Part shown: positions 1-64,000 of the stretch, one piece after another
How positions within the stretch are numbered: the first letter of the stretch is position 1
Layout of the letters: every line of letters starts with the position of its first letter
Source of the DNA: Cupriavidus pauculus
GTDB taxonomy: Bacteria; Pseudomonadota; Gammaproteobacteria; Burkholderiales; Burkholderiaceae
Length of the DNA stretch: 64,000 bases
Assembly: GCF_003854935.1 (NCBI RefSeq)
Contig: NZ_CP033969.1
Span: 2,542,001-2,606,000 of the forward strand
Direction: 5' to 3'
Made by a program: the position numbers and the translations under genes
The notes under the pieces: model-generated
Database searches by the model: none
Told to the model about the DNA's origin: nothing
What the model saw: only the letters and a program-made list of their open reading frames with translations

Positions 1-1
1 C

Positions 2-922
2 ACGCTGCTGCTGGCGACGTGGAACATCCGCGAGTTCGATTCAGGCAAGTACGGCTACCGGTCTGACGAGGCGTACCTGTACATCGCCGAAGTGCTGAGC
101 CGCTTCGACCTGATCGCGGTCCAGGAGGTGCGCGACGGCCTGTACCCGCTGCAGCGCCTGCAGCGGATGCTCGGCCCGTGGTGGGGCCATCTGGTGACGG
201 ACGTCACGCTGGGCGCCTCCGGCAACGCCGAGCGCATGGCCTATCTCTACGACCGCCGCAAGGTGCGCTTCACGGGGCTGGCGGCCGAACTGGTGCTGCC
301 CCCGCCGGGCCGGTCCGCGCCGGCCCCGGTGCAGCTGGCGCGCTCGCCGTACCTGGCCGGGTTCCAGGCGGGATGGGCCTACCTCACGCTGGCCACCGTC
401 CACATCTATTACGGCACCAGCCGGCCCGACGACGCGCGCCGGCTGGCCGAGATCACGGCGTTCAGCCAGACCGTCGCCCAGGCAGCCGGCAAGCTGTCCG
501 CCGCGCCGCAGCCGGCGCCCGGCGCCAAGCCCGATCCGGGCAACCTGATCCTGCTCGGCGACTTCAACATCTTCAATCGCCGCGACGTGACGATGCAGGC
601 CATCACCAAGGCGGGCTTCATCGTGCCGCCGGAGCTGCAATCGGTGCCAGGATCGAACGTGGGCAAGGACCGCCACTACGACCAGATCGCCTATTTCCGG
701 CAGCTGTCGAGCATGGCGCCCACCGGCCGCGCGGGCGTGTTCGACGTGTTCGAGCACGTGTACCGGCTGGCCGATGCCGACGCCTACGCCGCCGAGCGCC
801 AGTCGCGCCCGGGCCGCAGCTTCAAGGACTGGCGGACCTACCGCATGAGCGACCACCTGCCGATGTGGATCGAGTTCGGCATCGACGACGCCGACGCCTG
901 GCTGGAGGGCCTGGCGCGCTAG
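2..922 (+). CDS. Endonuclease/exonuclease/phosphatase family protein (5' partial)
   Basis: The reading frame is open from base 2, so the start lies outside the window; 306 residues are visible. The fold is the DNase I-like metal-dependent phosphodiesterase family. Its signatures appear in order: TWNIREFD at the visible start, QEV (metal-binding Glu), LLGDFNIF (catalytic Asp and Asn) and SDHLPMW near the C terminus (catalytic Asp-His). The substrate cannot be told: family members cut DNA, RNA, phosphoinositides or sphingolipids. No signal peptide can be assessed because the N terminus is missing. The internal ATG at position 92 is not the real start, because conserved sequence lies upstream of it. 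Confidence 0.85.
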   Translation, partial: TLLLATWNIREFDSGKYGYRSDEAYLYIAEVLSRFDLIAVQEVRDGLYPLQRLQRMLGPWWGHLVTDVTLGASGNAERMAYLYDRRKVRFTGLAAELVLPPPGRSAPAPVQLARSPYLAGFQAGWAYLTLATVHIYYGTSRPDDARRLAEITAFSQTVAQAAGKLSAAPQPAPGAKPDPGNLILLGDFNIFNRRDVTMQAITKAGFIVPPELQSVPGSNVGKDRHYDQIAYFRQLSSMAPTGRAGVFDVFEHVYRLADADAYAAERQSRPGRSFKDWRTYRMSDHLPMWIEFGIDDADAWLEGLAR

Positions 923-1036
923 CCAGCACGGGGCGCGGTTCCGGTCTATGCTTGCGCCTGCGGCGCCGGCAGGCGGGGCCAACCACCGTCGGACACCGCG
1001 CAGGCATCGTCCCCATCCCACGACCAAGGAGCCCCC

Positions 1037-1546
1037 ATGGCCCTCTCGATGTACGACGTTTCGATCCCGGTGTTCATCCGGGCCCTGACGAACCTGTCCG
1101 CGATCCTGGACAAGGGCGCCGCCCACGCCAAGGCGCAGGGCATGGACGCCGCCGAGCTGATCCAGACCCGCCTGGTGGCGGACATGGACGCGCTGCCGGC
1201 CCAGATCCAGCGGGCCAGCGATTCGGCCAAGGGCTGCGCGGCGCGGCTGGCCGGCATCGAGATCCCGTCGTACCCCGACGATGAGACCACGTTCCCGGAC
1301 CTGCAGGCGCGGATTGCCAAGACCATCGGCTTCCTGAAGACCATCCGCCCCGAACAGCTGGAAGGCAGCGAGACGCGCGTGGTGGAGCTGAAGCTGCGCA
1401 ACGGCCCGGTGACGTTCGACGGCAAGAGCTACCTGCTCGGGTTTGCGCTGCCGAACTTCTACTTCCACGTGACCACGGCCTACGACATCCTGCGCCACAA
1501 GGGCGTGCAGATCGGCAAGATGGACTACCTGGGCGCCCCGCGCTGA
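1037..1546 (+). CDS. DUF1993 domain-containing protein
   Basis: The 169-residue protein matches the DUF1993 family along its whole length: the N-terminal pattern SMYDVSIPVFIRALTNL, a central QTRL segment, and the aromatic C-terminal stretch NFYFHVTTAYDILRHKG. These small helical proteins resemble the DinB/YfiT fold, but no reaction is established for them and I do not assign one. AAGGAG at 1026-1031 supports the ATG at 1037. It is separated from the upstream nuclease gene by 114 bp and from queE by a hairpin-bearing intergenic region, so it is probably its own transcription unit. Confidence 0.85.
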   Translation: MALSMYDVSIPVFIRALTNLSAILDKGAAHAKAQGMDAAELIQTRLVADMDALPAQIQRASDSAKGCAARLAGIEIPSYPDDETTFPDLQARIAKTIGFLKTIRPEQLEGSETRVVELKLRNGPVTFDGKSYLLGFALPNFYFHVTTAYDILRHKGVQIGKMDYLGAPR

Positions 1547-1591
1547 TCCGGCAGGGCGACGGGAGCGGTGTGGCGGCATCGGCCACTTAGC

Positions 1592-1653
1592 AAAAACCCT
1601 AGGTTCTTGATACAATCGCCGGTTGCTCGCCTGCCGGCGATTGCCTAGTTTTT
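1592..1653 (+). promoter_or_regulatory. Promoter -10 and long hairpin in front of queE
   Basis: A TACAAT -10 box (1611-1616) sits in a long symmetrical element. The perfect 9-bp arms AATCGCCGG (1614-1622) and CCGGCGATT (1634-1642) are enclosed by an outer imperfect pair, AAAAACCCTAGG (1592-1603) and CCTAGTTTTT (1644-1653). The trailing T-run fits a terminator for the DUF1993 gene; the -10 fits a start for queE. A preQ1 riboswitch would be logical here, but I do not see its consensus. Confidence 0.45.
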
Positions 1654-1693
1654 AAGCAGAAAGGCCCCCGCGCCCCATTACCGTTCCCATCGC

Positions 1694-2329
1694 ATGACTT
1701 ACACCGTCAAGGAAATCTTCTATACGCTGCAAGGCGAAGGCGCCAACGCCGGCCGTGCGGCGGTGTTCTGCCGGTTCTCGGGGTGCAACCTCTGGACCGG
1801 CCGCGAGGAAGATCGCGCCCGCGCGGTGTGCCAGTTCTGCGACACCGACTTCGTCGGCACCGACGGCACGCGCGGCGGCAAGTACCGCACCGCCGAGGAA
1901 CTGGCGGCCGTGGTGGCGTCGGAATGGCCGCAGGGCGCGGGCGGCCAGCCGCTGGTGGTCTGCACGGGCGGCGAGCCGCTGCTGCAGCTCGATGCGCCGC
2001 TGATCGACGCGCTGCACGCGCACGGCTTCGAGATCGCCATCGAGACCAATGGCACGATTCCGGTGCCCGAGGGTATCGACTGGGTCTGCGTCAGCCCGAA
2101 GATGGGCTCGGAACTGGTGGTCACCAAGGGCGACGAACTGAAGGTGGTGATGCCGCAGGCCGGCCAGGACTTCGCCGCATACGAGCAACTGGATTTCCGC
2201 TATTTCCTGGTGCAGGCCATGGACGGCCCACTGGCCCGTCAGAATACGGCTGCGGCGGTGGATTTCTGCCAGCGCCATCCGCGCTGGCGCCTGTCGCTCC
2301 AGACCCACAAGCTGCTGGGCATTCGCTGA
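1694..2329 (+). CDS. queE: 7-carboxy-7-deazaguanine synthase QueE
   Basis: QueE is a radical SAM enzyme that rearranges 6-carboxy-tetrahydropterin to 7-carboxy-7-deazaguanine in the queuosine (preQ0) pathway. The 211-residue protein starts with YTLQGEG and carries the cluster cysteines C31, C46 and C49. Their CX14CX2C spacing is an expanded form of the radical SAM motif that is known in QueE of this type. TGGEPLLQ is the SAM-binding GGE motif. queD follows after 3 bp, so the two consecutive pathway enzymes are co-transcribed and probably translationally coupled. queC and queF are not in the window. Confidence 0.95.
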   Translation: MTYTVKEIFYTLQGEGANAGRAAVFCRFSGCNLWTGREEDRARAVCQFCDTDFVGTDGTRGGKYRTAEELAAVVASEWPQGAGGQPLVVCTGGEPLLQLDAPLIDALHAHGFEIAIETNGTIPVPEGIDWVCVSPKMGSELVVTKGDELKVVMPQAGQDFAAYEQLDFRYFLVQAMDGPLARQNTAAAVDFCQRHPRWRLSLQTHKLLGIR

Positions 2330-2332
2330 CAC

Positions 2333-2809
2333 ATGAGCAAACAAGTTTCGATCACGCGCCGCCTTGAATTCGACGCCGGCCACCGTATCCCGAGCCACGG
2401 CGGCCAGTGCCGCAACATCCACGGCCACCGCTACCGGCTGGACCTGACGCTGGCCGGCGAGGTGCTGCGCCAGGAAGGCGCGTCCGACGACGGCATGATC
2501 CTGGACTTCGGCGACATCAAGGCGCTGGCCAACGAGCACCTGGTGTCGAAGTGGGACCATGCGTTCCTGATCTACCGCGGCGATACCGCGCTGCTGAACT
2601 TCCTCCAGTCGATGGACAACCACAAGACCGTGGTCATCGACAGCATCCCGACCGTCGAAAACCTGGCCCAGGCCGCGTTCGACATCCTGGCGCCGGTGTT
2701 CAAGGACTGCTTCGGCCATCACCTGCAGCTCACCCGGCTGGTGCTGTTCGAAACGCCGAACTGCTGGGCCGAGGTGAGCGCGCCGCTGTCGCTGCCGGCG
2801 CAGGACTGA
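2333..2809 (+). CDS. queD: 6-carboxytetrahydropterin synthase QueD
   Basis: QueD converts dihydroneopterin triphosphate to 6-carboxy-tetrahydropterin, the substrate of QueE encoded just upstream. The 158-residue protein shows the zinc ligands H17, H30 and H32 in FDAGH and NIHGHRY, the catalytic cysteine C26, and the C-terminal ETPNCWAEV segment typical of the 6-pyruvoyl-tetrahydropterin synthase fold. It is longer than the E. coli enzyme by an insertion around SMDNHKTVVIDS, which is common in beta-proteobacterial members. It is spaced 3 bp from queE and 6 bp from tadA, so it is the middle gene of one operon. Confidence 0.95.
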   Translation: MSKQVSITRRLEFDAGHRIPSHGGQCRNIHGHRYRLDLTLAGEVLRQEGASDDGMILDFGDIKALANEHLVSKWDHAFLIYRGDTALLNFLQSMDNHKTVVIDSIPTVENLAQAAFDILAPVFKDCFGHHLQLTRLVLFETPNCWAEVSAPLSLPAQD

Positions 2810-3367
<558 letters not shown>

Positions 3368-3424
3368 GCGAGAATCGGTGCTTCCGATCCCGTGCACCGA
3401 TCGCCGCATCGACCCCTGCCCAGC

Positions 3425-4348
3425 ATGACCCACCCCATCGACGTCCGCCTGATTGCCGCTTCCGGCTACCCGCACGACATGACCGTGGCCGAGCGCGGCT
3501 GCGCCTGGCTGGCCGGGCACGGCTACCGCGTCGCCAATCCGGACATCCTCGCCCGGCGCCACCTGCGCTTTGGCGGCACCGACGCCGAGCGGCTGGCCGA
3601 CCTGCACGCCATCGGCACCGGCGCCGCGCCGGAACTGACGCTGGCGGTGCGCGGCGGCTACGGGCTGGCGCGGCTGCTGGGCCAGATCGACTTTGCGCGG
3701 ATTGCCGACCAGGCGCGCGCCAGCGGCACGCCCATCGTCGGCCATAGCGATTTCACGGCGTTCCAGCTTGCCTACCTGGCCGCCACGGGCGGCGTGACGT
3801 TCGCGGGGCCGATGCTGCTGGCCGATTTCGGCCCGGAACTGGTAGACCCGTACATGTGGCAGCACTTCGACGCCATCCTGCGCCAGCCCGCGTACCGGAT
3901 CGAGGTGCCCGCGCCCCAGGCCGCGCCCGGCACCGGGACCATCGAAGGCACGCTCTGGGGCGGCAACCTGGCCATGCTCTGCAGCCTGCTGGGCACGCCG
4001 TACCTGCCCACGGTGGACGGCGGCATCCTGTTCCTGGAAGACATCAACGAGCCGCCGTACCGCGTGGAGCGGATGCTGCTGCAACTGCTGCAGGCCGGCG
4101 TGCTGGACCGCCAGCAGGCCATCGTGCTGGGCGATTTCTCGAACTACCGCACCACCGACTACGACAACGGCTACGACATGGACGCCGTGTTCGACTACCT
4201 GCGCGCCCGGCTGCGCGTGCCGGTGCTGACCGGCCTGCCGTTCGGCCACTGCCCGCGCAAGCTGACGCTGCCGGTGGGCGGGCAGGCCCGGCTCGAAGCC
4301 AGTGCCGAAGGCTTCACCCTGGCGCTGTCGGGCTATCCCACGCTGTAG
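3425..4348 (+). CDS. ldcA: LD-carboxypeptidase, peptidase family S66
   Basis: This enzyme removes the terminal D-Ala from murein tetrapeptides in the cytoplasm during cell-wall recycling. The 307-residue protein has the S66 nucleophile S108 in VGHSDFTAF, a Gly-rich VRGGYGLARLL segment before it, EGTLWGGNLA in the middle, and FGHCPRKLTLPVG with the catalytic His near the C terminus. An upstream in-frame ATG at 3392 exists, but family alignment fits a start at 3425 (MTHPIDVRLIAASGYP). It follows tadA by 57 bp on the same strand. Confidence 0.9.
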   Translation: MTHPIDVRLIAASGYPHDMTVAERGCAWLAGHGYRVANPDILARRHLRFGGTDAERLADLHAIGTGAAPELTLAVRGGYGLARLLGQIDFARIADQARASGTPIVGHSDFTAFQLAYLAATGGVTFAGPMLLADFGPELVDPYMWQHFDAILRQPAYRIEVPAPQAAPGTGTIEGTLWGGNLAMLCSLLGTPYLPTVDGGILFLEDINEPPYRVERMLLQLLQAGVLDRQQAIVLGDFSNYRTTDYDNGYDMDAVFDYLRARLRVPVLTGLPFGHCPRKLTLPVGGQARLEASAEGFTLALSGYPTL

Positions 4349-4381
4349 GCCGGCACGGCTGACGGCGCCTGCCGCGAGTGG

Positions 4382-4387
4382 TAAAAT
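4382..4387 (+). promoter_or_regulatory. Probable -10 box upstream of ybiT
   Basis: TAAAAT lies 34 bp after the ldcA stop, in the short noncoding leader of the ABC-F gene. The same kind of AT-rich hexamer followed by CGCG occurs before queE, ftsK and the MarR gene at 49577. I see no convincing -35. Confidence 0.4.
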
Positions 4388-4509
4388 CGCGGGTTATTTC
4401 CTCATTTCGCTGCGCCGGGCACGCCAATCGGGTGCGTGCCGTCCACAATCCGGCCGCCAGCGGGGCGGGGCCCATCGGGGCACCCCCACATTCCAGACAA
4501 GGTCCAGAC

Positions 4510-6132
<1,623 letters not shown>

Positions 6133-6145
6133 TTCCCGCTTCGGG

Positions 6146-6340
6146 TTGTCTCCGCGAGCGGGAGAGGGGAGACGACAAGCGCAAGATTCAAGCTCGATAT
6201 CCCGCTGGTTGTCTCCCCTCTCCCGCGCTGCGGGAGAGGGGCAGGGGGAGAGGGCCGGCGGTTCAAATTGCCACATGTCGGCAAGTAGCGCCGCAACGCC
6301 CTCTCCCCCAACCCTATCCCGCGCTGCGGGAGAGGGGAGC
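6146..6340. repeat. Palindromic intergenic repeat, locus 1 (full unit plus partial)
   Basis: A partial hairpin arm (6147-6172) is followed by a segment at about 6171-6205 that recurs near 50222. A full repeat unit lies at 6213-6340: a hairpin of CCCCTCTCCCGC and its complement, inner GAGAGGGC arm, an asymmetric core reading ggttcaaa to gcaac, the inner GCCCTCTC arm and a second hairpin. The core is in forward orientation. It lies between ybiT and creB. Confidence 0.9.
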
Positions 6341-6443
6341 CAAACAGCCGGCAGTGCAGGCCGGCACCCCAGCCTTCACCCCCGCCACACCCTCCCTTCA
6401 CACACAGCGCCCAGACTGGCCTCCCACCCATCGGAGCCCAGCC

Positions 6444-6536
6444 ATGAGACGCCGCCGCATTCCCGATATCGAAGCTTTCCTGCGGCGCGTGCGCCAGTTG
6501 CTGCGCGTGCCCGAACCGGCGCGCGATGGCGGATAA
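6444..6536 (+). CDS. Possible small Arg-rich ORF upstream of creB
   Basis: An ATG at 6444 opens a 30-codon frame (MRRRRIPDIEAFLRRVRQLL...) ending 9 bp before creB. GGAG at 6433-6436 is a well-spaced ribosome site. The peptide would be basic and amphipathic. I do not recognise it. It could be a real small protein, a leader peptide for creB, or chance in GC-rich DNA. Confidence 0.25.
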   Translation: MRRRRIPDIEAFLRRVRQLLRVPEPARDGG

Positions 6537-6545
6537 TACGCGGCG

Positions 6546-7247
6546 ATGAAACCGCCAGCCATCCTCGTCGTCGAAGACGAATCCGCGATTGCCGACACGA
6601 TCGTCTATGCCCTGCGCACCGACGGCATGCAGGCCACCCATTGCCTGCTGGGCAGCGACGCGCTGGCGCGGCTGCGTGCCGGCACCGACGCGCCGGACCT
6701 GGTGATCCTGGACGTCGGGCTGCCCGACATCAGCGGTTTCGAGGTCTGCCGCACGCTGCGCACGTTTTCCGACGTGCCGGTGATCTTCCTGACCGCCCGG
6801 CACGAGGAAATCGACCGCATCGTCGGGCTGGAGATCGGCGCCGACGACTACGTGGTCAAGCCGTTCTCGCCGCGCGAACTGGCCGCCCGGGTGCGCGTGA
6901 TCCTGCGGCGCGCCCGGCCGGCGCCGGCCCAGCCCGCCGCCCCGTCCCAGCCGTTGCCGTCCGAAGGTTTCCACCATGACGAAGCCGGTGCCCGGCTGGC
7001 CTGGCGCGGCCGCTGGCTGGACCTGACGCGCTACGAATACCGGCTGCTCGCGCTGCTGGTGGCCCATCCGGGCCGTATCTATGCGCGCGCCCAGCTGATG
7101 GACCTGGTCTGGCACGACGCGCTCGACACGGTCGACCGCACCGTCGATACCCATGTCAAGACGCTGCGCGCCAAGCTGCGCGAGGTGGACCCGTCGGCCG
7201 ACCCGATCCGCACCCATCGCGGCATGGGCTACTCGCTCGACGCCTAG
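6546..7247 (+). CDS. creB: Response regulator CreB
   Basis: This is an OmpR/PhoB-type response regulator of 233 residues. The receiver domain has phospho-acceptor D56 in LVILDVGLP, T83 in FLTAR and K105 in VVKPFSP. The C-terminal winged helix contains LDLTRYEYRLLALLV and DTHVKTLRAKLRE. The order regulator, kinase, CreD-type membrane protein identifies it as CreB. In enterics and Aeromonas, CreBC responds to growth on fermentation products or to cell-wall stress. TTCAC motifs at 6375 and 6397, 22 bp apart, may be autoregulatory sites. creC begins 6 bp after the stop. Confidence 0.92.
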   Translation: MKPPAILVVEDESAIADTIVYALRTDGMQATHCLLGSDALARLRAGTDAPDLVILDVGLPDISGFEVCRTLRTFSDVPVIFLTARHEEIDRIVGLEIGADDYVVKPFSPRELAARVRVILRRARPAPAQPAAPSQPLPSEGFHHDEAGARLAWRGRWLDLTRYEYRLLALLVAHPGRIYARAQLMDLVWHDALDTVDRTVDTHVKTLRAKLREVDPSADPIRTHRGMGYSLDA

Positions 7248-7253
7248 GCGGCC

Positions 7254-8696
7254 ATGCACATCGGCCTGCGCATCTTCTTCGGCTTTTTCCTCGTGGTCGG
7301 GCTGGCCGCGTTCCTGACGCTGCGCGTGTTCGTGCAGGAGGTAAAGCCCGGCGTGCGCCAGGCGATGGAAGACACGCTGGTCGACACCGCCAACGTGCTG
7401 GCCGTGCTGGCCGCCGACGACCTGCGCAATGGCCAGCTCGCCGATGGCAATTTCGCCCGCAAGCTGGCGCGGCTGCAGGAAAGCCCGGTCGACGCCAGCG
7501 TCTGGGGCATGCACAAGGACGCCATTGGCTACCGCATCTACATCACCGACGACCGCGGCATCGTCCGCTTCGATTCCACGGGCCAGGCGCTGGGCGCCGA
7601 CTATTCGCGCTGGAACGACGTCTACCTGACGCTGCAGGGCAAATACGGCGCCCGCAGCACCCGCACCGATCCCGACGACGAGGCCAGCACGGTCATGTAC
7701 GTGGCCGCGCCAATCCGCGACGGCGCGCGCATCATCGGCGTGCTGACCGTGGCCAAGCCGAACCGGTCGGTGGCGCCGTTCATCGCGCGCAGCCAGGGCA
7801 AGATCCTGACCTACGGGCTGCTGCTGATTGGCGGCGCGGCGGTGATCGGCGTGGTCTGCACGCTGTGGCTGGTCATCGGCCTGCGCAAGCTGCAGCGCTA
7901 CGCGCGGTCCGTGGCGGCCGGCGAACGCGCCGAAATGCCGCTGCGCGGCGCCAGCGAACTGGCCGAGCTGGGCCGCGCCGTGGAAACCATGCGGCTGCGG
8001 CTGGAAGACAAGCAGTACGTCGAGCACTACATCCACACGCTGACCCACGAGATGAAAAGCCCGCTGGCGGCCATCGGCGGTGCGGCGGAGTTGTTGCAGG
8101 AAGACATGCCGCCGGCCGACCGCGCGCGCTTTGTCGGCAATATCCGCAGCCAGGCGCAGCGGCTGGACGAGCTGATCCGCAAGCTGCTGACGCTGGCCGA
8201 AGTGGAGCAGCGCCAGCGGCTGGAGCACGCGGCGCGCGTGCCGCTGGCGCCCGAGATCGGCCAGATCGTGGCCGCGCTGGAACCACGCGCACGCCAGCGC
8301 GATGTCCGGCTGCACTGGCAGGCGCCGGCCGGCCCGGGCCCGGCCACGACCGGCGACCCGTTCCTGCTGCGCCAGGCCATCGTCAACCTGCTGGAGAACG
8401 CGCTCGACTTTGCGCCGGCGGGTACCACCATCGACATCGCGCTGGGCCCGCTGCCCGCGCAGGACGCGGTGGCCGTGACAATCGACGACCGCGGCCCCGG
8501 CATCCCGGACTTCGCCCAGGGGCGGCTGTTCGAGCGGTTCTATTCGCTGCCCCGGCCCGGCGGGCGCAACCGCAGCACCGGGCTCGGGCTCTGCCTGGTG
8601 CGCGAGGTGGCCCAGCTCCATCGCGGCACCATCGAGGTGGCCAATCGCGACGGCGGCGGCACCCGGGCACGGCTGACCGTGCCGCTGGCGGCCTGA
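7254..8696 (+). CDS. creC: Sensor histidine kinase CreC
   Basis: This 480-residue inner-membrane kinase is the partner of CreB. An N-terminal membrane helix (about 4-25) and a second near 183-205 enclose a periplasmic sensor domain. HAMP follows (RKLQRYARSVAAGERAEMPL), then HisKA with phospho-acceptor H265 in THEMKSPLAAIGG, then the ATPase domain (VNLLENALDFAP, DRGPGIPD, GLGLCLVREV). The sensor region contains YRIYITDDRGIVRFDSTG, typical of CreC. It lies 6 bp after creB, consistent with one transcript. Confidence 0.92.
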   Translation: MHIGLRIFFGFFLVVGLAAFLTLRVFVQEVKPGVRQAMEDTLVDTANVLAVLAADDLRNGQLADGNFARKLARLQESPVDASVWGMHKDAIGYRIYITDDRGIVRFDSTGQALGADYSRWNDVYLTLQGKYGARSTRTDPDDEASTVMYVAAPIRDGARIIGVLTVAKPNRSVAPFIARSQGKILTYGLLLIGGAAVIGVVCTLWLVIGLRKLQRYARSVAAGERAEMPLRGASELAELGRAVETMRLRLEDKQYVEHYIHTLTHEMKSPLAAIGGAAELLQEDMPPADRARFVGNIRSQAQRLDELIRKLLTLAEVEQRQRLEHAARVPLAPEIGQIVAALEPRARQRDVRLHWQAPAGPGPATTGDPFLLRQAIVNLLENALDFAPAGTTIDIALGPLPAQDAVAVTIDDRGPGIPDFAQGRLFERFYSLPRPGGRNRSTGLGLCLVREVAQLHRGTIEVANRDGGGTRARLTVPLAA

Positions 8697-8697
8697 C

Positions 8698-8735
8698 TTC
8701 ACACCGGGCCCACATCGCCCCCACATCGCGCCCAC
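8698..8735 (+). promoter_or_regulatory. Four cre-tag-like direct repeats before creD
   Basis: TTCAC at 8698 is followed by CCCAC at 8709, 8720 and 8731, a strict 11-bp period. The known CreB site is two TTCAC repeats separated by six bases, which is also an 11-bp period. The block lies between the creC stop and the creD start (8785), where CreB acts in other bacteria. The last three repeats deviate in their first two bases. Confidence 0.6.
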
Positions 8736-8784
8736 AGCGGCTCGCTAGTCTTGCGGCACGTCAACCCGACTGTCACAGGACACC

Positions 8785-10209
8785 ATGAACAAGCCTCTGA
8801 TTTTTCGCATCGTCACGATTGGCGCGGTCGTCGTACTGCTCTGGATCGCGCTCCAGATGGTGCTCGGCATCGTCCACGAACGCGGCGTATACCGCGACCA
8901 GGCCGAGCGCAGCATCTGGCAGAGCTACGCCGGCCCGCAGACGCTGACCGGGCCGGTCATCGTCGTGCCCTACAAGGAAATCATCGCCGTGCCGCCGCCG
9001 GCGGACCGCCCGCTGACGCAGAACGCGGTGCCGGCGCCGCTGGCCCCGTACCGCGAGGAAATGCGCCAGTTGCTGGTGTTCCCGAAGTCGCTGCGGGTGC
9101 AGACCGCCATCACGCCGAGCGAGCGCTACCGGGGCATCCACAAGACCATCGTCTACGAAACGGCCAGCGAGCTGTCCGGCACGATCGAGCTGCCCGATCC
9201 CAAGGCGCGGCCCGAGCTGCCGGAATCGACCCACCACGTCCGCTTCGAGATTGGCCAGCCGTACGTGGTGGTGGGCGTGGCCGACATGCGCGGGCTGGTC
9301 TCGGAGCCGGTCATCGCGCTGGACGGCACGGCGGTGCAGCTTTCGCAGGGCACGCGGCTGCCGAGCCTGCCGCAGGGGCTGCACGGGCGCGTCGACGTGT
9401 CCGGCGCGGCCGGCAAGCCTGCCGAGGCGCGCGTGGTGCCGTTCTCGATGAAGCTGGCGGTGCTGGGCGCCCGCGCGATGGCCGTCACGCCGGTGGCCGG
9501 CCTGAACCAGTTCAGCATGCAGTCCCCGTGGCCACACCCGAGCTTCGACGGCGACTTCCTGCCGCGCCAGCGCACGGTCACGGCCGACGGCTTCCGCGCC
9601 GAATGGTCGATCACGTCGTTCAACACCCGCGTGCGCGAGCAACTGGCCACCCAGCAGGGCGTGCACGACCTGCAGGCCGCGTCCGTCACGCTGATGGAGC
9701 CGGTCAACATCTACGTGCAGGCCGAGCGGGCGGTCAAGTACGGCCTGCTGTTCGTGGTGCTGACGTTTGCCGGGCTCTACCTGTTCGAACTGGTCAAGTC
9801 GCTGCGCATCCACCCGATCCAGTACCTGCTGGCCGGCCTGGCGCTGGCGATCTTCTTCCTGCTGCTGGTCAGCCTGTCCGAGCACGTGGCATTCGTGCTG
9901 GCCTACCTGACGGCCAGCGCAGCCTGCATCGGCCTGCTGGGCTTCTACCTGTCGTTCGTGCTGCGAAGCTGGCAACGCGGCCTGGGCTTTGCCGCGCTGC
10001 TGACGGCGCTGTATGGCGCGCTCTACGGGCTGCTCGTGTCCGAGGACAATGCGCTGGTCCTGGGCACCGCGCTGCTGTTCGTGACGCTGGCCATCATCAT
10101 GGCGGTCACGCGGAAGGTGGACTGGTATGCGGTGGGGGGCGGGCAGGGCGCTGTGGCAGCGGGGATGCAGCCTGCCGACGAGGTCAGCAAGCAGACCGCG
10201 GCGGACTAG
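8785..10209 (+). CDS. creD: Inner membrane protein CreD
   Basis: This is a CreD-family (formerly CET) membrane protein of 474 residues. One N-terminal helix (about 8-27) is followed by a large periplasmic domain (YAGPQTLTGPVIVVPYKE onward). A C-terminal bundle of several helices starts near residue 312 (YGLLFVVLTFAGLYLFELVKSL). The central NQFSMQSPWPHPSFDG stretch is characteristic. CreD is the main target of CreB and is linked to envelope stress and, in some species, beta-lactam response; its biochemical activity is unknown. It follows creC by 88 bp, which hold the cre-tag-like repeats. Confidence 0.9.
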   Translation: MNKPLIFRIVTIGAVVVLLWIALQMVLGIVHERGVYRDQAERSIWQSYAGPQTLTGPVIVVPYKEIIAVPPPADRPLTQNAVPAPLAPYREEMRQLLVFPKSLRVQTAITPSERYRGIHKTIVYETASELSGTIELPDPKARPELPESTHHVRFEIGQPYVVVGVADMRGLVSEPVIALDGTAVQLSQGTRLPSLPQGLHGRVDVSGAAGKPAEARVVPFSMKLAVLGARAMAVTPVAGLNQFSMQSPWPHPSFDGDFLPRQRTVTADGFRAEWSITSFNTRVREQLATQQGVHDLQAASVTLMEPVNIYVQAERAVKYGLLFVVLTFAGLYLFELVKSLRIHPIQYLLAGLALAIFFLLLVSLSEHVAFVLAYLTASAACIGLLGFYLSFVLRSWQRGLGFAALLTALYGALYGLLVSEDNALVLGTALLFVTLAIIMAVTRKVDWYAVGGGQGAVAAGMQPADEVSKQTAAD

Positions 10210-10214
10210 TGTTT

Positions 10215-10343
10215 GCTCCCCTCTCCCGCATCGCGGGAGAGGGGCCGGGGGAGAGGGCGTTGAGGTTCTGCTTGCCGACTGGTCGCGATTTGAACCGCTG
10301 GCCCTCTCCCCCAACCCCTCTCCCGCAGGCGGGAGAGGGGAGC
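10215..10343. repeat. Palindromic intergenic repeat, locus 2
   Basis: This is one full unit with the core in reverse orientation (ttgaggttctgcttgccga to gatttgaacc). It is flanked by two hairpins whose arms are CTCTCCCGC and GCGGGAGAG. It fills the gap between the convergent creD and 10357-11016 genes. Confidence 0.9.
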
Positions 10344-10356
10344 TGCACCCGCGCCC

Positions 10357-11016
10357 CTACCGCGCTGGTGCCACGCCCATTTCGGCCAGCAAATCGTCGA
10401 GCTGGTCGATGATGGCGTGGGCGGTGATGTCGCCCTTGGCTTTCTGCAAGGCGGCGCCCAGCGTGTCGCGCAGGGCGGCCAGTTCGACGACGGTGGCGGC
10501 TTTTTCCACCTTGACCTGCAGTACGTAGCCGCGCAGCCCCAGGTGGTTGCCGATCACGTCGGTGTAGAAGTGGTAGAGCCGCTGGTAGCCGTCGGCGCCG
10601 ACGGTGGCCGGGGCGCGCGCCGGGGTCAGTGCCGGGGCGATGGTGGTGTCGGCCAGCACGTCGCGATCGTCGACGCGGTCGTCGATGCCCTTGCCGCCGG
10701 CCGAGTTGTAGCCCGAATAGGCCGCGAACAGGTTGGTGTCGGCCGGGCGGGCCGGCGCGGCGGGGCGGCCGGACCGGGCGGCCGCTGGTGCTGCCCGCAC
10801 TGGCTCGGCGGCCGGCGCGATCAGGCCCAGCGCCAGCAGCGTATCGAACGCCTCCTCGGCCACGCCCATGCCGGCGACTTGCGCCAACAGCGCCGATCTG
10901 GCGCGTTCTCCGTTCACGATCAGCAGCAGCGCGCGCAGCTTGTGGTCCAGCTTGCGCGCGCGGGTGCGGATTTCCTCCTGACCTGCTTCCGTCTTGTGAT
11001 AGACCGGGTCGACCAT
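10357..11016 (-). CDS. Hypothetical protein with helical N terminus and Pro/Ala linker
   Basis: I do not recognise this 219-residue protein. The first 70 residues are predicted helical and look like a small winged-helix or helical-bundle unit ([40 protein letters not shown]). A low-complexity Ala/Pro/Arg linker follows (about 72-92). The C-terminal region from residue 142 ([30 protein letters not shown]) ends in an acidic helix ([13 protein letters not shown]). There is no signal peptide or membrane segment, so it is probably cytoplasmic. Codon usage matches its neighbours. It is transcribed alone, converging on creD and divergent from the aldehyde dehydrogenase. Confidence 0.75.
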
Positions 11017-11146
11017 GTCTCGCTCCTTTGTTATCGATCGGCCGCCCGCGGCGAGGCCCTCGGGTGAGCTGTTGCGCGGCCGATTATCGCCATCTTGTTA
11101 TCCGGGCCGGCGGCGGATGGACGAAAAGCGAATCCGCAAACCGGCC

Positions 11147-11163
11147 TACAATGTGGTGCACCA
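11147..11163 (+). promoter_or_regulatory. -10 box with adjacent 10-bp palindrome before aldehyde dehydrogenase
   Basis: TACAAT (11147-11152) is directly followed by the perfect palindrome TGGTGCACCA (11154-11163). That places an operator-like site at the expected transcription start. It resembles half-sites of GntR-type regulators but with a 2-bp centre; no cognate regulator is adjacent. Confidence 0.35.
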
Positions 11164-11215
11164 TAAAAGTAACAAAATTTGCACTCCGCCGATTCACCTC
11201 TTGAGGGCTGTGGCC

Positions 11216-12646
11216 ATGCAACAACGAGACAAACTTTTCATCAACGGCAAATGGGTGGCGCCCCACGGTACGGGCAGTATCGACGTCATCCACTCGGCCA
11301 CCGAGGCCGTCATGGGCAAGATCCCCGAGGGACATGCCCGTGACGCCGAGGACGCCATTTCCGCCGCCCGCGCGGCGTTCGACGGCTGGGCCGCGACGCC
11401 GCCCGCCGACCGCGTGCAGTACATCCGCAAGATCGCCGAGGGACTCAAGGACCGCACCGAGGAACTGGCGCAACTGATCGCCGGCGAGGTGGGCATGCCG
11501 ATCAAGCTGGCGCGCGCCATCCAGGTGGGCGGGCCGGTCTACAACTGGGGCCAGGCCGCCGCGCTGCTCGACAGCTTCACGTTCGAGGAACAGGTGGGCA
11601 ACTCGCTGGTCGTGCGCGAGCCGGTGGGCGTGGTGGCGGCCATCACGCCGTGGAACTACCCGCTGAACCAGATCACGCTGAAGGTGGCACCGGCGCTGGC
11701 CGCCGGTTGCACCGTGGTGCTCAAGCCGTCGGAAGTGGCGCCGCTCAATGCCTTTGTGCTGGCCGAGGTGATCGAGGCCGCCGGCCTGCCGCCGGGCGTG
11801 TTCAACCTGGTGACCGGCTACGGCCCGGTGGTGGGCGAGGTGCTGGCCAGCCATCCGGAGGTCGACATGGTGTCGTTCACGGGCTCCACGCGGGCCGGCA
11901 AGCGCGTGTCGGAGCTGGCCGCGCAGTCGGTCAAGCGCGTGGCGCTGGAACTGGGCGGCAAGTCGGCTTCCGTGATCCTGGACGACGCGGACCTGCCGGC
12001 GGCCGTCAAGGGCACGCTGAGCGCCTGCTTTCTCAATTCCGGCCAGACCTGCTCGGCGCACACCCGCATGCTGGTGCCGCGCAGCCGCTACGACGAGGTC
12101 AAGGCGATTGCCGCCAAGATCGTGGAAGGCTTTACCGTGGGCGATCCGATGTCGGACACCACGCGCCTGGGCCCGCTGATCTCGGACGTCCAGAAGCAGC
12201 GCGTGACCGGCTACATCCGGCGCGGGCTGGAAGAGGGCGCCGAACTGGTCGCTGGTGGCCCGGAGACCCCGGAAGGCTTCGAGCGCGGCTTTTTCGTCAA
12301 GCCCACCGTGCTGGGCAACGTCGATCCCCGGGCCACCGTGGCGCAGGAGGAAATCTTCGGCCCAGTGCTGTCGGTAATCTGCTACGACACCGAGGAAGAC
12401 GCGATCCGCATCGCCAATGACAGCATCTACGGGCTGGGCGGCGGCGTCTGGTCTGGCGACGAGGCGCGCGCGATCCGCGTGGCGCGGCGCATCCGCACGG
12501 GCCAGGTGGACATCAACGGCGGCCCGTTCAACATGAATGCCCCGTTCGGGGGATTCAAGCAGTCCGGCAACGGCCGCGAGGGCGGCAAGTTCGGGCTGGA
12601 GGAATTCCTCGAATACAAGTCGCTGCAGCTCAAGAAGCCGGCCTGA
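11216..12646 (+). CDS. NAD(P)-dependent aldehyde dehydrogenase
   Basis: This enzyme oxidises an aldehyde to its acid with NAD(P)+. The 476-residue protein has the full ALDH signature: nucleophile C279 in NSGQTCSAH, general base E245 in LELGGKSA, the cofactor motif FTGSTRAGK, and [11 protein letters not shown] near the C terminus. The nearest family appears to be the broad group of short ALDHs used for aromatic or aliphatic aldehydes; the substrate is not apparent. The frame is open to 11015, but homology starts at the ATG at 11216 ([10 protein letters not shown]), preceded by GAGGG. A hairpin terminator follows, so it is probably monocistronic. Confidence 0.9.
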
Positions 12647-12681
12647 GCGGCTCCGGCCGCTGCCCGCACCCCGTAGTACCG

Positions 12682-12710
12682 ATGCCCGGCCCGTCCGGGC
12701 ATTCTTGTCT
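12682..12710 (+). terminator. Probable intrinsic terminator after aldehyde dehydrogenase
   Basis: ATGCCCGG (12682-12689) pairs with CCGGGCAT (12695-12702) over a 5-nt loop and is followed by TCTTGTCT, 36 bp after the stop codon. Confidence 0.55.
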
Positions 12711-12758
12711 GCGCGGAAATCTGCCATGCTTGCGTCTTTCCTTGGGGGGAGCGTGTCG

Positions 12759-15224
12759 ATGCGCTGGTTCAAACGGCTGGGCTGGGTCATCCTGGGTGCG
12801 ATGGTGCTGACGCTGACGGCGGCGATTGGCGCCTATGTCTGGTACCGCCAGGCGTCGCAGCCCGATACGGCCGGCACGCAGCAGCTATCCGGGCTGCGCG
12901 AGCGGGTGGTGGTGGTGCGTGACCGCAACGCCGTGCCGCACATCCAGGCCAGCCATCCGCTGGACGCCTACTACGCGCTGGGCTACGTCCACGCGCAGGA
13001 CCGGCTCTGGCAGATGCAGATGAACAAGCGCATCGTGGCCGGGCGGCTGGCCGAGATCCTGGGCCCCAAGGCTGTCGACAACGACCGCTTCCTGCGTACG
13101 CTGGGGGTGCGCCGCAACGCCGAGGCCATCGTCGCCCGCACGTCGCCGGAGGTCCGCGCGGTGCTGCAGGCCTATGCCGACGGCGTCAACGCCTTTATCG
13201 ACACCCGCAAGTCGGCGCTGCCGCCCGAATTCCTGATGCTCGGCATCCGCCCGGAACGCTGGGAGCCGGCCGATACCGTCGGCTGGCAGACGATGATGGC
13301 CTGGGACCTGGGCGGCAACTGGACGCAGGAAGTGCTGCGGATGGGCCTGGCCCAGCAGCTCCCGACCTCGCGCATCGCCGAGATCCTGGCGCCGTACCCC
13401 GGCGACAAGCCGCTGCGCACGATGGATTACGCCAGCTTCTACCGCCAGCTCGCCCCGGTGGCCACGGCCATGGCCCAGGTGGCCGACCGCGCGCCGTCCA
13501 GCCATATCGAAGGGATGGGCTCGAACAACTGGGTGGTGTCGGGCGCGCACACCCGCAGCGGCAAGCCGCTGCTGGCCAACGACCCCCACCTGGGGCTGCA
13601 GGCGCCCGCGCTGTGGTATTTCGCGCACCTGCAGGCGCCGGGGCTGGACCTGACCGGCGCCACGCTGCCCGGCGCGCCGCTGGTGGTGCTGGGCCACAAC
13701 CAGCGCATTGCCTGGGGCTTCACCAATACGGCACCCGACGTGCAGGATTTGTTCATCGAGCGGATCGACCCGTCGAATCCGGCCCGCTACCAGACCCCCG
13801 ACGGCTGGGCGCCGTTCGAGACCTATACCGAGACCATCCACGTGAAAGGCGAGCCCGACGTGACGCTGCGCGTGCGTGCCACGCGCCACGGGCCGGTGAT
13901 GTCCGACGTGGCCGAGCCGATTGGCGCGGCGGCCAAGCCGCTGGGCGCCCAGTACGTGGTGGCGTTCCAGTGGACGGCGCTGCGGCCCGACGACAAGACG
14001 TTCCAGGCCAGCCTGAACATGGGGCTGGCAAAGGACTGGAAGAGCTTCGTGGCCGCGCTGCGCGACTTCCACGCCCCGCAGCAGAACATGGTCTACGCCG
14101 ATGTCGATGGCAACATCGGCTTCATCGCGCCGGGCCGCGTGCCGGTGCGCCGGGCCGACAACGACCTGATGGGCCTGGCGCCGGCGCCGGGCTGGGACGC
14201 GCGCTACGACTGGCAGGGCTTTATCCCGTTCGAGCAGTTGCCGCAGCGGTTCAACCCGCCGTCGGGCATGATCGTGACCGCCAACCAGAAGATCGTCGAC
14301 GACCAGTACCCGTTTTTCCTGACCAGCGAATGGAGCGTGCCGTACCGGGCGCAGCGCATCCAGGCGCTGCTGGACGCCACGCCGCGCCATACGCCGGACA
14401 CCTTCGCCGCGATCCAGAAAGACGTGGTGTCGCTGGCCGTGCGCGACGCCTTGCCGCTGCTGCTGGCCGCCCCAGTGGCCAGCGATGCATCGCGCCCGGC
14501 CCGCGAGCGCGCGCTGTTCGACGGGCTGCGCCAGTGGGACGGCACCATGGCGGCCGACCGCGCCGAGCCGCTGGTGGTGACGGCGTGGCTGCGCGAGCTG
14601 TCGCGGCTGCTGTTCGCGGACAAGGTGGGCGACGCGCAGTTCGTCCGGCTCTGGGACCAGCGCAACGTCCAGTTGCCGATGCTCAACGCCATGCGCGACC
14701 CGGCCGGGCAGGGCGCCTTCTGGTGCGACAACTCGCGCACCACCGCCCGCGAGACCTGCGCCGACACGATCGGTCTGGCCTGGCAGCGCGCGCTGGCCGA
14801 CCTCGATACCCGCTACGGTTCGGACCCGGACAAATGGCGCTGGGGCAAGGCCCACACGGCGCGCTCGGAGCACAAGCCGTTCGGCAAGGTGCCGTATCTG
14901 GCCGGGCTGTTCAACGTCCGCGTGCCGACCGGCGGCGATACCTATACGGTCGACGTGGGCCGCCACAGCCTGCGCGACGAGAAGGCGCCGTTCGAGAACA
15001 CCCACGCGGCCAGCCTGCGCGCGATCTACGACCTGGCCGACCTGTCCGCGTCGCGCTTCATGTCGTCGACCGGGCAGTCCGGCAACGCGCTGTCGCCGCA
15101 CTACCGAGACTGGACCGACAAGTGGGCCGCCGTCCAGTTCATCCAGATCGGCGCGCAGCGGCGCAACCCCGGCGGCGACAGCTTCGAGACGCTGGTGCTG
15201 CAACCGGCACGCGACAGGCATTGA
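12759..15224 (+). CDS. Penicillin acylase family protein (Ntn hydrolase)
   Basis: This is an 821-residue precursor of the penicillin acylase/acyl-homoserine-lactone acylase family. Such enzymes self-cleave in the periplasm into alpha and beta chains and hydrolyse N-acyl amides. An N-terminal membrane/signal segment covers residues about 6-28. The alpha region has DAYYALGYVHAQDRLWQM. The beta-chain nucleophile is S255 in GSNNWVVSG, followed by NDPHLGL and the beta-chain Asn in PSGMIVTANQK. The start at 12759 is chosen because GGGGGGAG at 12744-12751 is well spaced; GTG 12753 and ATG 12726 are alternatives. Whether it acts on AHLs, penicillins or other amides cannot be read from sequence. Confidence 0.88.
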   Translation: MRWFKRLGWVILGAMVLTLTAAIGAYVWYRQASQPDTAGTQQLSGLRERVVVVRDRNAVPHIQASHPLDAYYALGYVHAQDRLWQMQMNKRIVAGRLAEILGPKAVDNDRFLRTLGVRRNAEAIVARTSPEVRAVLQAYADGVNAFIDTRKSALPPEFLMLGIRPERWEPADTVGWQTMMAWDLGGNWTQEVLRMGLAQQLPTSRIAEILAPYPGDKPLRTMDYASFYRQLAPVATAMAQVADRAPSSHIEGMGSNNWVVSGAHTRSGKPLLANDPHLGLQAPALWYFAHLQAPGLDLTGATLPGAPLVVLGHNQRIAWGFTNTAPDVQDLFIERIDPSNPARYQTPDGWAPFETYTETIHVKGEPDVTLRVRATRHGPVMSDVAEPIGAAAKPLGAQYVVAFQWTALRPDDKTFQASLNMGLAKDWKSFVAALRDFHAPQQNMVYADVDGNIGFIAPGRVPVRRADNDLMGLAPAPGWDARYDWQGFIPFEQLPQRFNPPSGMIVTANQKIVDDQYPFFLTSEWSVPYRAQRIQALLDATPRHTPDTFAAIQKDVVSLAVRDALPLLLAAPVASDASRPARERALFDGLRQWDGTMAADRAEPLVVTAWLRELSRLLFADKVGDAQFVRLWDQRNVQLPMLNAMRDPAGQGAFWCDNSRTTARETCADTIGLAWQRALADLDTRYGSDPDKWRWGKAHTARSEHKPFGKVPYLAGLFNVRVPTGGDTYTVDVGRHSLRDEKAPFENTHAASLRAIYDLADLSASRFMSSTGQSGNALSPHYRDWTDKWAAVQFIQIGAQRRNPGGDSFETLVLQPARDRH

Positions 15225-15294
15225 TGCGGTGCGGTATCGTATCGCCCTGCGTCCCCTATCCGATGCCCACCATTTCTAGCAGGAGCGTTACGCA

Positions 15295-16014
15295 ATGAGC
15301 GAAACCAGGCGCCAGTTGAGGACCGATGTCATCCAGCACGTTGCATTCGAACATGCAGGCGTGATTGCCGACGTGGCGCGCGACCGCGGCCATGACATTC
15401 GCCTGTTCCAGGCCGGCGTGGACGACCTGACGCTGGTGCAGACCGATCCGGCCGACCTGCTGGTCGTGCTGGGCGGCCCCATCGGCGTCTACGAGACCGA
15501 AGCGTACCCGTGGCTCGAAGCGGAGATCAGCGTGATCCGCCAGCGGCTGCAGGACGAACTGCCGATCATCGGCGCCTGCCTGGGCGCGCAGTTGATTGCC
15601 GCGGCGTGCGGCGCGCGCGTCTATCCGGGCACGCGCGAGATTGGCTGGGCGCCGATTTCGCCGACCGAGGCCGGCCGCCGCTCGCCGCTGGCGCTGCTGG
15701 CCAACGCCGACTGGGAGGTGCTGCACTGGCACGGCGACACGTTCGACCTGCCCGAGGGCGCCGAGCGGCTGGCATCGACCGCCGCGACGCCAAACCAGGC
15801 GTATGCCATCGGCAAGCACGTGCTGGCGCTGCAATTCCACCCCGAGGTCAAGCCGGGCGATATCGAGACCTGGCTGATCGGCCATACGGTCGAGCTGGCC
15901 AAGGCCGGCGTGGACCCGCGCACGATCCGCCGCCGCACGGCCGAGATCGGCGCCACCGTGGCCAGCGCCGGCGAACTGATGTTCGCGCGCTGGATGGAGG
16001 AGGCGGGGCTGTGA
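15295..16014 (+). CDS. Class I glutamine amidotransferase-like protein
   Basis: This 239-residue stand-alone amidotransferase domain is of the GuaA-like type. The triad is visible: C95 in GACLGAQL, and H182 and E184 in LQFHPEV. The oxyanion Gly pair lies in VVLGGPIGVYE. Such free-standing proteins are often annotated as GMP-synthase-like, but no synthetase domain is attached and the acceptor is unknown. The stop overlaps the next start (GTGA), so it is translationally coupled to the MOSC gene. Confidence 0.88.
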   Translation: MSETRRQLRTDVIQHVAFEHAGVIADVARDRGHDIRLFQAGVDDLTLVQTDPADLLVVLGGPIGVYETEAYPWLEAEISVIRQRLQDELPIIGACLGAQLIAAACGARVYPGTREIGWAPISPTEAGRRSPLALLANADWEVLHWHGDTFDLPEGAERLASTAATPNQAYAIGKHVLALQFHPEVKPGDIETWLIGHTVELAKAGVDPRTIRRRTAEIGATVASAGELMFARWMEEAGL

Positions 16015-16721
16015 GCGGCGCGGCTGTGGACGTCAGGATCGACGTGCTGCTGGCGGGCCGCGTGCAGCCGTTTGGCCCGAAAGGCGTGCCGAGCGGCATC
16101 GGCAAGACGCCTGTGGACGGGCCGGTGCGCATCACGCCGGTCGGGCTGGCCATCGACGAGCAGGGCGATCCGAAGCACCACGGCGGCCCCGAGAAGGCGC
16201 TGCACCACTATCCGCGCGACCACTACGCGGGCTGGCGCGGCGAACTGGCCGGGCAGGGCGGCAACACGGCCGTGCTCGACCACGCGGGCGCGTTTGGCGA
16301 AAACCTGAGTACCACGGGGCTGACCGAGGCCGATGTCTGCGTGGGCGACCGCTACCATCTGGGCACGGCGCTGGTGGAGGTGTCCCAGGCACGCCAGCCG
16401 TGCTGGAAACTGAATCACCGTTTCGGGTTTGCCGGCATGTCGCGCGCGGTGCAGGGCAGCGGACGCACCGGCTGGTATTACCGCGTGATCGAGGAAGGCG
16501 AGGTGGCCGCCGGCGACCGGCTGGTGCTGGTGGCGCGCCCGTATCCGCAATGGAGCCTGCAGCGGCTGCTGCACGTGCTCTATGTCGACCGGCTCAATCT
16601 ATCGGCGCTCGCCGAAATGGCCGAACTGCCATGCCTGGCCGAAAGCTGGCGCAAGCTGGCCCGGCAGCGCGTGGCCAGCCACGCGGTCGAGGACATGGAG
16701 AAGCGGCTGGCGGGCGGTTGA
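16011..16721 (+). CDS. MOSC domain-containing protein (YiiM-like)
   Basis: MOSC domains are beta-barrel sulfur-carrier domains related to the C terminus of molybdenum-cofactor sulfurases; YiiM types help reduce N-hydroxylated compounds or bind Moco. The 236-residue protein has HHGGPEKALHHYPRDHY near residue 55, FGENLSTTGLTE, and the conserved cysteine in ARQPCWKLNHRFG. The frame is open far upstream, but this overlaps the amidotransferase; the GTG at 16011 overlaps its stop (GTGA) and begins the conserved part. It converges on the DUF1289 gene. Confidence 0.88.
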   Translation: MSGAAVDVRIDVLLAGRVQPFGPKGVPSGIGKTPVDGPVRITPVGLAIDEQGDPKHHGGPEKALHHYPRDHYAGWRGELAGQGGNTAVLDHAGAFGENLSTTGLTEADVCVGDRYHLGTALVEVSQARQPCWKLNHRFGFAGMSRAVQGSGRTGWYYRVIEEGEVAAGDRLVLVARPYPQWSLQRLLHVLYVDRLNLSALAEMAELPCLAESWRKLARQRVASHAVEDMEKRLAGG

Positions 16722-16754
16722 ATGGGCCGGGGAAGGGGGCGGCGAAGGCGCTGC

Positions 16755-16991
16755 TTAGTCCTGGCGAAACCGCCACGCCGTGCCTTCGCGCGTGATGCGC
16801 TCCCAGATCGCCTGCTTTTCTGCCTCGCTGTAGAACACCCAGTTGCTGACCTCGGCGGCCGTCCGGCCGCAACCCTGGCAAACCTCGTCGAACAGCGTCG
16901 AACAGATGCCGATGCACGGGCTGTCTGGGCGGTCGCTCAGGCGGGTGTCGTCGGGCGTGGAAGCGGTGGGGTCGGCGGGGCGGTCGGACAT
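16755..16991 (-). CDS. DUF1289 domain-containing protein
   Basis: This 78-residue protein carries the DUF1289 pattern: SPCIGICSTLFDEVCQGCGRT with four cysteines likely to bind a metal, then SNWVFYSEAEKQAIWERI. The N-terminal 30 residues are Asp/Pro/Arg-rich and unconserved. Function is unknown for the family. The start at 16991 removes an upstream in-frame extension that looks nonconserved. It converges with the MOSC gene across 33 bp. Confidence 0.85.
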   Translation of the reverse strand: MSDRPADPTASTPDDTRLSDRPDSPCIGICSTLFDEVCQGCGRTAAEVSNWVFYSEAEKQAIWERITREGTAWRFRQD

Positions 16992-17111
16992 GGAAGGCGG
17001 GCGGGAAACTGAGCGCGCATTATAAACGCCCGCTGCGGGGGCGCCCCGCCACCCGCCTGCCGATGACATCCAGCGGCAAGGCGCCGGAGCGGGCCCGGCG
17101 CCTCGGGTGCA

Positions 17112-18239
17112 TCAGTACTTCCAGAAGATCTGCTGAAGCTGCTTCGGATCGTTGGTCTTGGTCAGCGCCAGCGCCATCAGGATGCGCGCCTTCTGCGGCA
17201 ACTGGTCGTCGGTGACGATCCAGTTGTACTTGTCGTCAGGCTGCTCGGCGTTGCGCACGACGATGCCGCTGCCCGTGCGCGACGCGCGCACGACCTGCAC
17301 GCCCTTGGCCTGCGCCGCCTTCAGCGGCTCCACCATGTAGTCGCCCACGCTGCCGTTGCCGGTGGCCGCATAGACGATGGCCTTGGCGCCGCTCTTGACG
17401 GCCGCGTCGACCATGGCCGGGTTCACGTTGCCGTAGGCGTAGAGCACGGCCACTTCGGGCAGGCGGTCGATCTTGTCGATGTCGAACTCGGTCTGCACCG
17501 TGTGCGGCCGCGCCAGCGTGCGGTAGTACAGCGTGCGGCCCTCCACCACGTAGCCCAGCGGGCCGAACGGCGAGCGGAACGTCTCGGTCTTGAACGTGTT
17601 GCTCTTGGTCACGTCGCGGCCCGTGTGGACCTCGTCGTTGAGCACGACCAGCGTGCCCTTGCCCCTGGACGCCGGGCTGGACGCCACCAGCACCGCGTCA
17701 TAGAGATTCAGCGCGCCGTCGGCGCCCAGCGCCGTACCCGGACGCATGGAACCCACCACCACCACGGGCTTGTCGCTCTTGAGCGTCAGGTTCAGGAAGT
17801 AGGCGGTTTCCTCGATCGTGTCGGTGCCGTGCGTGATCACGATGCCGTCCACGTCGGGCTGCTTGAGCAGTTCGGACACGCGCTTGCCCAGCTTCAGCAG
17901 CCGCTCGTTGTTGAAGCTCTCGGACCCGATCTGGAAGATCTGCTCGCCCTTGACGTTGGCGACCTTCGAGACTTCCGGCACCGAGGCAATGATCTTGTCG
18001 ACCGGCACCACGGCCGACTGGTAGGCCGCCGTGTTGGTGGCCGAGGCACCGGCCCCGGCAATGGTGCCGCCCGTGCCGATGATGACGATGTTGGCCTTGC
18101 GGGCCTCGGCGGTCGTACCGGCCGGGGCCGCGCCGGGGGTGCCGGGCGCCGGGGCCAGTTGCGCACAGGCCGTGCCGGTCAGCAGGGTGGCGGACAGCAG
18201 CAGCGCGGCGATGGGTTTCAGGGTGGCAGTACGTTGCAT
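17112..18239 (-). CDS. Type II L-asparaginase, periplasmic
   Basis: This enzyme hydrolyses L-asparagine (and often glutamine) to aspartate and ammonia. The 375-residue precursor has a signal peptide (MQRTATLKPIAALLLSATLL, probable cleavage after ACA) and an Ala/Pro-rich spacer. The first catalytic Thr is T59 in IGTGGTIAG; the second triad is T139-D140 in THGTDTIEETA with the Lys in SMRPGTALGADGALN. Export and length fit the high-affinity type II enzymes. A hairpin stands at the presumed 5' end of its mRNA. It is a single gene located downstream of the prp operon, on the same strand but beyond a terminator. Confidence 0.92.
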   Translation of the reverse strand: MQRTATLKPIAALLLSATLLTGTACAQLAPAPGTPGAAPAGTTAEARKANIVIIGTGGTIAGAGASATNTAAYQSAVVPVDKIIASVPEVSKVANVKGEQIFQIGSESFNNERLLKLGKRVSELLKQPDVDGIVITHGTDTIEETAYFLNLTLKSDKPVVVVGSMRPGTALGADGALNLYDAVLVASSPASRGKGTLVVLNDEVHTGRDVTKSNTFKTETFRSPFGPLGYVVEGRTLYYRTLARPHTVQTEFDIDKIDRLPEVAVLYAYGNVNPAMVDAAVKSGAKAIVYAATGNGSVGDYMVEPLKAAQAKGVQVVRASRTGSGIVVRNAEQPDDKYNWIVTDDQLPQKARILMALALTKTNDPKQLQQIFWKY

Positions 18240-18314
18240 GATTCTCCTCTTGGCGGCGGGCTGCTGGTTTCTCGTGGAAAGCGCGGGGCCGCCGCGTATG
18301 GTTGGTTCATGAGA

Positions 18315-18361
18315 CCGTGGTGCCAGGTAGGCGTGTCAGGCACCACGGACCGAGCACTATA
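18315..18361 (-). promoter_or_regulatory. Candidate -10 and 5' leader hairpin of asparaginase
   Basis: On the minus strand TATAGT (18361-18356) is followed at once by a 10-bp perfect inverted repeat, CCGTGGTGCC (18348-18339) and GGCACCACGG (18324-18315), with a 14-nt loop. It could be an operator at the start site or a leader-RNA stem. No good -35 is visible. Confidence 0.35.
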
Positions 18362-18436
18362 ACCACCCATCCCCGTTGCGTCGACAACCACAACAGAATC
18401 TGCACAGCGCCCGGCCATCGCCCGCAAACGTATGCC

Positions 18437-18478
18437 AGATAAGACAAAGCGGCATTCTCCACGCTGGGAGAATGCCGC
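18437..18478 (-). terminator. Intrinsic terminator of the prp operon
   Basis: GCGGCATTCTCC (18449-18460) and GGAGAATGCCGC (18467-18478) form a perfect 12-bp stem with a 6-nt loop. Read on the minus strand it is followed by TTTGTCTTAT, 33 bp past the prpF stop. Confidence 0.75.
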
Positions 18479-18511
18479 CCGGTGACGACAACGGCCGCGT
18501 TGTGCGACGGG

Positions 18512-19705
18512 TCAGAAACTGTCGCCTGGCACGCGGACCCAGCCTTCCATCAGCACGCGCGCGCTGCGGCTCATGATGGCCTTGCGCACGGTCCACTGGC
18601 CGTTGGCCTGTTCGGCCTGGGCGCCCACGCGCAGCGTGCCCGACGGATGGCCGAAGCGCACGGCCTCGCGTGCGCCGCCGCCGGCGGCCAGGTTGACCAG
18701 CGTGCCGGGGATGGCTGCCGCCGTGCCGATGGCCACCGCCGCCGTGCCCATCATCGCGTGGTGCAGCTTGCCCATCGACAGCGCGCGCACCAGCAGGTCC
18801 ACGTCCTCGGCGCGCACGGTCTTGCCGCTCGATGCCGTGTACGTGGCCGGGCCGGCGACGAACGCCACCTTCGGCGTGTGCTGGCGCGTGCGGGCTTCGT
18901 CCAGGTCCTGGATCAGGCCCATGCGCTTTGCGCCGTGCGCGCGGATCGTCTCGAACATCGCCAGCGCCTTCGGGTCGCCGTTGATGGCGTCCTGCAGCTC
19001 GGTGCCGGTGTAGCCGATGGCCGCCGCCTCGACGAAGATCGTCGGGATGCCGGCGTTGATCATCGTCGCCTTGAGCGTGCCCACGCCGGGCACTTCCAGG
19101 TCGTCGACGAGGTTGCCGGTCGGGAACATCGCGCCGCCGCCGTCGTCGCCTTCCTCGGCGGCCGGGTCCATGAACTCCAGTTGCACCTCGGCGGCCGGAA
19201 AGGTCACGCCATCCAGCTCGAAGTCGCCGGTTTCCTGCACCGCGCCGTTGGTGACCGGCACGTGGGCGACGATCGTCTTGCCGATGTTGGCCTGCCAGAT
19301 GCGGACCGTGACGGTGCCGTTCTGCGGAATCCGGGCGGCCTCGATAAAGCCGTTGCTGACCGCGAACGGGCCCACCGCCGCCGACAGGTTGCCGCAGTTG
19401 CCGCTCCAGTCGACGAACGGCTGGTCGATCGACACCTGGCCGAACAGGTAGTCCACGTCATGGTCCGGCCGCGTGCTGCGGGCGATGATCACCGTCTTGC
19501 TGGTGCTCGACGTGGCAGCGCCCATGCCGTCGATCTGCTTGCCGTACGGGTCCGGGCTGCCAATCACGCGCAGCAGCAGGCGGTCGCGCGCCGGGCCCGG
19601 CTGCTGGGCGGCCTCGGGCAGGTCCTGCAGCCGGAAGAAGACGCCCTTGCTCGTGCCGCCGCGCAGGTACGTCGCCGGGATCTTGATTTGGGGAACGTGA
19701 GCCAT
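18512..19705 (-). CDS. prpF: 2-methylaconitate isomerase PrpF
   Basis: PrpF isomerises trans- to cis-2-methylaconitate and is needed when the methylcitrate dehydratase is of the AcnD type. The 397-residue protein belongs to the diaminopimelate-epimerase-like fold. It shows IPATYLRGGTSKGVFF at the N terminus, DWSGNCGNLSAAVGPFA in the first lobe and the C-terminal segment GALSMGKLHHAMMGTAAVA-like (starting RALSMGK). It is the last gene of prpB-prpC-acnD-prpF, 33 bp after acnD and followed by a strong terminator. Confidence 0.95.
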   Translation of the reverse strand: MAHVPQIKIPATYLRGGTSKGVFFRLQDLPEAAQQPGPARDRLLLRVIGSPDPYGKQIDGMGAATSSTSKTVIIARSTRPDHDVDYLFGQVSIDQPFVDWSGNCGNLSAAVGPFAVSNGFIEAARIPQNGTVTVRIWQANIGKTIVAHVPVTNGAVQETGDFELDGVTFPAAEVQLEFMDPAAEEGDDGGGAMFPTGNLVDDLEVPGVGTLKATMINAGIPTIFVEAAAIGYTGTELQDAINGDPKALAMFETIRAHGAKRMGLIQDLDEARTRQHTPKVAFVAGPATYTASSGKTVRAEDVDLLVRALSMGKLHHAMMGTAAVAIGTAAAIPGTLVNLAAGGGAREAVRFGHPSGTLRVGAQAEQANGQWTVRKAIMSRSARVLMEGWVRVPGDSF

Positions 19706-19738
19706 CGTGGTTTCCTTGAAAGTCTGCGCCGGGGATCG

Positions 19739-22336
19739 TCAGGCGGCTGCCCGCGACGATTCCAGGAAGTCCTGCGCAAACCGTTGCAGCACGCCGCCGG
19801 CCTCGTAGATCGACACTTCCTCGTCGCTGTCCAGCCGGCAGCGCACCGGCACCCGCACGGTCTCGCCGTTGCGGCGGTGGATCAGCAGCGTCAGCTCGGC
19901 GCGCGGCTGGCGGTCGCCCACCACGTCGAACGTCTCGGTGCCGTCGATGCCCAGCGTCAGCCGGTTGGTGCCCGGGAAGAATTCCACGGGCAGCACGCCC
20001 ATGCCGATCAGGTTGGTGCGGTGGATGCGCTCGAAGCCCTCGGCCACGATGGCTTCCACGCCGGCCAGCCGCACGCCCTTGGCGGCCCAGTCGCGCGACG
20101 AGCCCTGGCCGTAGTCGGCCCCGGCAATCACGATCAGCGGCTGCTTGCGGTCCATGTACGTCTCGATGGCTTCCCACATCCGCACGACCTTGCCCTCGGG
20201 CTCGATGCGCGCCAGCGAACCCTTCTTCACGGCGCCGTCCACCACGGCCATCTCGTTGACCAGCGTCGGGTTGGCGAACGTGGCGCGCTGGGCGGTCAGG
20301 TGGTCGCCGCGGTGCGTGGCGTACGAGTTGAAGTCTTCCTCGGGCAGGCCCATCTTCGCCAGGTACTCGCCAGCCGCGCTGTTCGGCAGGATGGCGTTCG
20401 ACGGCGACAGGTGGTCGGTCGTGATGTTGTCGCCCAGCACGGCCAGCGCGCGCATGCCGCGCAGCGTGCGCTCGCCGGCCAGCGCGCCTTCCCAGTACGG
20501 CGGGCGGCGGATGTAGGTGCTCTGCGGGCGCCAGTCGTAGAGCGGATCGATCGCGGTGTCGTTCTCGGCACGCACGGCGAACATCGGCTCGTAGACCTTG
20601 CGGAAGTGCTCGGGCTTGACGCTCTGGCGCACGATGGCGTCGATCTCGTCGTCGCTGGGCCAGATGTCGCGCAGGTAGACCGGCTGGCCGCTGGCGTCGG
20701 TGCCCAGCGCGTCCTGCTCGATGTCGAAGCGGATCGTCCCGGCGATGGCGTAGGCCACCACCAGCGGCGGCGACGCCAGGAACGCCTGCTTGGCATACGG
20801 GTGGATGCGGCCGTCGAAGTTGCGGTTGCCGGACAGCACGGCCGTGGCGTACAGGTCCCGGTCGATGATTTCCTGCTGGATCTTCGGGTCCAGCGCGCCG
20901 GACATGCCGTTGCAGGTGGTGCAGGCAAACGCGACGATGCCGAAGCCTAGCTTTTCCAGGTCGGGCAGCAGGTTGGCTTCCTGCAGGTACAGCTCCACGG
21001 CCTTGGACCCCGGCGCCAGCGACGACTTGACCCACGGCTTGCGCGCGAGCCCGCGCTGGTTGGCGTTGCGGGCCAGCAGCGCGGCGGCAATCACGTTGCG
21101 CGGGTTGCTGGTGTTCGTGCAGCTCGTGATGGCGGCGATGATCACGGCGCCGTCGGGCATCTGGCCCGGCGTGTCTTCCCACTGGCCGGCAATGCCGCGC
21201 GCGGCCAGGTCGGACGTCGGCAGCCGCTTGTGCGGATTCGACGGGCCGGCCATGTTGCGGACCACGGTGGACAGGTCGAAGTGCAGCACGCGCTCGTACT
21301 CGGCGTCGGCCAGCGCGTCGGCCCACAGCCCGGCGGTGCGGGCGTAGGTTTCCACAAGCTGCACCTGGGCCTCGTCGCGGCCGGTCAGGCGCAGGTATTC
21401 GGTGGTCTGGCCGTCGATGAAGAACATCGCGGCCGTGGCGCCGTACTCGGGCGCCATGTTCGAGATGGTGGCGCGGTCGCCCAGCGTCAGGCTGGCCGCC
21501 CCTTCGCCGCGGAATTCCAGGTAGGCGCCGACGACCTTTTCCTTGCGCAGGAATTCGGTCAGCGCCAGCACGATGTCGGTGGCGGTGATGCCGGGCTGGC
21601 GGCGCCCGGTCAGTTCCACGCCGACGATGTCGGGCAGCCGCATCCACGACGCGCGGCCCAGCATCACGTTCTCGGCCTCCAGGCCGCCCACGCCGATGGC
21701 GATCACGCCCAGCGCGTCCACGTGGGGCGTGTGGCTGTCGGTGCCGACGCAGGTGTCCGGGTAGGCCACGCCGTCCGCGGCATGGATCACCGGCGACATC
21801 TTCTCCAGGTTGATCTGGTGCATGATGCCGTTGCCCGGCGGGATCACGTCGACGTTGCGGAACGCCTTCTTGGTCCAGTTGATGAAGTCGAAGCGGTCCT
21901 CGTTGCGGCGGTCCTCGATGGCGCGGTTCTTGGCGAACGCGTCGGGGTCGAAGCCGCCGCATTCCACGGCCAGCGAGTGGTCGACGATCAGCTGCACCGG
22001 CACCACCGGGTTGACCTTGGCGGGGTCGCCGCCCTGGTCGGCAATGGCGTCGCGCAGGCCGGCCAGGTCCACCAGCGCGGTCTGGCCCAGGATGTCGTGG
22101 CAGACCACGCGGGCCGGGAACCACGGGAAGTCCAGGTCGCGGCGGCGCTCGACGAGCTGCTTGAGCGAATCGGTCAGCGTGGCCGGGTCGCAGCGGCGCA
22201 CAAGGTTCTCGGCGAGCACGCGCGAGGTGTACGGCAGCTTGTCCCAGGCGCCCGGGGAAATGTCATTGACGGCTGCGCGGGCATCGAAGTAGTCGAGCCG
22301 GGTGCCGGGCAGCGGCTTGCGGTAGGCGGTATTCAT
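19739..22336 (-). CDS. acnD: 2-methylcitrate dehydratase AcnD (Fe/S-dependent)
   Basis: AcnD dehydrates 2-methylcitrate to 2-methylaconitate in propionate breakdown. The 865-residue protein is aconitase-A-like. Cluster cysteines lie in AITSCTNTSNPRNV and FACTTCNGM, the substrate site in DSHTPHVDALGVIAIGVGG, and the swivel domain in GADYGQGSSRDWAAKG. This iron-sulfur enzyme replaces PrpD, which explains the neighbouring prpF. The ATG at 22336 starts the conserved MNTAYRKPLPG; 22 extra in-frame codons upstream are not conserved. It lies 87 bp after prpC. Confidence 0.95.
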   Translation of the reverse strand: MNTAYRKPLPGTRLDYFDARAAVNDISPGAWDKLPYTSRVLAENLVRRCDPATLTDSLKQLVERRRDLDFPWFPARVVCHDILGQTALVDLAGLRDAIADQGGDPAKVNPVVPVQLIVDHSLAVECGGFDPDAFAKNRAIEDRRNEDRFDFINWTKKAFRNVDVIPPGNGIMHQINLEKMSPVIHAADGVAYPDTCVGTDSHTPHVDALGVIAIGVGGLEAENVMLGRASWMRLPDIVGVELTGRRQPGITATDIVLALTEFLRKEKVVGAYLEFRGEGAASLTLGDRATISNMAPEYGATAAMFFIDGQTTEYLRLTGRDEAQVQLVETYARTAGLWADALADAEYERVLHFDLSTVVRNMAGPSNPHKRLPTSDLAARGIAGQWEDTPGQMPDGAVIIAAITSCTNTSNPRNVIAAALLARNANQRGLARKPWVKSSLAPGSKAVELYLQEANLLPDLEKLGFGIVAFACTTCNGMSGALDPKIQQEIIDRDLYATAVLSGNRNFDGRIHPYAKQAFLASPPLVVAYAIAGTIRFDIEQDALGTDASGQPVYLRDIWPSDDEIDAIVRQSVKPEHFRKVYEPMFAVRAENDTAIDPLYDWRPQSTYIRRPPYWEGALAGERTLRGMRALAVLGDNITTDHLSPSNAILPNSAAGEYLAKMGLPEEDFNSYATHRGDHLTAQRATFANPTLVNEMAVVDGAVKKGSLARIEPEGKVVRMWEAIETYMDRKQPLIVIAGADYGQGSSRDWAAKGVRLAGVEAIVAEGFERIHRTNLIGMGVLPVEFFPGTNRLTLGIDGTETFDVVGDRQPRAELTLLIHRRNGETVRVPVRCRLDSDEEVSIYEAGGVLQRFAQDFLESSRAAA

Positions 22337-22423
22337 GGCGGCGTGAGGACTGGCGGGCCGGCTGGCCGCCCGCCCGGAGGCACGGGCGGCGCAGCGGCAC
22401 ATCTCTAATGGTGTGGCGGACGT

Positions 22424-23581
22424 TCAGGCGCGCTTGTCGAGCGGCACGAACTTCAGGTTCTCCGGGCCGGTGTAGTTGGCCGTCGGGCGGATGATCTTGT
22501 TGTCGATCCGCTGCTCGATCACGTGCGCGGCCCAGCCCGACGTGCGGGCGATGACGAACAGCGGCGTGAACATGGCCGTCGGCACGCCCATCATGTGGTA
22601 GCTCACGGCGCTGAACCAGTCGAGGTTCGGGAACATCTTCTTGGCGTCGGCCATGACCGTTTCCAGGCGCTCGGCGATGTCGAACATCTTCATCGAGCCG
22701 GCGTCCTTCGACAGCTTGCGCGCCACTTCCTTGATCACCACGTTGCGCGGGTCGCTGATGGTGTAGACCGGGTGGCCGAAGCCGATCACGACTTCCTTGT
22801 TCTCCACGCGGCGGCGGATGTCGGCCTCGGCCTCGTCCGGGGTGTCATAGCGCTTCTGGATCTCGAACGCCACCTCGTTGGCGCCGCCGTGCTTCGGGCC
22901 GCGCAGCGCGCCGATGCCGCCGCAGATGGCCGAGTACATGTCGGACCCGGTGCCGGCCACGACGCGGCAGGCAAACGTCGACGCATTGAACTCGTGCTCC
23001 GCGTACAGGATCAGCGACGTCTGCATCGCGCGTTCCCAGAGCTTGGACGGCGCCTCGCCGTGCAGCAGGTGCAGGAAGTGGGCGGCAATCGAGTCGTCGT
23101 CGGTTTCCACCTCGATGCGGCGGCCGTTGTGGCTGTAGTGGTACCAGTACAGCAGCATCGAGCCCAGGCTGGCCATCAGGCGGTCGGCGATGTCGCGCGC
23201 GCCCGGGGTGTTGTGGTCGTCCTTTTCCGGGAGCACGGTGCCCAGCACCGACACGCCCGTGCGCATCACGTCCATCGGGTGCGCGCTGGCCGGCACCCAT
23301 TCCAGCGCGGCCTTGACGTTGGCGGGCAGGCCGCGCAGCGCCTTGAGCTTGGTCTTGTAGGCGGCCAGTTCGGCCTTGTTCGGCAGCTTGCCGTGCACGA
23401 GCAGGTGGGCGATTTCCTCGAACTCGCAGGTGTCGGCGATGTCGAGGATGTCGTAGCCGCGATAGTGGAGATCGTTGCCGCTACGGCCGACGGTGCACAG
23501 CGCGGTGTTGCCGGCGGCAACGCCCGACAGGGCAACGGATTTCTTGGGTTTCGGCGTGGCCAGCGGTTGGGCTTCGGACAT
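22424..23581 (-). CDS. prpC: 2-methylcitrate synthase PrpC
   Basis: PrpC condenses propionyl-CoA with oxaloacetate to 2-methylcitrate. The 385-residue protein is a citrate-synthase-family member. It has [17 protein letters not shown] at the N terminus (typical of PrpC), GGANE with the first active-site region, VIGFGHPVY with the catalytic His, and [20 protein letters not shown] near the C terminus. AAGGAG with 7-nt spacing selects the start at 23581 over an upstream ATG at 23617. It is the second gene of the operon, 97 bp after prpB. Confidence 0.95.
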
Positions 23582-23678
23582 CTGGGTCTCCTTGGGGGGT
23601 GTTTCGCGTTGGGCCATGGGAGTGGCGTCTCGCTATCAGCTTGTTCTGGATCGGTTCTCGATGGGCGGCCGGGCGGCG

Positions 23679-24587
23679 TTACTTGCCCTTGCCCTGGGCG
23701 AACAGCGCGTCGAGCTTCTGCTCGTAGGCATGGTAGTCGATCCGCTCGTACAGTTCGGCACGGGTCTGCATCGTATCCACCACGTTCTTCTGGGTGCCGT
23801 CGCGGCGGATGGCGGCAAACACGTTCTCGGCGGCCTTGTTGGCGGCCCGGAACGCCGACAGCGGGTACAGCGCCATTGCCACGCCCACGCCGCGCAGGTC
23901 GTCCAGCGTGAAGTACGGCGTGGCGCCGAATTCGGTCAGGTTGGCCAGCACGGGCACCTTCACGGCATCGACGAACCTGGCGTACATGTCGAGATCGGTC
24001 ATGGCCTCGGGGAAGATGGCGTCGGCGCCGGCTTCGGCGCAGGCCATGGCGCGCTCGATGGCGGCGTCCAGGCCCTCCACGGCCAGCGCGTCGGTGCGGG
24101 CCATGATGACGAAGTTCTGGTCGGTGCGGGCGTCGACGGCGGCCTTGATGCGGTCGACCATCTCCTGCTTGCCGACGATTTCCTTGTTCGGGCGGTGGCC
24201 GCAGCGCTTGGCGCCCACCTGGTCCTCGATGTGCATGGCGGCGGCGCCGAACTTGATCAGCGAGCGCGTGGTGCGGGCGACGTTGAACGCCGAGGCGCCA
24301 AAGCCGGTGTCGACGTCGACCAGTAGTGGCGTGTCGCAGACATCGGTGATGCGGCGGATGTCGGTCAGCACGTCGTCAAGGTTGGAGATGCCCAGGTCGG
24401 GCAGCCCCAGCGAGCCCGCGGCCACGCCGCCGCCGGACAGGTAGATCGCGCGATAGCCGGCCCGCTTGGCCAGCAGCGCGTGGTTGGCGTGGATCGTGCC
24501 CGGAATCTGCAGCGGGCTTTCGTCGGCCAGGGCCTGGCGGAAGCGGGCACCCGCGGAGCGGGCGAGTTCGTTGGCGGAAAAAGTCAT
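23679..24587 (-). CDS. prpB: 2-methylisocitrate lyase PrpB
   Basis: PrpB cleaves 2-methylisocitrate to pyruvate and succinate, the last step of the cycle. The 302-residue protein has the isocitrate-lyase-superfamily signature: [24 protein letters not shown] with the Mg-binding Asp, and the active-site loop [11 protein letters not shown] with its catalytic Cys. It is the promoter-proximal gene of the operon, so the sigma-54 promoter at 24641-24655 lies about 55 bp upstream of its start. Confidence 0.95.
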
Positions 24588-24640
24588 GGCGTGGTCTCTT
24601 GTCTGGATCGTTCCTGCTCGGGGCAGGGCCGGCTATAGGC

Positions 24641-24677
24641 GCAAGGGGTGTGCCAGCAGGGCGGGCACCGTGCCCGC
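24641..24677 (-). promoter_or_regulatory. Sigma-54 promoter of prpBC-acnD-prpF
   Basis: The minus strand reads TGGCAC-ACCCC-TTGC (24655-24641), matching the sigma-54 consensus TGGCAC-N5-TTGCA in sequence and spacing. Transcription should begin near 24630, 40 bp before prpB. Directly upstream is an 8-bp inverted repeat, GCGGGCAC (24661-24668) and GTGCCCGC (24670-24677). The divergent gene encodes a sigma-54 activator, which supports the call. Confidence 0.8.
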
Positions 24678-24796
24678 GATGGCGGCGGCGTCATGCCGGT
24701 ACGCGAAAACCCTTACGGGTCAGGGGCTTAGGTGATGTTTTCGGCGGGTACTGCCGGGAGATAAGCGGCGGATGCTTCGCCCGGTGTCCCCATCGT

Positions 24797-24827
24797 TGCA
24801 TTTCATGGATTTCAAAGTTGAAATGCA
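24797..24827. promoter_or_regulatory. Candidate PrpR upstream activating site
   Basis: A perfect 9-bp inverted repeat, TGCATTTCA (24797-24805) and TGAAATGCA (24819-24827), sits in the prpB-prpR divergent region about 170 bp from the predicted prpB transcription start. Distance and symmetry fit an enhancer site for an AAA+ activator; it also overlaps possible prpR leader sequence. Confidence 0.55.
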
Positions 24828-24879
24828 TCGGACGTCCGCGCACAATGCAGGCATTCCGTCGCCCTCCGCCGTTGCCGCC

Positions 24880-26853
24880 ATGTCCTCGCTCCCCGCACCC
24901 ATCCCGCATCACGCCTCCCAGCCAGCCGCCGCCGGCGCCCGGCCGCGCATCTGGGCGATGGGCATCAGCCGCCTGTCGCGCGCGTTTGCCGACCTGATTC
25001 CGGCCTACGCCGCCCGCGCGGAATTCCGCATCGTCGGCCGCGCCTTCGAGGCGGCGGCCAGCGCCATCAACCGCGAGGCCCGCGACGGGCGCGTCGACGT
25101 GGTCGTGGCCGGCGGCTCGAACGGGGCGTACCTGCGCCAGCATGTGGATATCCCGGTGGTGCTGGTCAAGGTGACCGGTTTCGATGTCATGAGCGCGCTG
25201 GCCACGGCGCGGCGCATCTCGCCGAAGGTGGCGCTGGTGACCCATGCGTCGACCTATGCCGAAGTGGACGAGTTCGTCGGCGCCTTCGGGCTGGACATCC
25301 CGCGCTACACCTACCTGACCGAGGACGACGCCACGGCGCGCGTGCGGGCGCTGAAGGAAGAGGGCATCCGCGTGGTGGTGGGGCCGGGCATGGTCACCGA
25401 CCTGGCCGACAAGTACGGGCTGGTCGGCGTGTTCCTGTACTCGGGCAATGCGGTGCGGCTGGCGCTGGAGGATGCCATCGAGGCCGCCCGGCTGCGTCGC
25501 ATCGAGGCTACCCGGCGCGACTACGTCAACGCGATCCTGGCCCACCTGAACGAAGGCGTGGCCGCCGTGGACGCGGAAGGGCGGGTGCAGGCGTTCAACC
25601 CGGCGATGGAGCGCTTCCTGGGTACGCCGGCCGGCGTGGCGGTGGGACGCAAGCTGGCCACGCTGGCGCCGGGGCTGTCGCTCGATGGCGTGATGCAGAG
25701 CGGCGCGCGCGAGCTGGAGGCCATCCACCGGCTGGGCGACCGCATGGTGGTGGTCAACCGTATCCCGATCGTCGGCGAGGCCGGCACGTCGGGCGCCGTG
25801 CTGACGATCCAGGACGCCAACGCCATCCATCGCGCCGACCGCAACCTGCGCTCGCGCACCCGGGCCCGTGCGGCCGGCGTGCGCTACAGCCTGGAAGACC
25901 TGGCCGGCGATTCCCCGGCGATGAGCGACCTGCGCGCGCTGGCGCGACGCTACGCGGTGGTCGATTCGACGGTGCTGGTCAGCGGCGAGAGCGGCACCGG
26001 CAAGGAGGTACTGGCGCAAGGCATGCACGACGCCAGCCCGCGCCGCGCGTTTCCGTTTGTCGCGGTCAACTGCGCGGCCTTTCCCGAGACGCTGCTGGAA
26101 TCGGAACTGTTCGGCTACGAGGAAGGCGCGTTCACGGGCGCCCGGCGCGGCGGCAAGGCCGGCCTGTTCGAATCGGCGCACAACGGCACGCTGTTCCTGG
26201 ACGAGGTGGGCGACATGCCGCCGGCGCTGCAGACCCGGCTGCTGCGCGTGCTGCAGGAAAAGCAGGTGCTGCCGATTGGCGGGCTGGAGGCGGTGCCGGT
26301 CAATGTGAGGGTCATCGCCGCCACGCACCGCGACCTGGCCGCGCTGGTGCGCGAGGGCACCTTCCGGCAAGACCTGTACTACCGGCTCAATATCCTGCGC
26401 ATCGAAATGCCGCCGCTGCGCGACCGCGCCGGCGACCTGCCCGCGCTGGCCGCGCTGCTGTACCGCCGCGCGCAGGAACGGCTGGGCATCGACACGCCGC
26501 AGCCGCTGCCCGACGCCGTGCGCGACAGGCTGTCGCGCTACACCTGGCCGGGCAATATCCGCGAACTCGAAAACGTGACCGAACGCATCGCCGTGCTGGT
26601 CGCCGGCGCCGAACTGGCCCCCGCCGCGCTGCAACGCGAACTCCAGGCGGCCGTGCCCGAGCTGTTCTCGGCGATGCCGGCCCTGGAACACGCCGTGCCG
26701 GCCGACGCGCCGTCGCTGGCCAACGTCGCCCGCACCAGCCAGACCGAACACATCCGTCGGGTACTGGACGAATGCGGCGGCAACCGCGCCGCCGCCTGCG
26801 CCAAGCTGGGCATCAGCGCCACGACCCTGTGGCGCCGCCTGCGGGAGGGGTAG
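24880..26853 (+). CDS. prpR: Sigma-54-dependent activator PrpR
   Basis: PrpR activates the methylcitrate operon in response to 2-methylcitrate. The 657-residue protein has an N-terminal PrpR sensory domain (from RPRIWAMGISRLSRAFADLI), a PAS-like segment (NAILAHLNEGVAAVDAEGRVQ), and the AAA+ domain with Walker A GESGTGKE and the sigma-54 contact loop GAFTGA. It ends in a Fis-type helix-turn-helix (CGGNRAAACAKLGISATTLW). The start is uncertain: ATG 24880 gives a plausible N terminus, while an upstream in-frame ATG at 24772 would run through the inverted repeat at 24797-24827. It is divergent from prpB. Confidence 0.92.
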   Translation: MSSLPAPIPHHASQPAAAGARPRIWAMGISRLSRAFADLIPAYAARAEFRIVGRAFEAAASAINREARDGRVDVVVAGGSNGAYLRQHVDIPVVLVKVTGFDVMSALATARRISPKVALVTHASTYAEVDEFVGAFGLDIPRYTYLTEDDATARVRALKEEGIRVVVGPGMVTDLADKYGLVGVFLYSGNAVRLALEDAIEAARLRRIEATRRDYVNAILAHLNEGVAAVDAEGRVQAFNPAMERFLGTPAGVAVGRKLATLAPGLSLDGVMQSGARELEAIHRLGDRMVVVNRIPIVGEAGTSGAVLTIQDANAIHRADRNLRSRTRARAAGVRYSLEDLAGDSPAMSDLRALARRYAVVDSTVLVSGESGTGKEVLAQGMHDASPRRAFPFVAVNCAAFPETLLESELFGYEEGAFTGARRGGKAGLFESAHNGTLFLDEVGDMPPALQTRLLRVLQEKQVLPIGGLEAVPVNVRVIAATHRDLAALVREGTFRQDLYYRLNILRIEMPPLRDRAGDLPALAALLYRRAQERLGIDTPQPLPDAVRDRLSRYTWPGNIRELENVTERIAVLVAGAELAPAALQRELQAAVPELFSAMPALEHAVPADAPSLANVARTSQTEHIRRVLDECGGNRAAACAKLGISATTLWRRLREG

Positions 26854-26894
26854 GGCGGGTTTGCATCAGGTTTGCCCCGGAATGGCGCTTGTGA

Positions 26895-26940
26895 GTTCCC
26901 CTATCCCGCCTGCGTGGGAGGGGCCATGGGAGAGGGCCAG
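26895..26940. repeat. Degenerate half of the palindromic intergenic repeat, locus 3
   Basis: Only one decayed hairpin and the inner GAGAGGGC arm remain. It lies between the convergent prpR and egtB genes. Nothing else is evident in 26854-27098 except a loose ATGGCC/GGCCAT inverted repeat near 27025-27054. Confidence 0.7.
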
Positions 26941-27098
26941 CCGCCCCAAATCCCATCAACTACCCAACGAAGCCTCGACCTCAATTCAGCAATTAACCGC
27001 CATATTCAACCCCCGCCATCGAAAATGGCCACTCCCGTCACCGGAAGCGGCCATCCCAAATCTGGCTGGCAGGGCGGCCCCTGCCTTGGCTCAACCCT

Positions 27099-28394
27099 TT
27101 ACACATCATCCGCCAGCCGCACCCCGGTGAACTGCCACCGCTGGTGCGGATAGAAGAAGTTCCGATACGTGGCCCGGATATGCGATTCCGGCGTGACGCA
27201 CGACCCGCCGCGCAGCACCATCTGGCTGCTCATGAACTTGCCGTTGTACTCGCCGACGGCGCCCGCGCTGGGGCGGAAACCGGGATAGGGCAGGTAGGCG
27301 CTGGCTGTCCATTCCCAGACGTCGCCGAACATCTGGCGCAGCACGCCGGACGTGTTCTGGCGATCCGGCAGCGGCCGCAGCGAGCGGCCTTCGACGAAAT
27401 TGCCGGTGGCCGGCAGGTTGCGCGCCGCGTGTTCCCACTCGGCCTCGGTCGGCAGCCGGCGTTCGGCCCAGCGCGCGAAGGCGTCGGCCTCGAAGAAGCT
27501 CACATGCGTGACTGGGCTTTCCGGGTCCACCGGCTGCATGCCGCGCAGCGTCATGTGCCACCACGTGCCGTCGCGGTCCTCCCAATAGAGCGGCGCCTCG
27601 ATGCGGTGGTCGCACACCCAGCGCCAGCCGTCGGACAGCCACAGGCCCGCGGTCTGGTAGCCGCCGTCCTCGATGAACTCGAACCACTGGCGGTTGCTCA
27701 CAGGGTGCGAGCACAGCGTGTACGGTTGCAGCAGGACCTGGTGGCGCGGCCCTTCGCAGTCGAACGCAAAGCCGTCGCCGTCATGGCCAATCGTGACGAT
27801 GCCGCCGGGCAGCGTGATCCAGTCCGGCGCCGGGCGCGGGTCGGCCACCACGGGCACCGTCAGCGCCGGGGCAAACGCCGGGCGCAGCGGATTCTGGGCA
27901 AACAGGTGCAGGATGTCGGTCAGCAGCAGTTCCTGGTGCTGCTGTTCGTGATGCAGGCCCAGCGTGATCAGCGCGGCTTCGTCGTCGGTCTGGGCGCTCA
28001 TCAGCAGCGACAGCATCGCGTCGTCCACGGCCTCGCGGTAGGCCAGCACTTCGTCCAGCGTCGGGCGGGTCAGCAGGCCGCGCCTGGGCCGCGGATGCCG
28101 CGCGCCAACCGCTTCGTAATAGGAGTTGAACAGGTAGCGGTACTGGGGATCCACCGGCTCGTAGTCCGGCACGCGGGGGGCCAGCACGAATTCCTCGAAG
28201 AACCACGTGGTATGGGCCAGGTGCCATTTGGCCGGGCTGGCGTCGTCCATCGACTGCACGGTTGCGTCGGCGTCCGACAGGTCCGCCACCAGCGCCTCGG
28301 ACGCGGCACGGACATGGCGATACTGGCTGAGCAGGGCGGGTTCGTGCGGCGGATGACTGGCGGTGGCAGGCAGCAGGGCTGAAACGGCGGTCAT
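27099..28394 (-). CDS. egtB: Ergothioneine biosynthesis sulfoxide synthase EgtB
   Basis: EgtB is a non-heme iron enzyme that joins hercynine and a thiol donor (gamma-glutamylcysteine or cysteine) with O2. The 431-residue protein has an N-terminal DinB-like domain with WHLAHTTWFFEEFV and the iron-ligand region LGLHHEQQHQELLL. A C-terminal formylglycine-generating-enzyme-like domain runs from VTIGHDGDGFAFDCEGPRH to GGSCVTPESHIRATYRNFF. EgtD, the histidine methyltransferase usually next to egtB, is not in the window. The gene stands alone. Confidence 0.92.
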   Translation of the reverse strand: MTAVSALLPATASHPPHEPALLSQYRHVRAASEALVADLSDADATVQSMDDASPAKWHLAHTTWFFEEFVLAPRVPDYEPVDPQYRYLFNSYYEAVGARHPRPRRGLLTRPTLDEVLAYREAVDDAMLSLLMSAQTDDEAALITLGLHHEQQHQELLLTDILHLFAQNPLRPAFAPALTVPVVADPRPAPDWITLPGGIVTIGHDGDGFAFDCEGPRHQVLLQPYTLCSHPVSNRQWFEFIEDGGYQTAGLWLSDGWRWVCDHRIEAPLYWEDRDGTWWHMTLRGMQPVDPESPVTHVSFFEADAFARWAERRLPTEAEWEHAARNLPATGNFVEGRSLRPLPDRQNTSGVLRQMFGDVWEWTASAYLPYPGFRPSAGAVGEYNGKFMSSQMVLRGGSCVTPESHIRATYRNFFYPHQRWQFTGVRLADDV

Positions 28395-28510
28395 GCAGGC
28401 TCCCGGTGGGGTTGGCTGGCGGACGGTCGAACCATCATAGACCCATCTGCGCCGGGGAGCGAGCGGGCAGGTTTCCGCGATCGACGTAGGTCAATGCCTA
28501 CAATCCGGCC

Positions 28511-28549
28511 CTGCAAGAAAAACAGGCACCCCAGGGATGGGGTGCCTGT
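28511..28549 (-). terminator. Intrinsic terminator of azoR
   Basis: ACAGGCACCCC (28522-28532) and GGGGTGCCTGT (28539-28549) form a perfect 11-bp stem with a 6-nt loop. Read on the minus strand it is followed by a TTTTCTT tract, 25 bp past the azoR stop. Confidence 0.85.
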
Positions 28550-28573
28550 CTGAGGCAGCGGGAGGAAGACCGA

Positions 28574-29194
28574 TCAGGCGGCGGCGCGCAGGGCGTCGTT
28601 CAGGGCCGCGATCTCGGTCTTGGCCGTCGTCAGGCCGGCCTCGCGGGCTTCCGGGCCCATCGCCAGGCCGTGGGCGCGGACGAACGAGATGTCGGTGATG
28701 CCCAGGAAGCGCAGCACCACGTCAACCGTCACTTCATGCAGGTCCAGCGCGGCGCCGTCCTGGCGCACACCACCCCGCGACGACACGATGACGGCCTTCT
28801 TGCCCTTGGCCAGCCCTTCCGGACCGTTCTCGGTGTAGCGGAACGTGCGGCCGGCCTGGGCGATGCGATCGATCCACGCCTTGAGCTGGCTCGGGATGCC
28901 GAAGTTGTATTGCGGCACGCCGATCACGAGCACGTCGGCGGCCAGGAATTCGGCCAGATAGGCTTCGGTCACGTCCAGTTCGGTCTGCTGTGCGGCGGTC
29001 AGGCCGTCCTTCGGGCCACCCAGCACGGGCAGTAGCTGGTTGCCCAGGTGGGCCGGCGCTTCACGGTCCAGGTCGCGCACGGTGACCTTGGCGGCCGGGT
29101 TCTGGGCCACGAGGTCGGCCACGATGCTGGCGGTGAGGTTGCGCGAGACGGAGTTGTCGCCCAGCACGCTCGAATCGATCTGCAGGATGTTCAT
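28574..29194 (-). CDS. azoR: FMN-dependent NADH:quinone/azo reductase AzoR
   Basis: This flavodoxin-like reductase of 206 residues carries out two-electron reduction of quinones and azo compounds with NADH. The N-terminal MNILQIDSSVLGDNSVSR binds FMN phosphate, GVPQYNFGIPSQLKAWIDRI contributes to the flavin and dimer site, and VSSRGGV is the second flavin loop. It is divergent from the LysR gene at 29309, a common arrangement in which the regulator controls azoR in response to electrophiles. A strong terminator follows. Confidence 0.92.
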   Translation of the reverse strand: MNILQIDSSVLGDNSVSRNLTASIVADLVAQNPAAKVTVRDLDREAPAHLGNQLLPVLGGPKDGLTAAQQTELDVTEAYLAEFLAADVLVIGVPQYNFGIPSQLKAWIDRIAQAGRTFRYTENGPEGLAKGKKAVIVSSRGGVRQDGAALDLHEVTVDVVLRFLGITDISFVRAHGLAMGPEAREAGLTTAKTEIAALNDALRAAA

Positions 29195-29308
29195 TGTCTG
29201 GCTCCACTAAGTTCGGTTGGGATGGCTGAAAGATATAGACTCGCCATTGATGCCGGTAGTGATGCAGAATGCAAATGATTGTTCTACCGATGCAACGGAG
29301 CCCCGACC

Positions 29309-30307
29309 ATGCAGGACCTTAACGATTTGTCGCTGTTTGCCCAGGTGGTGCAGCACGGCAGCTTCTCGGCCGCCAGCCGGGCCACCGGGGTGCCAAAGTC
29401 GCGCCTGTCGCGCCGGATCGCCCAACTGGAGCGCGACCTGGGCGTGCTGCTGCTGCGCCGGACTACGCGCCAGGTGCGCGTCACGCCACTGGGCGAGGCG
29501 TACTACGCGCGCTGCCGCGAAATGCTCCAGGCCGCCGAGGCCGCCCGCGAAGTGATCGAACAGTCGCGCGAGCAGCCGGGCGGGCTGCTGCGCATCAGTT
29601 GCCCGGTGGCCATCGTCCAGATCCTGCTGGCGCCCAACATCGGCCATTTCATGCGGGCCAACCCCGGCATCCAGCTGGAAGTGGAAGCGACCAACCGGCG
29701 CGTGGACGTCATCGCCGAGGGCTACGACCTGGCCCTACGCGTGCGCAACGTGCTCGACGATTCCAGCCTGGCCGTGCGCACGTTTGGCAAGAGCGACCTG
29801 AAGCTGGTGGCCAGCCCGGCGCTGCTGGACAGCATCGGCCGCCCGCGCACGCCGCAGGCGCTGGAAGGCATGCCCGGCGTGGGCCAGAAGCCGCACGAGG
29901 GCCGCCACGTCTGGACGCTGTTCGACAAGGCCGGCGATCCGGTCCACATCGGCTACGACCCCCGGCTGGTCTCGGACGAATTCGCCATCCTGCGCGAGGC
30001 GGCCATCGCCGGCGTTGGCCTGGCCATGCTGCCGCGCATGTATTGCCGCGACGAGATCGAAAGCGGCGCGCTGGAAGTGGTGCTGCCGCAGTGGGACCTG
30101 CCGATGGGCGTGCTGCACGCGGTGTTCCCGTCCCGCCAGGGCGTCACGCCGGCGCTGCGCCGCTTGCTGGATTTCCTGGCTGAAGTGCTGCCCGAGCACG
30201 GCCGCAAGGTTGGGATGATGTCGATGACGGGGGTGCCGATGCATGTCGCGCCGCCCACCGAAGTGCCGGCCGACGGGCATGCCGCCCCCACGCCGGACGC
30301 CGACTGA
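29309..30307 (+). CDS. LysR-family transcriptional regulator, divergent from azoR
   Basis: This 332-residue LysR regulator has an N-terminal winged helix-turn-helix (DLSLFAQVVQHGSFSAASRATGVPKSRLSRRIAQLE) and a periplasmic-binding-like effector domain from about residue 88. The subgroup resembles those controlling quinone or nitroreductase-type genes. The C-terminal 30 residues (MSMTGVPMHVAPPTEVP...) extend past the usual end. ATG 29309 is preferred over an in-frame TTG at 29279. CGGTAG (29254-29259) and CTACCG (29284-29289) in the shared intergenic region are a possible binding pair. Confidence 0.9.
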   Translation: MQDLNDLSLFAQVVQHGSFSAASRATGVPKSRLSRRIAQLERDLGVLLLRRTTRQVRVTPLGEAYYARCREMLQAAEAAREVIEQSREQPGGLLRISCPVAIVQILLAPNIGHFMRANPGIQLEVEATNRRVDVIAEGYDLALRVRNVLDDSSLAVRTFGKSDLKLVASPALLDSIGRPRTPQALEGMPGVGQKPHEGRHVWTLFDKAGDPVHIGYDPRLVSDEFAILREAAIAGVGLAMLPRMYCRDEIESGALEVVLPQWDLPMGVLHAVFPSRQGVTPALRRLLDFLAEVLPEHGRKVGMMSMTGVPMHVAPPTEVPADGHAAPTPDAD

Positions 30308-30419
30308 CCGCCCGGCGCGGCGCGCGCGCCACGCTGCGCCTTTACCTTCACGCCGGCACGATCTAAGGTAGTTGTGCAGGTCACATAGCGCCTGCAACCA
30401 ACCGCAAGGAGCCAACGCG

Positions 30420-30833
30420 ATGAGTCGCACGCAAGGAACGCAGGACCTGGGCAAGGCCATTCTTCGTATCGTGCTGGGCGTGCTGATCCTGCTGCATGGC
30501 ATTGCCAAGCTGATGGCGGGCCCCGGCTTTGTCATCCAGACCGTGACGCAGGCCGGCCTGCCGTCATTCGTGGCCTACGGCGTCTACATCGGCGAGGTGC
30601 TGGCGCCGATCCTGCTGATCATCGGCCTGTGGACGCGGCCCGCCGCGCTGATCGTCGCCATCAACATGGTGTTCGCGCTGGTGCTGGTGCACGCCAAGCA
30701 GTTCGGCGACATGGCCCCCACGGGTGGCTGGGCGCTGGAGCTGCAGGGGATGTACCTGGGCGCCGCGCTGGCCGTGGCCTTCCTGGGCGCGGGGCGCCTG
30801 AGCGTTGGCGGCATCGACGGCAAGTGGAACTAG
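30420..30833 (+). CDS. DoxX family membrane protein
   Basis: This 137-residue protein of the DoxX/DoxD family has four predicted membrane helices: residues about 11-29, 45-65 (VAYGVYIGEVLAPILLIIGL), 72-90 and 108-126. The conserved RIVLGVLILLHGIAKL and GELLAP-like GEVLAPILLI motifs are present. Such proteins are small quinone-pool or detoxification-associated membrane proteins without a firmly known reaction. AAGGAG at 30405-30410 fixes the start. The following lipoprotein gene begins 10 bp later. Confidence 0.9.
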   Translation: MSRTQGTQDLGKAILRIVLGVLILLHGIAKLMAGPGFVIQTVTQAGLPSFVAYGVYIGEVLAPILLIIGLWTRPAALIVAINMVFALVLVHAKQFGDMAPTGGWALELQGMYLGAALAVAFLGAGRLSVGGIDGKWN

Positions 30834-30843
30834 GGAGCCTGCC

Positions 30844-31461
30844 ATGGCAAGCCTGATCCGTCACCGCACCGCGGCGCCGTCCGGTGCGGCGATGCTGGCC
30901 GCGCTGGCGGCCGCGATGCTCGCCGGCTGCGCGACCGGCCCCGACATCCGCACCGACTACAACCGCGCCACCGATTTCTCGCAGTACCGCACCTTTGCGT
31001 TCGTGCCGCGTCCCGGCACGGACCGGCAGGGCTACGAAAGCCTGACCACCCAGTATCTGAAAGACGCCGTGGAGCGCGAGATGACCGCGCGCGGCTACCA
31101 GTACGTGCCGCGCCAGCCTGACCTGCTGGTCAACTTCAACATGCAGTTCCAGCAGAAGATCGCCACCAGCCCGGCGCCGATGCCGCCGCCCGGCTACATG
31201 GGCTACTACGCCTACCGGGGCGGGCTCTACGCGCCGTGGCCCGGCTACGGCTTCTACAGCGACACCTATACCTACACCGAGGGCACGCTGAACATCGACC
31301 TGGTCGACGCCCGGCGCAACCAGCTGGTCTGGGAAGGCGTGGCGCAGGGCGACGCGAGCCAGCCGGAGCGCCAGACCAGCCAGCTCGTGATCGAGCAGGT
31401 TGTCGGCCAGATCTTCGCCAGGTACCCGTTCCGCGCGGGCATTGGCACGCCGAGTCAATAA
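30844..31461 (+). CDS. DUF4136 domain-containing lipoprotein
   Basis: The 205-residue precursor has a lipoprotein signal with lipobox LAGC29 after a hydrophobic Ala/Leu stretch. The mature part is a DUF4136 domain (TDYNRATDFSQYRTFAFV, VEREMTARGYQYV, DLLVNFNMQFQQK). A Tyr/Gly/Pro-rich segment follows (GYMGYYAYRGGLYAPWPGYGF), and then the conserved LNIDLVDARRNQLVWEGVA strand region. It is anchored in the outer or inner membrane; function is unknown. It is probably co-transcribed with the DoxX gene. Confidence 0.9.
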   Translation: MASLIRHRTAAPSGAAMLAALAAAMLAGCATGPDIRTDYNRATDFSQYRTFAFVPRPGTDRQGYESLTTQYLKDAVEREMTARGYQYVPRQPDLLVNFNMQFQQKIATSPAPMPPPGYMGYYAYRGGLYAPWPGYGFYSDTYTYTEGTLNIDLVDARRNQLVWEGVAQGDASQPERQTSQLVIEQVVGQIFARYPFRAGIGTPSQ

Positions 31462-31520
31462 ACCCGCGGCAAAAGCGTAAGTTTTTACGCCACGCGTCCG
31501 TGGCGCGCAGCCAGACCCGC

Positions 31521-31526
31521 TACAAT
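31521..31526 (+). promoter_or_regulatory. Probable -10 box of ftsK
   Basis: TACAAT followed by CGC lies 34 bp before the ATG. Upstream, two small stems (31475-31490 and 31489-31504) close the DUF4136 gene without a clear T-tract. Confidence 0.45.
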
Positions 31527-31560
31527 CGCTGCCCGTGGTTTTGAATGTGTCATATCTAAA

Positions 31561-34500
31561 ATGGGTCTGGGCTGGTTCGGATTGTCCACCTTCTGGCTGT
31601 TGCCGCTGGTCTGGCGAACGGTGGGCCGCGTGCTCGCCGGTGATCGCCGGCTGTTCGGCCGCGGTTCGCTGCGTGTTTGGATGGGTACGGTGCTGGTGCT
31701 GGGTGCCAGTGCCACGCTGGAAGCCCTGACCGGCGGCGAAGGTGACACGGCCGGCGGTGCCGTGGGCCATGCGCTGGCCGGCACCGCGAGCGGCATGCTC
31801 GGATGGACCGGCGCGCTGCTGATGATGCTGGCCGTGCTGGGCCTGGCCGCGCCGATGGTGTTCGGCGAGACGTGGCGCAGCCTGTTCCTGCTGCGCCGGC
31901 CCCGCACCGACGCCGACGAGGCGCCCGCCGCCACCCGGCACGAGTCGCGTGCCGATTCCCGTGCTGACCTGCGTGCCGATCTGCGCGCGGATGCCCGTGC
32001 CGACAGCCGTCCCGATTTCCGCCACGATGGCGCGCCGTCGCAGCCAGCCGCCCGCGACGCGGGCCAGCGCTGGGAGACGACATCGCTGCCGTCCCAATCG
32101 ACGCCCGCATGGCAGTCGCCGCGCCACAAGGGCATCGAGGCCGTGTCCGCGCGCCGCCAGCCCGCATGGCAGCCGCCGCCGCGCACGCGCCAGTCGCCGC
32201 CCCAGCCGGGCGAGATCTGGCTCCATCACGCCGAGGCCCCGGGCGCCGTGAACCGCGAGCCGGCGGGTGTTGCGCCGGCGCGGCCGGCGTCGCGTCATGA
32301 ATCGCGCCCCGAATCGCGTCCTGTCCCCGCGCCGCAGAAGCCGTCGCCCCGTCCGGCTGCGCCCGCGGCAGCCCGTCCCGCGTCGCCGCCGCAGGCCACC
32401 GTGGTCAGCAGCCCGTTCCGCAATCCCCAGCTCGGCCTGCGCTCGGCCGTCACGACGCTGCCCGAGGCGATGGCCAAGCCGGCCGTGGCAGCGGTGCAAG
32501 TCGATGCCGATGTCGCCGTGGTCGACGCCCCGCCCGTATCGCCGCCGGTAGTGGTGCAGGCCGAACAGCCGGCGCCGGTCGCCAATGTCGCGCCGGTCAC
32601 GGCAGCGGACGACGCCCCCGTCACGCTGGAATCGATCCGCGAAGAAGCGCTCGCGCTGCTGGCCGAACTGCGCCAGTTGGCCGGGCAGCCGGTGGAAACA
32701 CCGGCTTTGACCGAAGCCGCATTGGCACCATCGGTGGTCGAGCCTGCTGCCATCGAACTGGGTGCCGAAGAGGCGGTCGAGGCGGCTATCGAATCGGAAT
32801 CGCCGGCCGAAGTCCTCACCGCCTCCCCGCCATCCCCATCGACGTCGGCAGCCATCGACGCCGCCGTGGCTGCGTCGATTTCCGACGCCGAGACGGTCGA
32901 AGCCAGCGCGCCCGAGCCGGACGTCGCCCAGGCCGTCGACGCCCCGCCGCCCGTCGCCGAGGACTCGTCCCCGGTCGAGGACGCCAACGCCTTCGTCCAG
33001 CCCACGCCCAAGCCGCGCATCGTGCTGCCGGCCGTGGTCGGCCGCACCGTCCCGCTGACCCCGGCCACGCCGCCGGCAGCCGTGGCCCCGGCCGTCGTGC
33101 CGCCGCCGCCAGCGCCGCGCCCGCCGGTCGACTACCGCCTGCCGGGCACCGACCTGCTCGAACCGGCGCCCGAGGATGTCGGCGGCAACGCCGATCAGAT
33201 TTCCGAGGAACGGCTGCAACAGACCGGCGACCTGATCGCCCAGCGGCTGGCCGAGTTCAAGGTGCCGGTGTCCGTGGTGGGCGCCAGCGCCGGGCCGGTG
33301 ATCACGCGCTTCGAGGTCGATCCGGCCGTCGGCGTGCGCGGCGCGCAGGTGGTGGGACTGGTGAAGGACCTGGCGCGCGCGCTGGGCGTGACGTCGATCC
33401 GCGTGGTTGAGACGATTCCCGGCAAGACCTGCATGGGCCTGGAACTGCCGAACGCCAGGCGGCAGATGATCCGGCTGTCCGAGATCGTCAGCGGCAGCGC
33501 GTTCGATCACCATGCGTCCAAGCTGGTGCTGGCGATGGGCAAGGACATCACCGGCAACCCGGTGGTCACCGATCTGGCCCGCGCGCCGCACCTGCTGGTG
33601 GCCGGCACCACGGGCTCGGGCAAGTCCGTCGCGGTCAACGCGATGATCCTGTCGATGCTGTACAAGGCCACGCCCGAGGACGTGCGCCTGATCATGATCG
33701 ACCCGAAGATGCTGGAGCTGTCGGTCTACGAGGGCATTCCGCACCTGCTGGCGCCGGTAGTCACCGACATGAAGCAGGCCGCCCACGCGCTGAACTGGTG
33801 CGTCGGCGAGATGGAAAAGCGCTACCGGCTGATGTCGGCGCTGGGCGTGCGCAACCTGGCCGGCTACAACCAGAAGATCCGCGCGGCCGAGGCGGCGGAG
33901 CAGAAGGTGCCGAACCCGTTCTCGCTGACGCCCGACGCGCCCGAGCCGCTGTCGACGCTGCCGCTGATCGTGGTGGTCATCGACGAACTGGCCGACCTGA
34001 TGATGGTGGCCGGCAAGAAGATCGAGGAACTGATCGCGCGGCTGGCGCAGAAGGCGCGGGCGGCCGGCATCCACCTGATCCTGGCCACGCAGCGGCCGTC
34101 GGTGGACGTCATCACGGGCCTGATCAAGGCCAATATCCCGACGCGCGTGGCGTTCCAGGTGTCATCGAAGATCGATTCGCGGACCATCCTGGACCAGATG
34201 GGCGCCGAGAGTCTGCTGGGGCAGGGCGACATGCTGTTCCTGCCGCCGGGCACCGGCTACCCGCAACGCGTGCACGGCGCGTTCGTGGCCGACGAGGAAG
34301 TGCACCGCGTGGTGGAGCACTGGAAGCAGTTTGGCGAGCCCGACTACGAGGAAGCCATCCTGGCCGGCGACGCACCCGAGGGCGCGGCCGACCTGTTCGG
34401 CGAAGGCGGCAGCGATGGCGAGGCCGATCCGCTGTACGACGAGGCCGCCCAGTTCGTGCTGACGTCGCGCCGGGCGTCGATATCCGCCGTCCAGCGGCAA

Positions 34501-34623
34501 CTGCGCATCGGCTACAACCGCGCGGCGCGGCTGATCGAGCAGATGGAAGTGGCGGGGCTGGTCTCGCCCATGGGCCGCAACGGGACGCGCGAGGTCATCG
34601 CGCCCGGCGGGCCCGCCGACTGA
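31561..34623 (+). CDS. ftsK: DNA translocase FtsK (short membrane domain)
   Basis: FtsK pumps DNA at the division septum and activates XerCD at dif. This 1020-residue protein has about three hydrophobic segments (residues 3-18, 39-56, 78-102) instead of the usual four. A long Pro/Ala/Arg linker follows (about 115-540), including a degenerate RAD/RPD repeat. The motor starts near residue 540, with Walker A K688 in GTTGSGKS and Walker B D808 in [10 protein letters not shown]. The gamma winged helix ([20 protein letters not shown]) reads KOPS sequences. The ATG at 31561 has no evident Shine-Dalgarno. The locus lacks lolA and trxB, the usual neighbours, so it may be a second ftsK copy. Confidence 0.92.
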
Positions 34624-34645
34624 CGCACCCGGGAGACCACCCGCC

Positions 34646-35002
34646 ATGCACGCAACCCAGGGCAACCTGCTAGGCGACGTCCCGGTCCACGCCGACGGCG
34701 AGGTCTTCACCGAACTGCTGCGCTGGGCCGGCACAGGCCAGGTCCGCATCGAGCGGATCGTCTCGAACGGCCAGGCCAGCCCGCCCGGCTTCTGGTACGA
34801 CGACGCCGACGACGAATGGGTGCTGCTCATCAGCGGCACCGCCGCCGTCGAGATCGAAGACGGCCCCACCCACACCCTGGGCGCCGGCGACTGGCTCCAT
34901 CTGCCCGCCCACTGCCGCCACCGCGTAGCCTGGACCGACGCCGCCCAGCCGACAATCTGGCTGGCCGTGCACGTGGCGCCGGCAATCGGGCGGTCAACGT
35001 AG
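34646..35002 (+). CDS. Cupin domain-containing protein
   Basis: This 118-residue single-domain cupin shows motif 1 features in DDEWVLLISGTAAVEIEDG and motif 2 in LGAGDWLHLPAHCRHRVAWT. The histidine content suggests a metal site. Substrate and role are unknown; such proteins are often phosphomannose-isomerase-type or sensory cupins. It begins 22 bp after ftsK on the same strand. The last 17 bp of its coding sequence recur twice in the repeat array immediately downstream. Confidence 0.85.
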   Translation: MHATQGNLLGDVPVHADGEVFTELLRWAGTGQVRIERIVSNGQASPPGFWYDDADDEWVLLISGTAAVEIEDGPTHTLGAGDWLHLPAHCRHRVAWTDAAQPTIWLAVHVAPAIGRST

Positions 35003-35353
35003 CCCCGCATTTGCTTTTCCCCTCTCCCTTTGGGAGAGTGGCCGGGAAGAGGGCGTTGAGGCTCTGCTTGCCGACGGGTCGCTGTTTGAACCGCCAGGCC
35101 CTCTCCCCCGGCCCCTCTCCCGCGTTGCGGGAGAGGGGAGCAAACCATCGGGCGGTCACAAACGTAGTCCCGCATTTGCTTTTCCCCTCTCCCTTTGGGA
35201 GAGGGGAGCAAACCGTCGGGCGGTCACGAACGTAGCCCCGCATTTGCTTTTCCCCTCTCCCTTTGGGAGAGGGGCAGGGGAGAGGGCGTTGAGGCTCTGC
35301 TTGCCGACGGGTCGCTGTTTGAACCGCTGAGCCCTCTCCCCCGACCAAACCAT
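34986..35353. repeat. Tandem palindromic repeat array, locus 4, with copies of the cupin 3' end
   Basis: Most of the 440-bp gap between the cupin gene and the ABC transporter gene is repeat. A full reverse-core unit (35018-35140) is followed by a half unit (to about 35210) and a third unit truncated after its inner arm (to 35345). Each copy is preceded by a spacer starting TCGGGCGGTCA (34986, 35148, 35216). The first is the cupin 3' end and the others are near copies of it. The hairpin arm here reads CTCTCCCTTTGGGAGAG. Confidence 0.9.
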
Positions 35354-35442
35354 CGGCCCACGGGCGATCCTGGCTGCTCCGACCCTTGTATGGCCCTCGT
35401 ATGGCTTTATGATGTCGGCAGAACTCACCCGGAGACTCCGGC

Positions 35443-36939
35443 TTGCCCCACATCCCCCGGCTGCTCGTTGTCTGGATTGCCCTGGCGGGCCTGCTCGCCG
35501 GCGTGGCCCGTGCGGATACGTTGCGCATCGGGTCCAAGCGCTTTACGGAGTCATACATCCTGGGCGAAATCCTCGCGCAGACGGCGGCGCCGCATGCGGA
35601 CGTGCGCCATGTGCCGGGGCTGGGCAACACGGCCATCGTGTTCGAGGCGCTCAAGGCCGGGTCGATCGATGCCTATCCCGATTACACCGGCACGCTCGCC
35701 AGCGAGATCCTGAAGCTGCCGGGCGCCGCGGCCACGCTTGAGCAGATCAACGCCGCGCTGGCGCCGATGGGGCTGGGCGCGGCGATTCCGCTGGGGTTCG
35801 ACAACACCTATGCCATTGCCGTGGCCGACGCCCGGGCGGGCGCGCTGCGCACGCTGGCGGATCTGGCCAGCCAGCCGGGGCTGCGCGTGGGCCTGTCGCA
35901 CGAATTCCTGGGCCGTGCCGATGGCTGGCCGGCGCTCGTGCAGCGCTACGGGCTGCCGCAGAAGCCCGTCGGCATCGACCACGGCATTGCCTACGAGGCC
36001 GTCGCCAACGGTCAGATCGATGCAACCGACATCTACGCCACCGACGCCAAGATCCGCAAGTTCCACCTGCGCGTGCTGGCCGACAACCTGCACGTCTTTC
36101 CGCGCTACGACGCCGTGATCGTCTACCGGCTCGACGTTGCCCGACGCTTCCCGACCGCGTGGCAGGCCGTGCGGCAGCTCCACGGCCGCATCTCGGTGGC
36201 GGACATGATCGACATGAACGCGGCGGCCGAGATCGATGGCGAATCGTTCGCGGCCGTGGCGCGGCGCTTTCTGGCAGGCCACGCCGGCCCGGCTGCGGCC
36301 GCGCGCCCGCAGGGTCTGCTGGCGGTGCTGACCGGTGCCGATACCTGGCGCCTGACCGTGCGGCATCTGGCGCTGGTAGGCGGCGCGGTGGGGGCGGCCA
36401 CGCTGGTCGGAGTGCCGCTTGGCATCGTCGCGGCGCGCCGGCGGCGGCTGGGGCAGGCGCTGCTGGTGCTGGTGGGGGTGTTGCAGACCGTGCCGTCGCT
36501 GGCGCTGCTGGCGATGCTGATCCCGCTGCTGGGGCGCATCGGCGTCTGGCCGGCGCTGATCGCGCTGTTCCTCTACGCGCTGCTGCCGATCGTCCGCAAT
36601 GCCTGCACCGGCCTGCAGGAGATACCGCCCGGCATGCGCGACGCGGCGCGCGCGCTCGGTTTCCGGCCGTTGCAGGTGCTGCGCTACGTCGAGGTGCCGC
36701 TGGCAATGCCGGTGGTGCTGGCCGGGGTCAAGACGGCGGCGACGATCAGCGTGGGCACGGCGACGATTGCCGCGTTTGTTGGCGCGGGCGGCTATGGCGA
36801 GCGCATCGTCACCGGGCTGGCGCTCAACGATTCGACGCTGCTGCTGGCGGGCGCCATCCCGGCCGCGCTGCTGGCCATGCTGTTGCAGGGTGCGTTCGGC
36901 GGCGTGGAATGGTGGACGCGCCGGAGGCGTGCAGTCTGA
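35443..36939 (+). CDS. Fused betaine/choline-type ABC transporter: binding protein plus permease
   Basis: One 498-residue polypeptide joins a signal peptide (to about residue 24), a periplasmic OpuAC/OsmF-like binding domain (25 to about 285; RIGSKRFTESYILGEIL, GSIDAYPDYTGTL) and a permease domain (about 300-490). The permease contains the EAA-type loop GMRDAARALGFRPLQVLRYVEVPLAMP. It should import quaternary amines or related osmolytes. The start is TTG 35443 with GGAG 8 nt upstream. No ATPase gene is adjacent, so it must borrow one. Its stop overlaps the next start (TGATG). Confidence 0.85.
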   Translation: MPHIPRLLVVWIALAGLLAGVARADTLRIGSKRFTESYILGEILAQTAAPHADVRHVPGLGNTAIVFEALKAGSIDAYPDYTGTLASEILKLPGAAATLEQINAALAPMGLGAAIPLGFDNTYAIAVADARAGALRTLADLASQPGLRVGLSHEFLGRADGWPALVQRYGLPQKPVGIDHGIAYEAVANGQIDATDIYATDAKIRKFHLRVLADNLHVFPRYDAVIVYRLDVARRFPTAWQAVRQLHGRISVADMIDMNAAAEIDGESFAAVARRFLAGHAGPAAAARPQGLLAVLTGADTWRLTVRHLALVGGAVGAATLVGVPLGIVAARRRRLGQALLVLVGVLQTVPSLALLAMLIPLLGRIGVWPALIALFLYALLPIVRNACTGLQEIPPGMRDAARALGFRPLQVLRYVEVPLAMPVVLAGVKTAATISVGTATIAAFVGAGGYGERIVTGLALNDSTLLLAGAIPAALLAMLLQGAFGGVEWWTRRRRAV

Positions 36940-38243
36940 TGAGGCGGGACACGATACTGACGATGATGCGCGGGCTGCTGGCGATGCTGGCCATGCCGCT
37001 GGCCGCGCACGCCGCGCCGGCCGACCCCGCCGCCCAGGTCGCCCAGGTCGCGCAAGGCCGCTATCTGGCCCGCATCGCCAACTGCGTGGCCTGCCACACG
37101 GCGCCCGGCGGCGCGCCGATGGCTGGCGGATTGGCGCTGCAGACCGACGCCGGCACGATCTACTCGACCAACATCACGCCCGACCCGGAGACCGGCCTGG
37201 GCCGCTACACGCTCGACGACTTCGACCGCGCCGTCCGCCACGGCCAGGCGCGCGACGGCAAGCGGCTCTATCCGGCGATGCCGTACCCGTCCTACGCCCG
37301 CATGACGCGCGATGACGTGGCGGCGCTCTACACGTGGCTGCGCAGCGAGGTGCAGCCGGTACGCCAGGCCAACCGCGATACGTCGCTGCGCTGGCCCTAC
37401 AACATGCGCTGGCTGCTGGTGCCGTGGAACTGGCTGCATCTGCGTGACGATCCGGTCCGGGCCGACGCGGGGCAGGGCGAGACCTGGCGGCGCGGCGCCT
37501 ACCTGGTGCAGGCCGTGGCCCATTGCGGCGCGTGCCACACGCCGCGCGGTGCGCTGTATGGCGAGAAGGGCCGCGACGCGGGCAGTCGGCAGTTCCTGTC
37601 GGGCGCCATGGTCGAGGGCTGGTCGGCCACCAACCTGACCGGCGACATGCTGACCGGCCTGGGCGCGTGGTCGAAGGCCGATGTCGTCGAATACCTGCAC
37701 ACGGGCCGCAACGCGCACGCCACCTCGTTCGGGCCGATGTCGACGGTGATCGCCACGTCCACACAGTTCATGAACGCGGCGGATCTGGATGCCGTCGCGA
37801 CGTATCTGAAGTCGATCCCGCCCGCGCGCGGCGAGACGCAGCCGTATCGCTACGACCCCGCCGCGGCCGCGCGGCTCGAACAGGGCCGCTTCGACACACC
37901 CGGCGCCCGCCAGTACGCCACCTACTGCATGCCGTGCCACCAGGCCAGCGGCAAGGGCTTTGCGCGGGTGTTTCCGCCGCTGGCCGGCAATCCGACCGTG
38001 GTCGACCCCAATCCCGCCTCGCTGGTCAACCTGCTGCTCGAAGGCGCCGTGACGGCCCGCGTGCAGACCGCGCCCACCGACTACCACATGCCCGGTTACG
38101 GCTGGACGATGGAAGACCAGGAGCTGGCCAACCTGCTGACGTTTATTCGGCGTAGCTGGGGCAACCAGGCCGCGCCGGTCACCGAGGAAGCGGTGGCCGC
38201 CCGGCGCCGCGCGCTGGGCCTGCGCGCGCCCGAGACCCCGTGA
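36939..38243 (+). CDS. Triheme cytochrome c (dehydrogenase cytochrome subunit type)
   Basis: This periplasmic c-type cytochrome of 434 residues has a signal peptide and three CXXCH heme sites: CVACH at 49-53, CGACH at 196-200 and CMPCH at 330-334. Met ligands are plausible in the PAMPYPSY and YHMPGYGW regions. The architecture matches the cytochrome subunit of membrane-bound alcohol, gluconate or aldehyde dehydrogenases, which passes electrons to the quinone pool or terminal oxidase. The ATG overlaps the transporter stop by one base, and the flavoprotein gene follows after 4 bp, so all three are translationally coupled. Confidence 0.9.
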   Translation: MRRDTILTMMRGLLAMLAMPLAAHAAPADPAAQVAQVAQGRYLARIANCVACHTAPGGAPMAGGLALQTDAGTIYSTNITPDPETGLGRYTLDDFDRAVRHGQARDGKRLYPAMPYPSYARMTRDDVAALYTWLRSEVQPVRQANRDTSLRWPYNMRWLLVPWNWLHLRDDPVRADAGQGETWRRGAYLVQAVAHCGACHTPRGALYGEKGRDAGSRQFLSGAMVEGWSATNLTGDMLTGLGAWSKADVVEYLHTGRNAHATSFGPMSTVIATSTQFMNAADLDAVATYLKSIPPARGETQPYRYDPAAAARLEQGRFDTPGARQYATYCMPCHQASGKGFARVFPPLAGNPTVVDPNPASLVNLLLEGAVTARVQTAPTDYHMPGYGWTMEDQELANLLTFIRRSWGNQAAPVTEEAVAARRRALGLRAPETP

Positions 38244-38247
38244 TCCC

Positions 38248-40086
38248 ATGACCATCACCCGCAGAGACTTCCTCAACGGCACGGCCCTGACGATTGCGGC
38301 CGGCATGGCGCCGGCCCGGCTGCTGGCCGCGAACGCGCCTGCCGGGCCGTATCCGCCGGCGCTGACCGGGCTGCGCGGCAACCATGCCGGCACCTTCACG
38401 CTGGCCCACAGCCTGGCGCGCGAGGGGGCGTCCTATCCGGGCGTGCTGGCGAAAGAGGCGTATGACCTGGTGGTGGTGGGCGGCGGGATCAGCGGGCTGG
38501 CGGCGGCATGGTTCTACCAGCGGCGTTTCGGGGCCGGCCGGCGCATCCTGATCCTCGACAATCACGACGATTTCGGCGGCCATGCCAAGCGCAACGAGTT
38601 CACGGTCCGTGGCCGGCGGCTCGTCACGTACGGCGGCAGCGCGGGGATGCCGCCGTCAGCCAGCGACAACGCGGCCGTGCAGGCGCTGCTGGCCGGGCTG
38701 GGCATCGCACCCGGCGCACTGGCCCGGGCGGTACCGGGCGACGACTACGCGCGGCGCGGGCTGGGGCGGGCGGTGTTTTTCGATGCCGAGCACTTCGGGC
38801 GCGACCAGTGGCTGGCGGCCGACCCGTTCGGCACGCTGATCGACGCCCGGCTGCGGGGCGGGCCGCCATCGCTGGACGGATTGGGAGATTTCCTGGCGCG
38901 GGCGCCGTTGCCGGCCGCGGACCGGCAGGCGCTGCTGCGGCTGGCGCAGGGGCAGGTCGACTATCTGGCGGGGATGCCGGCCGAAGCGCGCCGCGGCTAT
39001 CTGTCGACCACGCGCTACGCCGCGTTCCTGCGCGACAAGGCCGGGCTGGGGCTGGCCGGGTTGCGCTTCCTGCGCGCCCGCAGCCAGGACGCCTACGCGC
39101 TCGATGCCGACGGCATCAGCGTCGCCCAGGCCATCGCCATCGGACTGCCGGCGGGCGCGGGCATGCCAGCCCCGGTGCTCGACGCCCGTCTAGGCCAGTC
39201 GGCCGCGTCGCGGCTGTGGTTTGCCGATGGCAACGCCACGCTGGCCCGCGCGCTGGTGGCCCGGCTTGTGCCGGGGGCCATGCCGGGTGGCGCCGGCGCG
39301 CCGCTGCAGGACGCCCGGTTCGACTACGGCAAGCTCGATGTGGAAGGCAAGCCGGTGCGAATCCGGCTCAATAGCACGGCCATCGCCATCGAGCCCGACG
39401 TGCGCATCACGCGCGTCACCTATGGCTGGCAGGGCAACCTGCAGCGCGTGGAGGCCCAGCACGTGGTCGTGGCCGGCTACGGCATGATGGTGCCGTTCAT
39501 CCTGCCCACCCTGCCGGTGGCGGCCCGCACGGCTTTGCGCGCGGCGGTCAAGGCACCTTTGATCTACACCAAGGTGGCACTCGACAACTGGCGGGCGTTC
39601 GACGCGCTGAAGGCGTGGCGCATCCACGCGCCGACCATGGCGTATTCGGACATCTGGCTGGAATCCCCGTCAGGTCAGCGCGACGACCCCGTGGTGCTGC
39701 ACATGGCCTATGTGCCGACGGTGCCGGACAGCGGGATGCCCGCGCGCGACCGCTTCCGCGCGGGCCGCGCCCTGCTGCTGGGCACGCCTTTCGATGTGCT
39801 GGAGCGGGATATCCGGCAGCAACTGGACCGCATGCTGGGCCCCGGCGGCTTCCAGTCCGCCCGCGATATCCGCGGCCTGACCGTCAATCGCTGGGCGCAC
39901 GGCTACAGCTACATGCCGTCGACGCTGGCGCCCGACGATGCCGGGCTTCAGGCGGCGCTGGCGCAGGCCGGGCAGGGCGTGGGCAACGTCCGTATCGCGG
40001 GTGCCGACGTGGCCGGCAGCCCGTCGGTAACCGCCGCGATCGAGCAGGCCCAGCGCGCGGTGCTGGCCTTGCCGGAGGGAAGCTGA
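38248..40086 (+). CDS. Tat-exported FAD-dependent oxidoreductase, spermidine dehydrogenase-like
   Basis: The 612-residue flavoprotein starts with a twin-arginine signal (TRRDFLNGTALTIAAGM), so it is exported folded. The FAD-binding Rossmann motif VVVGGGISGLAAAW (76-89) and DNHDDFGGHAKRNEF are followed by a large substrate domain. The C terminus has INRWAHGYSYM-like VNRWAHGYSYMPS and a final FAD-contacting segment. It resembles the SpdH/NAD(P)-binding-protein group; polyamine specificity is a guess by family. The adjacent triheme cytochrome is the likely electron acceptor, and the upstream transporter suggests a cationic amine substrate. Confidence 0.82.
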   Translation: MTITRRDFLNGTALTIAAGMAPARLLAANAPAGPYPPALTGLRGNHAGTFTLAHSLAREGASYPGVLAKEAYDLVVVGGGISGLAAAWFYQRRFGAGRRILILDNHDDFGGHAKRNEFTVRGRRLVTYGGSAGMPPSASDNAAVQALLAGLGIAPGALARAVPGDDYARRGLGRAVFFDAEHFGRDQWLAADPFGTLIDARLRGGPPSLDGLGDFLARAPLPAADRQALLRLAQGQVDYLAGMPAEARRGYLSTTRYAAFLRDKAGLGLAGLRFLRARSQDAYALDADGISVAQAIAIGLPAGAGMPAPVLDARLGQSAASRLWFADGNATLARALVARLVPGAMPGGAGAPLQDARFDYGKLDVEGKPVRIRLNSTAIAIEPDVRITRVTYGWQGNLQRVEAQHVVVAGYGMMVPFILPTLPVAARTALRAAVKAPLIYTKVALDNWRAFDALKAWRIHAPTMAYSDIWLESPSGQRDDPVVLHMAYVPTVPDSGMPARDRFRAGRALLLGTPFDVLERDIRQQLDRMLGPGGFQSARDIRGLTVNRWAHGYSYMPSTLAPDDAGLQAALAQAGQGVGNVRIAGADVAGSPSVTAAIEQAQRAVLALPEGS

Positions 40087-40166
40087 AACCCGGTCAGAAT
40101 CCCGTCGTGCGATTTTGCCGTCGTCGTCTGTTTTGTCACTTCTGATGCGTGTGCGCGATAAATGCC

Positions 40167-40607
40167 TCAATTGCCAGTCACGAACTTCTGCAGCAGCCGG
40201 TGGAACTCCTCGAATTCCTCAACGGTAAATCCCTGTAGCCGGTGATTGAGCACCTCCGGTGCAATAGTGGGGATTTCCGACGCGATGGTCCGACCTTTCG
40301 GGGTGAGCGTGAGATTCACGACGCGCCGGTCGTCGATACTGCGGCTGCGTTCCAGCAGACCCTTTTCCTCAAGCTTGTCCAGCATCCGTGTCATCAGCCC
40401 GCTGTCGATGCCGAGCAGTTTGCTGATTTCGAATGGCGTACTGGCCATGCCGCGCGTCAGTGATAGGAGAATTCCCATCTGTTGGCCGTTGATGTCGAGC
40501 GGACGCAGCGCCGAATCCATTTCCACGAGCAGGCTGTTGCGTGCCTTGTTCAGATGAAAGCCGATGCTCTGGGTGAGCTGGAAATTGTCTGGTGTGTAGT
40601 GCTTCAC
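40167..40607 (-). CDS. MarR-family transcriptional regulator
   Basis: This MarR winged-helix regulator of about 146 residues has SLLVEMDSALRPLDINGQQMGILLSL, the DNA-recognition region TPFEISKLLGIDSGLMTRMLDKLEEKGLLERS and the wing SIDDRRVVNLTLTPKGR. The start is ambiguous. ATG 40625 has a weak ribosome site, but AAAGGA inside that first stretch is ideally placed for a GTG at 40607, which I prefer. It is divergent, across an AT-rich 416-bp region, from two outer-membrane protein genes that are plausible targets. Confidence 0.88.
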   Translation of the reverse strand: MKHYTPDNFQLTQSIGFHLNKARNSLLVEMDSALRPLDINGQQMGILLSLTRGMASTPFEISKLLGIDSGLMTRMLDKLEEKGLLERSRSIDDRRVVNLTLTPKGRTIASEIPTIAPEVLNHRLQGFTVEEFEEFHRLLQKFVTGN

Positions 40608-40680
40608 CGTGGTTTCCTTTTGCATGACGCCTGTCAAAAAGTGGGCCGGCGGGTTATCCGGCCCACACCCTGATCGAATG

Positions 40681-40855
40681 CAGACTCTCCAAAACATTCG
40701 TCGGACGATAGTCTGGCAAATCCATTGCCGAAGGGGAATTCAATTTTATTGTCTTTTGATTTAGATGAAGTGGAATACGCGAAAACTGTATCGCTTCATT
40801 ACCATTGACTCAAATGGGTGGATTTTCGAATAATCCCCCGTACGGGTTATCGAAT
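40681..40855. promoter_or_regulatory. AT-rich divergent control region with palindromes
   Basis: The region 40626-41041 has no gene and is visibly more AT-rich than its surroundings between about 40690 and 40870. It holds a distant pair CAGACT (40681-40686) and AGTCTG (40710-40715), and a perfect palindrome CCCGTACGGG (40837-40846). The palindrome is flanked by loosely symmetrical TTCGAATAA (40826-40834) and TTATCGAAT (40847-40855). These are candidate operators for the MarR protein or another regulator. Confidence 0.35.
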
Positions 40856-41041
40856 GACTCGACATTATGTCAATGTGTGATACGGCGCCCGCGAGGCCGG
40901 TCCGCCGGCAAAACTTCTTAACGCGCACCACGAGAAAGTTCATGACGACGCGGCGCGCCACCGCGCGGAGCGTCCGGTACATTGGCCCGAAGATTTGCAT
41001 TGCCACCCGGCGGCATCCGCCTTTGTCTTGGAGTCCGAACA

Positions 41042-41839
41042 ATGCGTGCGCGATTTGCACTGAAGATCGCCGGGGGATGCCTGGCGCTGGCCGCCTACTG
41101 TCCCGCCGCCCAGGGCCAGTCCAGCGCCGAGCTGGCCAACAAGAGCAACAACCCGCTCAACCTGGCGCCCGCCTTCAACCTGCACAACTACTACACGCCG
41201 CGCCTGTACGACAGCGGCGCCCACACCAACGACTTCCTGCTGCGGCCGACCGTGCCCATCGCGCCGGGCCGCCTGGTGGGCGTGCCGCAGATCCTGCGCG
41301 GCACCGTGCCCATCAGCACGCGGCCCCAGGCCGACGGCTCGTACGAGACCGGGCTGGGCGACATCAACCTGTTCGACATCTTCCTGCTGCGCAGCCAGGG
41401 CACGCAGATCGGCGTCGGCCCGCTGCTGACGATTCCCACCGCCACCGACCCCAGCCTGGGTACCGGCAAATGGCAGGCCGGGCTGGCCGCCGTGGTGGTC
41501 GATCCCACGCCCGCGCGGCTGCTGGGCATGCTGGTGCAGTGGCAGCATTCGTTCGCGGGGCAGAGCAGCCGGCCCGACGTGCAATCGCTGACCGCGCAGC
41601 CGTTTGCGATCTTCAACCTGCCCAACGGCTGGTACCTGCGGTCGACGGGCATCTGGACCTTCGACCTCCAGCGCGGCACCTACTACGTGCCGGTCGGCCT
41701 GGGCGCGGGCAAGGCTTGGAAGGAGGGCAACACCGTGTTCAACCTGTTCGTCGAACCGCAGTACACCGTGCTGCACGAGGGGTCGGGCCTGCCGCAGTGG
41801 ACGGTCTTCGCCGGCCTCAACATGACGTTCGGAAAATGA
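41042..41839 (+). CDS. Outer-membrane beta-barrel transporter-like protein
   Basis: This 265-residue precursor with a signal peptide (to about AQGQ, residue 25) is composed of alternating amphipathic strands, such as NDFLLRPTVPIAP, GDINLFDIFLLRS, IGVGPLLTIPTAT and WYLRSTGIWTFDL. It ends in NMTFGK, as outer-membrane barrels often do. It resembles proteins annotated as neuromedin-U-like or phenol-meta-pathway transporters; its solute is unknown. Its stop overlaps the start of the next outer-membrane gene (ATGA). Confidence 0.75.
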   Translation: MRARFALKIAGGCLALAAYCPAAQGQSSAELANKSNNPLNLAPAFNLHNYYTPRLYDSGAHTNDFLLRPTVPIAPGRLVGVPQILRGTVPISTRPQADGSYETGLGDINLFDIFLLRSQGTQIGVGPLLTIPTATDPSLGTGKWQAGLAAVVVDPTPARLLGMLVQWQHSFAGQSSRPDVQSLTAQPFAIFNLPNGWYLRSTGIWTFDLQRGTYYVPVGLGAGKAWKEGNTVFNLFVEPQYTVLHEGSGLPQWTVFAGLNMTFGK

Positions 41840-43014
41840 AACCGCGCCGGGCCGTTCCGCTCGCACTGGCCACGACGCTGGCGCTGTCGGCAGGGCCGGC
41901 CCTGGCCGTGCCGGAGACGGCCGAATCGACCGCCCCGGTGCCGGCGTCGGCCCCCAAGCTGTCGTTCTTCGATCCGGAAGACGGCATGCTCGACCTGAGC
42001 GATTTCCTGCTCCATCACAAGGGCGCCTTGCCGGTGCCGGCCATCATCACCGAGCCGGCGGTCGGCTATGGCCTGGGCCTGGGGCTGGCATTCTTCTCGG
42101 AATCGATGGCCGAGGCCGCCCAGCATGCCCGCGAATCGGGCAAGGGGCCGGCGCCGCCCAACATCACGGCCATCGGCGGCGCCTATACCGAAAACGGCAC
42201 CTGGGCCGCCGGCGCCGCGCACTTCCACACCTGGGGCGGCGACCGGATCCGCTACCTGGGCGCGGTCGGCAAGGTCAACGCCAACCTCGAATACTTTGGG
42301 CTGCAGAACCAGCCGCGCGCCTACGCGCTGGACGGCTTTGCGCTGGTCCAGCAACTGCTGTTCCGCCTGGGCGATTCGCACTGGTACGTCGGCCCGCGCT
42401 ACGTCTATGCCGATACGTCGGCGACGTTCAAGTTCGGCGCCAGCACCGGCGAGCTGGGGCCGCTGGAAAAGGACCAGCGCATCGGCAAGGGCGGGCTGGT
42501 CATCGACTACGACTCGCGCGACAACATCTTCTTTCCGAACAAGGGCAGCTACGCCGAGATCGAGGCGCAGTTCGCGCGCGGCGGGCTGGGCAGCACGCAA
42601 AGCTTCAACATGTACAACGCGCGCGGCTTCACGTGGCTGCCGCTGGCGCGCGCGTGGATCCTGGGGCTGCGCGCGGACACGAAGTTCTCAACCGGCGAGG
42701 TGCCGTTCTACGCCCAGCCGTACGTCGACCTGCGCGGCGTGCAAAAGGGCCGCTACCAGGACCGCAACGCGCTGGCCGCCGAGGTGGAGCTGCGCTGGGA
42801 CGTCACGCCGCGCTGGTCGGTGCTGGCGTTCACCGGCACCGGCAAGGCGTACGGCCGCTGGCACGACTTTGCCGATGCCAGCACGGTCGTCAGCGTCGGC
42901 GGCGGCTTCCGGTACATGATCGCGCGCAAGCTGGGCCTGTCGATGGGCGTCGACGTGGCCCACAGCCGCGACCAGAACGCGTTCTACATCCAGGTCGGCA
43001 GCGCCTGGAAATAG
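41836..43014 (+). CDS. BamA/TamA-type (D15 surface antigen) outer-membrane protein
   Basis: The 392-residue precursor has a signal peptide (to about ALA, residue 25). Its C-terminal barrel is typical of the bacterial surface antigen (D15) family, with GGLVIDYDSRDNIFFPNKGSY and a C-terminal strand region ending FYIQVGSAWK. POTRA domains are absent: only about 150 residues precede the barrel motif. It is therefore a short barrel-only member. The ATGA overlap with the preceding gene implies that the two outer-membrane proteins are made together. Function is unknown. Confidence 0.82.
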   Translation: MKPRRAVPLALATTLALSAGPALAVPETAESTAPVPASAPKLSFFDPEDGMLDLSDFLLHHKGALPVPAIITEPAVGYGLGLGLAFFSESMAEAAQHARESGKGPAPPNITAIGGAYTENGTWAAGAAHFHTWGGDRIRYLGAVGKVNANLEYFGLQNQPRAYALDGFALVQQLLFRLGDSHWYVGPRYVYADTSATFKFGASTGELGPLEKDQRIGKGGLVIDYDSRDNIFFPNKGSYAEIEAQFARGGLGSTQSFNMYNARGFTWLPLARAWILGLRADTKFSTGEVPFYAQPYVDLRGVQKGRYQDRNALAAEVELRWDVTPRWSVLAFTGTGKAYGRWHDFADASTVVSVGGGFRYMIARKLGLSMGVDVAHSRDQNAFYIQVGSAWK

Positions 43015-43143
43015 GTGCCGCCGGCCCGGCGTCAGGCCACGGCCGGGAAGTCCAGCGTGGTGTCGCAGTACATACGGCACCGATCCGTCTGGATTAGAAT
43101 CCGCGCAACTTCTTGCCGATTCGTCTCACGTTCCCGAAACCCC

Positions 43144-44103
43144 ATGGATAGCCTTAGCGAACTGGTGCGCCTGCTGGCGCCGTCCGGCACGGTGGACCTG
43201 CATTGCCGCGTGGCCGGCGCGTGGTCGGCCCACAATGCGCAGGCCGCGCCGGGGCATGTGCCGTACCACGCCATCCTGGACGGCCAGGCCGACGTGGCGA
43301 TGGGCGCCGAGACGCTGCGCGTGGCCGCCGGCGACGTGCTGCTGTTCCCGCACGGCGCGGCCCATACGCTGTCGGGCCTGCATGGCGGCAAGTCGCGCCC
43401 GGCCGAATCGCGCCATTTCAACGGCGTGGTGACCGAGGTGACCGTGCCCGGCGCCGCCGCGCCGCTGGACATCCTCTGCGGCACCTTTGTGCTCGGCAGC
43501 GCGGCCGACGTGCTGCTGCGCACGCTGCCGGAGATGCTGTGCGTGCAGACCGCGCGCGGCGGCGAGGCTGGCCTGGGCTGGCTGCGAGGGCTGATCGGCA
43601 TGATGCATGTGGAAGCGGACGCGCCGGGGCCGGGCAGCGCGGCGATCATCGCGGACCTGTCCACCGCGTTGTTCACGGTGCTGCTGCGCACGCTGATCGC
43701 CCGCGGCGCGGTCTCGCGCGGCGTGCTGGCGCTGATGGCCGACGCGCGGCTGGCCCGGGCCGTGGACGCCGTGGTGCGGCATCCCGAGCAGCCGTGGACG
43801 GTGGACAGCCTGGCGGAGGTCTGCAACGTGTCGCGCGCCACGCTGGCCCGCCGCTTCGCGCAAGTCGGCATTACGCCGCTCGAACTGGTGACCACGCTGC
43901 GCATGGAGCGCGCCGCCCGGCTGCTGCGCAAGGACGGCCTGTCGGCGGCGGCCGTGGCCGAGCAGTGCGGCTACGCCTCGCAGGCCGCGTTCGGGCGCGT
44001 GTTTGCGCAGCATTTCGGCGTCGGCCCCGGTGCCTACCGCCGCCAGCAGCGCGCGCTGCGCAGCGCGGCGGCCGACGGCGACGCCCCGGCCCAGGCCGCG
44101 TAG
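43144..44103 (+). CDS. AraC-family transcriptional regulator with cupin sensor
   Basis: This 319-residue regulator has an N-terminal cupin_6 domain (HAILDGQADVAMGAETLRVAAGDVLLFPHG) of the type in RclR-like regulators. The C-terminal double helix-turn-helix reads WTVDSLAEVCNVSRATLARRFAQV and AAAVAEQCGYASQAAFGRVFAQHFG. TAGAAT at 43095-43100 could be its -10. ATG 43144 is the start; the frame is open upstream but not conserved. Neither neighbour is an obvious target. Confidence 0.9.
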   Translation: MDSLSELVRLLAPSGTVDLHCRVAGAWSAHNAQAAPGHVPYHAILDGQADVAMGAETLRVAAGDVLLFPHGAAHTLSGLHGGKSRPAESRHFNGVVTEVTVPGAAAPLDILCGTFVLGSAADVLLRTLPEMLCVQTARGGEAGLGWLRGLIGMMHVEADAPGPGSAAIIADLSTALFTVLLRTLIARGAVSRGVLALMADARLARAVDAVVRHPEQPWTVDSLAEVCNVSRATLARRFAQVGITPLELVTTLRMERAARLLRKDGLSAAAVAEQCGYASQAAFGRVFAQHFGVGPGAYRRQQRALRSAAADGDAPAQAA

Positions 44104-44207
44104 GACGTCTCTGACGCGAGACATCGGCCGGGCCGACTGGCGCCGCGCGTCGCGCGGACTACACTGGGTGGACGTTTGCCCCGTTCCTTTGCCCGGGAGA
44201 TGTCGCC

Positions 44208-45134
44208 ATGGCCGCACGTTCCATTGCCTCGCTATCCATCAGCTTCGGGCTGGTTTCCATCCCGGTGAAGGTCTATTCGGCCACCGAGAGCAAGGCCGCC
44301 GTCGGCTTCAACCTGCTGCACAAGGGCTGCGGCTCGCGGCTGCGCCAGCAGTACATCTGCCTCAAGGAAGACGTGGTGGTCGAGCGCGCCGACATGGTCA
44401 AGGGCTACGAATTCGAGAAAGACCGCTATGTGACCTTCACGCCCGATGAACTCAAGGCGCTGGAAGATGCCGCCGAGCAGACCATCGACATCGTGTCGTT
44501 CATGCCCGTGGGCGCCATCGACCCGATCTACTACGACAAGGCGTACTACCTGGGCCCCGACAAGCGCGGCGCCAAGCCCTACAACCTGCTGGCCGAGGCC
44601 ATGCGCGAGACCGGCACCTGCGCGCTGGCCAAGTGGGCGTGGAAGGGCAAGCAGTACATGGTGCAGATCCGCGTGGGCAATGACGGGTTGATCCTGCAGC
44701 AACTGCTGTACGCCGACGAGGTCCGCGACATGGCCGACCTGCACGTCGAGCGGACCGAAGTGGCGCCGGCCGAACTCAAGCTTGCGCAGCAGTTGATCGA
44801 GCAGAACGCCGTGGATGGCTACGATGCCAGCGCCTATGTGGACGAGGAAAAGGCGCGCATCCTGGAGCAGATCGACAAGAAGATCGCCGGCAAGAAAATC
44901 ACCGTGGCGGCCGAGACGCCCGCGCCGTCCGGCGGCGAGGTGATCGACCTGATGGAAGCGCTGCGCAAGAGCATCGGCGCCAACAAGCGCCAGCCGGCCG
45001 CGCAGGCGCCGGCCAAATCCACCGGCAAGGCCGCCGCCAAGGCTGCGGCGCCGGCCGAGGCCCCGGCCCGCAAGACCGCCCGCCGCGCGGCCGCAGCCCC
45101 CGCCGAGACCCCCAAGCGGGCGGCGCGCAAGTAG
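44208..45134 (+). CDS. ku: Non-homologous end joining protein Ku
   Basis: Bacterial Ku forms a homodimeric ring on DNA ends and recruits ligase D. The 308-residue protein has the Ku core from SIASLSISFGLVSIPVKVYSAT to about residue 250, including VVERADMVKGYEFEKDRYVTFTPDEL. A Lys/Ala/Pro-rich C-terminal tail follows (KAAAKAAAPAEAPARKTARR), as is common in Ku proteins that bind DNA ends threaded through the ring. GGGAGA at 44192-44197 is the ribosome site. No ligD is in the window. The next gene begins after 3 bp. Confidence 0.95.
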   Translation: MAARSIASLSISFGLVSIPVKVYSATESKAAVGFNLLHKGCGSRLRQQYICLKEDVVVERADMVKGYEFEKDRYVTFTPDELKALEDAAEQTIDIVSFMPVGAIDPIYYDKAYYLGPDKRGAKPYNLLAEAMRETGTCALAKWAWKGKQYMVQIRVGNDGLILQQLLYADEVRDMADLHVERTEVAPAELKLAQQLIEQNAVDGYDASAYVDEEKARILEQIDKKIAGKKITVAAETPAPSGGEVIDLMEALRKSIGANKRQPAAQAPAKSTGKAAAKAAAPAEAPARKTARRAAAAPAETPKRAARK

Positions 45135-45137
45135 CCC

Positions 45138-45974
45138 ATGCAAGCGTATTCGATGCGGGATGTCCAGGCGTTGCTGGGCATCTCGCGCACCGTCATCACC
45201 GCGCTGATCGCCGCCGGCGTGATCGCGCCCCGGCGCGGCGCGCGGCGCGAGTACCGTTTCAGCTTCCAGGACGTGGTGCTGCTGCGCACCGCGCAGTCGC
45301 TGCGCGAGGCAGGCATCCCCACGCGCCACGTCACGCGGTCCCTGCGCCGCCTGCAGGGCCTGGGCGAGGGCCGCCCGCCCACCGGCCTGCGCGTGACGGC
45401 CGTGGGCGGCGACGTGGCCGTGCAGGACCGGCGCGGGCGCTGGCATGTCGATTCGGGCCAGTTCGTGCTCGATTTCGATGACGCGCCCGGCCACGACGCC
45501 GCCGAGGTGGTGGACCTGCGCCGCCGGCCCGCGCCCGACCCCATCGCTGCCAGCCACCCCGACGATCCGGTCGCGTGGTTCGATCGCGGCGTCGCGCTGG
45601 AGCCCGTGTCGCTGGGTGAAGCCGAAGCCGCGTACCGCACGGCCGTGGCCCAGGCGCCCGATTTCCTCGATGCGTGGCTCAATCTCGGCTGCCTGCTGTG
45701 CGACCAGGGGCGGCTGGCCGAGGCCATCGCGCAGTACCGCCAAGCCCTTAGTTATCTGCCTCGCCAGCCGTTAATTCATTTCAACCTGGGCGTGGCACTG
45801 GAGGATGCCGGTTCGATGCGCGAGGCGTTGCAGAGCTACCACGCCTGCATCGCGCTGGCGCCCGACTTTGCCGATGCCCACTACAACGCCGCGCGGCTGC
45901 ACGAAGCGCTCGGCGACCCGCATCGTGCCATCCGGCACTACAACCAGTATCGCAAGCTCGAACCCGTGTTGTAG
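45138..45974 (+). CDS. MerR-type helix-turn-helix protein with TPR repeats
   Basis: The 278-residue protein has an N-terminal MerR-like winged helix (YSMRDVQALLGISRTVITALIAAGVI, then REYRFSFQDVVLLRTAQSLREAGIP). A linker follows, and then tetratricopeptide repeats from about residue 145 (WFDRGVALE, AWLNLGCLLCDQGRLAEAIAQYRQAL, HFNLGVALEDAGSMREALQSY, HYNAARLHEALGDPHRAIRHY). It is coupled to ku (3-bp gap). The combination suggests a regulator whose TPR domain binds a protein partner. I know no defined function for it. Confidence 0.8.
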   Translation: MQAYSMRDVQALLGISRTVITALIAAGVIAPRRGARREYRFSFQDVVLLRTAQSLREAGIPTRHVTRSLRRLQGLGEGRPPTGLRVTAVGGDVAVQDRRGRWHVDSGQFVLDFDDAPGHDAAEVVDLRRRPAPDPIAASHPDDPVAWFDRGVALEPVSLGEAEAAYRTAVAQAPDFLDAWLNLGCLLCDQGRLAEAIAQYRQALSYLPRQPLIHFNLGVALEDAGSMREALQSYHACIALAPDFADAHYNAARLHEALGDPHRAIRHYNQYRKLEPVL

Positions 45975-46099
45975 GCCGGTGCCGTCACCGACACTTTGCC
46001 GCGGTCTCCACTTCCGTGTAGGCGTGCCACCGACAGTATTCATACGTCCATCCGCCCCACAATCTGCGGAAACGGGCATCGACAACGACGAGGGGACTT

Positions 46100-47713
46100 T
46101 TGGCTTCGAATTTCTGGAGCGAGCGTTTTGGCGGCTGGCATGTGTCGCCGATGACGCTGCTGGTGTGGATCTTCACGTGCCTGTGCTTCGTCGCGGTGGC
46201 CGTGGCGCTGGGCAGGCGGCAGGTGGACCGCATTGTCACGCAGCGCGAGGTGGGCATCGGCACCGAGATCGTGGCGGCGCTGGACCGCATGGTCGAGACC
46301 GCCGGCACGCAGGGCCGCCAGCACGCCGCCAAGCTGGCGGGCCAGCCGTGCGGCCAGATCGAGCAGCCGCTGGGCACCGCGCAGAGCTTCATCCCGTACA
46401 TCCGCGCGGTCGGCATCGCCGAACGCGGGGTGATCTATTGCTCGTCCACGCGCGGCGCGGTCAGCGTGCCGCTGGACTACTACTTCCGCGACCTCGATAC
46501 CGGCACGCCCCAGCGGCTGATGCTGGTGCAGGGCACCCCGTTCCGCACGTACGCGCCGGCGCTGGCAATGTTCCTGCAGCAGCCGGGGCAGCCCGGCAGC
46601 GGCACCTTCCTGCTGATCGACGGGCGCTACGTGACCGATACGCTGTCGCACGGCCTGGCCTTCGGGGCGTCGGAAGTCGTGCTCAGCGTGGGGCAGGCGT
46701 CGATCTATCACGATGGGACATTTCTGGCGGCGCCGGTCAAGGTGGCCGGCGGCGGCGTGACGTCGCGCTCCACGGCGTGGCCGATGCAGGTGCACGTGGC
46801 CGCGTCGGCCGACTACGTGACCACGGTGCGCCGCAAGTACGATCTGCTGTACGGCGCCATTGGCCTGCTGGGCGGGCTGCTGGCGGTGGCGCTGTTCCTG
46901 CTGGTGGCCGCGCCGCGCCGGCTGCTGATGCAGGCGGTGCGCCAGTCGCTGCGGCGCGGGGATTTCCATGTGGCGTACCAGCCCATCGTCGAGGTGGGTT
47001 CCCGGCGCTGGATCGGCGCCGAGGCGCTGCTGCGCTGGCAGCATCCGCGCTGGGGCAGCATTCCGCCGGGGTCGTACATCGAGACCATCGAGTCCACGCC
47101 ACTGATCGACGACATCACGCATTTCGTGCTGCGCCGCGTGGTGGAAGACATGAACCGCTACGGCCCGCTGGCGCCGCTGCACATGGCCGTCAACGCCGCG
47201 CCGCTGAACCTGCGCCGCCGCACCTTCCTGCACGACCTGGACGCGCTGCAGCGCGCCATGCCGGACGGCTCCGGGCTGGTGCTGGAGATTACCGAGCGCC
47301 ACCTGCTGGGCGACAGCGGCGCCACGCGCGAGGCATTCGACCGGCTGCACGAATCGGGCATCCGGCTGGCCGTGGACGACTTCGGCACGCGCAACAGCAA
47401 CCTCGACCTGATCCGCAGCCTGCCGTTCGACTATCTGAAGATCGACCGCCAATTCACGCAGGACGTGGACGCCAACGCCCGCGCGTTGCTGCGCAGCATC
47501 GTCAGCATGGCGCACCATTTCCATCTGGTGGTGATTGCGGAGGGGATTGAGACCGAGGCCCAGCACGCACTGATTGCCGAGGCCGGCGTGGACTGGGCGC
47601 AGGGCTACCTGTACCAGCGCCCGGCGCCGCCGGCCAGCATCCTGGCGCGGCGTGGCATCTGGGTCAACGAACAGTCCGGTGCCGAAGCGGCCGAGGCGCC
47701 CGCGGCGGTGTAG
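46100..47713 (+). CDS. Cyclic-di-GMP phosphodiesterase with CSS sensor and EAL domain
   Basis: This inner-membrane protein of 537 residues hydrolyses c-di-GMP. One membrane helix (about 18-38) precedes a periplasmic CSS-motif domain (GVIYCSSTRG, redox-sensitive Cys), and a second helix lies near 247-272. The EAL domain carries E308 in GAEALLRW, EITERHLLG, VDDFGTRNSN, LKIDRQF and AEGIE, so the metal and catalytic residues look intact. The start is TTG 46100 after AGGGG; ATG 46151 would cut into the first helix. No GGDEF domain is present. Confidence 0.9.
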   Translation: MASNFWSERFGGWHVSPMTLLVWIFTCLCFVAVAVALGRRQVDRIVTQREVGIGTEIVAALDRMVETAGTQGRQHAAKLAGQPCGQIEQPLGTAQSFIPYIRAVGIAERGVIYCSSTRGAVSVPLDYYFRDLDTGTPQRLMLVQGTPFRTYAPALAMFLQQPGQPGSGTFLLIDGRYVTDTLSHGLAFGASEVVLSVGQASIYHDGTFLAAPVKVAGGGVTSRSTAWPMQVHVAASADYVTTVRRKYDLLYGAIGLLGGLLAVALFLLVAAPRRLLMQAVRQSLRRGDFHVAYQPIVEVGSRRWIGAEALLRWQHPRWGSIPPGSYIETIESTPLIDDITHFVLRRVVEDMNRYGPLAPLHMAVNAAPLNLRRRTFLHDLDALQRAMPDGSGLVLEITERHLLGDSGATREAFDRLHESGIRLAVDDFGTRNSNLDLIRSLPFDYLKIDRQFTQDVDANARALLRSIVSMAHHFHLVVIAEGIETEAQHALIAEAGVDWAQGYLYQRPAPPASILARRGIWVNEQSGAEAAEAPAAV

Positions 47714-47734
47714 GCGGAAGGTACGGCGCCGGGC

Positions 47735-49030
47735 TCAGGCCATGGCCGTCTGCCACAGCAGCGCGCCATTGAGCAGGATGATCAGCAGCGCCGACGCGGC
47801 GGCCAGCACCAGCGGTACGCCGCGCACGCGCCAGGCGCCCATCAGGCGGCGGTCGGCGCCGAACAGGATCAGCGGCACCACGGCCAGCGGCAGCGTCAGG
47901 CTCAGCACCACCTGGCTGGCCACGAGCAGGCTGGCCGAGCCGTGCTCGCCGAACACCCACACCGCCGCCAGCGCCGGCACGATGGCCACGGCCCGCGTCA
48001 GCAGCGCGCGGCGCATGCGCGACATCTTCAGGTCCAGGAAGCCTTCCATCACGGCCTGCCCGGCCAGCGTGCCAGTCAGCGTGGAATTGAGCCCGCAGGC
48101 CAGCAGCGCCACGGCGAACAGCAGGCTGGCCAGGTCCGAATGCAGCAGCGGAGCCAGCAGGCGGTGCGCGTCGGCCAGGTCTTCCACGTCGGTCAGGCCG
48201 TTGGCGTGGAACACCGAAGCGGCCAGGATCAGCAGCGCGGCGTTGATCAGGAACGCGAAACCGAGCGATCCGAAGGTGTCGAGGTTCATGCCGCCGAGCA
48301 CTTCGACGAACGTGCGGCGGCGCGCGGTGCGGGTGCCGGGCGGCGGCGTGAAGCGGCGCACCAGCGACGAATGCAGATAGAGGTTGTGCGGCATGACTGT
48401 GGCGCCGACGATGCCGGCGGCCAGCCAGAGCATGCCGGCGTCGCGCACCAGATCGGCCGACGGCGCCATGCCGCCCAGCACGGCGGCCCATTCGGGCTGC
48501 GCCATGGCCAGTTGGGCGACGAAGCACAGGGCCACCATCAGGATCAGCCCGGCCACCATGGCCTCCATGGTGCGCTGGCCGTAGCGCTGCACCGCCAGCA
48601 TGACGATGGTGACGACGGCGGCAATCAGCACGCCGACCCAGAGCTTGACGTGGAACAGCAGCTGGAGCGCCACGGCGCTGCCGACCACCTCGGCCACGTC
48701 GCAGGCGATGATCGCGATCTCGCTGGCCACCCAGAGCCCCAGCGTCACGCGGCGCGGAAACCGTTCGCGGCACAGTTGCGCCAGGTCGCGCCCGGTAACC
48801 ACGCCGACGCGCGCGGCAATCCATTGCAGCAGCATCGCCACGAGACTGGACAGCGCGACGACGGTCAGCAGGCTGTACCCGTACTTGGCGCCCCCGGCGA
48901 TGGCCGTGGCCCAGTTGCCGGGGTCCATGTAGCCGACGGCCACCAGCGCGCCCGCCCCCAGGAAGGCAACACGCGACCGCCGCGCGGGTGGCGCGGCGGG
49001 CAGGGCGGCGGAATCGGTGGGCGGGGGCAT
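47735..49030 (-). CDS. mntH: Nramp-family divalent metal (Mn2+) transporter MntH
   Basis: MntH imports Mn2+ (and Fe2+) with protons. The 431-residue protein has about eleven membrane helices. Nramp signatures are DPGNW (D36-W40) in the first helix and MPHNLYLHSSLV in the sixth. The conserved transport loop lies around GLNSTLTGTLAGQAVMEGFL. The start at 49030 gives a normal N terminus; an in-frame ATG at 49087 would add 19 unlikely residues. A Fur-like box lies 70 bp upstream, suggesting metal-dependent repression. Confidence 0.92.
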   Translation of the reverse strand: MPPPTDSAALPAAPPARRSRVAFLGAGALVAVGYMDPGNWATAIAGGAKYGYSLLTVVALSSLVAMLLQWIAARVGVVTGRDLAQLCRERFPRRVTLGLWVASEIAIIACDVAEVVGSAVALQLLFHVKLWVGVLIAAVVTIVMLAVQRYGQRTMEAMVAGLILMVALCFVAQLAMAQPEWAAVLGGMAPSADLVRDAGMLWLAAGIVGATVMPHNLYLHSSLVRRFTPPPGTRTARRRTFVEVLGGMNLDTFGSLGFAFLINAALLILAASVFHANGLTDVEDLADAHRLLAPLLHSDLASLLFAVALLACGLNSTLTGTLAGQAVMEGFLDLKMSRMRRALLTRAVAIVPALAAVWVFGEHGSASLLVASQVVLSLTLPLAVVPLILFGADRRLMGAWRVRGVPLVLAAASALLIILLNGALLWQTAMA

Positions 49031-49099
49031 GGTGGCGTCCAGGTGATCCAGAGGAGGGCGAGGGATCGCACGACCCCGATACTGCATTCTAGGGGGTTG

Positions 49100-49116
49100 T
49101 TGAGAATTATTCCCAA
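49100..49116. promoter_or_regulatory. Fur/Mur-like box upstream of mntH
   Basis: TTGAGAAT-T-ATTCCCAA is a 17-bp near-palindrome (one mismatched pair) that closely resembles the 7-1-7 Fur core TGATAAT-N-ATTATCA. It stands 70 bp before the mntH start, in 98 bp of otherwise AT-richer intergenic DNA. In beta-proteobacteria Fur-family proteins repress mntH. Confidence 0.6.
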
Positions 49117-49185
49117 TTGGCTTTGGCTAACAAGGAGATTGCCAAAGCCGGGGATGCGCCGGCTGGCGCCGGTGGATCGGTAAGA

Positions 49186-49431
49186 CTAGCGGCTCCATCC
49201 GCCGCCGCCCGCGCGTCCTGCGAGCTTGACCGGCCCGCAGCACGCGCACGCCGCGCCGTGGCTGGCCGCGCCGGCGTCGGCCGAGCCACCGGCCAGCCCC
49301 GGCGCCGCTACCAGCGCCCGCGCCGCCACGCCGCCGCAGCCGGGGCAGACGGCCGGCTCGTCGCGGCGGGCCATCGGCCGCAATTCGGAGAAATCTCCGC
49401 AGGTACCGCATCGGTAGTCGTAGGTCGGCAT
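49186..49431 (-). CDS. FmdB-type zinc ribbon protein
   Basis: This 81-residue small protein begins MPTYDYRCGTCGDF and has two CXXC pairs (C8/C11 and C29/C32) forming the FmdB/CxxC_CXXC zinc ribbon. A Gly/Ala-rich tail with an extra Cys cluster (ACACCGP) follows. FmdB proteins are proposed regulators, with no proven mechanism. The conserved start at 49431 is well inside a longer open frame. Confidence 0.85.
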   Translation of the reverse strand: MPTYDYRCGTCGDFSELRPMARRDEPAVCPGCGGVAARALVAAPGLAGGSADAGAASHGAACACCGPVKLAGRAGGGGWSR

Positions 49432-49563
49432 CGCCGCTCCGGAACAGGGCCAGGTTGGCGCCCAGCTTAGCGCAATCCCATGGCGCGTGCGCACGCGCCA
49501 CGCGCGCCGGGCAATGTCGAAAGGATCAGGGTTTTCGTCAGCAAACCGAATCGCGCAACTCCC

Positions 49564-49569
49564 TATAAT
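49564..49569 (+). promoter_or_regulatory. Consensus -10 placing the start at the MarR ATG
   Basis: TATAAT ends 7 bp before the ATG at 49577. Transcription would start at or within a base or two of the start codon, so the mRNA would be leaderless. No Shine-Dalgarno is present, consistent with this. Confidence 0.5.
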
Positions 49570-49576
49570 CGCGCGC

Positions 49577-50011
49577 ATGGAAAAGAACCTTGAAAAGCGC
49601 TTCGGCTTTCTGGTAGCGGACGTGGGCCGGCTGTCGGGCAAGCGCTTCGACGACCTGTCGCGCGCGTCGCTGGACCTGACGCGGGCCCAGTATCGCGCCA
49701 TGGCCTACCTGTCGTTCCACGGCGAGATGAACCAGGCCGCGCTGGCGGACCTGATGGAAGTGGCGCCGATTTCCGCCGGCCGCCTGCTGGACCGCATGGA
49801 AGAGGGCGGCTGGATCGCCCGCCGCCCGAACCCCGACGACCGCCGCGAACGCATGGTCCGCCTGACGGAGAAAGCCGACCTGGCCCTGGACGCCGCAAGG
49901 GACGTGGGCGACGTGGTCACGGCGCAGGCGCTGGGCGGATTCTCCGAGACGGAGATCGAGCAGTTCCTGGAGTTCCTGCAGCGCGCGCGGGGGAATTTGC
50001 TGAAGGGGTAG
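49577..50011 (+). CDS. MarR-family transcriptional regulator
   Basis: This 144-residue MarR protein has FLVADVGRLSGKRFDDLSRASLDLTRAQYRAM, the recognition helix in MNQAALADLMEVAPISAGRLLDRMEEGGW and the wing RPNPDDRRERMVRLT. Its targets are unknown; no divergent or co-transcribed efflux gene is adjacent. It is followed by a palindromic repeat. Confidence 0.9.
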   Translation: MEKNLEKRFGFLVADVGRLSGKRFDDLSRASLDLTRAQYRAMAYLSFHGEMNQAALADLMEVAPISAGRLLDRMEEGGWIARRPNPDDRRERMVRLTEKADLALDAARDVGDVVTAQALGGFSETEIEQFLEFLQRARGNLLKG

Positions 50012-50034
50012 GGGCGAAATTGCCGTTGGCTTGC

Positions 50035-50255
50035 TCCCCTCTCCCGCGAGCGGTTTGCGCTTCCACGGTTTGCGCTTCCACGCCTGTGGTTTTGCTCCCC
50101 TCTCCCGCGCGCGGGAGAGGGGTTGGGGGAGAGGGCCGGCGGTTCAAGTTGCAACCTGTCGGCAAGCAGCGCCTCAACACCCTCTCCCCCGGCCCCTCTC
50201 CCACGCTGTGGGAGAGGGGAGACAACAAGCGCAAGATTCAGGCTCGATATCGCGA
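50035..50255. repeat. Palindromic intergenic repeat, locus 5, with tandem 15-mer and module B
   Basis: A partial hairpin arm (50035-50050) is followed by two perfect copies of a 15-bp tandem repeat (50052-50066 and 50067-50081). A full forward-core unit lies at 50094-50222, and then comes a segment (about 50222-50255) nearly identical to 6171-6205. It fills the gap between the convergent MarR and dehydrogenase genes. Confidence 0.85.
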
Positions 50256-50276
50256 AGATGTGAGCAAAGACGGTGC

Positions 50277-51605
50277 TCAACTCCCCCCGCTCACCCGCCA
50301 CACCCGGTTCCCCACGTCATCCGCCACCAGCAGCCCGCCGCGCTTGTCGATGGCTACGCCGACGGGGCGGCCCTGGGCGTTGCCTTCGTTGTCGAGGAAG
50401 CCGCCGAGCACGTCCAGCGGGGCGCCGACCGGCTTGCCCTGGTCGAACTGGACGAAGATCACCTTGTAGCCGGCGCGCGGTTTGCGGTTCCATGAGCCAT
50501 GCTGGCTGACGAACATGCCGTTCTGGAACTGTGCAGGCAGGCTGTTGCCGGTGGCCCCGGTCAGGCCCAGCGCGGCCGTGTGGGCACCGACGGCGTAGTC
50601 CGGGATGATGGCCTTGGCCACCATGTCCGGCGCGGGCGGCTTGACGCGTTCGTCGACGTGCTGGCCGTAGTAGCTGTACGGCCAGCCGTAGAACCCGCCG
50701 TCACGGACCGACGTGATGTAGTCGGGCACGAGGTCGCTGCCAATCTCGTCGCGCTCGTTGACCGACGTCCAGAGCGCCTTGGTGGTCGGCTCCCAGGCCA
50801 TGCCGTTCGGATTGCGCAGCCCGCTGGCGAAAATACGATGCTGGCCGCTCTGCCGGTCGACTTCCCAGATGGCCGCGCGGCCCGCTTCCTTGTCGATGCC
50901 GTTCTCGGCGACGTTGCTGTTGGACCCTACCGTCACGTACAGCTTGCTGCCGTCGGGGCTGGCGATGATGTTCTTGGTCCAGTGGTGGTTCAGCGGGCCG
51001 GCCGGCAGGTCCACCACCTTCTGGCCCGGCTCGGTGATGCTGGTCTGCCCGGCCGTATAGCGGAAGCGCACCACGGCGTCGGTGTTGGCGACATAGAAAT
51101 CCTCGCCGACCAGCGCCATGCCGAACGGCGAGTTCAGGTTCTGCAGGAAGACCGACCGCTGGTCGGCCACGCCATCGCCGTCGGTGTCGCGCAGCAGCGT
51201 GATGCGGTTGGCGCTGGGCGTGTTCGAGCCGGCCCGCTTCATCAGCATCTTCATGACCCAGCCCTTGATGCCCTTGCCGTCGTCGGGCTTGGGCGGGGCG
51301 TCGGTCTCGGCCACCAGCACGTCGCCGTTGGGCAGCACGTAGAGCCAGCGCGGATGTTCGAGCTGGTCGGCAAACGCGGCCACGCGCATGCCCTGCGCGG
51401 CCGTGGGCGCCTTGCCGTTGTCCCAGCCCTTGGCCGGGGCCACGTGGACGGTGGGCACCATGGTCTTGTGCGGCGCCGGCAGCTTGGGGGCCGGGCCGTA
51501 GCCGGCGGCGTCGGGCAGCTTGGCCGATTCGCCACATCCGACCAGCAGCGTCACCGCCGCGATCGCGAATAGCGAGGCCATCGGGTAGATCAAATATTCG
51601 CGCAT
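50277..51605 (-). CDS. PQQ-type sorbosone dehydrogenase-like lipoprotein
   Basis: The 442-residue precursor has a lipobox (LVGC24), so it is membrane-anchored and faces the periplasm. The mature part is a six-bladed beta-propeller of the glucose/sorbosone dehydrogenase family: [67 protein letters not shown] and [18 protein letters not shown]. Family members oxidise sugars or aldehydes with PQQ, but many lack a proven substrate. It is a single gene with no PQQ biosynthesis genes nearby. Confidence 0.88.
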
Positions 51606-51707
51606 CGCAGGCTCCTGGGTTGCGGCGTCGTTGCTGCCTGGAGCATAGGATCGCGCGGGCGCGAAGTATGTCAGCGCGGCGGCCAGGGCCTGTCGGAAAC
51701 CGTCCGA

Positions 51708-52220
51708 TTAGCCGTCGGATTCTGCAGCGCCCACGGACGACAGCAGCCCGTGCCGCGCATGCCATTCGCGCAGCGATTCCTCCGGCCACGTGCCCACATG
51801 GCGATGGCCCTTGCCGCGCGGCACCTCAACCCACGGCGCCACGTAGTCCAGCCCGGCCTCGACCACATCGGGCGGCCGGGGCAGCGGCGTGTCGATGGCG
51901 CCGGCGTAGGGGTGGACCAGATCGGGCCAGCGCGGGTCCCACATCCAGAGCGGGCTGCCGCACTGCCTGCAGAAGTGCCGGTATCCCTTCGATCGCTTCG
52001 GCCGCTTGCCCGGCTCGCGGATCACGGCGTGAAAGTGCGCCACATGTTCCTGGCCGCTCACGCGCAGCGAGTGGGCATCGCCGCCCAGGTTGATGCCAAA
52101 GCCGCCGCTGCCGCCGGTCTTGCGGCAGATCGAGCAGTGGCAACGCATGTAGGGGTAGGGCGAATCGGACTCCAGGCTGAACTGCACGGCACCGCACTGG
52201 CATGAACCTTCGAGATGCAT
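51708..52220 (-). CDS. GFA/CENP-V domain protein
   Basis: This 170-residue zinc protein belongs to the glutathione-dependent formaldehyde-activating (GFA) fold. Zinc ligands occur in EGSCQCGAV (C7, C9), MRCHCSICRKTGG (C27, C29, C32) and FCRQCGSPLW. Most members of this broad family do not have formaldehyde activity, so no reaction is assigned. The last 50 residues extend beyond the usual domain. It is transcribed alone, 102 bp upstream of the dehydrogenase on the same strand. Confidence 0.88.
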   Translation of the reverse strand: MHLEGSCQCGAVQFSLESDSPYPYMRCHCSICRKTGGSGGFGINLGGDAHSLRVSGQEHVAHFHAVIREPGKRPKRSKGYRHFCRQCGSPLWMWDPRWPDLVHPYAGAIDTPLPRPPDVVEAGLDYVAPWVEVPRGKGHRHVGTWPEESLREWHARHGLLSSVGAAESDG

Positions 52221-52466
52221 GGCGACTCCTGACGGCGTGGTCGATGCGGTTCAGTTTGGGCGACATGCCAGCAGGGAGCAAGGCACGAAATTCGCAAAAT
52301 TCGACAAAAACTGTGGTGTTGTCAGTCGATGTCTGTCAGCGCAGGCGAGTTTTTGTAAGGAGTTGTGTGAATGCGGCACGCGGACCACGGCACCGCTTCT
52401 AAACTGGGCACGCGGCAGGCAACACGGGCCGCGTTTTTTCGATAACAACCACCTGAGAGGTCTCAC

Positions 52467-52805
52467 ATGTCTAAGCAACGAACCATCCGCACCGCTTCGC
52501 TGATTGGCGCCCTGGCAGCCGGCATGATCTCCGCCTCGGCCTTTGCCCAGACCACGACCGCTCCGGCCGGCACCACCACCGCGGTGCCCCCGGGCACCGT
52601 CCAGCTCCAGCCGCCGAAGGACCCGCTGGTGGAGCGCCGCGAGGCCCGCAAGGCCGCCAATGACCAGTACAAGGCCGAGAAGTCGGCCGCCAAGGGCGAA
52701 TACAAGCAGGAAGTCGGCGCCGCCAAGGCCGAACGCAAGGACGCCAAGAAGGCCGCCGACGAGGCCGCCAAGGCCGAACTGCAGAGCGGGACGACGAAGC
52801 AGTAA
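52467..52805 (+). CDS. Small exported Lys/Ala-rich protein
   Basis: This 112-residue protein has a clear signal peptide (MSKQRTIRTASLIGALAAGM..., probable cleavage after AFA) followed by a Thr/Pro stretch. A highly charged helical segment follows (ARKAANDQYKAEKSAAKGEYK, AERKDAKKAADEAAKAELQ), likely one long helix or coiled coil in the periplasm. I know of similar unnamed envelope proteins in this group; function is unknown. GAGAGG lies upstream of the start. The 52221-52466 leader is AT-richer than average and probably holds its promoter. Confidence 0.8.
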   Translation: MSKQRTIRTASLIGALAAGMISASAFAQTTTAPAGTTTAVPPGTVQLQPPKDPLVERREARKAANDQYKAEKSAAKGEYKQEVGAAKAERKDAKKAADEAAKAELQSGTTKQ

Positions 52806-52816
52806 GGCGCGGTTGG

Positions 52817-52943
52817 CTCCCCTCTCCCGCATCGCGGGAGAGGGGTCGGGGGTGAGGGCGTTGCGGTGCAATCAGCGACTTGTCTCGGCTTGAACCGCCG
52901 GCCCTCACCCCCAGCCCCTCTCCCGCAGGCGGGAGAGGGGAGC
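52817..52943. repeat. Palindromic intergenic repeat, locus 6
   Basis: This full unit has a reverse and partly diverged core (gttgcggtgcaatcagcgac to gcttgaacc). The inner arms read GTGAGGGC and GCCCTCAC. It lies between the convergent small exported protein gene and the LysR gene. Confidence 0.9.
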
Positions 52944-52982
52944 AACCCAGCAGCGTCTCCTCCCCCCCCCACAGCCTTTCCC

Positions 52983-53933
52983 CTACACCAGCCGCGCTCC
53001 CGGCCACGCCCCCGACATCACGATATTCCGCACGGACTGCCGCACCGTCTGCATGATGTCCCACAGCTCGGGCACCACCGGGCGATTGCGGGCCGTGGTC
53101 ATGGCGACCTGCCGCGTCACCACCGGATCGATGATCCGCGCGGAGTGCAGGCGGCCCTGTGCCACGCGGTCGGCCACGGCGGCAAACGGCAGCAGCGTGG
53201 CGCCGCAACCGTCTTCCACGAGCCGCATCGCCACCGTGTTGGACGCATCGCACTCCATCGCCATGTTCAGCGTGGTGCCGACGCGCGTGGCCAGCGATTC
53301 GGCCAGCACGCGCAGGCCGTTGGCCGTGCTGGGCAGGATCAGCGGCACCTCGCCCAGGCGCCGCGCCGGGAACGTTGGGCCCAGATGGCTCCATGACGTC
53401 GGCGCGACCAGCGTCAGGTCTTCTTCCAGCAGCACATCCACCTTCAGCGCGCCCTGCTGCTCGGGCAGGTAGAGCAGGGCGACGTCGATCTCGCCGGCCG
53501 CCAGCCACGCAAGCACCGGATTGGCCAGCCCCTCCACGAACCGCAGCCTGGTTGCCGGAAACCGCTGCTTGAGCGCGGTGCCGATGGCCGCGAACGCCGT
53601 GTTGGCGATGGTCGGCTGCGCGGCGATGACCAGTTGCGACGGGCCCTGCGCGGTCGACGCCCGCACGGCCGCGCGTGCCTCGGTCAGCGTGGCGGCCACC
53701 TGCCGCGCGTAGCCCAGCAGCGTGGAGCCGGCTTCGGTCAGCACCACGCCGCGTCCGCTGCGATGAAACAGGCGCGTGTCCAGCGCCGTCTCCAGCCGCG
53801 CGATCTGGCGGCTCACGGTCGACTGGTCCGCGCCCAGTTCCAGCGCCGCGCGCGAGATGCTCTGCGTGTTGGCCACGCAGACAAAGCACGCCAGGTCGTC
53901 GGAATTGAGCGCCGGGCCCATGGGCGATGTCAT
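52983..53933 (-). CDS. LysR-family regulator of the sugar-acid cluster
   Basis: The 316-residue LysR regulator has a helix-turn-helix in DDLACFVCVANTQSISRAALELGADQSTVSRQIARLE and a substrate-binding-like domain from about residue 97. It is the last gene of a five-gene minus-strand run and starts 7 bp after the dehydrogenase stop, so it is co-transcribed with the pathway it probably controls. A T-N11-A palindrome at 57916-57928, between the operon and the divergent ThDP enzyme gene, is a candidate site. Confidence 0.9.
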   Translation of the reverse strand: MTSPMGPALNSDDLACFVCVANTQSISRAALELGADQSTVSRQIARLETALDTRLFHRSGRGVVLTEAGSTLLGYARQVAATLTEARAAVRASTAQGPSQLVIAAQPTIANTAFAAIGTALKQRFPATRLRFVEGLANPVLAWLAAGEIDVALLYLPEQQGALKVDVLLEEDLTLVAPTSWSHLGPTFPARRLGEVPLILPSTANGLRVLAESLATRVGTTLNMAMECDASNTVAMRLVEDGCGATLLPFAAVADRVAQGRLHSARIIDPVVTRQVAMTTARNRPVVPELWDIMQTVRQSVRNIVMSGAWPGARLV

Positions 53934-53940
53934 GCCGCTC

Positions 53941-54834
53941 TCAGCCCGCCTTGTCGCCGATGGCGAACGACGACAAATGCTCGATGGCCTTGACCAGCCC
54001 GGAATGGTCCCAGCCCGCGCCGCCCTGCGCCACGCAGACGTTGAACAGTTGCTGCGTCGAGGCCGTGTTCGGCAGCCCCAGCCCCAGTTCCTTGGCCGTC
54101 GACAGCGCCAGGTTCAGGTCCTTCTGGTGCAGTTCGATGCGGAAGCCCGGGTTGAACGTGCGCTGGATCATCCGCTCGCCATGGACCTCCAGAATCTTGG
54201 AGCTGGCAAAGCCGCCCATCAGCGCCTGCCGCACGCGCGCCGGGTCGGCACCAGCCTTGGCGGCCAGCACCAGCGCCTCGCTGACGGCCTCGATGGTCAG
54301 CGCCACAATCACCTGGTTGGCCACCTTGGCCACCTGGCCGTCCCCGACGTTGCCCACCAGCGTGATGTTCTTGCCCATCCGTTGCAGCAGCGGCAGCACC
54401 TTGTCGAAGACGTCCTGCTTGCCGCCGGCCATGATAGACAGCGTGGCGGCCTTGGCGCCCACCTCGCCGCCCGAGACCGGCGCGTCGACGTAATCGCAGC
54501 CCAGCGCCTCGATCTTCTTCGCAAACGCGCGCGTCTCGATGGGCGAGATCGAGCTCATGTCCACCACGATCTTGCCGGCGCTCAGCCCCTCGGCCACGCC
54601 GCCCTCGCCGAACAGCACGCGCGCCACGTCGGGCGTATCGGGCAGCATCAGGAAGATCACGTCGGCCTGCCGGGCCACCTCGGTGGCGCTGGCGCACGCC
54701 TGCACGCCCTTGTCCAGCAGGTCCTGCGGCACGCCGCTGCGCGTGTGCGCGTGCACGGTGTGGCCGCCGGCCTGCAAATGTTCCGCCATGGGCTTGCCCA
54801 TGACGCCCAGTCCGATGAATCCGAGCTTGCTCAT
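53941..54834 (-). CDS. NAD-binding beta-hydroxyacid dehydrogenase (tartronate semialdehyde reductase-like)
   Basis: This 297-residue enzyme of the 3-hydroxyisobutyrate/2-hydroxy-3-oxopropionate reductase family has the Rossmann motif GFIGLGVMGKPM (5-16), the substrate loop DAPVSGGEVGA near residue 118 and the catalytic K170 in GQVAKVANQ. Pairing with an HpaI-type aldolase matches the garL-garR logic, in which the aldolase releases tartronate semialdehyde that this enzyme reduces to D-glycerate. That specificity is inferred from context. It lies 26 bp after the aldolase gene. Confidence 0.9.
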   Translation of the reverse strand: MSKLGFIGLGVMGKPMAEHLQAGGHTVHAHTRSGVPQDLLDKGVQACASATEVARQADVIFLMLPDTPDVARVLFGEGGVAEGLSAGKIVVDMSSISPIETRAFAKKIEALGCDYVDAPVSGGEVGAKAATLSIMAGGKQDVFDKVLPLLQRMGKNITLVGNVGDGQVAKVANQVIVALTIEAVSEALVLAAKAGADPARVRQALMGGFASSKILEVHGERMIQRTFNPGFRIELHQKDLNLALSTAKELGLGLPNTASTQQLFNVCVAQGGAGWDHSGLVKAIEHLSSFAIGDKAG

Positions 54835-54860
54835 GTTCCTATCCGTATCGAAATGAAGTT

Positions 54861-55652
54861 TCAGGACGCAAAGCGTTCGCGCAGCGCGCGTGCCGCATCG
54901 CGCAGCAGCACGTGGTCCAGGCCCACGGCAACGAAATGCGCGCCCATGTCCAGGTAGCGCCGCGCGTCGGCCTCCGCCGGGGCCAGCGTGCCGATGGCCT
55001 TGCCGGCGCGGTTGGCCGCGTCGTAGATCTGCTGCACGGCCGCCTGCACGTCCGGGTGGTTCGGGTTGCCCAGGTGGCCGTAGGCCGCCGCCAGGTCGTT
55101 CGGGCCGATGAAGATGCCGTCGACGCCCGGCTCCGCGCAGATCTCGTCGATATTGTCCACGCCCTTTCGGCTTTCCACCTGCACCAGCACGCAGATGTTG
55201 TCGTTGATGGTCTGGAAGAAGTCGGGCAGGGTGCCGAAGCGGTTCTGCCGCTGCACGCCCGACACGCCGCGGATGCCATCGGGCGGATAGCGCGTGGCCC
55301 GCACCGCGCGGCGCGCCTCGTCGGCCGATTCCACGAACGGGATCAGGAAGTTGTAGAAGCCGATGTCGAGCAGCCGCTTGATCATGACCGGGTCGTTCCA
55401 CGGCGGGCGCACGACCGGCGCGCTGGTGCTGTCCTTGAGCGCCATCAGCTGCGGCGCGAACGTCAGCACGTCGTTGGGCGAATGCTCGCCATCGAGCAGC
55501 AGCCAGTCGAAGCCGGCCAGCCCGACGATCTCGCTGGTCACGGGCTGGCCCAGCGAACTCCACAGGCCGATCAGCCGCTTGCGCGCCAGCACGTCGGCCC
55601 GGAAGCGGTTGGGCAGCGGGTGGATCTGCGGCAGGTGAGGGGTGGTGGTCAT
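54861..55652 (-). CDS. HpcH/HpaI-family class II aldolase (GarL-like)
   Basis: This 263-residue metal-dependent aldolase cleaves 2-keto-3-deoxy-sugar acids or 4-hydroxy-2-oxo acids to pyruvate and an aldehyde. Signatures are DGEHSPND (catalytic His H57), VVRPPWND, the metal-ligand Glu in [14 protein letters not shown] and the Asp in [16 protein letters not shown]. Its neighbours favour 2-dehydro-3-deoxyglucarate aldolase activity, but 4-hydroxy-2-oxoheptanedioate cleavage cannot be excluded. It is the third gene of the operon, 15 bp after the LDH2-type gene. Confidence 0.88.
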
Positions 55653-55667
55653 GCGGGGGTCTCCTGT

Positions 55668-56762
55668 TCAGTCTGCGGCCAGCGCGGACAGCGGGCCGGG
55701 CGACTTGCCACGCGCCTGCAGCACGCGCGCGGCCGCATCGTCAAGCTGGGCCAGCGTGCTGCTGTCCACGGGAATGGCTTCGGCGCGGGCACGGCGCCAC
55801 GCGCGCTCGGGGTCGCCGGGCAGGCGGATGGCGTCGTTGCCGGGCTGCAGCCGTGACGCCTTCATCCATTCGACGAACGCTTCCACCTCGTGGCCGAACG
55901 TCGTGCTGCTGCCCAGCCGCGCGGGGTCGAAGATGATCGCCAGCATGTTGTTCCAGACCGCGTGCTCGTGCGTGAGCGTCGCCGGGCGGATCGTGTGCCC
56001 GCCGGTCACGGCCGCGCCCAGCAGCTCGCACATCACGGCCAGCACGTAGCCCTTGTGCTCGCCGAACGTGCGCAGCGCGCCCTGCGGCGTGCCCGGGTGC
56101 GGGAACATCACGGCCGGGTCGTCGGTGGGATGGCCGTGCGGGTCCATCAGGCAGCCGGGCGGCACGGGCACGCTCTTGTTGTTGGCCACGCGCACCTTGC
56201 CCAGCGCGATGGCGCTGGTGGCAAAGTCCAGCACCAGCGGCGGCTGCCCGGCCACCGGCACGCCGATCGTGAACGGGTTGGTGCCAAAGCGCGCGTCGTA
56301 GCCGCCGTGCGGCGCCACGATGGGCTTGGACAGCACGTTGACGAAGTGGATCGAGATCATGCCGGCGGCCGTGGCCTGCTCGGCCCAGTGGCCCACGCGC
56401 CCCAGATGGTGCGAGCGGCGCAGCCCCAGCACGCACACGCCGTGTTCCTGCGCGCGGGCGATGCCCAGCCGCATCGCCTGCTCGGTCACGGCCTGGCCCA
56501 TGCCGCGGTTGCCGTCCAGGCTCAGGATGCCGCCCGATTCGTGCACCACGCTGACCTGCTGGTTGAGCTGAAGCTGGTCGGCCTGCCACGACATCACGTA
56601 CTTCGGGATCATGCCCACGCCGTGCGAATCGTGGCCGGCCAGGTTGGCGCCGACCAGGTGATCGGCGGTCAGCGCGGCCTCGCGGGCGTCGGACCCGGCG
56701 GCCAGCCACAGGTCGACAACCCACTGGTGCAGTCCGGCGGTGGGAATGCGGTGATCGCTCAT
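55668..56762 (-). CDS. LDH2/malate dehydrogenase-family oxidoreductase
   Basis: This 364-residue NAD(P)-dependent 2-hydroxyacid dehydrogenase is of the non-Rossmann LDH2/MDH2 family (malate, ureidoglycolate, 2,3-diketogulonate enzymes). Motifs are LAGHDSHGVGMIPKY with the catalytic His, RRSHHLGRVGHWAEQA, FGTNPFTIGVP and GEHKGYVLAVMCELL. It should interconvert a 2-oxo and a 2-hydroxy acid that enters the pathway. The start overlaps no other gene but lies 2 bp after the receptor stop. Confidence 0.88.
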   Translation of the reverse strand: MSDHRIPTAGLHQWVVDLWLAAGSDAREAALTADHLVGANLAGHDSHGVGMIPKYVMSWQADQLQLNQQVSVVHESGGILSLDGNRGMGQAVTEQAMRLGIARAQEHGVCVLGLRRSHHLGRVGHWAEQATAAGMISIHFVNVLSKPIVAPHGGYDARFGTNPFTIGVPVAGQPPLVLDFATSAIALGKVRVANNKSVPVPPGCLMDPHGHPTDDPAVMFPHPGTPQGALRTFGEHKGYVLAVMCELLGAAVTGGHTIRPATLTHEHAVWNNMLAIIFDPARLGSSTTFGHEVEAFVEWMKASRLQPGNDAIRLPGDPERAWRRARAEAIPVDSSTLAQLDDAAARVLQARGKSPGPLSALAAD

Positions 56763-56764
56763 GC

Positions 56765-57760
56765 TTACTCCAGGTGGATGTTGGCCACCTTGATCAGGTT
56801 GGCCCATTTGGCGACTTCGCTTTTCTGGAAACTGCCGAGTTCGGCGGGGCCGGCGCCGGACGGCTCCACGCCCATCGACGCCAGCTTGGCCCGCACGTCC
56901 GGCTGGCGGATGATCTTGCCGATCTCGGTCGACAGCTTGTCGACAACAGGCCTGGGCGTGCCAGCCGGCGCGAAGATCGCCTGCCACGACACGATCTCGT
57001 AGCCCTTGAGCCCGGCTTCGTCCATGGTCGGCACGTCGGGCAGCTCGCCGGCGCGCTTGGGGCCGGTGGTGGCCAGCGCGCGGAACTTGCCGGACTGGAT
57101 CATCGGGATGGCCGCCAGGCTGTTCTCGAACACCAGGTCCACCTGGTTGCCCAGCAGCGCCTGCACCGCCTGGCTGCTGCCCTTGTACGGCACGTGGGTC
57201 ATGCGCAGCCCGGCCATGTTGGCGAACAGTTCCGCCGCCAGATGCTGCGACGTGCCGTTGCCCGACGAGCCGAAATTGACCGCGCCCGGCTTGGCCTTGG
57301 CGGCGGCAATCACGTCCTGCACGCTCTTCCACGGGCTGCTGCTGTTGACCACCAGCACGTTCGGCAGCGTGCCGATCAGCGTGATGGGCTGGAAGTTGCG
57401 GATGGGGTCGTACGGCATCTTCGGATACAGGCTCACGTTGATCGCGTGCGAGCTGATGGTGCCGCCCAGCAGCGTGTAGCCGTCCGGCGCGGCCTTGGCC
57501 ACGTAGTCCGAGCCGATGTTGCCGCCGGCGCCGGCGCGGTTTTCCACGACCACCGACTGGCCCAGCGCCGCCGACAGCTTCTGGCCGATCAGCCGGCCCA
57601 GCAGGTCGGTGGTGCCGCCGGCGGCGAACGGCACGACGTACGTAATCGGCTTGCTGGGGTAGGGATCGGCGGCCTGCGCGCCGGCCTGCTGGGCGGCGGC
57701 CATGCAGCCGGTACAAAGCACGGCCAGCACGGGCCGCATGAATCGGGTGGAAAAACGCAT
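56765..57760 (-). CDS. Bug-family tripartite tricarboxylate transporter receptor
   Basis: This 331-residue periplasmic binding protein has a signal peptide ending near GAQA. The mature start is YPSKPITYVVPFAAGGTTDLLGRLIG, the Bug carboxylate-binding loop. Later motifs are VENRAGAGGNIGSDYVAKAAPDGYTLL and NVLVVNSSSPWKSV. Bug receptors bind carboxylic acids for TctAB transporters, which are not in the window; orphan receptors are common in this family of bacteria. It is first in the operon, so the substrate is probably the pathway's acid. Confidence 0.92.
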   Translation of the reverse strand: MRFSTRFMRPVLAVLCTGCMAAAQQAGAQAADPYPSKPITYVVPFAAGGTTDLLGRLIGQKLSAALGQSVVVENRAGAGGNIGSDYVAKAAPDGYTLLGGTISSHAINVSLYPKMPYDPIRNFQPITLIGTLPNVLVVNSSSPWKSVQDVIAAAKAKPGAVNFGSSGNGTSQHLAAELFANMAGLRMTHVPYKGSSQAVQALLGNQVDLVFENSLAAIPMIQSGKFRALATTGPKRAGELPDVPTMDEAGLKGYEIVSWQAIFAPAGTPRPVVDKLSTEIGKIIRQPDVRAKLASMGVEPSGAGPAELGSFQKSEVAKWANLIKVANIHLE

Positions 57761-57915
57761 GCTGTGTCTCCTGTTTGCGCGAACGTCGGGGTACGGCATT
57801 CCAGTGTGCTTGCGGTGCTGCCAGGCGGTTTCCGGGGAGAAACCGTGCCGGACGGCCCGGGGCGTCTTGTCGTGCGCCCGCCAGCAAATCTACACGGTCG
57901 GCCGCCGGGCCGACT

Positions 57916-57928
57916 TGCAGAATCTGCA
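57916..57928. promoter_or_regulatory. Candidate LysR-type box (T-N11-A) in the divergent region
   Basis: TGCAGA-A-TCTGCA is a perfect palindrome of exactly T-N11-A form in the 275-bp region between the receptor gene and the ThDP enzyme gene. It lies about 155 bp from the operon start and 108 bp from the ThDP gene start. Confidence 0.5.
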
Positions 57929-58035
57929 TAACAGAAATGCACGATAGGCCCCGCGGCGCCGCGCGTCAAACGGAACAATCGCAGACATTCAGTTGCCAGC
58001 GTGCCGACTGCCCACCCGCCGACCCCGACTTCGCC

Positions 58036-59712
58036 ATGACTTCCACCCCTGCCCAAGCGGCCCGCACCGGCGGCCGCGTACTCGTCGACCAGCTCCGCCT
58101 GCACGGCACCGAGCGCATCTTCTGCGTGCCCGGCGAAAGCTTTCTGGACGTGCTGGACGCGCTGCACGACCAGCCCGCCATCGACCTCGTGGTCTGCAAG
58201 CACGAGGGCGCCGCGGCCAACATGGCCGAGGCCGACGGCAAGCTGACCGGCCGGCCCGGCATCTGCTTCGTCACGCGCGGCCCGGGCGCCACGCACGGCA
58301 GCATCGGCGTCCATATCGCCCAGCAGGACTCCACGCCGATGATCCTGTTCGTCGGCCAGATTGCCCGCGAGCACAAGGGCCGCGAGGCGTTCCAGGAGGT
58401 GGACTACGCCGCCGTGTTCGGATCGATGGCCAAGTGGGCCGCCGAGATCGACGACCCGGCGCGGATTCCGGAGATGGTGGCGCGCGCGTTCCAGGTGGCC
58501 ACGTCGGGCCGCCCCGGCCCGGTGGTGCTGGCGTTGCCCGAGGACGTGCTGGACGGCATGGTCGAGGTGGTCGACGCCGCGCCATACCGCAGCGTGGCCG
58601 CCGCGCCGCGCGCCGAGGATGCCCGGGCGCTGGCGGAGGCGCTGCAGACGGCCCGGCGCCCGCTCGTGATTGCCGGCGGCGCCAACTGGACCGACCAGGC
58701 CGTACGCGATTTCGCCGCGTTCGTGACGGCGTGGGACTTGCCGGTGGCCTGCGCGTTCCGCCGCCAGGACGTGATCGACAACCGCGATCCGCACTATGTC
58801 GGCCACCTGAGCCTGGGCGTCAGCCCGAAGCTGGCCGAGCGCGTGCGGACGGCCGACCTGATCGTGGCATTCGGCACCCGGCTGGGCGATATCGCCACCG
58901 ACGCCTATACGCTGCTCACGCCGCCGCTGCCGGCGCAGAAGCTGGTGCATATCCACGCCGACAGCACCGAACTGGGCCGGGTCTACCAGGCGGCGCTGCC
59001 GATCCACGCCGGCGTGGCGCCCGGCGCCGCAATGCTGGCGTCGCTGCCCGCGCCGCCCACCGTCCCCTGGAAGGACTGGACCGCCGGCGCCCGCGCCGAC
59101 CACCAGGCATTCGTCACGCCGCCCAAGCCGCACGCGGAACTGACCGGCGTCGACATGGCCGCCGCCATGGCCCATCTGAACGATGTGCTGCCGGATGACG
59201 CGATGCTGTCGAACGGCGCCGGCAACTACACGGTCTGGCTGCACCGGTTCTACGCGTACAAGCGCCCGCGCACGGAACTGGCGCCCACCTGCGGCGCGAT
59301 GGGCTACGGCCTGCCGGCCGCCATCGCCGCCAAGCTGCGGTTTCCGGAAAAGACCGTGGTCTGCTTTGCCGGCGACGGCTGCTTCCTGATGTACCCGCAG
59401 GAAATCGCCACCGCCGCCGCCCACGGCGCCAACCTGATCACGATCGTGGTGAACAACCGCATGTACGGCACGATCCGGATGCACCAGGAACGCCGCTACC
59501 CCGGCCGCCAGAGCGGCACGGCCATCGTCAACCCCGATTTCGTGGAAATGGCCCGCGCCTGCGGCGCCTGGGCCGAACGCGTCGAACGCACCGAAGACTT
59601 CGCCGCCGCCTTCGCCCGCGCCACCCAGGCCGGCAAGCCGGCCGTGCTGGAACTGGTGACCGACCCGCTGCAAATCACACCGGCCATGCGGGTAACGGAA
59701 CTGCCGAAGTAA
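58036..59712 (+). CDS. Thiamine diphosphate-dependent enzyme (acetolactate synthase-like)
   Basis: This 558-residue ThDP enzyme has three domains: Pyr (TGGRVLVDQLRLHGTERIFCVPGE, activating E57 in CKHEGAA), central (LIVAFGTRLGDIATD) and PP (FAGDGCFLMYPQE ... VVNNRMYG, the GDG-NN cofactor site). It resembles acetolactate synthase large subunits and related decarboxylases or lyases. Glyoxylate carboligase lacks the activating Glu, so this is probably not Gcl despite the neighbouring tartronate semialdehyde reductase-like gene. It is divergent from the catabolic operon. Confidence 0.85.
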   Translation: MTSTPAQAARTGGRVLVDQLRLHGTERIFCVPGESFLDVLDALHDQPAIDLVVCKHEGAAANMAEADGKLTGRPGICFVTRGPGATHGSIGVHIAQQDSTPMILFVGQIAREHKGREAFQEVDYAAVFGSMAKWAAEIDDPARIPEMVARAFQVATSGRPGPVVLALPEDVLDGMVEVVDAAPYRSVAAAPRAEDARALAEALQTARRPLVIAGGANWTDQAVRDFAAFVTAWDLPVACAFRRQDVIDNRDPHYVGHLSLGVSPKLAERVRTADLIVAFGTRLGDIATDAYTLLTPPLPAQKLVHIHADSTELGRVYQAALPIHAGVAPGAAMLASLPAPPTVPWKDWTAGARADHQAFVTPPKPHAELTGVDMAAAMAHLNDVLPDDAMLSNGAGNYTVWLHRFYAYKRPRTELAPTCGAMGYGLPAAIAAKLRFPEKTVVCFAGDGCFLMYPQEIATAAAHGANLITIVVNNRMYGTIRMHQERRYPGRQSGTAIVNPDFVEMARACGAWAERVERTEDFAAAFARATQAGKPAVLELVTDPLQITPAMRVTELPK

Positions 59713-59733
59713 GGGAGGAGGGCGGGGTAGTAC

Positions 59734-59761
59734 ATCGCCCATCGCCCATCGCCCATCGCCC
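59734..59761. repeat. Heptanucleotide tandem repeat (ATCGCCC x4)
   Basis: There are four perfect copies of a 7-bp unit in the noncoding DNA 22 bp after the ThDP gene stop. It is a potential VNTR. Confidence 0.9.
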
Positions 59762-59787
59762 GAAGCGTGAAATTCACCGCCGGGGTT

Positions 59788-60026
59788 GCTCCCCTCTCCC
59801 GCCCGCGGGAGAGGGGTTGGGGGTGAGGGCCAGCGGCTCAAATCGCGATGTTGGTCGGCAAGCAGAGCCTCAACGCCCTCACCCCCAGCCCCTCTCCCGC
59901 ATTGCGGGAGAGGGGAGCAAGACATCGGGATGTCGAGCTCGCAGCCGAATTTCAGCGATGGTGGTCTCCCCTCTCCCGCCTGCGGGAGAGGGGTTGGGGG
60001 TGAGGGCCAGCGGTTCAAATCGAGAC
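59788..60026. repeat. Palindromic intergenic repeat, locus 7 (full unit plus half unit)
   Basis: A full forward-core unit (59788-59918) is followed by 47 bp and a half unit (59966-60026) that stops inside the core. It occupies the gap between the convergent ThDP gene and the small LexA-box gene. The rest of the gap, 60027-60154, contains only weak AT-rich and GCCGG inverted repeats that might end the minus-strand transcript. Confidence 0.9.
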
Positions 60027-60154
60027 AAATCCCCATTTACCCCGCCATACCCCAAGCCACGAAGCGCCTCATCCAGCACCCCACCGACTTTTACCCCAAA
60101 TTATTCAAAACCAATAATTCCCACTAAACGCCGGAAACTGCCTAGCACACCGGC

Positions 60155-60472
60155 CTAGAACAGCGACCCCTGCGGCCGCTCCTCTCCATGGCCGGCATCC
60201 CGCTGCCGCGCAGGCACAGCCAGGATCTGCCGGATCTGCGCCAGATACCGCTCGCCCACCGCCCGATGCGTCTTCCGCGCCTCTTCCGCAAAGCTGCGCC
60301 GCGACGGCGGCCGGATGTTCAGCATGCGGCAAAGCGTTGACAGGTAAGGCTTTTTCCCATCCGTGGTGGCGCGGCGGGCGGCCGTCAGCAGGGCGGCGTC
60401 GCCAATGCGGCTGCGCAGCCAGATCAACACCTGACGGTCATATTCGTTCTGTACACGGATCAAGTTTTCCAT
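60155..60472 (-). CDS. Small SOS-box-controlled protein with C-terminal clamp-like motif
   Basis: I do not recognise this 105-residue protein. It is basic, without signal peptide or membrane segment, and mostly helical (NEYDRQVLIWLRSRIGDAALLTAARRA, LSTLCRMLNIRPPSRRSF, AVGERYLAQIRQIL). The last five residues are QGSLF, similar to the QL[SD]LF pentapeptide that binds the beta sliding clamp in DNA polymerases and repair proteins. A sigma-70 promoter (TTGAAA, 16-bp spacer, TATATT; 60550-60523) lies under two CTGT-N8-ACAG boxes. It is monocistronic. A role in the DNA-damage response is inferred from control and motif only. Confidence 0.75.
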   Translation of the reverse strand: MENLIRVQNEYDRQVLIWLRSRIGDAALLTAARRATTDGKKPYLSTLCRMLNIRPPSRRSFAEEARKTHRAVGERYLAQIRQILAVPARQRDAGHGEERPQGSLF

Positions 60473-60496
60473 TTCCCAGGGCTCCGAAGGTTCCGA

Positions 60497-60533
60497 TACT
60501 GTTCATGCATACAGTACCTGTAAATATATACAG
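60497..60533. promoter_or_regulatory. Two adjacent LexA-like SOS boxes
   Basis: Box 1 is CTGTTCATGCATACAG (60499-60514), extended by TA on each side. Box 2 is CTGTAAATATATACAG (60518-60533). Both fit CTGT-N8-ACAG exactly. Box 2 overlaps the predicted -10 (TATATT, 60528-60523, minus strand) and box 1 overlaps the transcription start region. The divergent lysR starts 85 bp away and could share control. Confidence 0.75.
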
Positions 60534-60617
60534 TGAATCGGAAATTTCAAGGCCGTGGGTGGGACGTCGGTGCCACAATGGCAACCCCCCGCGTCCCCGC
60601 CCGAATACCGCCTGACC

Positions 60618-61511
60618 ATGCGCCTGCCCAGCCTGATCGCGCTCCAGATGCTCGAAAGCGCTGCCCGCCTCGGCAGCTTCACGCGCGCCGCCGCCGAACT
60701 GAACGTGACCGAGAGCGCGATCTCGCGCCAAGTTCAGGCGCTGGAAGCGCGCCTGGGCGTGCGGTTTTTCGAACGGGTCAAGCAGCGCGTGGTGCTGACC
60801 GCCGACGGCGACCGCTACGTGCGCGAGATCCGCGCCGAACTGAAGGCCATCGAACGCGCCACGCGCGACCTGGCCTCGCGCGCCGGCGGCATGGAAGTGC
60901 TGGAACTGGCCGTGGTGCCCACCTTCGCCACGCAATGGCTGATCCCGCGCCTGGCCGGTTTCCGCGACGACCACCCGCGCATCGTCGTCAACGTCCACGC
61001 CCGGCCCGAGCCGTTCCACTTTGCCGATTCCGTGTTCGATGCCGCCATCTACTTCGGCGAACGGCCATGGGAGGGCCACGCCTCGGCCCGGCTGCTCGAC
61101 GAGGGGCGCTCGATCGCGGTGTGCAGCCCGCAGCTGCTGGCCGGGCAGCCGGTGCGCCGCCGCGAAGACCTGCTCAAGCTGCCGCGCCTGCATCTGCAAA
61201 GCCGGCCCGAAGCGTGGCCCGACTGGTTTGGCGGCGCCGACGAGGCCATCCGGCGCCAGGCCCGGCTGGGCCCGCGCTACGACCTGTTCTCGATGATTAC
61301 CCGCGCGGCGGCCAGCGGCCTGGGCGTGGCCGTGCTGCCCGAGATGATGGTGCGCGCGGAAATCGACGCCGGCCAGCTCGTGGCGCTGCCCTTTGCCGAC
61401 GAGGCCCCGGCGCGGCCGTCGGGCGCGTACTTCGTGACATGGCGGGCGGGCAACGACAGGGCCGAGCGCTTTGCCGACTGGCTGCGCCGCCAGTGCGCGG
61501 CATCAACTTGA
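60618..61511 (+). CDS. LysR-family regulator upstream of hglS
   Basis: This 297-residue LysR regulator of the GcvA-like subgroup has its helix-turn-helix in LIALQMLESAARLGSFTRAAAELNVTESAISRQVQALE. The effector domain includes LAVVPTFATQWLIPRLAGF and SGLGVAVLPEMMVRAEI. ATG 60618 is preferred; an in-frame ATG at 60555 would start within the divergent promoter. The 2-oxoadipate enzyme gene follows on the same strand after 103 bp and is the likely target. Confidence 0.9.
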   Translation: MRLPSLIALQMLESAARLGSFTRAAAELNVTESAISRQVQALEARLGVRFFERVKQRVVLTADGDRYVREIRAELKAIERATRDLASRAGGMEVLELAVVPTFATQWLIPRLAGFRDDHPRIVVNVHARPEPFHFADSVFDAAIYFGERPWEGHASARLLDEGRSIAVCSPQLLAGQPVRRREDLLKLPRLHLQSRPEAWPDWFGGADEAIRRQARLGPRYDLFSMITRAAASGLGVAVLPEMMVRAEIDAGQLVALPFADEAPARPSGAYFVTWRAGNDRAERFADWLRRQCAAST

Positions 61512-61614
61512 TGCGCAAAGTGCAATAAGTCCGTCACAAATATCGCTTGTCGCGGCATGCGGCGCCGCCCAGACTTGGCGGCTTTCCGATCCGCCCCACA
61601 GCCATAGCCTGACG

Positions 61615-62967
61615 ATGTCCGCTTTCACGTCCCCGAGCCAGATCCGCGCCCAGTTCTCGCGCGCCATGTCCGATATGTACCGCGCCGAGGTGCCGCAATA
61701 CGGCACGCTGATGACGCTGGTGTCCGATGTCAACGCCGACGTGCTGGCCGGCATTGGCGCGGCCGCCGCCGGCGCCGCTGGGCAGGAGGCCCGGATCGAG
61801 GTGGAGCGGCACGGCGCCATCCGCGTGGGCACGCCCGCCGAACTGGCCACCATCCGCCGCCTGTTCGCCGTGATGGGCATGTTCCCGGTGGGCTACTACG
61901 ACCTGTCCGTGGCCGGCGTGCCGGTCCATTCCACCGCGTTCCGGCCCAAGGACGTGGCCGGCCTGGCCGAGAACCCGTTCCGCGTGTTCACGTCGCTGCT
62001 GCGGCTGGACCTGATCCAGGACGCCGCGCTGCGCGACGCCGCGGCCGGCGTGCTGGCCACGCGGTCGATCTTCACGCCGGGCTGCCTGGCGCTGATCGAG
62101 CGCGCCGAGCAGCAGGGCGGGCTCGATGACGCCGACGCGGCGCAGTTCGTCGCCGAGGCGCTGGAGACGTTCCGCTGGCACGGCCGCGCCACCGTGGACG
62201 CCGAGCTGTACTGGAAGCTGCGCAAGACCCATCCGCTGATCGCGGACATCGTGTGCTTTCCGGGGCCGCACATCAACCACCTGACACCGCGCACGCTCGA
62301 CATCGACGTGGTACAGGCACTGATGCCCGAGCGCGGCATCCAGCCCAAGGCCGTGGTGGAAGGCCCGCCCACGCGCCAGTGCCCGATCCTGCTGCGCCAG
62401 ACCAGCTTCCTGGCGCTGAGCGAGCCGGTGACCTTCCGCGATGGCGGCGAGGCCGGCACCCATACCGCGCGCTTTGGCGAGATCGAGCAACGCGGCGTGG
62501 CGCTGACGCCCAAGGGCCGCCAGCGCTACGACGCGCTGCTGAACGAGGTGCGCCAGATCATCACGCCGGCCGGCGACGGGTCCAACGCGGCGGCCTACCG
62601 CCAGACGCTGGAGTCGGTGTTCCGCGCGTTCCCGGACGACCATGACCAGATGCGGCGCGAAGGGCTGGCGTACTACCGCTACAAGGTGGGCAACACCGCG
62701 GCCGACGGCGCCGACGTCGAAGCCCTGATCGCGGCCGGCGCGCTCGTGGCCGAACCCATCACGTACGAGGATTTCCTGCCCGTCAGCGCCGCCGGCATCT
62801 TCCAGTCGAACCTCGGCGACGAAAACCGCGACGCGCTGGAAGCCTCGCCCAACCGCGTCGCCTTCGAAGCCGCCCTGGGCGCCGCCGTCAGCGACGAACT
62901 GGCCCTGTACGCGGCCGAGCAAGACGCATCGCTGAAAGCCGCACTGAAGGCGCTGGGGGTAGGTTGA
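61615..62967 (+). CDS. hglS: 2-oxoadipate dioxygenase/decarboxylase family protein (HglS/YdcJ)
   Basis: This 450-residue protein is a member of the DUF1338/HglS family. These VOC-fold Fe(II) enzymes convert 2-oxoadipate to D-2-hydroxyglutarate and CO2 in lysine catabolism. Visible features are MSDMYRAEVPQYGTLMTLV, GYYDLSVAGVPVHSTAFRP with a metal-ligand His (H105), the second His region PGPHINHLTPRTLDID, and YEDFLPVSAAGIFQSNL at the C terminus. Length is normal. Other lysine catabolic genes are not in the window, so substrate assignment rests on family. Confidence 0.88.
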   Translation: MSAFTSPSQIRAQFSRAMSDMYRAEVPQYGTLMTLVSDVNADVLAGIGAAAAGAAGQEARIEVERHGAIRVGTPAELATIRRLFAVMGMFPVGYYDLSVAGVPVHSTAFRPKDVAGLAENPFRVFTSLLRLDLIQDAALRDAAAGVLATRSIFTPGCLALIERAEQQGGLDDADAAQFVAEALETFRWHGRATVDAELYWKLRKTHPLIADIVCFPGPHINHLTPRTLDIDVVQALMPERGIQPKAVVEGPPTRQCPILLRQTSFLALSEPVTFRDGGEAGTHTARFGEIEQRGVALTPKGRQRYDALLNEVRQIITPAGDGSNAAAYRQTLESVFRAFPDDHDQMRREGLAYYRYKVGNTAADGADVEALIAAGALVAEPITYEDFLPVSAAGIFQSNLGDENRDALEASPNRVAFEAALGAAVSDELALYAAEQDASLKAALKALGVG

Positions 62968-62979
62968 GCCCTGGTTCTT

Positions 62980-63746
62980 GCTCCCCTCTCCCGCACGCGG
63001 GAGAGGGGTTGGGGGAGAGGGCCAGCGGTCAAAATCGCGACAGATCGGCAAGCAGCACCTCAACACCCTCTCCCCCAGCCCCTCTCCCACGTTGTGGGAG
63101 AGGGGAGAAAACCAGTAGCATGACATTCGCCGGCGGCGTTTTTTGCTCCCCTCTCCCACGTTGTGGGAGAGGGGAGAAAACCGGCGGCATGACATTCGCC
63201 GGCGGCGTTTTTTTGCTCCCCTCTCCCGCACGCGGGAGAGGGGCCGGGGGAGAGGGCCGGCGGTTCAAACTGCGACCTGTCGGCAAGCAGCACCTCAACA
63301 CCCTCTCCCCCAGCCCCTCTCCCACGTTGTGGGAGAGGGGAGAAAAACAGTGGCATGACATTCGCCGGCGGCGTTTTTTGCTCCCCTCTCCCGCACGCGG
63401 GAGAGGGGCCGGGGGTGAGGGCCAGCGGTCAAAATCGCGACCTGTCGGCAAGCAGCACCTCAACGCCCTCTCCCCCAGCCGCTCTCCCACGTTGTGGGAG
63501 AGGGGAGAAAACCAGTGGCATGACATTCGCCGGCGGCGTTTTTTTGCTCCCCTCTCCCGCACGCGGGAGAGGGGTTGGGGGAGAGGGCCGGCGGTTCAAA
63601 TTGCGACCTGTCGGCAAGCAGCACCTCAACACCCTCTCCCCCAGCCCCTCTCCCACGTTGTGGGAGAGGGGAGAAAACCGGCGGCATGACATTCGCCGGC
63701 TGCGTTTTTTTGCTCCCCTCTCACCACGTTGTGGGAGAGGGGCGCA
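62980..63746. repeat. Tandem array of palindromic repeats, locus 8
   Basis: The whole 753-bp gap after hglS is repeat. There are four full forward-core units (starting near 62981, 63215, 63378 and 63544) and two half units (near 63146-63175 and 63712-63746). They are separated by five copies of a roughly 33-bp spacer containing GACATTCGCCGGC (63122, 63191, 63357, 63522, 63688). Periods are 69, 166, 165 and 166 bp. The downstream gene's 3' end (63759-63768) matches the spacer at 9 of 10 bases. Confidence 0.92.
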
Positions 63747-63999
63747 AACCAACGCCGTGGCATTCGCCGAGAAAGTCGGTCTCCGCCACCTCCATCAACC
63801 CATCCACCACCACCGCCCCCGACACCCCCAGCATGACCGGATTCAGGTCGACCGACCGGATGCCGCCTTGTGCCGCGTACACTAGTTGGCCGACCTGCGT
63901 GGCCAGGGTGCAGAGGGCGGCGATGTCCAGCGGGGGATCGCCGCGCACGCCGTCGAGGATGGGGGCGATGCGCAGGCGGCGGACGGCGCGTTCGATGGT
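63721..63999 (-). CDS. Acyl-CoA/acetate-CoA ligase (ATP-grasp) C-terminal fragment
   Basis: Only the last 92 residues are in the window; the gene enters from the right edge. IAPILDGVRGDPPLDI and the ending GIRSVDLNPVMLGVSGAVVVDGLME match the ATP-grasp C terminus of NDP-forming acyl-CoA synthetases and Pat-type protein acetyltransferases. The family normally ends shortly after this strand. Here the frame runs on through about 20 more residues into the palindromic repeat and stops at a TGA inside its hairpin (63721-63723). Confidence 0.85.
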   Translation of the reverse strand, partial: TIERAVRRLRIAPILDGVRGDPPLDIAALCTLATQVGQLVYAAQGGIRSVDLNPVMLGVSGAVVVDGLMEVAETDFLGECHGVGLRPSPTTW

Positions 64000-64000
64000 G

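What the first reader, a model, noticed from the sequence alone, without database searches (positions are those of the whole stretch)
60155..60550. Undescribed small protein under two LexA boxes and ending in a clamp-binding-like motif
Two exact CTGT-N8-ACAG boxes (60499-60514, 60518-60533) overlap the -10 and start region of a good sigma-70 promoter (TTGAAA-16-TATATT) that drives only a 105-residue basic protein. The protein matches no family I know, and its last five residues are QGSLF, close to the beta-clamp pentapeptide QL[SD]LF. Known SOS genes coding for clamp binders are polymerases; a short protein of this type could compete for the clamp, stall replication or recruit a repair factor. 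The boxes and the C terminus are seen directly; LexA control and clamp binding are inferred.
Basis: partly seen in the sequence, partly recalled or inferred. Interest (0 to 1): 0.85.

Follow-up and report, generated by a model that had tools for sequence, protein, structure and literature searches.

The report
DNA-damage-controlled small protein with clamp-like tail
A small, conserved and almost unstudied bacterial gene sits under a double DNA-damage switch, and in some lineages its protein ends in a short tag that looks made to grip the replication clamp, hinting at a damage-induced brake or guide at the replication fork.

Summary
In detail: a 105-residue ORF, two exact CTGT-N8-ACAG boxes and a TTGAAA-16-TATATT promoter. 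LexA control is very likely. Both boxes are exact in 58 of 59 Cupriavidus genomes, and boxes persist in 36 of 38 loci picked from related genera. In this genome only lexA and this gene carry two exact boxes side by side. The family is probably 'hypA', a predicted LexA target in PMC3323433 (identity unproven), and is homologous to plasmid 'cryptic plasmid protein A' (CppA). The clamp-like tail is not a family trait: Q..LF occurs in 18 and Q..LPF in 6 of 59 Cupriavidus genomes, 35 lack it, and no other-genus member read here has it. Where present, Q, L and F stay fixed despite synonymous changes and a variable linker; the tree favours two gains, though one origin with losses is not excluded. Best reading: a LexA-repressed, plasmid-derived helical protein that Cupriavidus lineages have tethered to the beta clamp. 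What the core does is unknown; fold searches gave no credible match.

The parts
60155..60472 (-). ORF of 105 aa with stop codon: CppA-like, LexA-boxed small protein (probable 'hypA' of PMC3323433)
   Evidence: orthologues in 59 Cupriavidus genomes
60221..60472 (-). conserved helical core, residues 1-84
   Evidence: predicted helices 10-23, 25-37, 44-50, 58-84; conserved residues
60173..60220 (-). variable, probably disordered linker, residues 85-100
   Evidence: pLDDT under 50 at residues 92-98; length varies between species
60158..60172 (-). C-terminal QGSLF, residues 101-105, clamp-binding-like pentapeptide
60518..60533 (.). LexA box 1, overlapping the -10
60499..60514 (.). LexA box 2, downstream of the -10
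60545..60550 (-). -35 element TTGAAA
60523..60528 (-). -10 element TATATT, inside box 1

Best explanation
This is a stand-alone SOS gene. LexA dimers on two boxes cover the -10 and start region and keep it off until DNA damage (operator architecture shown; repression inferred). It encodes a short basic helical protein of the CppA-like family; distant relatives sit on plasmids, one of them beside replication and partition genes, and in the near-complete genomes checked the gene is mostly on a secondary replicon, so plasmid ancestry is likely (homology shown, direction of transfer inferred). [quoted passage not shown] binding inferred). The most likely job is to act at DNA or the replication fork after damage, slowing or redirecting synthesis, with the tail raising the local concentration at the clamp (inferred).
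For: Double exact box in 58 of 59 Cupriavidus genomes, one exact plus one near in the other; 36 of 38 loci picked from other genera have at least one exact or two near boxes; 5 of 5 copies read from plasmid-collection records have at least one exact box (one of these records is 3.5 Mb and looks like a chromosome); 0 of 5 distant CppA-like copies have any (sequences). Tandem exact boxes elsewhere in the genome only at lexA; recA, dinB, a UvrD-type helicase and the site upstream of imuB have single exact boxes. CppA homology: the A1 profile, built without them, hits the Deefgea and Hydrogenophilus proteins at 1.4e-15 and 8.8e-14 within a small set of ORFs; the Hydrogenophilus CppA is 47% identical to a gonococcal CppA and finds Paraburkholderia members at up to 4e-9 among the rows shown. 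Tail: motif in 24 of 102 distinct tails, shuffling expects 0.17; the tree has no motif-less row inside the clade of 18 pentapeptide rows (support 95/86) or the group of 6 hexapeptide rows (83/39); across the 18, the codons of Q (CAG 12, CAA 6) and L (four codons) vary while the residues do not, and the linker runs from 5 to 36 residues. The host's Hda has QLSLEL and its ImuB QSDSLF, and its DnaN has the DGHRL and MPMR segments (that these line the clamp cleft is recalled).
Against: 35 of 59 Cupriavidus genomes and the other-genus members read lack the motif, so the core must work without it. Position 2 is G, A or T rather than the consensus L. The motif pattern was written after the tails had been seen, and related sequences are not independent. 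A single origin of the motif with later loss is not excluded; the hexapeptide group is weakly supported and its member L131 has a very long branch. No binding, induction or phenotype data were found. The structure model is moderate (pLDDT 78, pTM 0.56) and no credible fold match came up, so 'acts at DNA' rests on basic charge, plasmid kin and SOS boxes.
Confidence: 0.5

Rival explanations
1. SOS-induced cell-division inhibitor standing in for SulA: LexA releases a small protein that delays septation; the tail is an accessory.
For: SulA (PF03846) was found in 0 of 24 Cupriavidus genomes searched; but only E. coli of 14 control genomes rang, so the model is narrow. Damage-induced division inhibitors differ between lineages, for example SosA and the SOS-independent DidA (abstract beginnings in the listing; that they are unrelated is recalled). 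Single-gene operon.
Against: Hydrophilic and very basic (GRAVY -0.65, pI 11.0); a plasmid relative sits beside rep/par genes; a division inhibitor would not need a clamp-like motif.
Confidence: 0.17
2. Translesion-synthesis cofactor: works with DinB or the ImuA-ImuB-DnaE2 mutasome, using the tail to share or hand over the clamp, like a polymerase manager.
For: A LexA box at C3:252974 lies about 1 kb upstream of imuB, and dinB follows another; the non-catalytic SOS protein ImuB binds the clamp (PMC3901139, passages).
Against: The gene is not linked to the imu cassette (C2 against C3); the motif is missing in most species; no family search linked the protein to UmuD or ImuA.
Confidence: 0.15
3. 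The tail is not a clamp motif but another short signal: a C-terminal degradation tag, or a mimic of the SSB C-terminal tip (...IPF, recalled).
For: 17 of 18 pentapeptide tails end exactly at F; the hexapeptide form ends in LPF.
Against: In all 6 hexapeptide proteins and in L040 the motif is followed by further residues; the glutamine is invariant among motif bearers and no acidic run precedes it.
Confidence: 0.1
4. Copy-number or partition regulator of secondary replicons taken over from plasmids, damage control being a way to hold chromid replication; clamp motif secondary.
For: Gene on a contig without dnaA in 17 of 22 near-complete Cupriavidus genomes and 13 of 14 genomes of other genera, one of the latter a draft; plasmid relatives near ParA and, in one, the replication initiator.
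Against: On the dnaA contig in 5 of 22 Cupriavidus genomes, the window's among them; no shared rep/par neighbours seen in the 1.5-3 kb flanks compared; no LexA box at the 5 distant CppA-like copies.
Confidence: 0.15

Closest known systems
'hypA', predicted LexA target of beta-proteobacteria with multiple chromosomes (PMC3323433; sections 7 and 8 and passages read)
   Same: Hypothetical gene with predicted LexA sites and no homologues outside multi-chromosome beta-proteobacteria; the species compared include Burkholderia, Ralstonia and Cupriavidus.
   Different: Locus tags are in a supplement I could not read, so identity is inferred. What I read of the paper does not mention CppA homology, a double box or a clamp motif.
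CppA, cryptic plasmid protein A (gonococcal pJD1 and other plasmids)
   Same: Homologous core including the DR...WL and PY.S motifs.
   Different: Shorter, on plasmids; the 5 distant copies read here (2 of them annotated CppA) have no LexA box and no clamp motif. The role of pJD1 is given as largely unknown (PMC3032703, passages).
SocB (Caulobacter) and RipA (pneumococcus), toxins that target the sliding clamp
   Same: SocB binds the clamp through the usual clamp-binding motif (PMC9690074, passages); suppressors of RipA toxicity map to the same pocket (PMC12795458, passages).
   Different: Those are toxin-antitoxin toxins; here no antitoxin partner was recognised and the gene is under LexA boxes. 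No sequence relation was tested.
ImuB / UmuD type SOS accessory factors
   Same: SOS-controlled, clamp-associated (ImuB: PMC3901139, passages; UmuD recalled).
   Different: No sequence or operon link seen.
p21 (CDKN1A) of animals, by analogy only (recalled)
   Same: Damage-induced small protein with a disordered C-terminal motif for the sliding clamp.
   Different: No homology claimed; the effect on replication here is untested.

Membership tests
LexA (SOS) regulon | CTGT-N8-ACAG box over the promoter | tested here: met
LexA (SOS) regulon | box conserved upstream of orthologues | tested here: met
   58 of 59 Cupriavidus genomes with two exact boxes; 36 of 38 picked loci of other genera with one exact or two near, 2 with none
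LexA (SOS) regulon | LexA binding and induction by DNA damage | not testable with these tools
   no suitable data set recognised in the listings
beta-clamp-binding proteins | pentapeptide QL[SD]LF (consensus from PMC9690074, passages) | tested here: inconclusive
   Q1, L4, F5 met; position 2 is G/A/T, position 3 S/N/T/A; the source says the consensus may vary
beta-clamp-binding proteins | motif exposed in a flexible segment | tested here: met
   pLDDT under 50 at residues 92-98, block means 47 and 51 at the end
beta-clamp-binding proteins | motif constrained within its own lineage | tested here: met
   no motif-less row inside either motif group; synonymous codon changes. Family-wide conservation, which is not required, is absent: 24 of 59 Cupriavidus genomes
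beta-clamp-binding proteins | physical binding to DnaN | not testable with these tools
CppA-like proteins | sequence homology over the core | tested here: met
   A1 profile E 1.4e-15 and 8.8e-14; tblastn chain. Plasmid context is typical of CppA but not taken as defining; the window copy is on the dnaA contig
'hypA' of PMC3323433 | same locus tags | not testable with these tools
   supplement look-ups capped at 0
'hypA' of PMC3323433 | distribution limited to multi-chromosome beta-proteobacteria | tested here: inconclusive
   202 of 399 same-family genomes (the cut-off also lets in weak LysR hits); order-wide 11 of 300, 7 of them outside the family and 6 of those 7 weak
SulA | PF03846 match | tested here: not met
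   no such match for the protein at E <= 1; 0 of 24 Cupriavidus genomes hold one

The most novel reading that the evidence does not exclude
A bacterial counterpart, by convergence, of p21: an SOS-induced small protein, recruited from plasmids, that two Cupriavidus lineages have, apparently independently, fitted with a disordered clamp-binding tail so that LexA release floods the clamp and halts or reroutes replication until repair is done; in species without the tail the same core does a related job by binding something else at the fork.
Probability: 0.2. Interest if true: 0.85.

Novelty: new variant of a known kind. Interest (0 to 1): 0.6.

Why it matters
The gene was found in 59 Cupriavidus genomes, all with LexA boxes, and widely in its family, yet my searches found no function in print. 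If the tail binds the clamp, it is a damage-induced clamp ligand that is not a polymerase, with natural tail-plus and tail-minus orthologues as built-in controls. It also suggests that a plasmid gene family entered the SOS regulon, which makes a concrete question testable: what besides repair and translesion synthesis these multi-replicon bacteria switch on after damage.

Tried and rejected
Motif tied to relocation onto chromosome 1: of 22 near-complete Cupriavidus genomes, the 4 with motif have the gene on the dnaA contig and 17 of the 18 without do not. Rejected because the gene next to the locus in 5 of 6 hexapeptide genomes was found in 7 of 8 genomes searched, each time on a contig without dnaA, so that lineage is probably on the chromid; and G234 is on the dnaA contig without motif.

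Second copies in Burkholderia: of the weak extra hits, the nine that I read (L152-L160) are LysR-type proteins by their look.

Phage origin: no relative in viral contigs; in phages only three weak hits in ribonucleotide reductases. Defence system: no PADLOC match for the window protein.

Conserved neighbours: the pauculus-like clade shares its site with metabolic genes and a LysR gene; I saw no shared functional partner across genera in the short flanks compared.

Literature: the ten searches showed no study of the function of this gene; they cover open-licence PMC papers only, and I read passages of six papers.

Rows dropped: L128 (read into a long frame), L162, L150, L151 and L093 from the tree; these and L091 and L092 from the tail count. 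Several loci are the same genome twice (for example L002 and L031); one search counts Cupriavidus genomes once. The 38 loci of other genera were picked by me from hits, some genomes giving two or three loci and repeats of a locus left out; they are not all 202 genomes. The 16 sites behind the LexA matrix were picked among 36 as AT-rich or next to known SOS genes, so the matrix is not blind; uvrA, imuA and splB-like labels there are my reading, not family matches.

Full report
OBSERVATION. The ORF at 60155-60472 (-) codes for 105 residues ending in QGSLF. The two exact CTGT-N8-ACAG boxes are the only ones in the window, and the promoter TTGAAA-16-TATATT is found by the consensus scan. By count alone two boxes in 64 kb are not very rare (9 of 100 shuffles), and the genome's 36 exact sites compare with 30 for the reversed control pattern, so many single exact boxes must be chance. 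A matrix made from 16 other sites gives the two boxes 27.1 and 17.8 bits against 6.6 for the next site in the window. I chose those 16 among the 36, so the matrix is not blind. Downstream genes checked by family search are lexA, recA, dinB, a UvrD-type helicase, an exonuclease/endonuclease-family gene and two radical-SAM genes; the site at C3:252974 lies about 1 kb upstream of imuB; others are unassigned or named by my reading only.

DOUBLE OPERATOR. In this genome two exact boxes side by side occur at two places, lexA and this gene. The same-genus genomes with a match number 59; of those listed, G024 and the incomplete G416 had none. Their genus is Cupriavidus, since several contigs equal named Cupriavidus contigs in length and match. 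The orthologue has two exact boxes in 58 of 59 and one exact plus one near (G234) in the last; start-to-start spacing is 19 bp in 52 and 20 bp in 6; a TTGnnn-15..18-TATA[TG]T promoter is found in 52 of 59. The 38 loci that I picked from other genera of the family divide into 15 with two exact boxes, 8 with one exact and one near, 7 with one exact, 6 with two near and 2 with none (by genus: g48 5, g35 11, g44 13, g33 7, g37 1, g39 1). Five copies from the plasmid collection all keep at least one exact box (one of these records, L097, is 3.5 Mb and looks like a chromosome); five distant CppA-like copies have none.

FAMILY. The protein has no Pfam, NCBIfam, PHROGs or PADLOC match of note. Profile A1 (11 rows) found members in 202 of 399 same-family genomes, a count whose weak end lets in LysR genes. 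Order-wide, 11 of 300 genomes matched, 7 outside the family and 6 of those 7 weak. In plasmids, 27 records matched at E <= 1e-5, two of them annotated 'cryptic plasmid protein A'; the A1 profile gives 1.4e-15 and 8.8e-14 to these Deefgea and Hydrogenophilus proteins within a small ORF set. The Hydrogenophilus protein matches 143 Neisseria plasmid records, most of those shown annotated CppA, at 47% identity, and Paraburkholderia members at up to 4e-9 among the rows shown. In Deefgea the gene follows the replication initiator and partition genes. PMC3032703 (passages) lists cppA in the second transcript of pJD1 with mobilisation genes and says that the function of the plasmid is largely unknown; PMC4122924 (one passage) notes a Burkholderia terrae ORF with 39% homology to CppA. 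Whether that ORF has LexA boxes was not checked.

REPLICONS. The gene is on a contig without dnaA in 17 of 22 near-complete Cupriavidus genomes and 13 of 14 genomes of other genera (DnaA positions; gene positions). One of the 14, G352, is a draft of 30 contigs and says little. The window's copy is on the dnaA contig.

TAIL. Of 59 Cupriavidus genomes, 18 carry Q..LF, 6 hold Q..LPF inside the tail and 35 have neither; of the 18 distinct Q..LF tails, 17 end at F and one is followed by QADH. No other-genus member read had either form in its tail; QIRLL in three lies in the core helix. Shuffling each of 102 distinct tails predicts 0.17 tails with a motif; 24 have one. The pattern was set after seeing the tails and the sequences are related, so this is not a probability. 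In the tree (104 rows, few columns, many open forks) the pentapeptide rows form one clade (95/86) and the hexapeptide rows one group (83/39) elsewhere, two changes in all; starred branches alone do not exclude a single origin with losses. Inside both groups no row lacks the motif. In the pentapeptide set Q uses CAG 12 and CAA 6, L uses four codons, and the linker runs from 5 to 36 residues, while Q, L and F stay. This is what selection on a short binding motif would leave. The model puts the linker at low confidence, as expected of a flexible tail. In the same genome Hda has QLSLEL near its start and ImuB holds QSDSLF; PMC9690074 (passages) gives QL(S/D)LF as the consensus and says that it may vary.

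MECHANISM. Shown: operator, promoter, conservation, motif constraint, CppA homology. Inferred: LexA repression, clamp docking, action at the fork. I put LexA control at about 0.95, clamp binding of the tail in the motif lineages at about 0.65, and a replication-directed role of the core at about 0.35. Rivals are a division inhibitor (SulA in 0 of 24 Cupriavidus genomes, with a narrow model), a translesion cofactor, a replicon-copy regulator, and a different meaning of the tail.

PRIOR WORK. PMC3323433 (sections 7 and 8 and passages read) predicted two LexA-regulated hypothetical genes in beta-proteobacteria; its hypA has no homologues outside multi-chromosome beta-proteobacteria. The fit is good but locus tags were out of reach. 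The listings showed no paper on the function.

VERDICT. New here, as far as these searches reach: the extent of the double operator, the link of this LexA-boxed family to plasmid CppA (in print only as one ORF's similarity), and the clamp-like tail in two Cupriavidus lineages.

Noticed in passing
G000:C3:620649-620664 (L178, ORF 1576-1932): A second unassigned gene near a LexA box: a 118-aa ORF with no Pfam match at E <= 0.001, 68 bp from the highest-scoring of the 16 sites compared (30.2 bits).
   Followed up: partly
G000:C2:41891 (L101) and C3:1711166 (L181): Two radical-SAM ORFs lie next to exact LexA boxes; one also has a weak helix-hairpin-helix match. PMC3323433 (section 8) predicts SOS control of splB.
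   Followed up: partly
G000:C2:1066009, C2:1274179, C3:464698, C3:976439: The box-like CTGTATGCGAAAACAG occurs four times; the 40-base stretches seen in L105 and L107 are identical, so it is probably part of a repeated element rather than four LexA operators.
   Followed up: no
window 59789-60031 and 62913-63769: Repeats with palindromic CCCCTCTCCCGC..GCGGGAGAGGGG cores, 4 to 7 copies per family, lie downstream of this gene and again about 2.5 kb upstream of it.
   Followed up: no
L128 (G411): One Cupriavidus copy keeps both boxes and matches model positions 1-66 only, then runs into a 332-aa frame, so it may be broken or fused.
   Followed up: no
L150 (G082:C3) and L151 (G370:C1): CppA-like proteins without LexA boxes coexist with the LexA-boxed type (L137, L145) in the same genomes.
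   Followed up: partly
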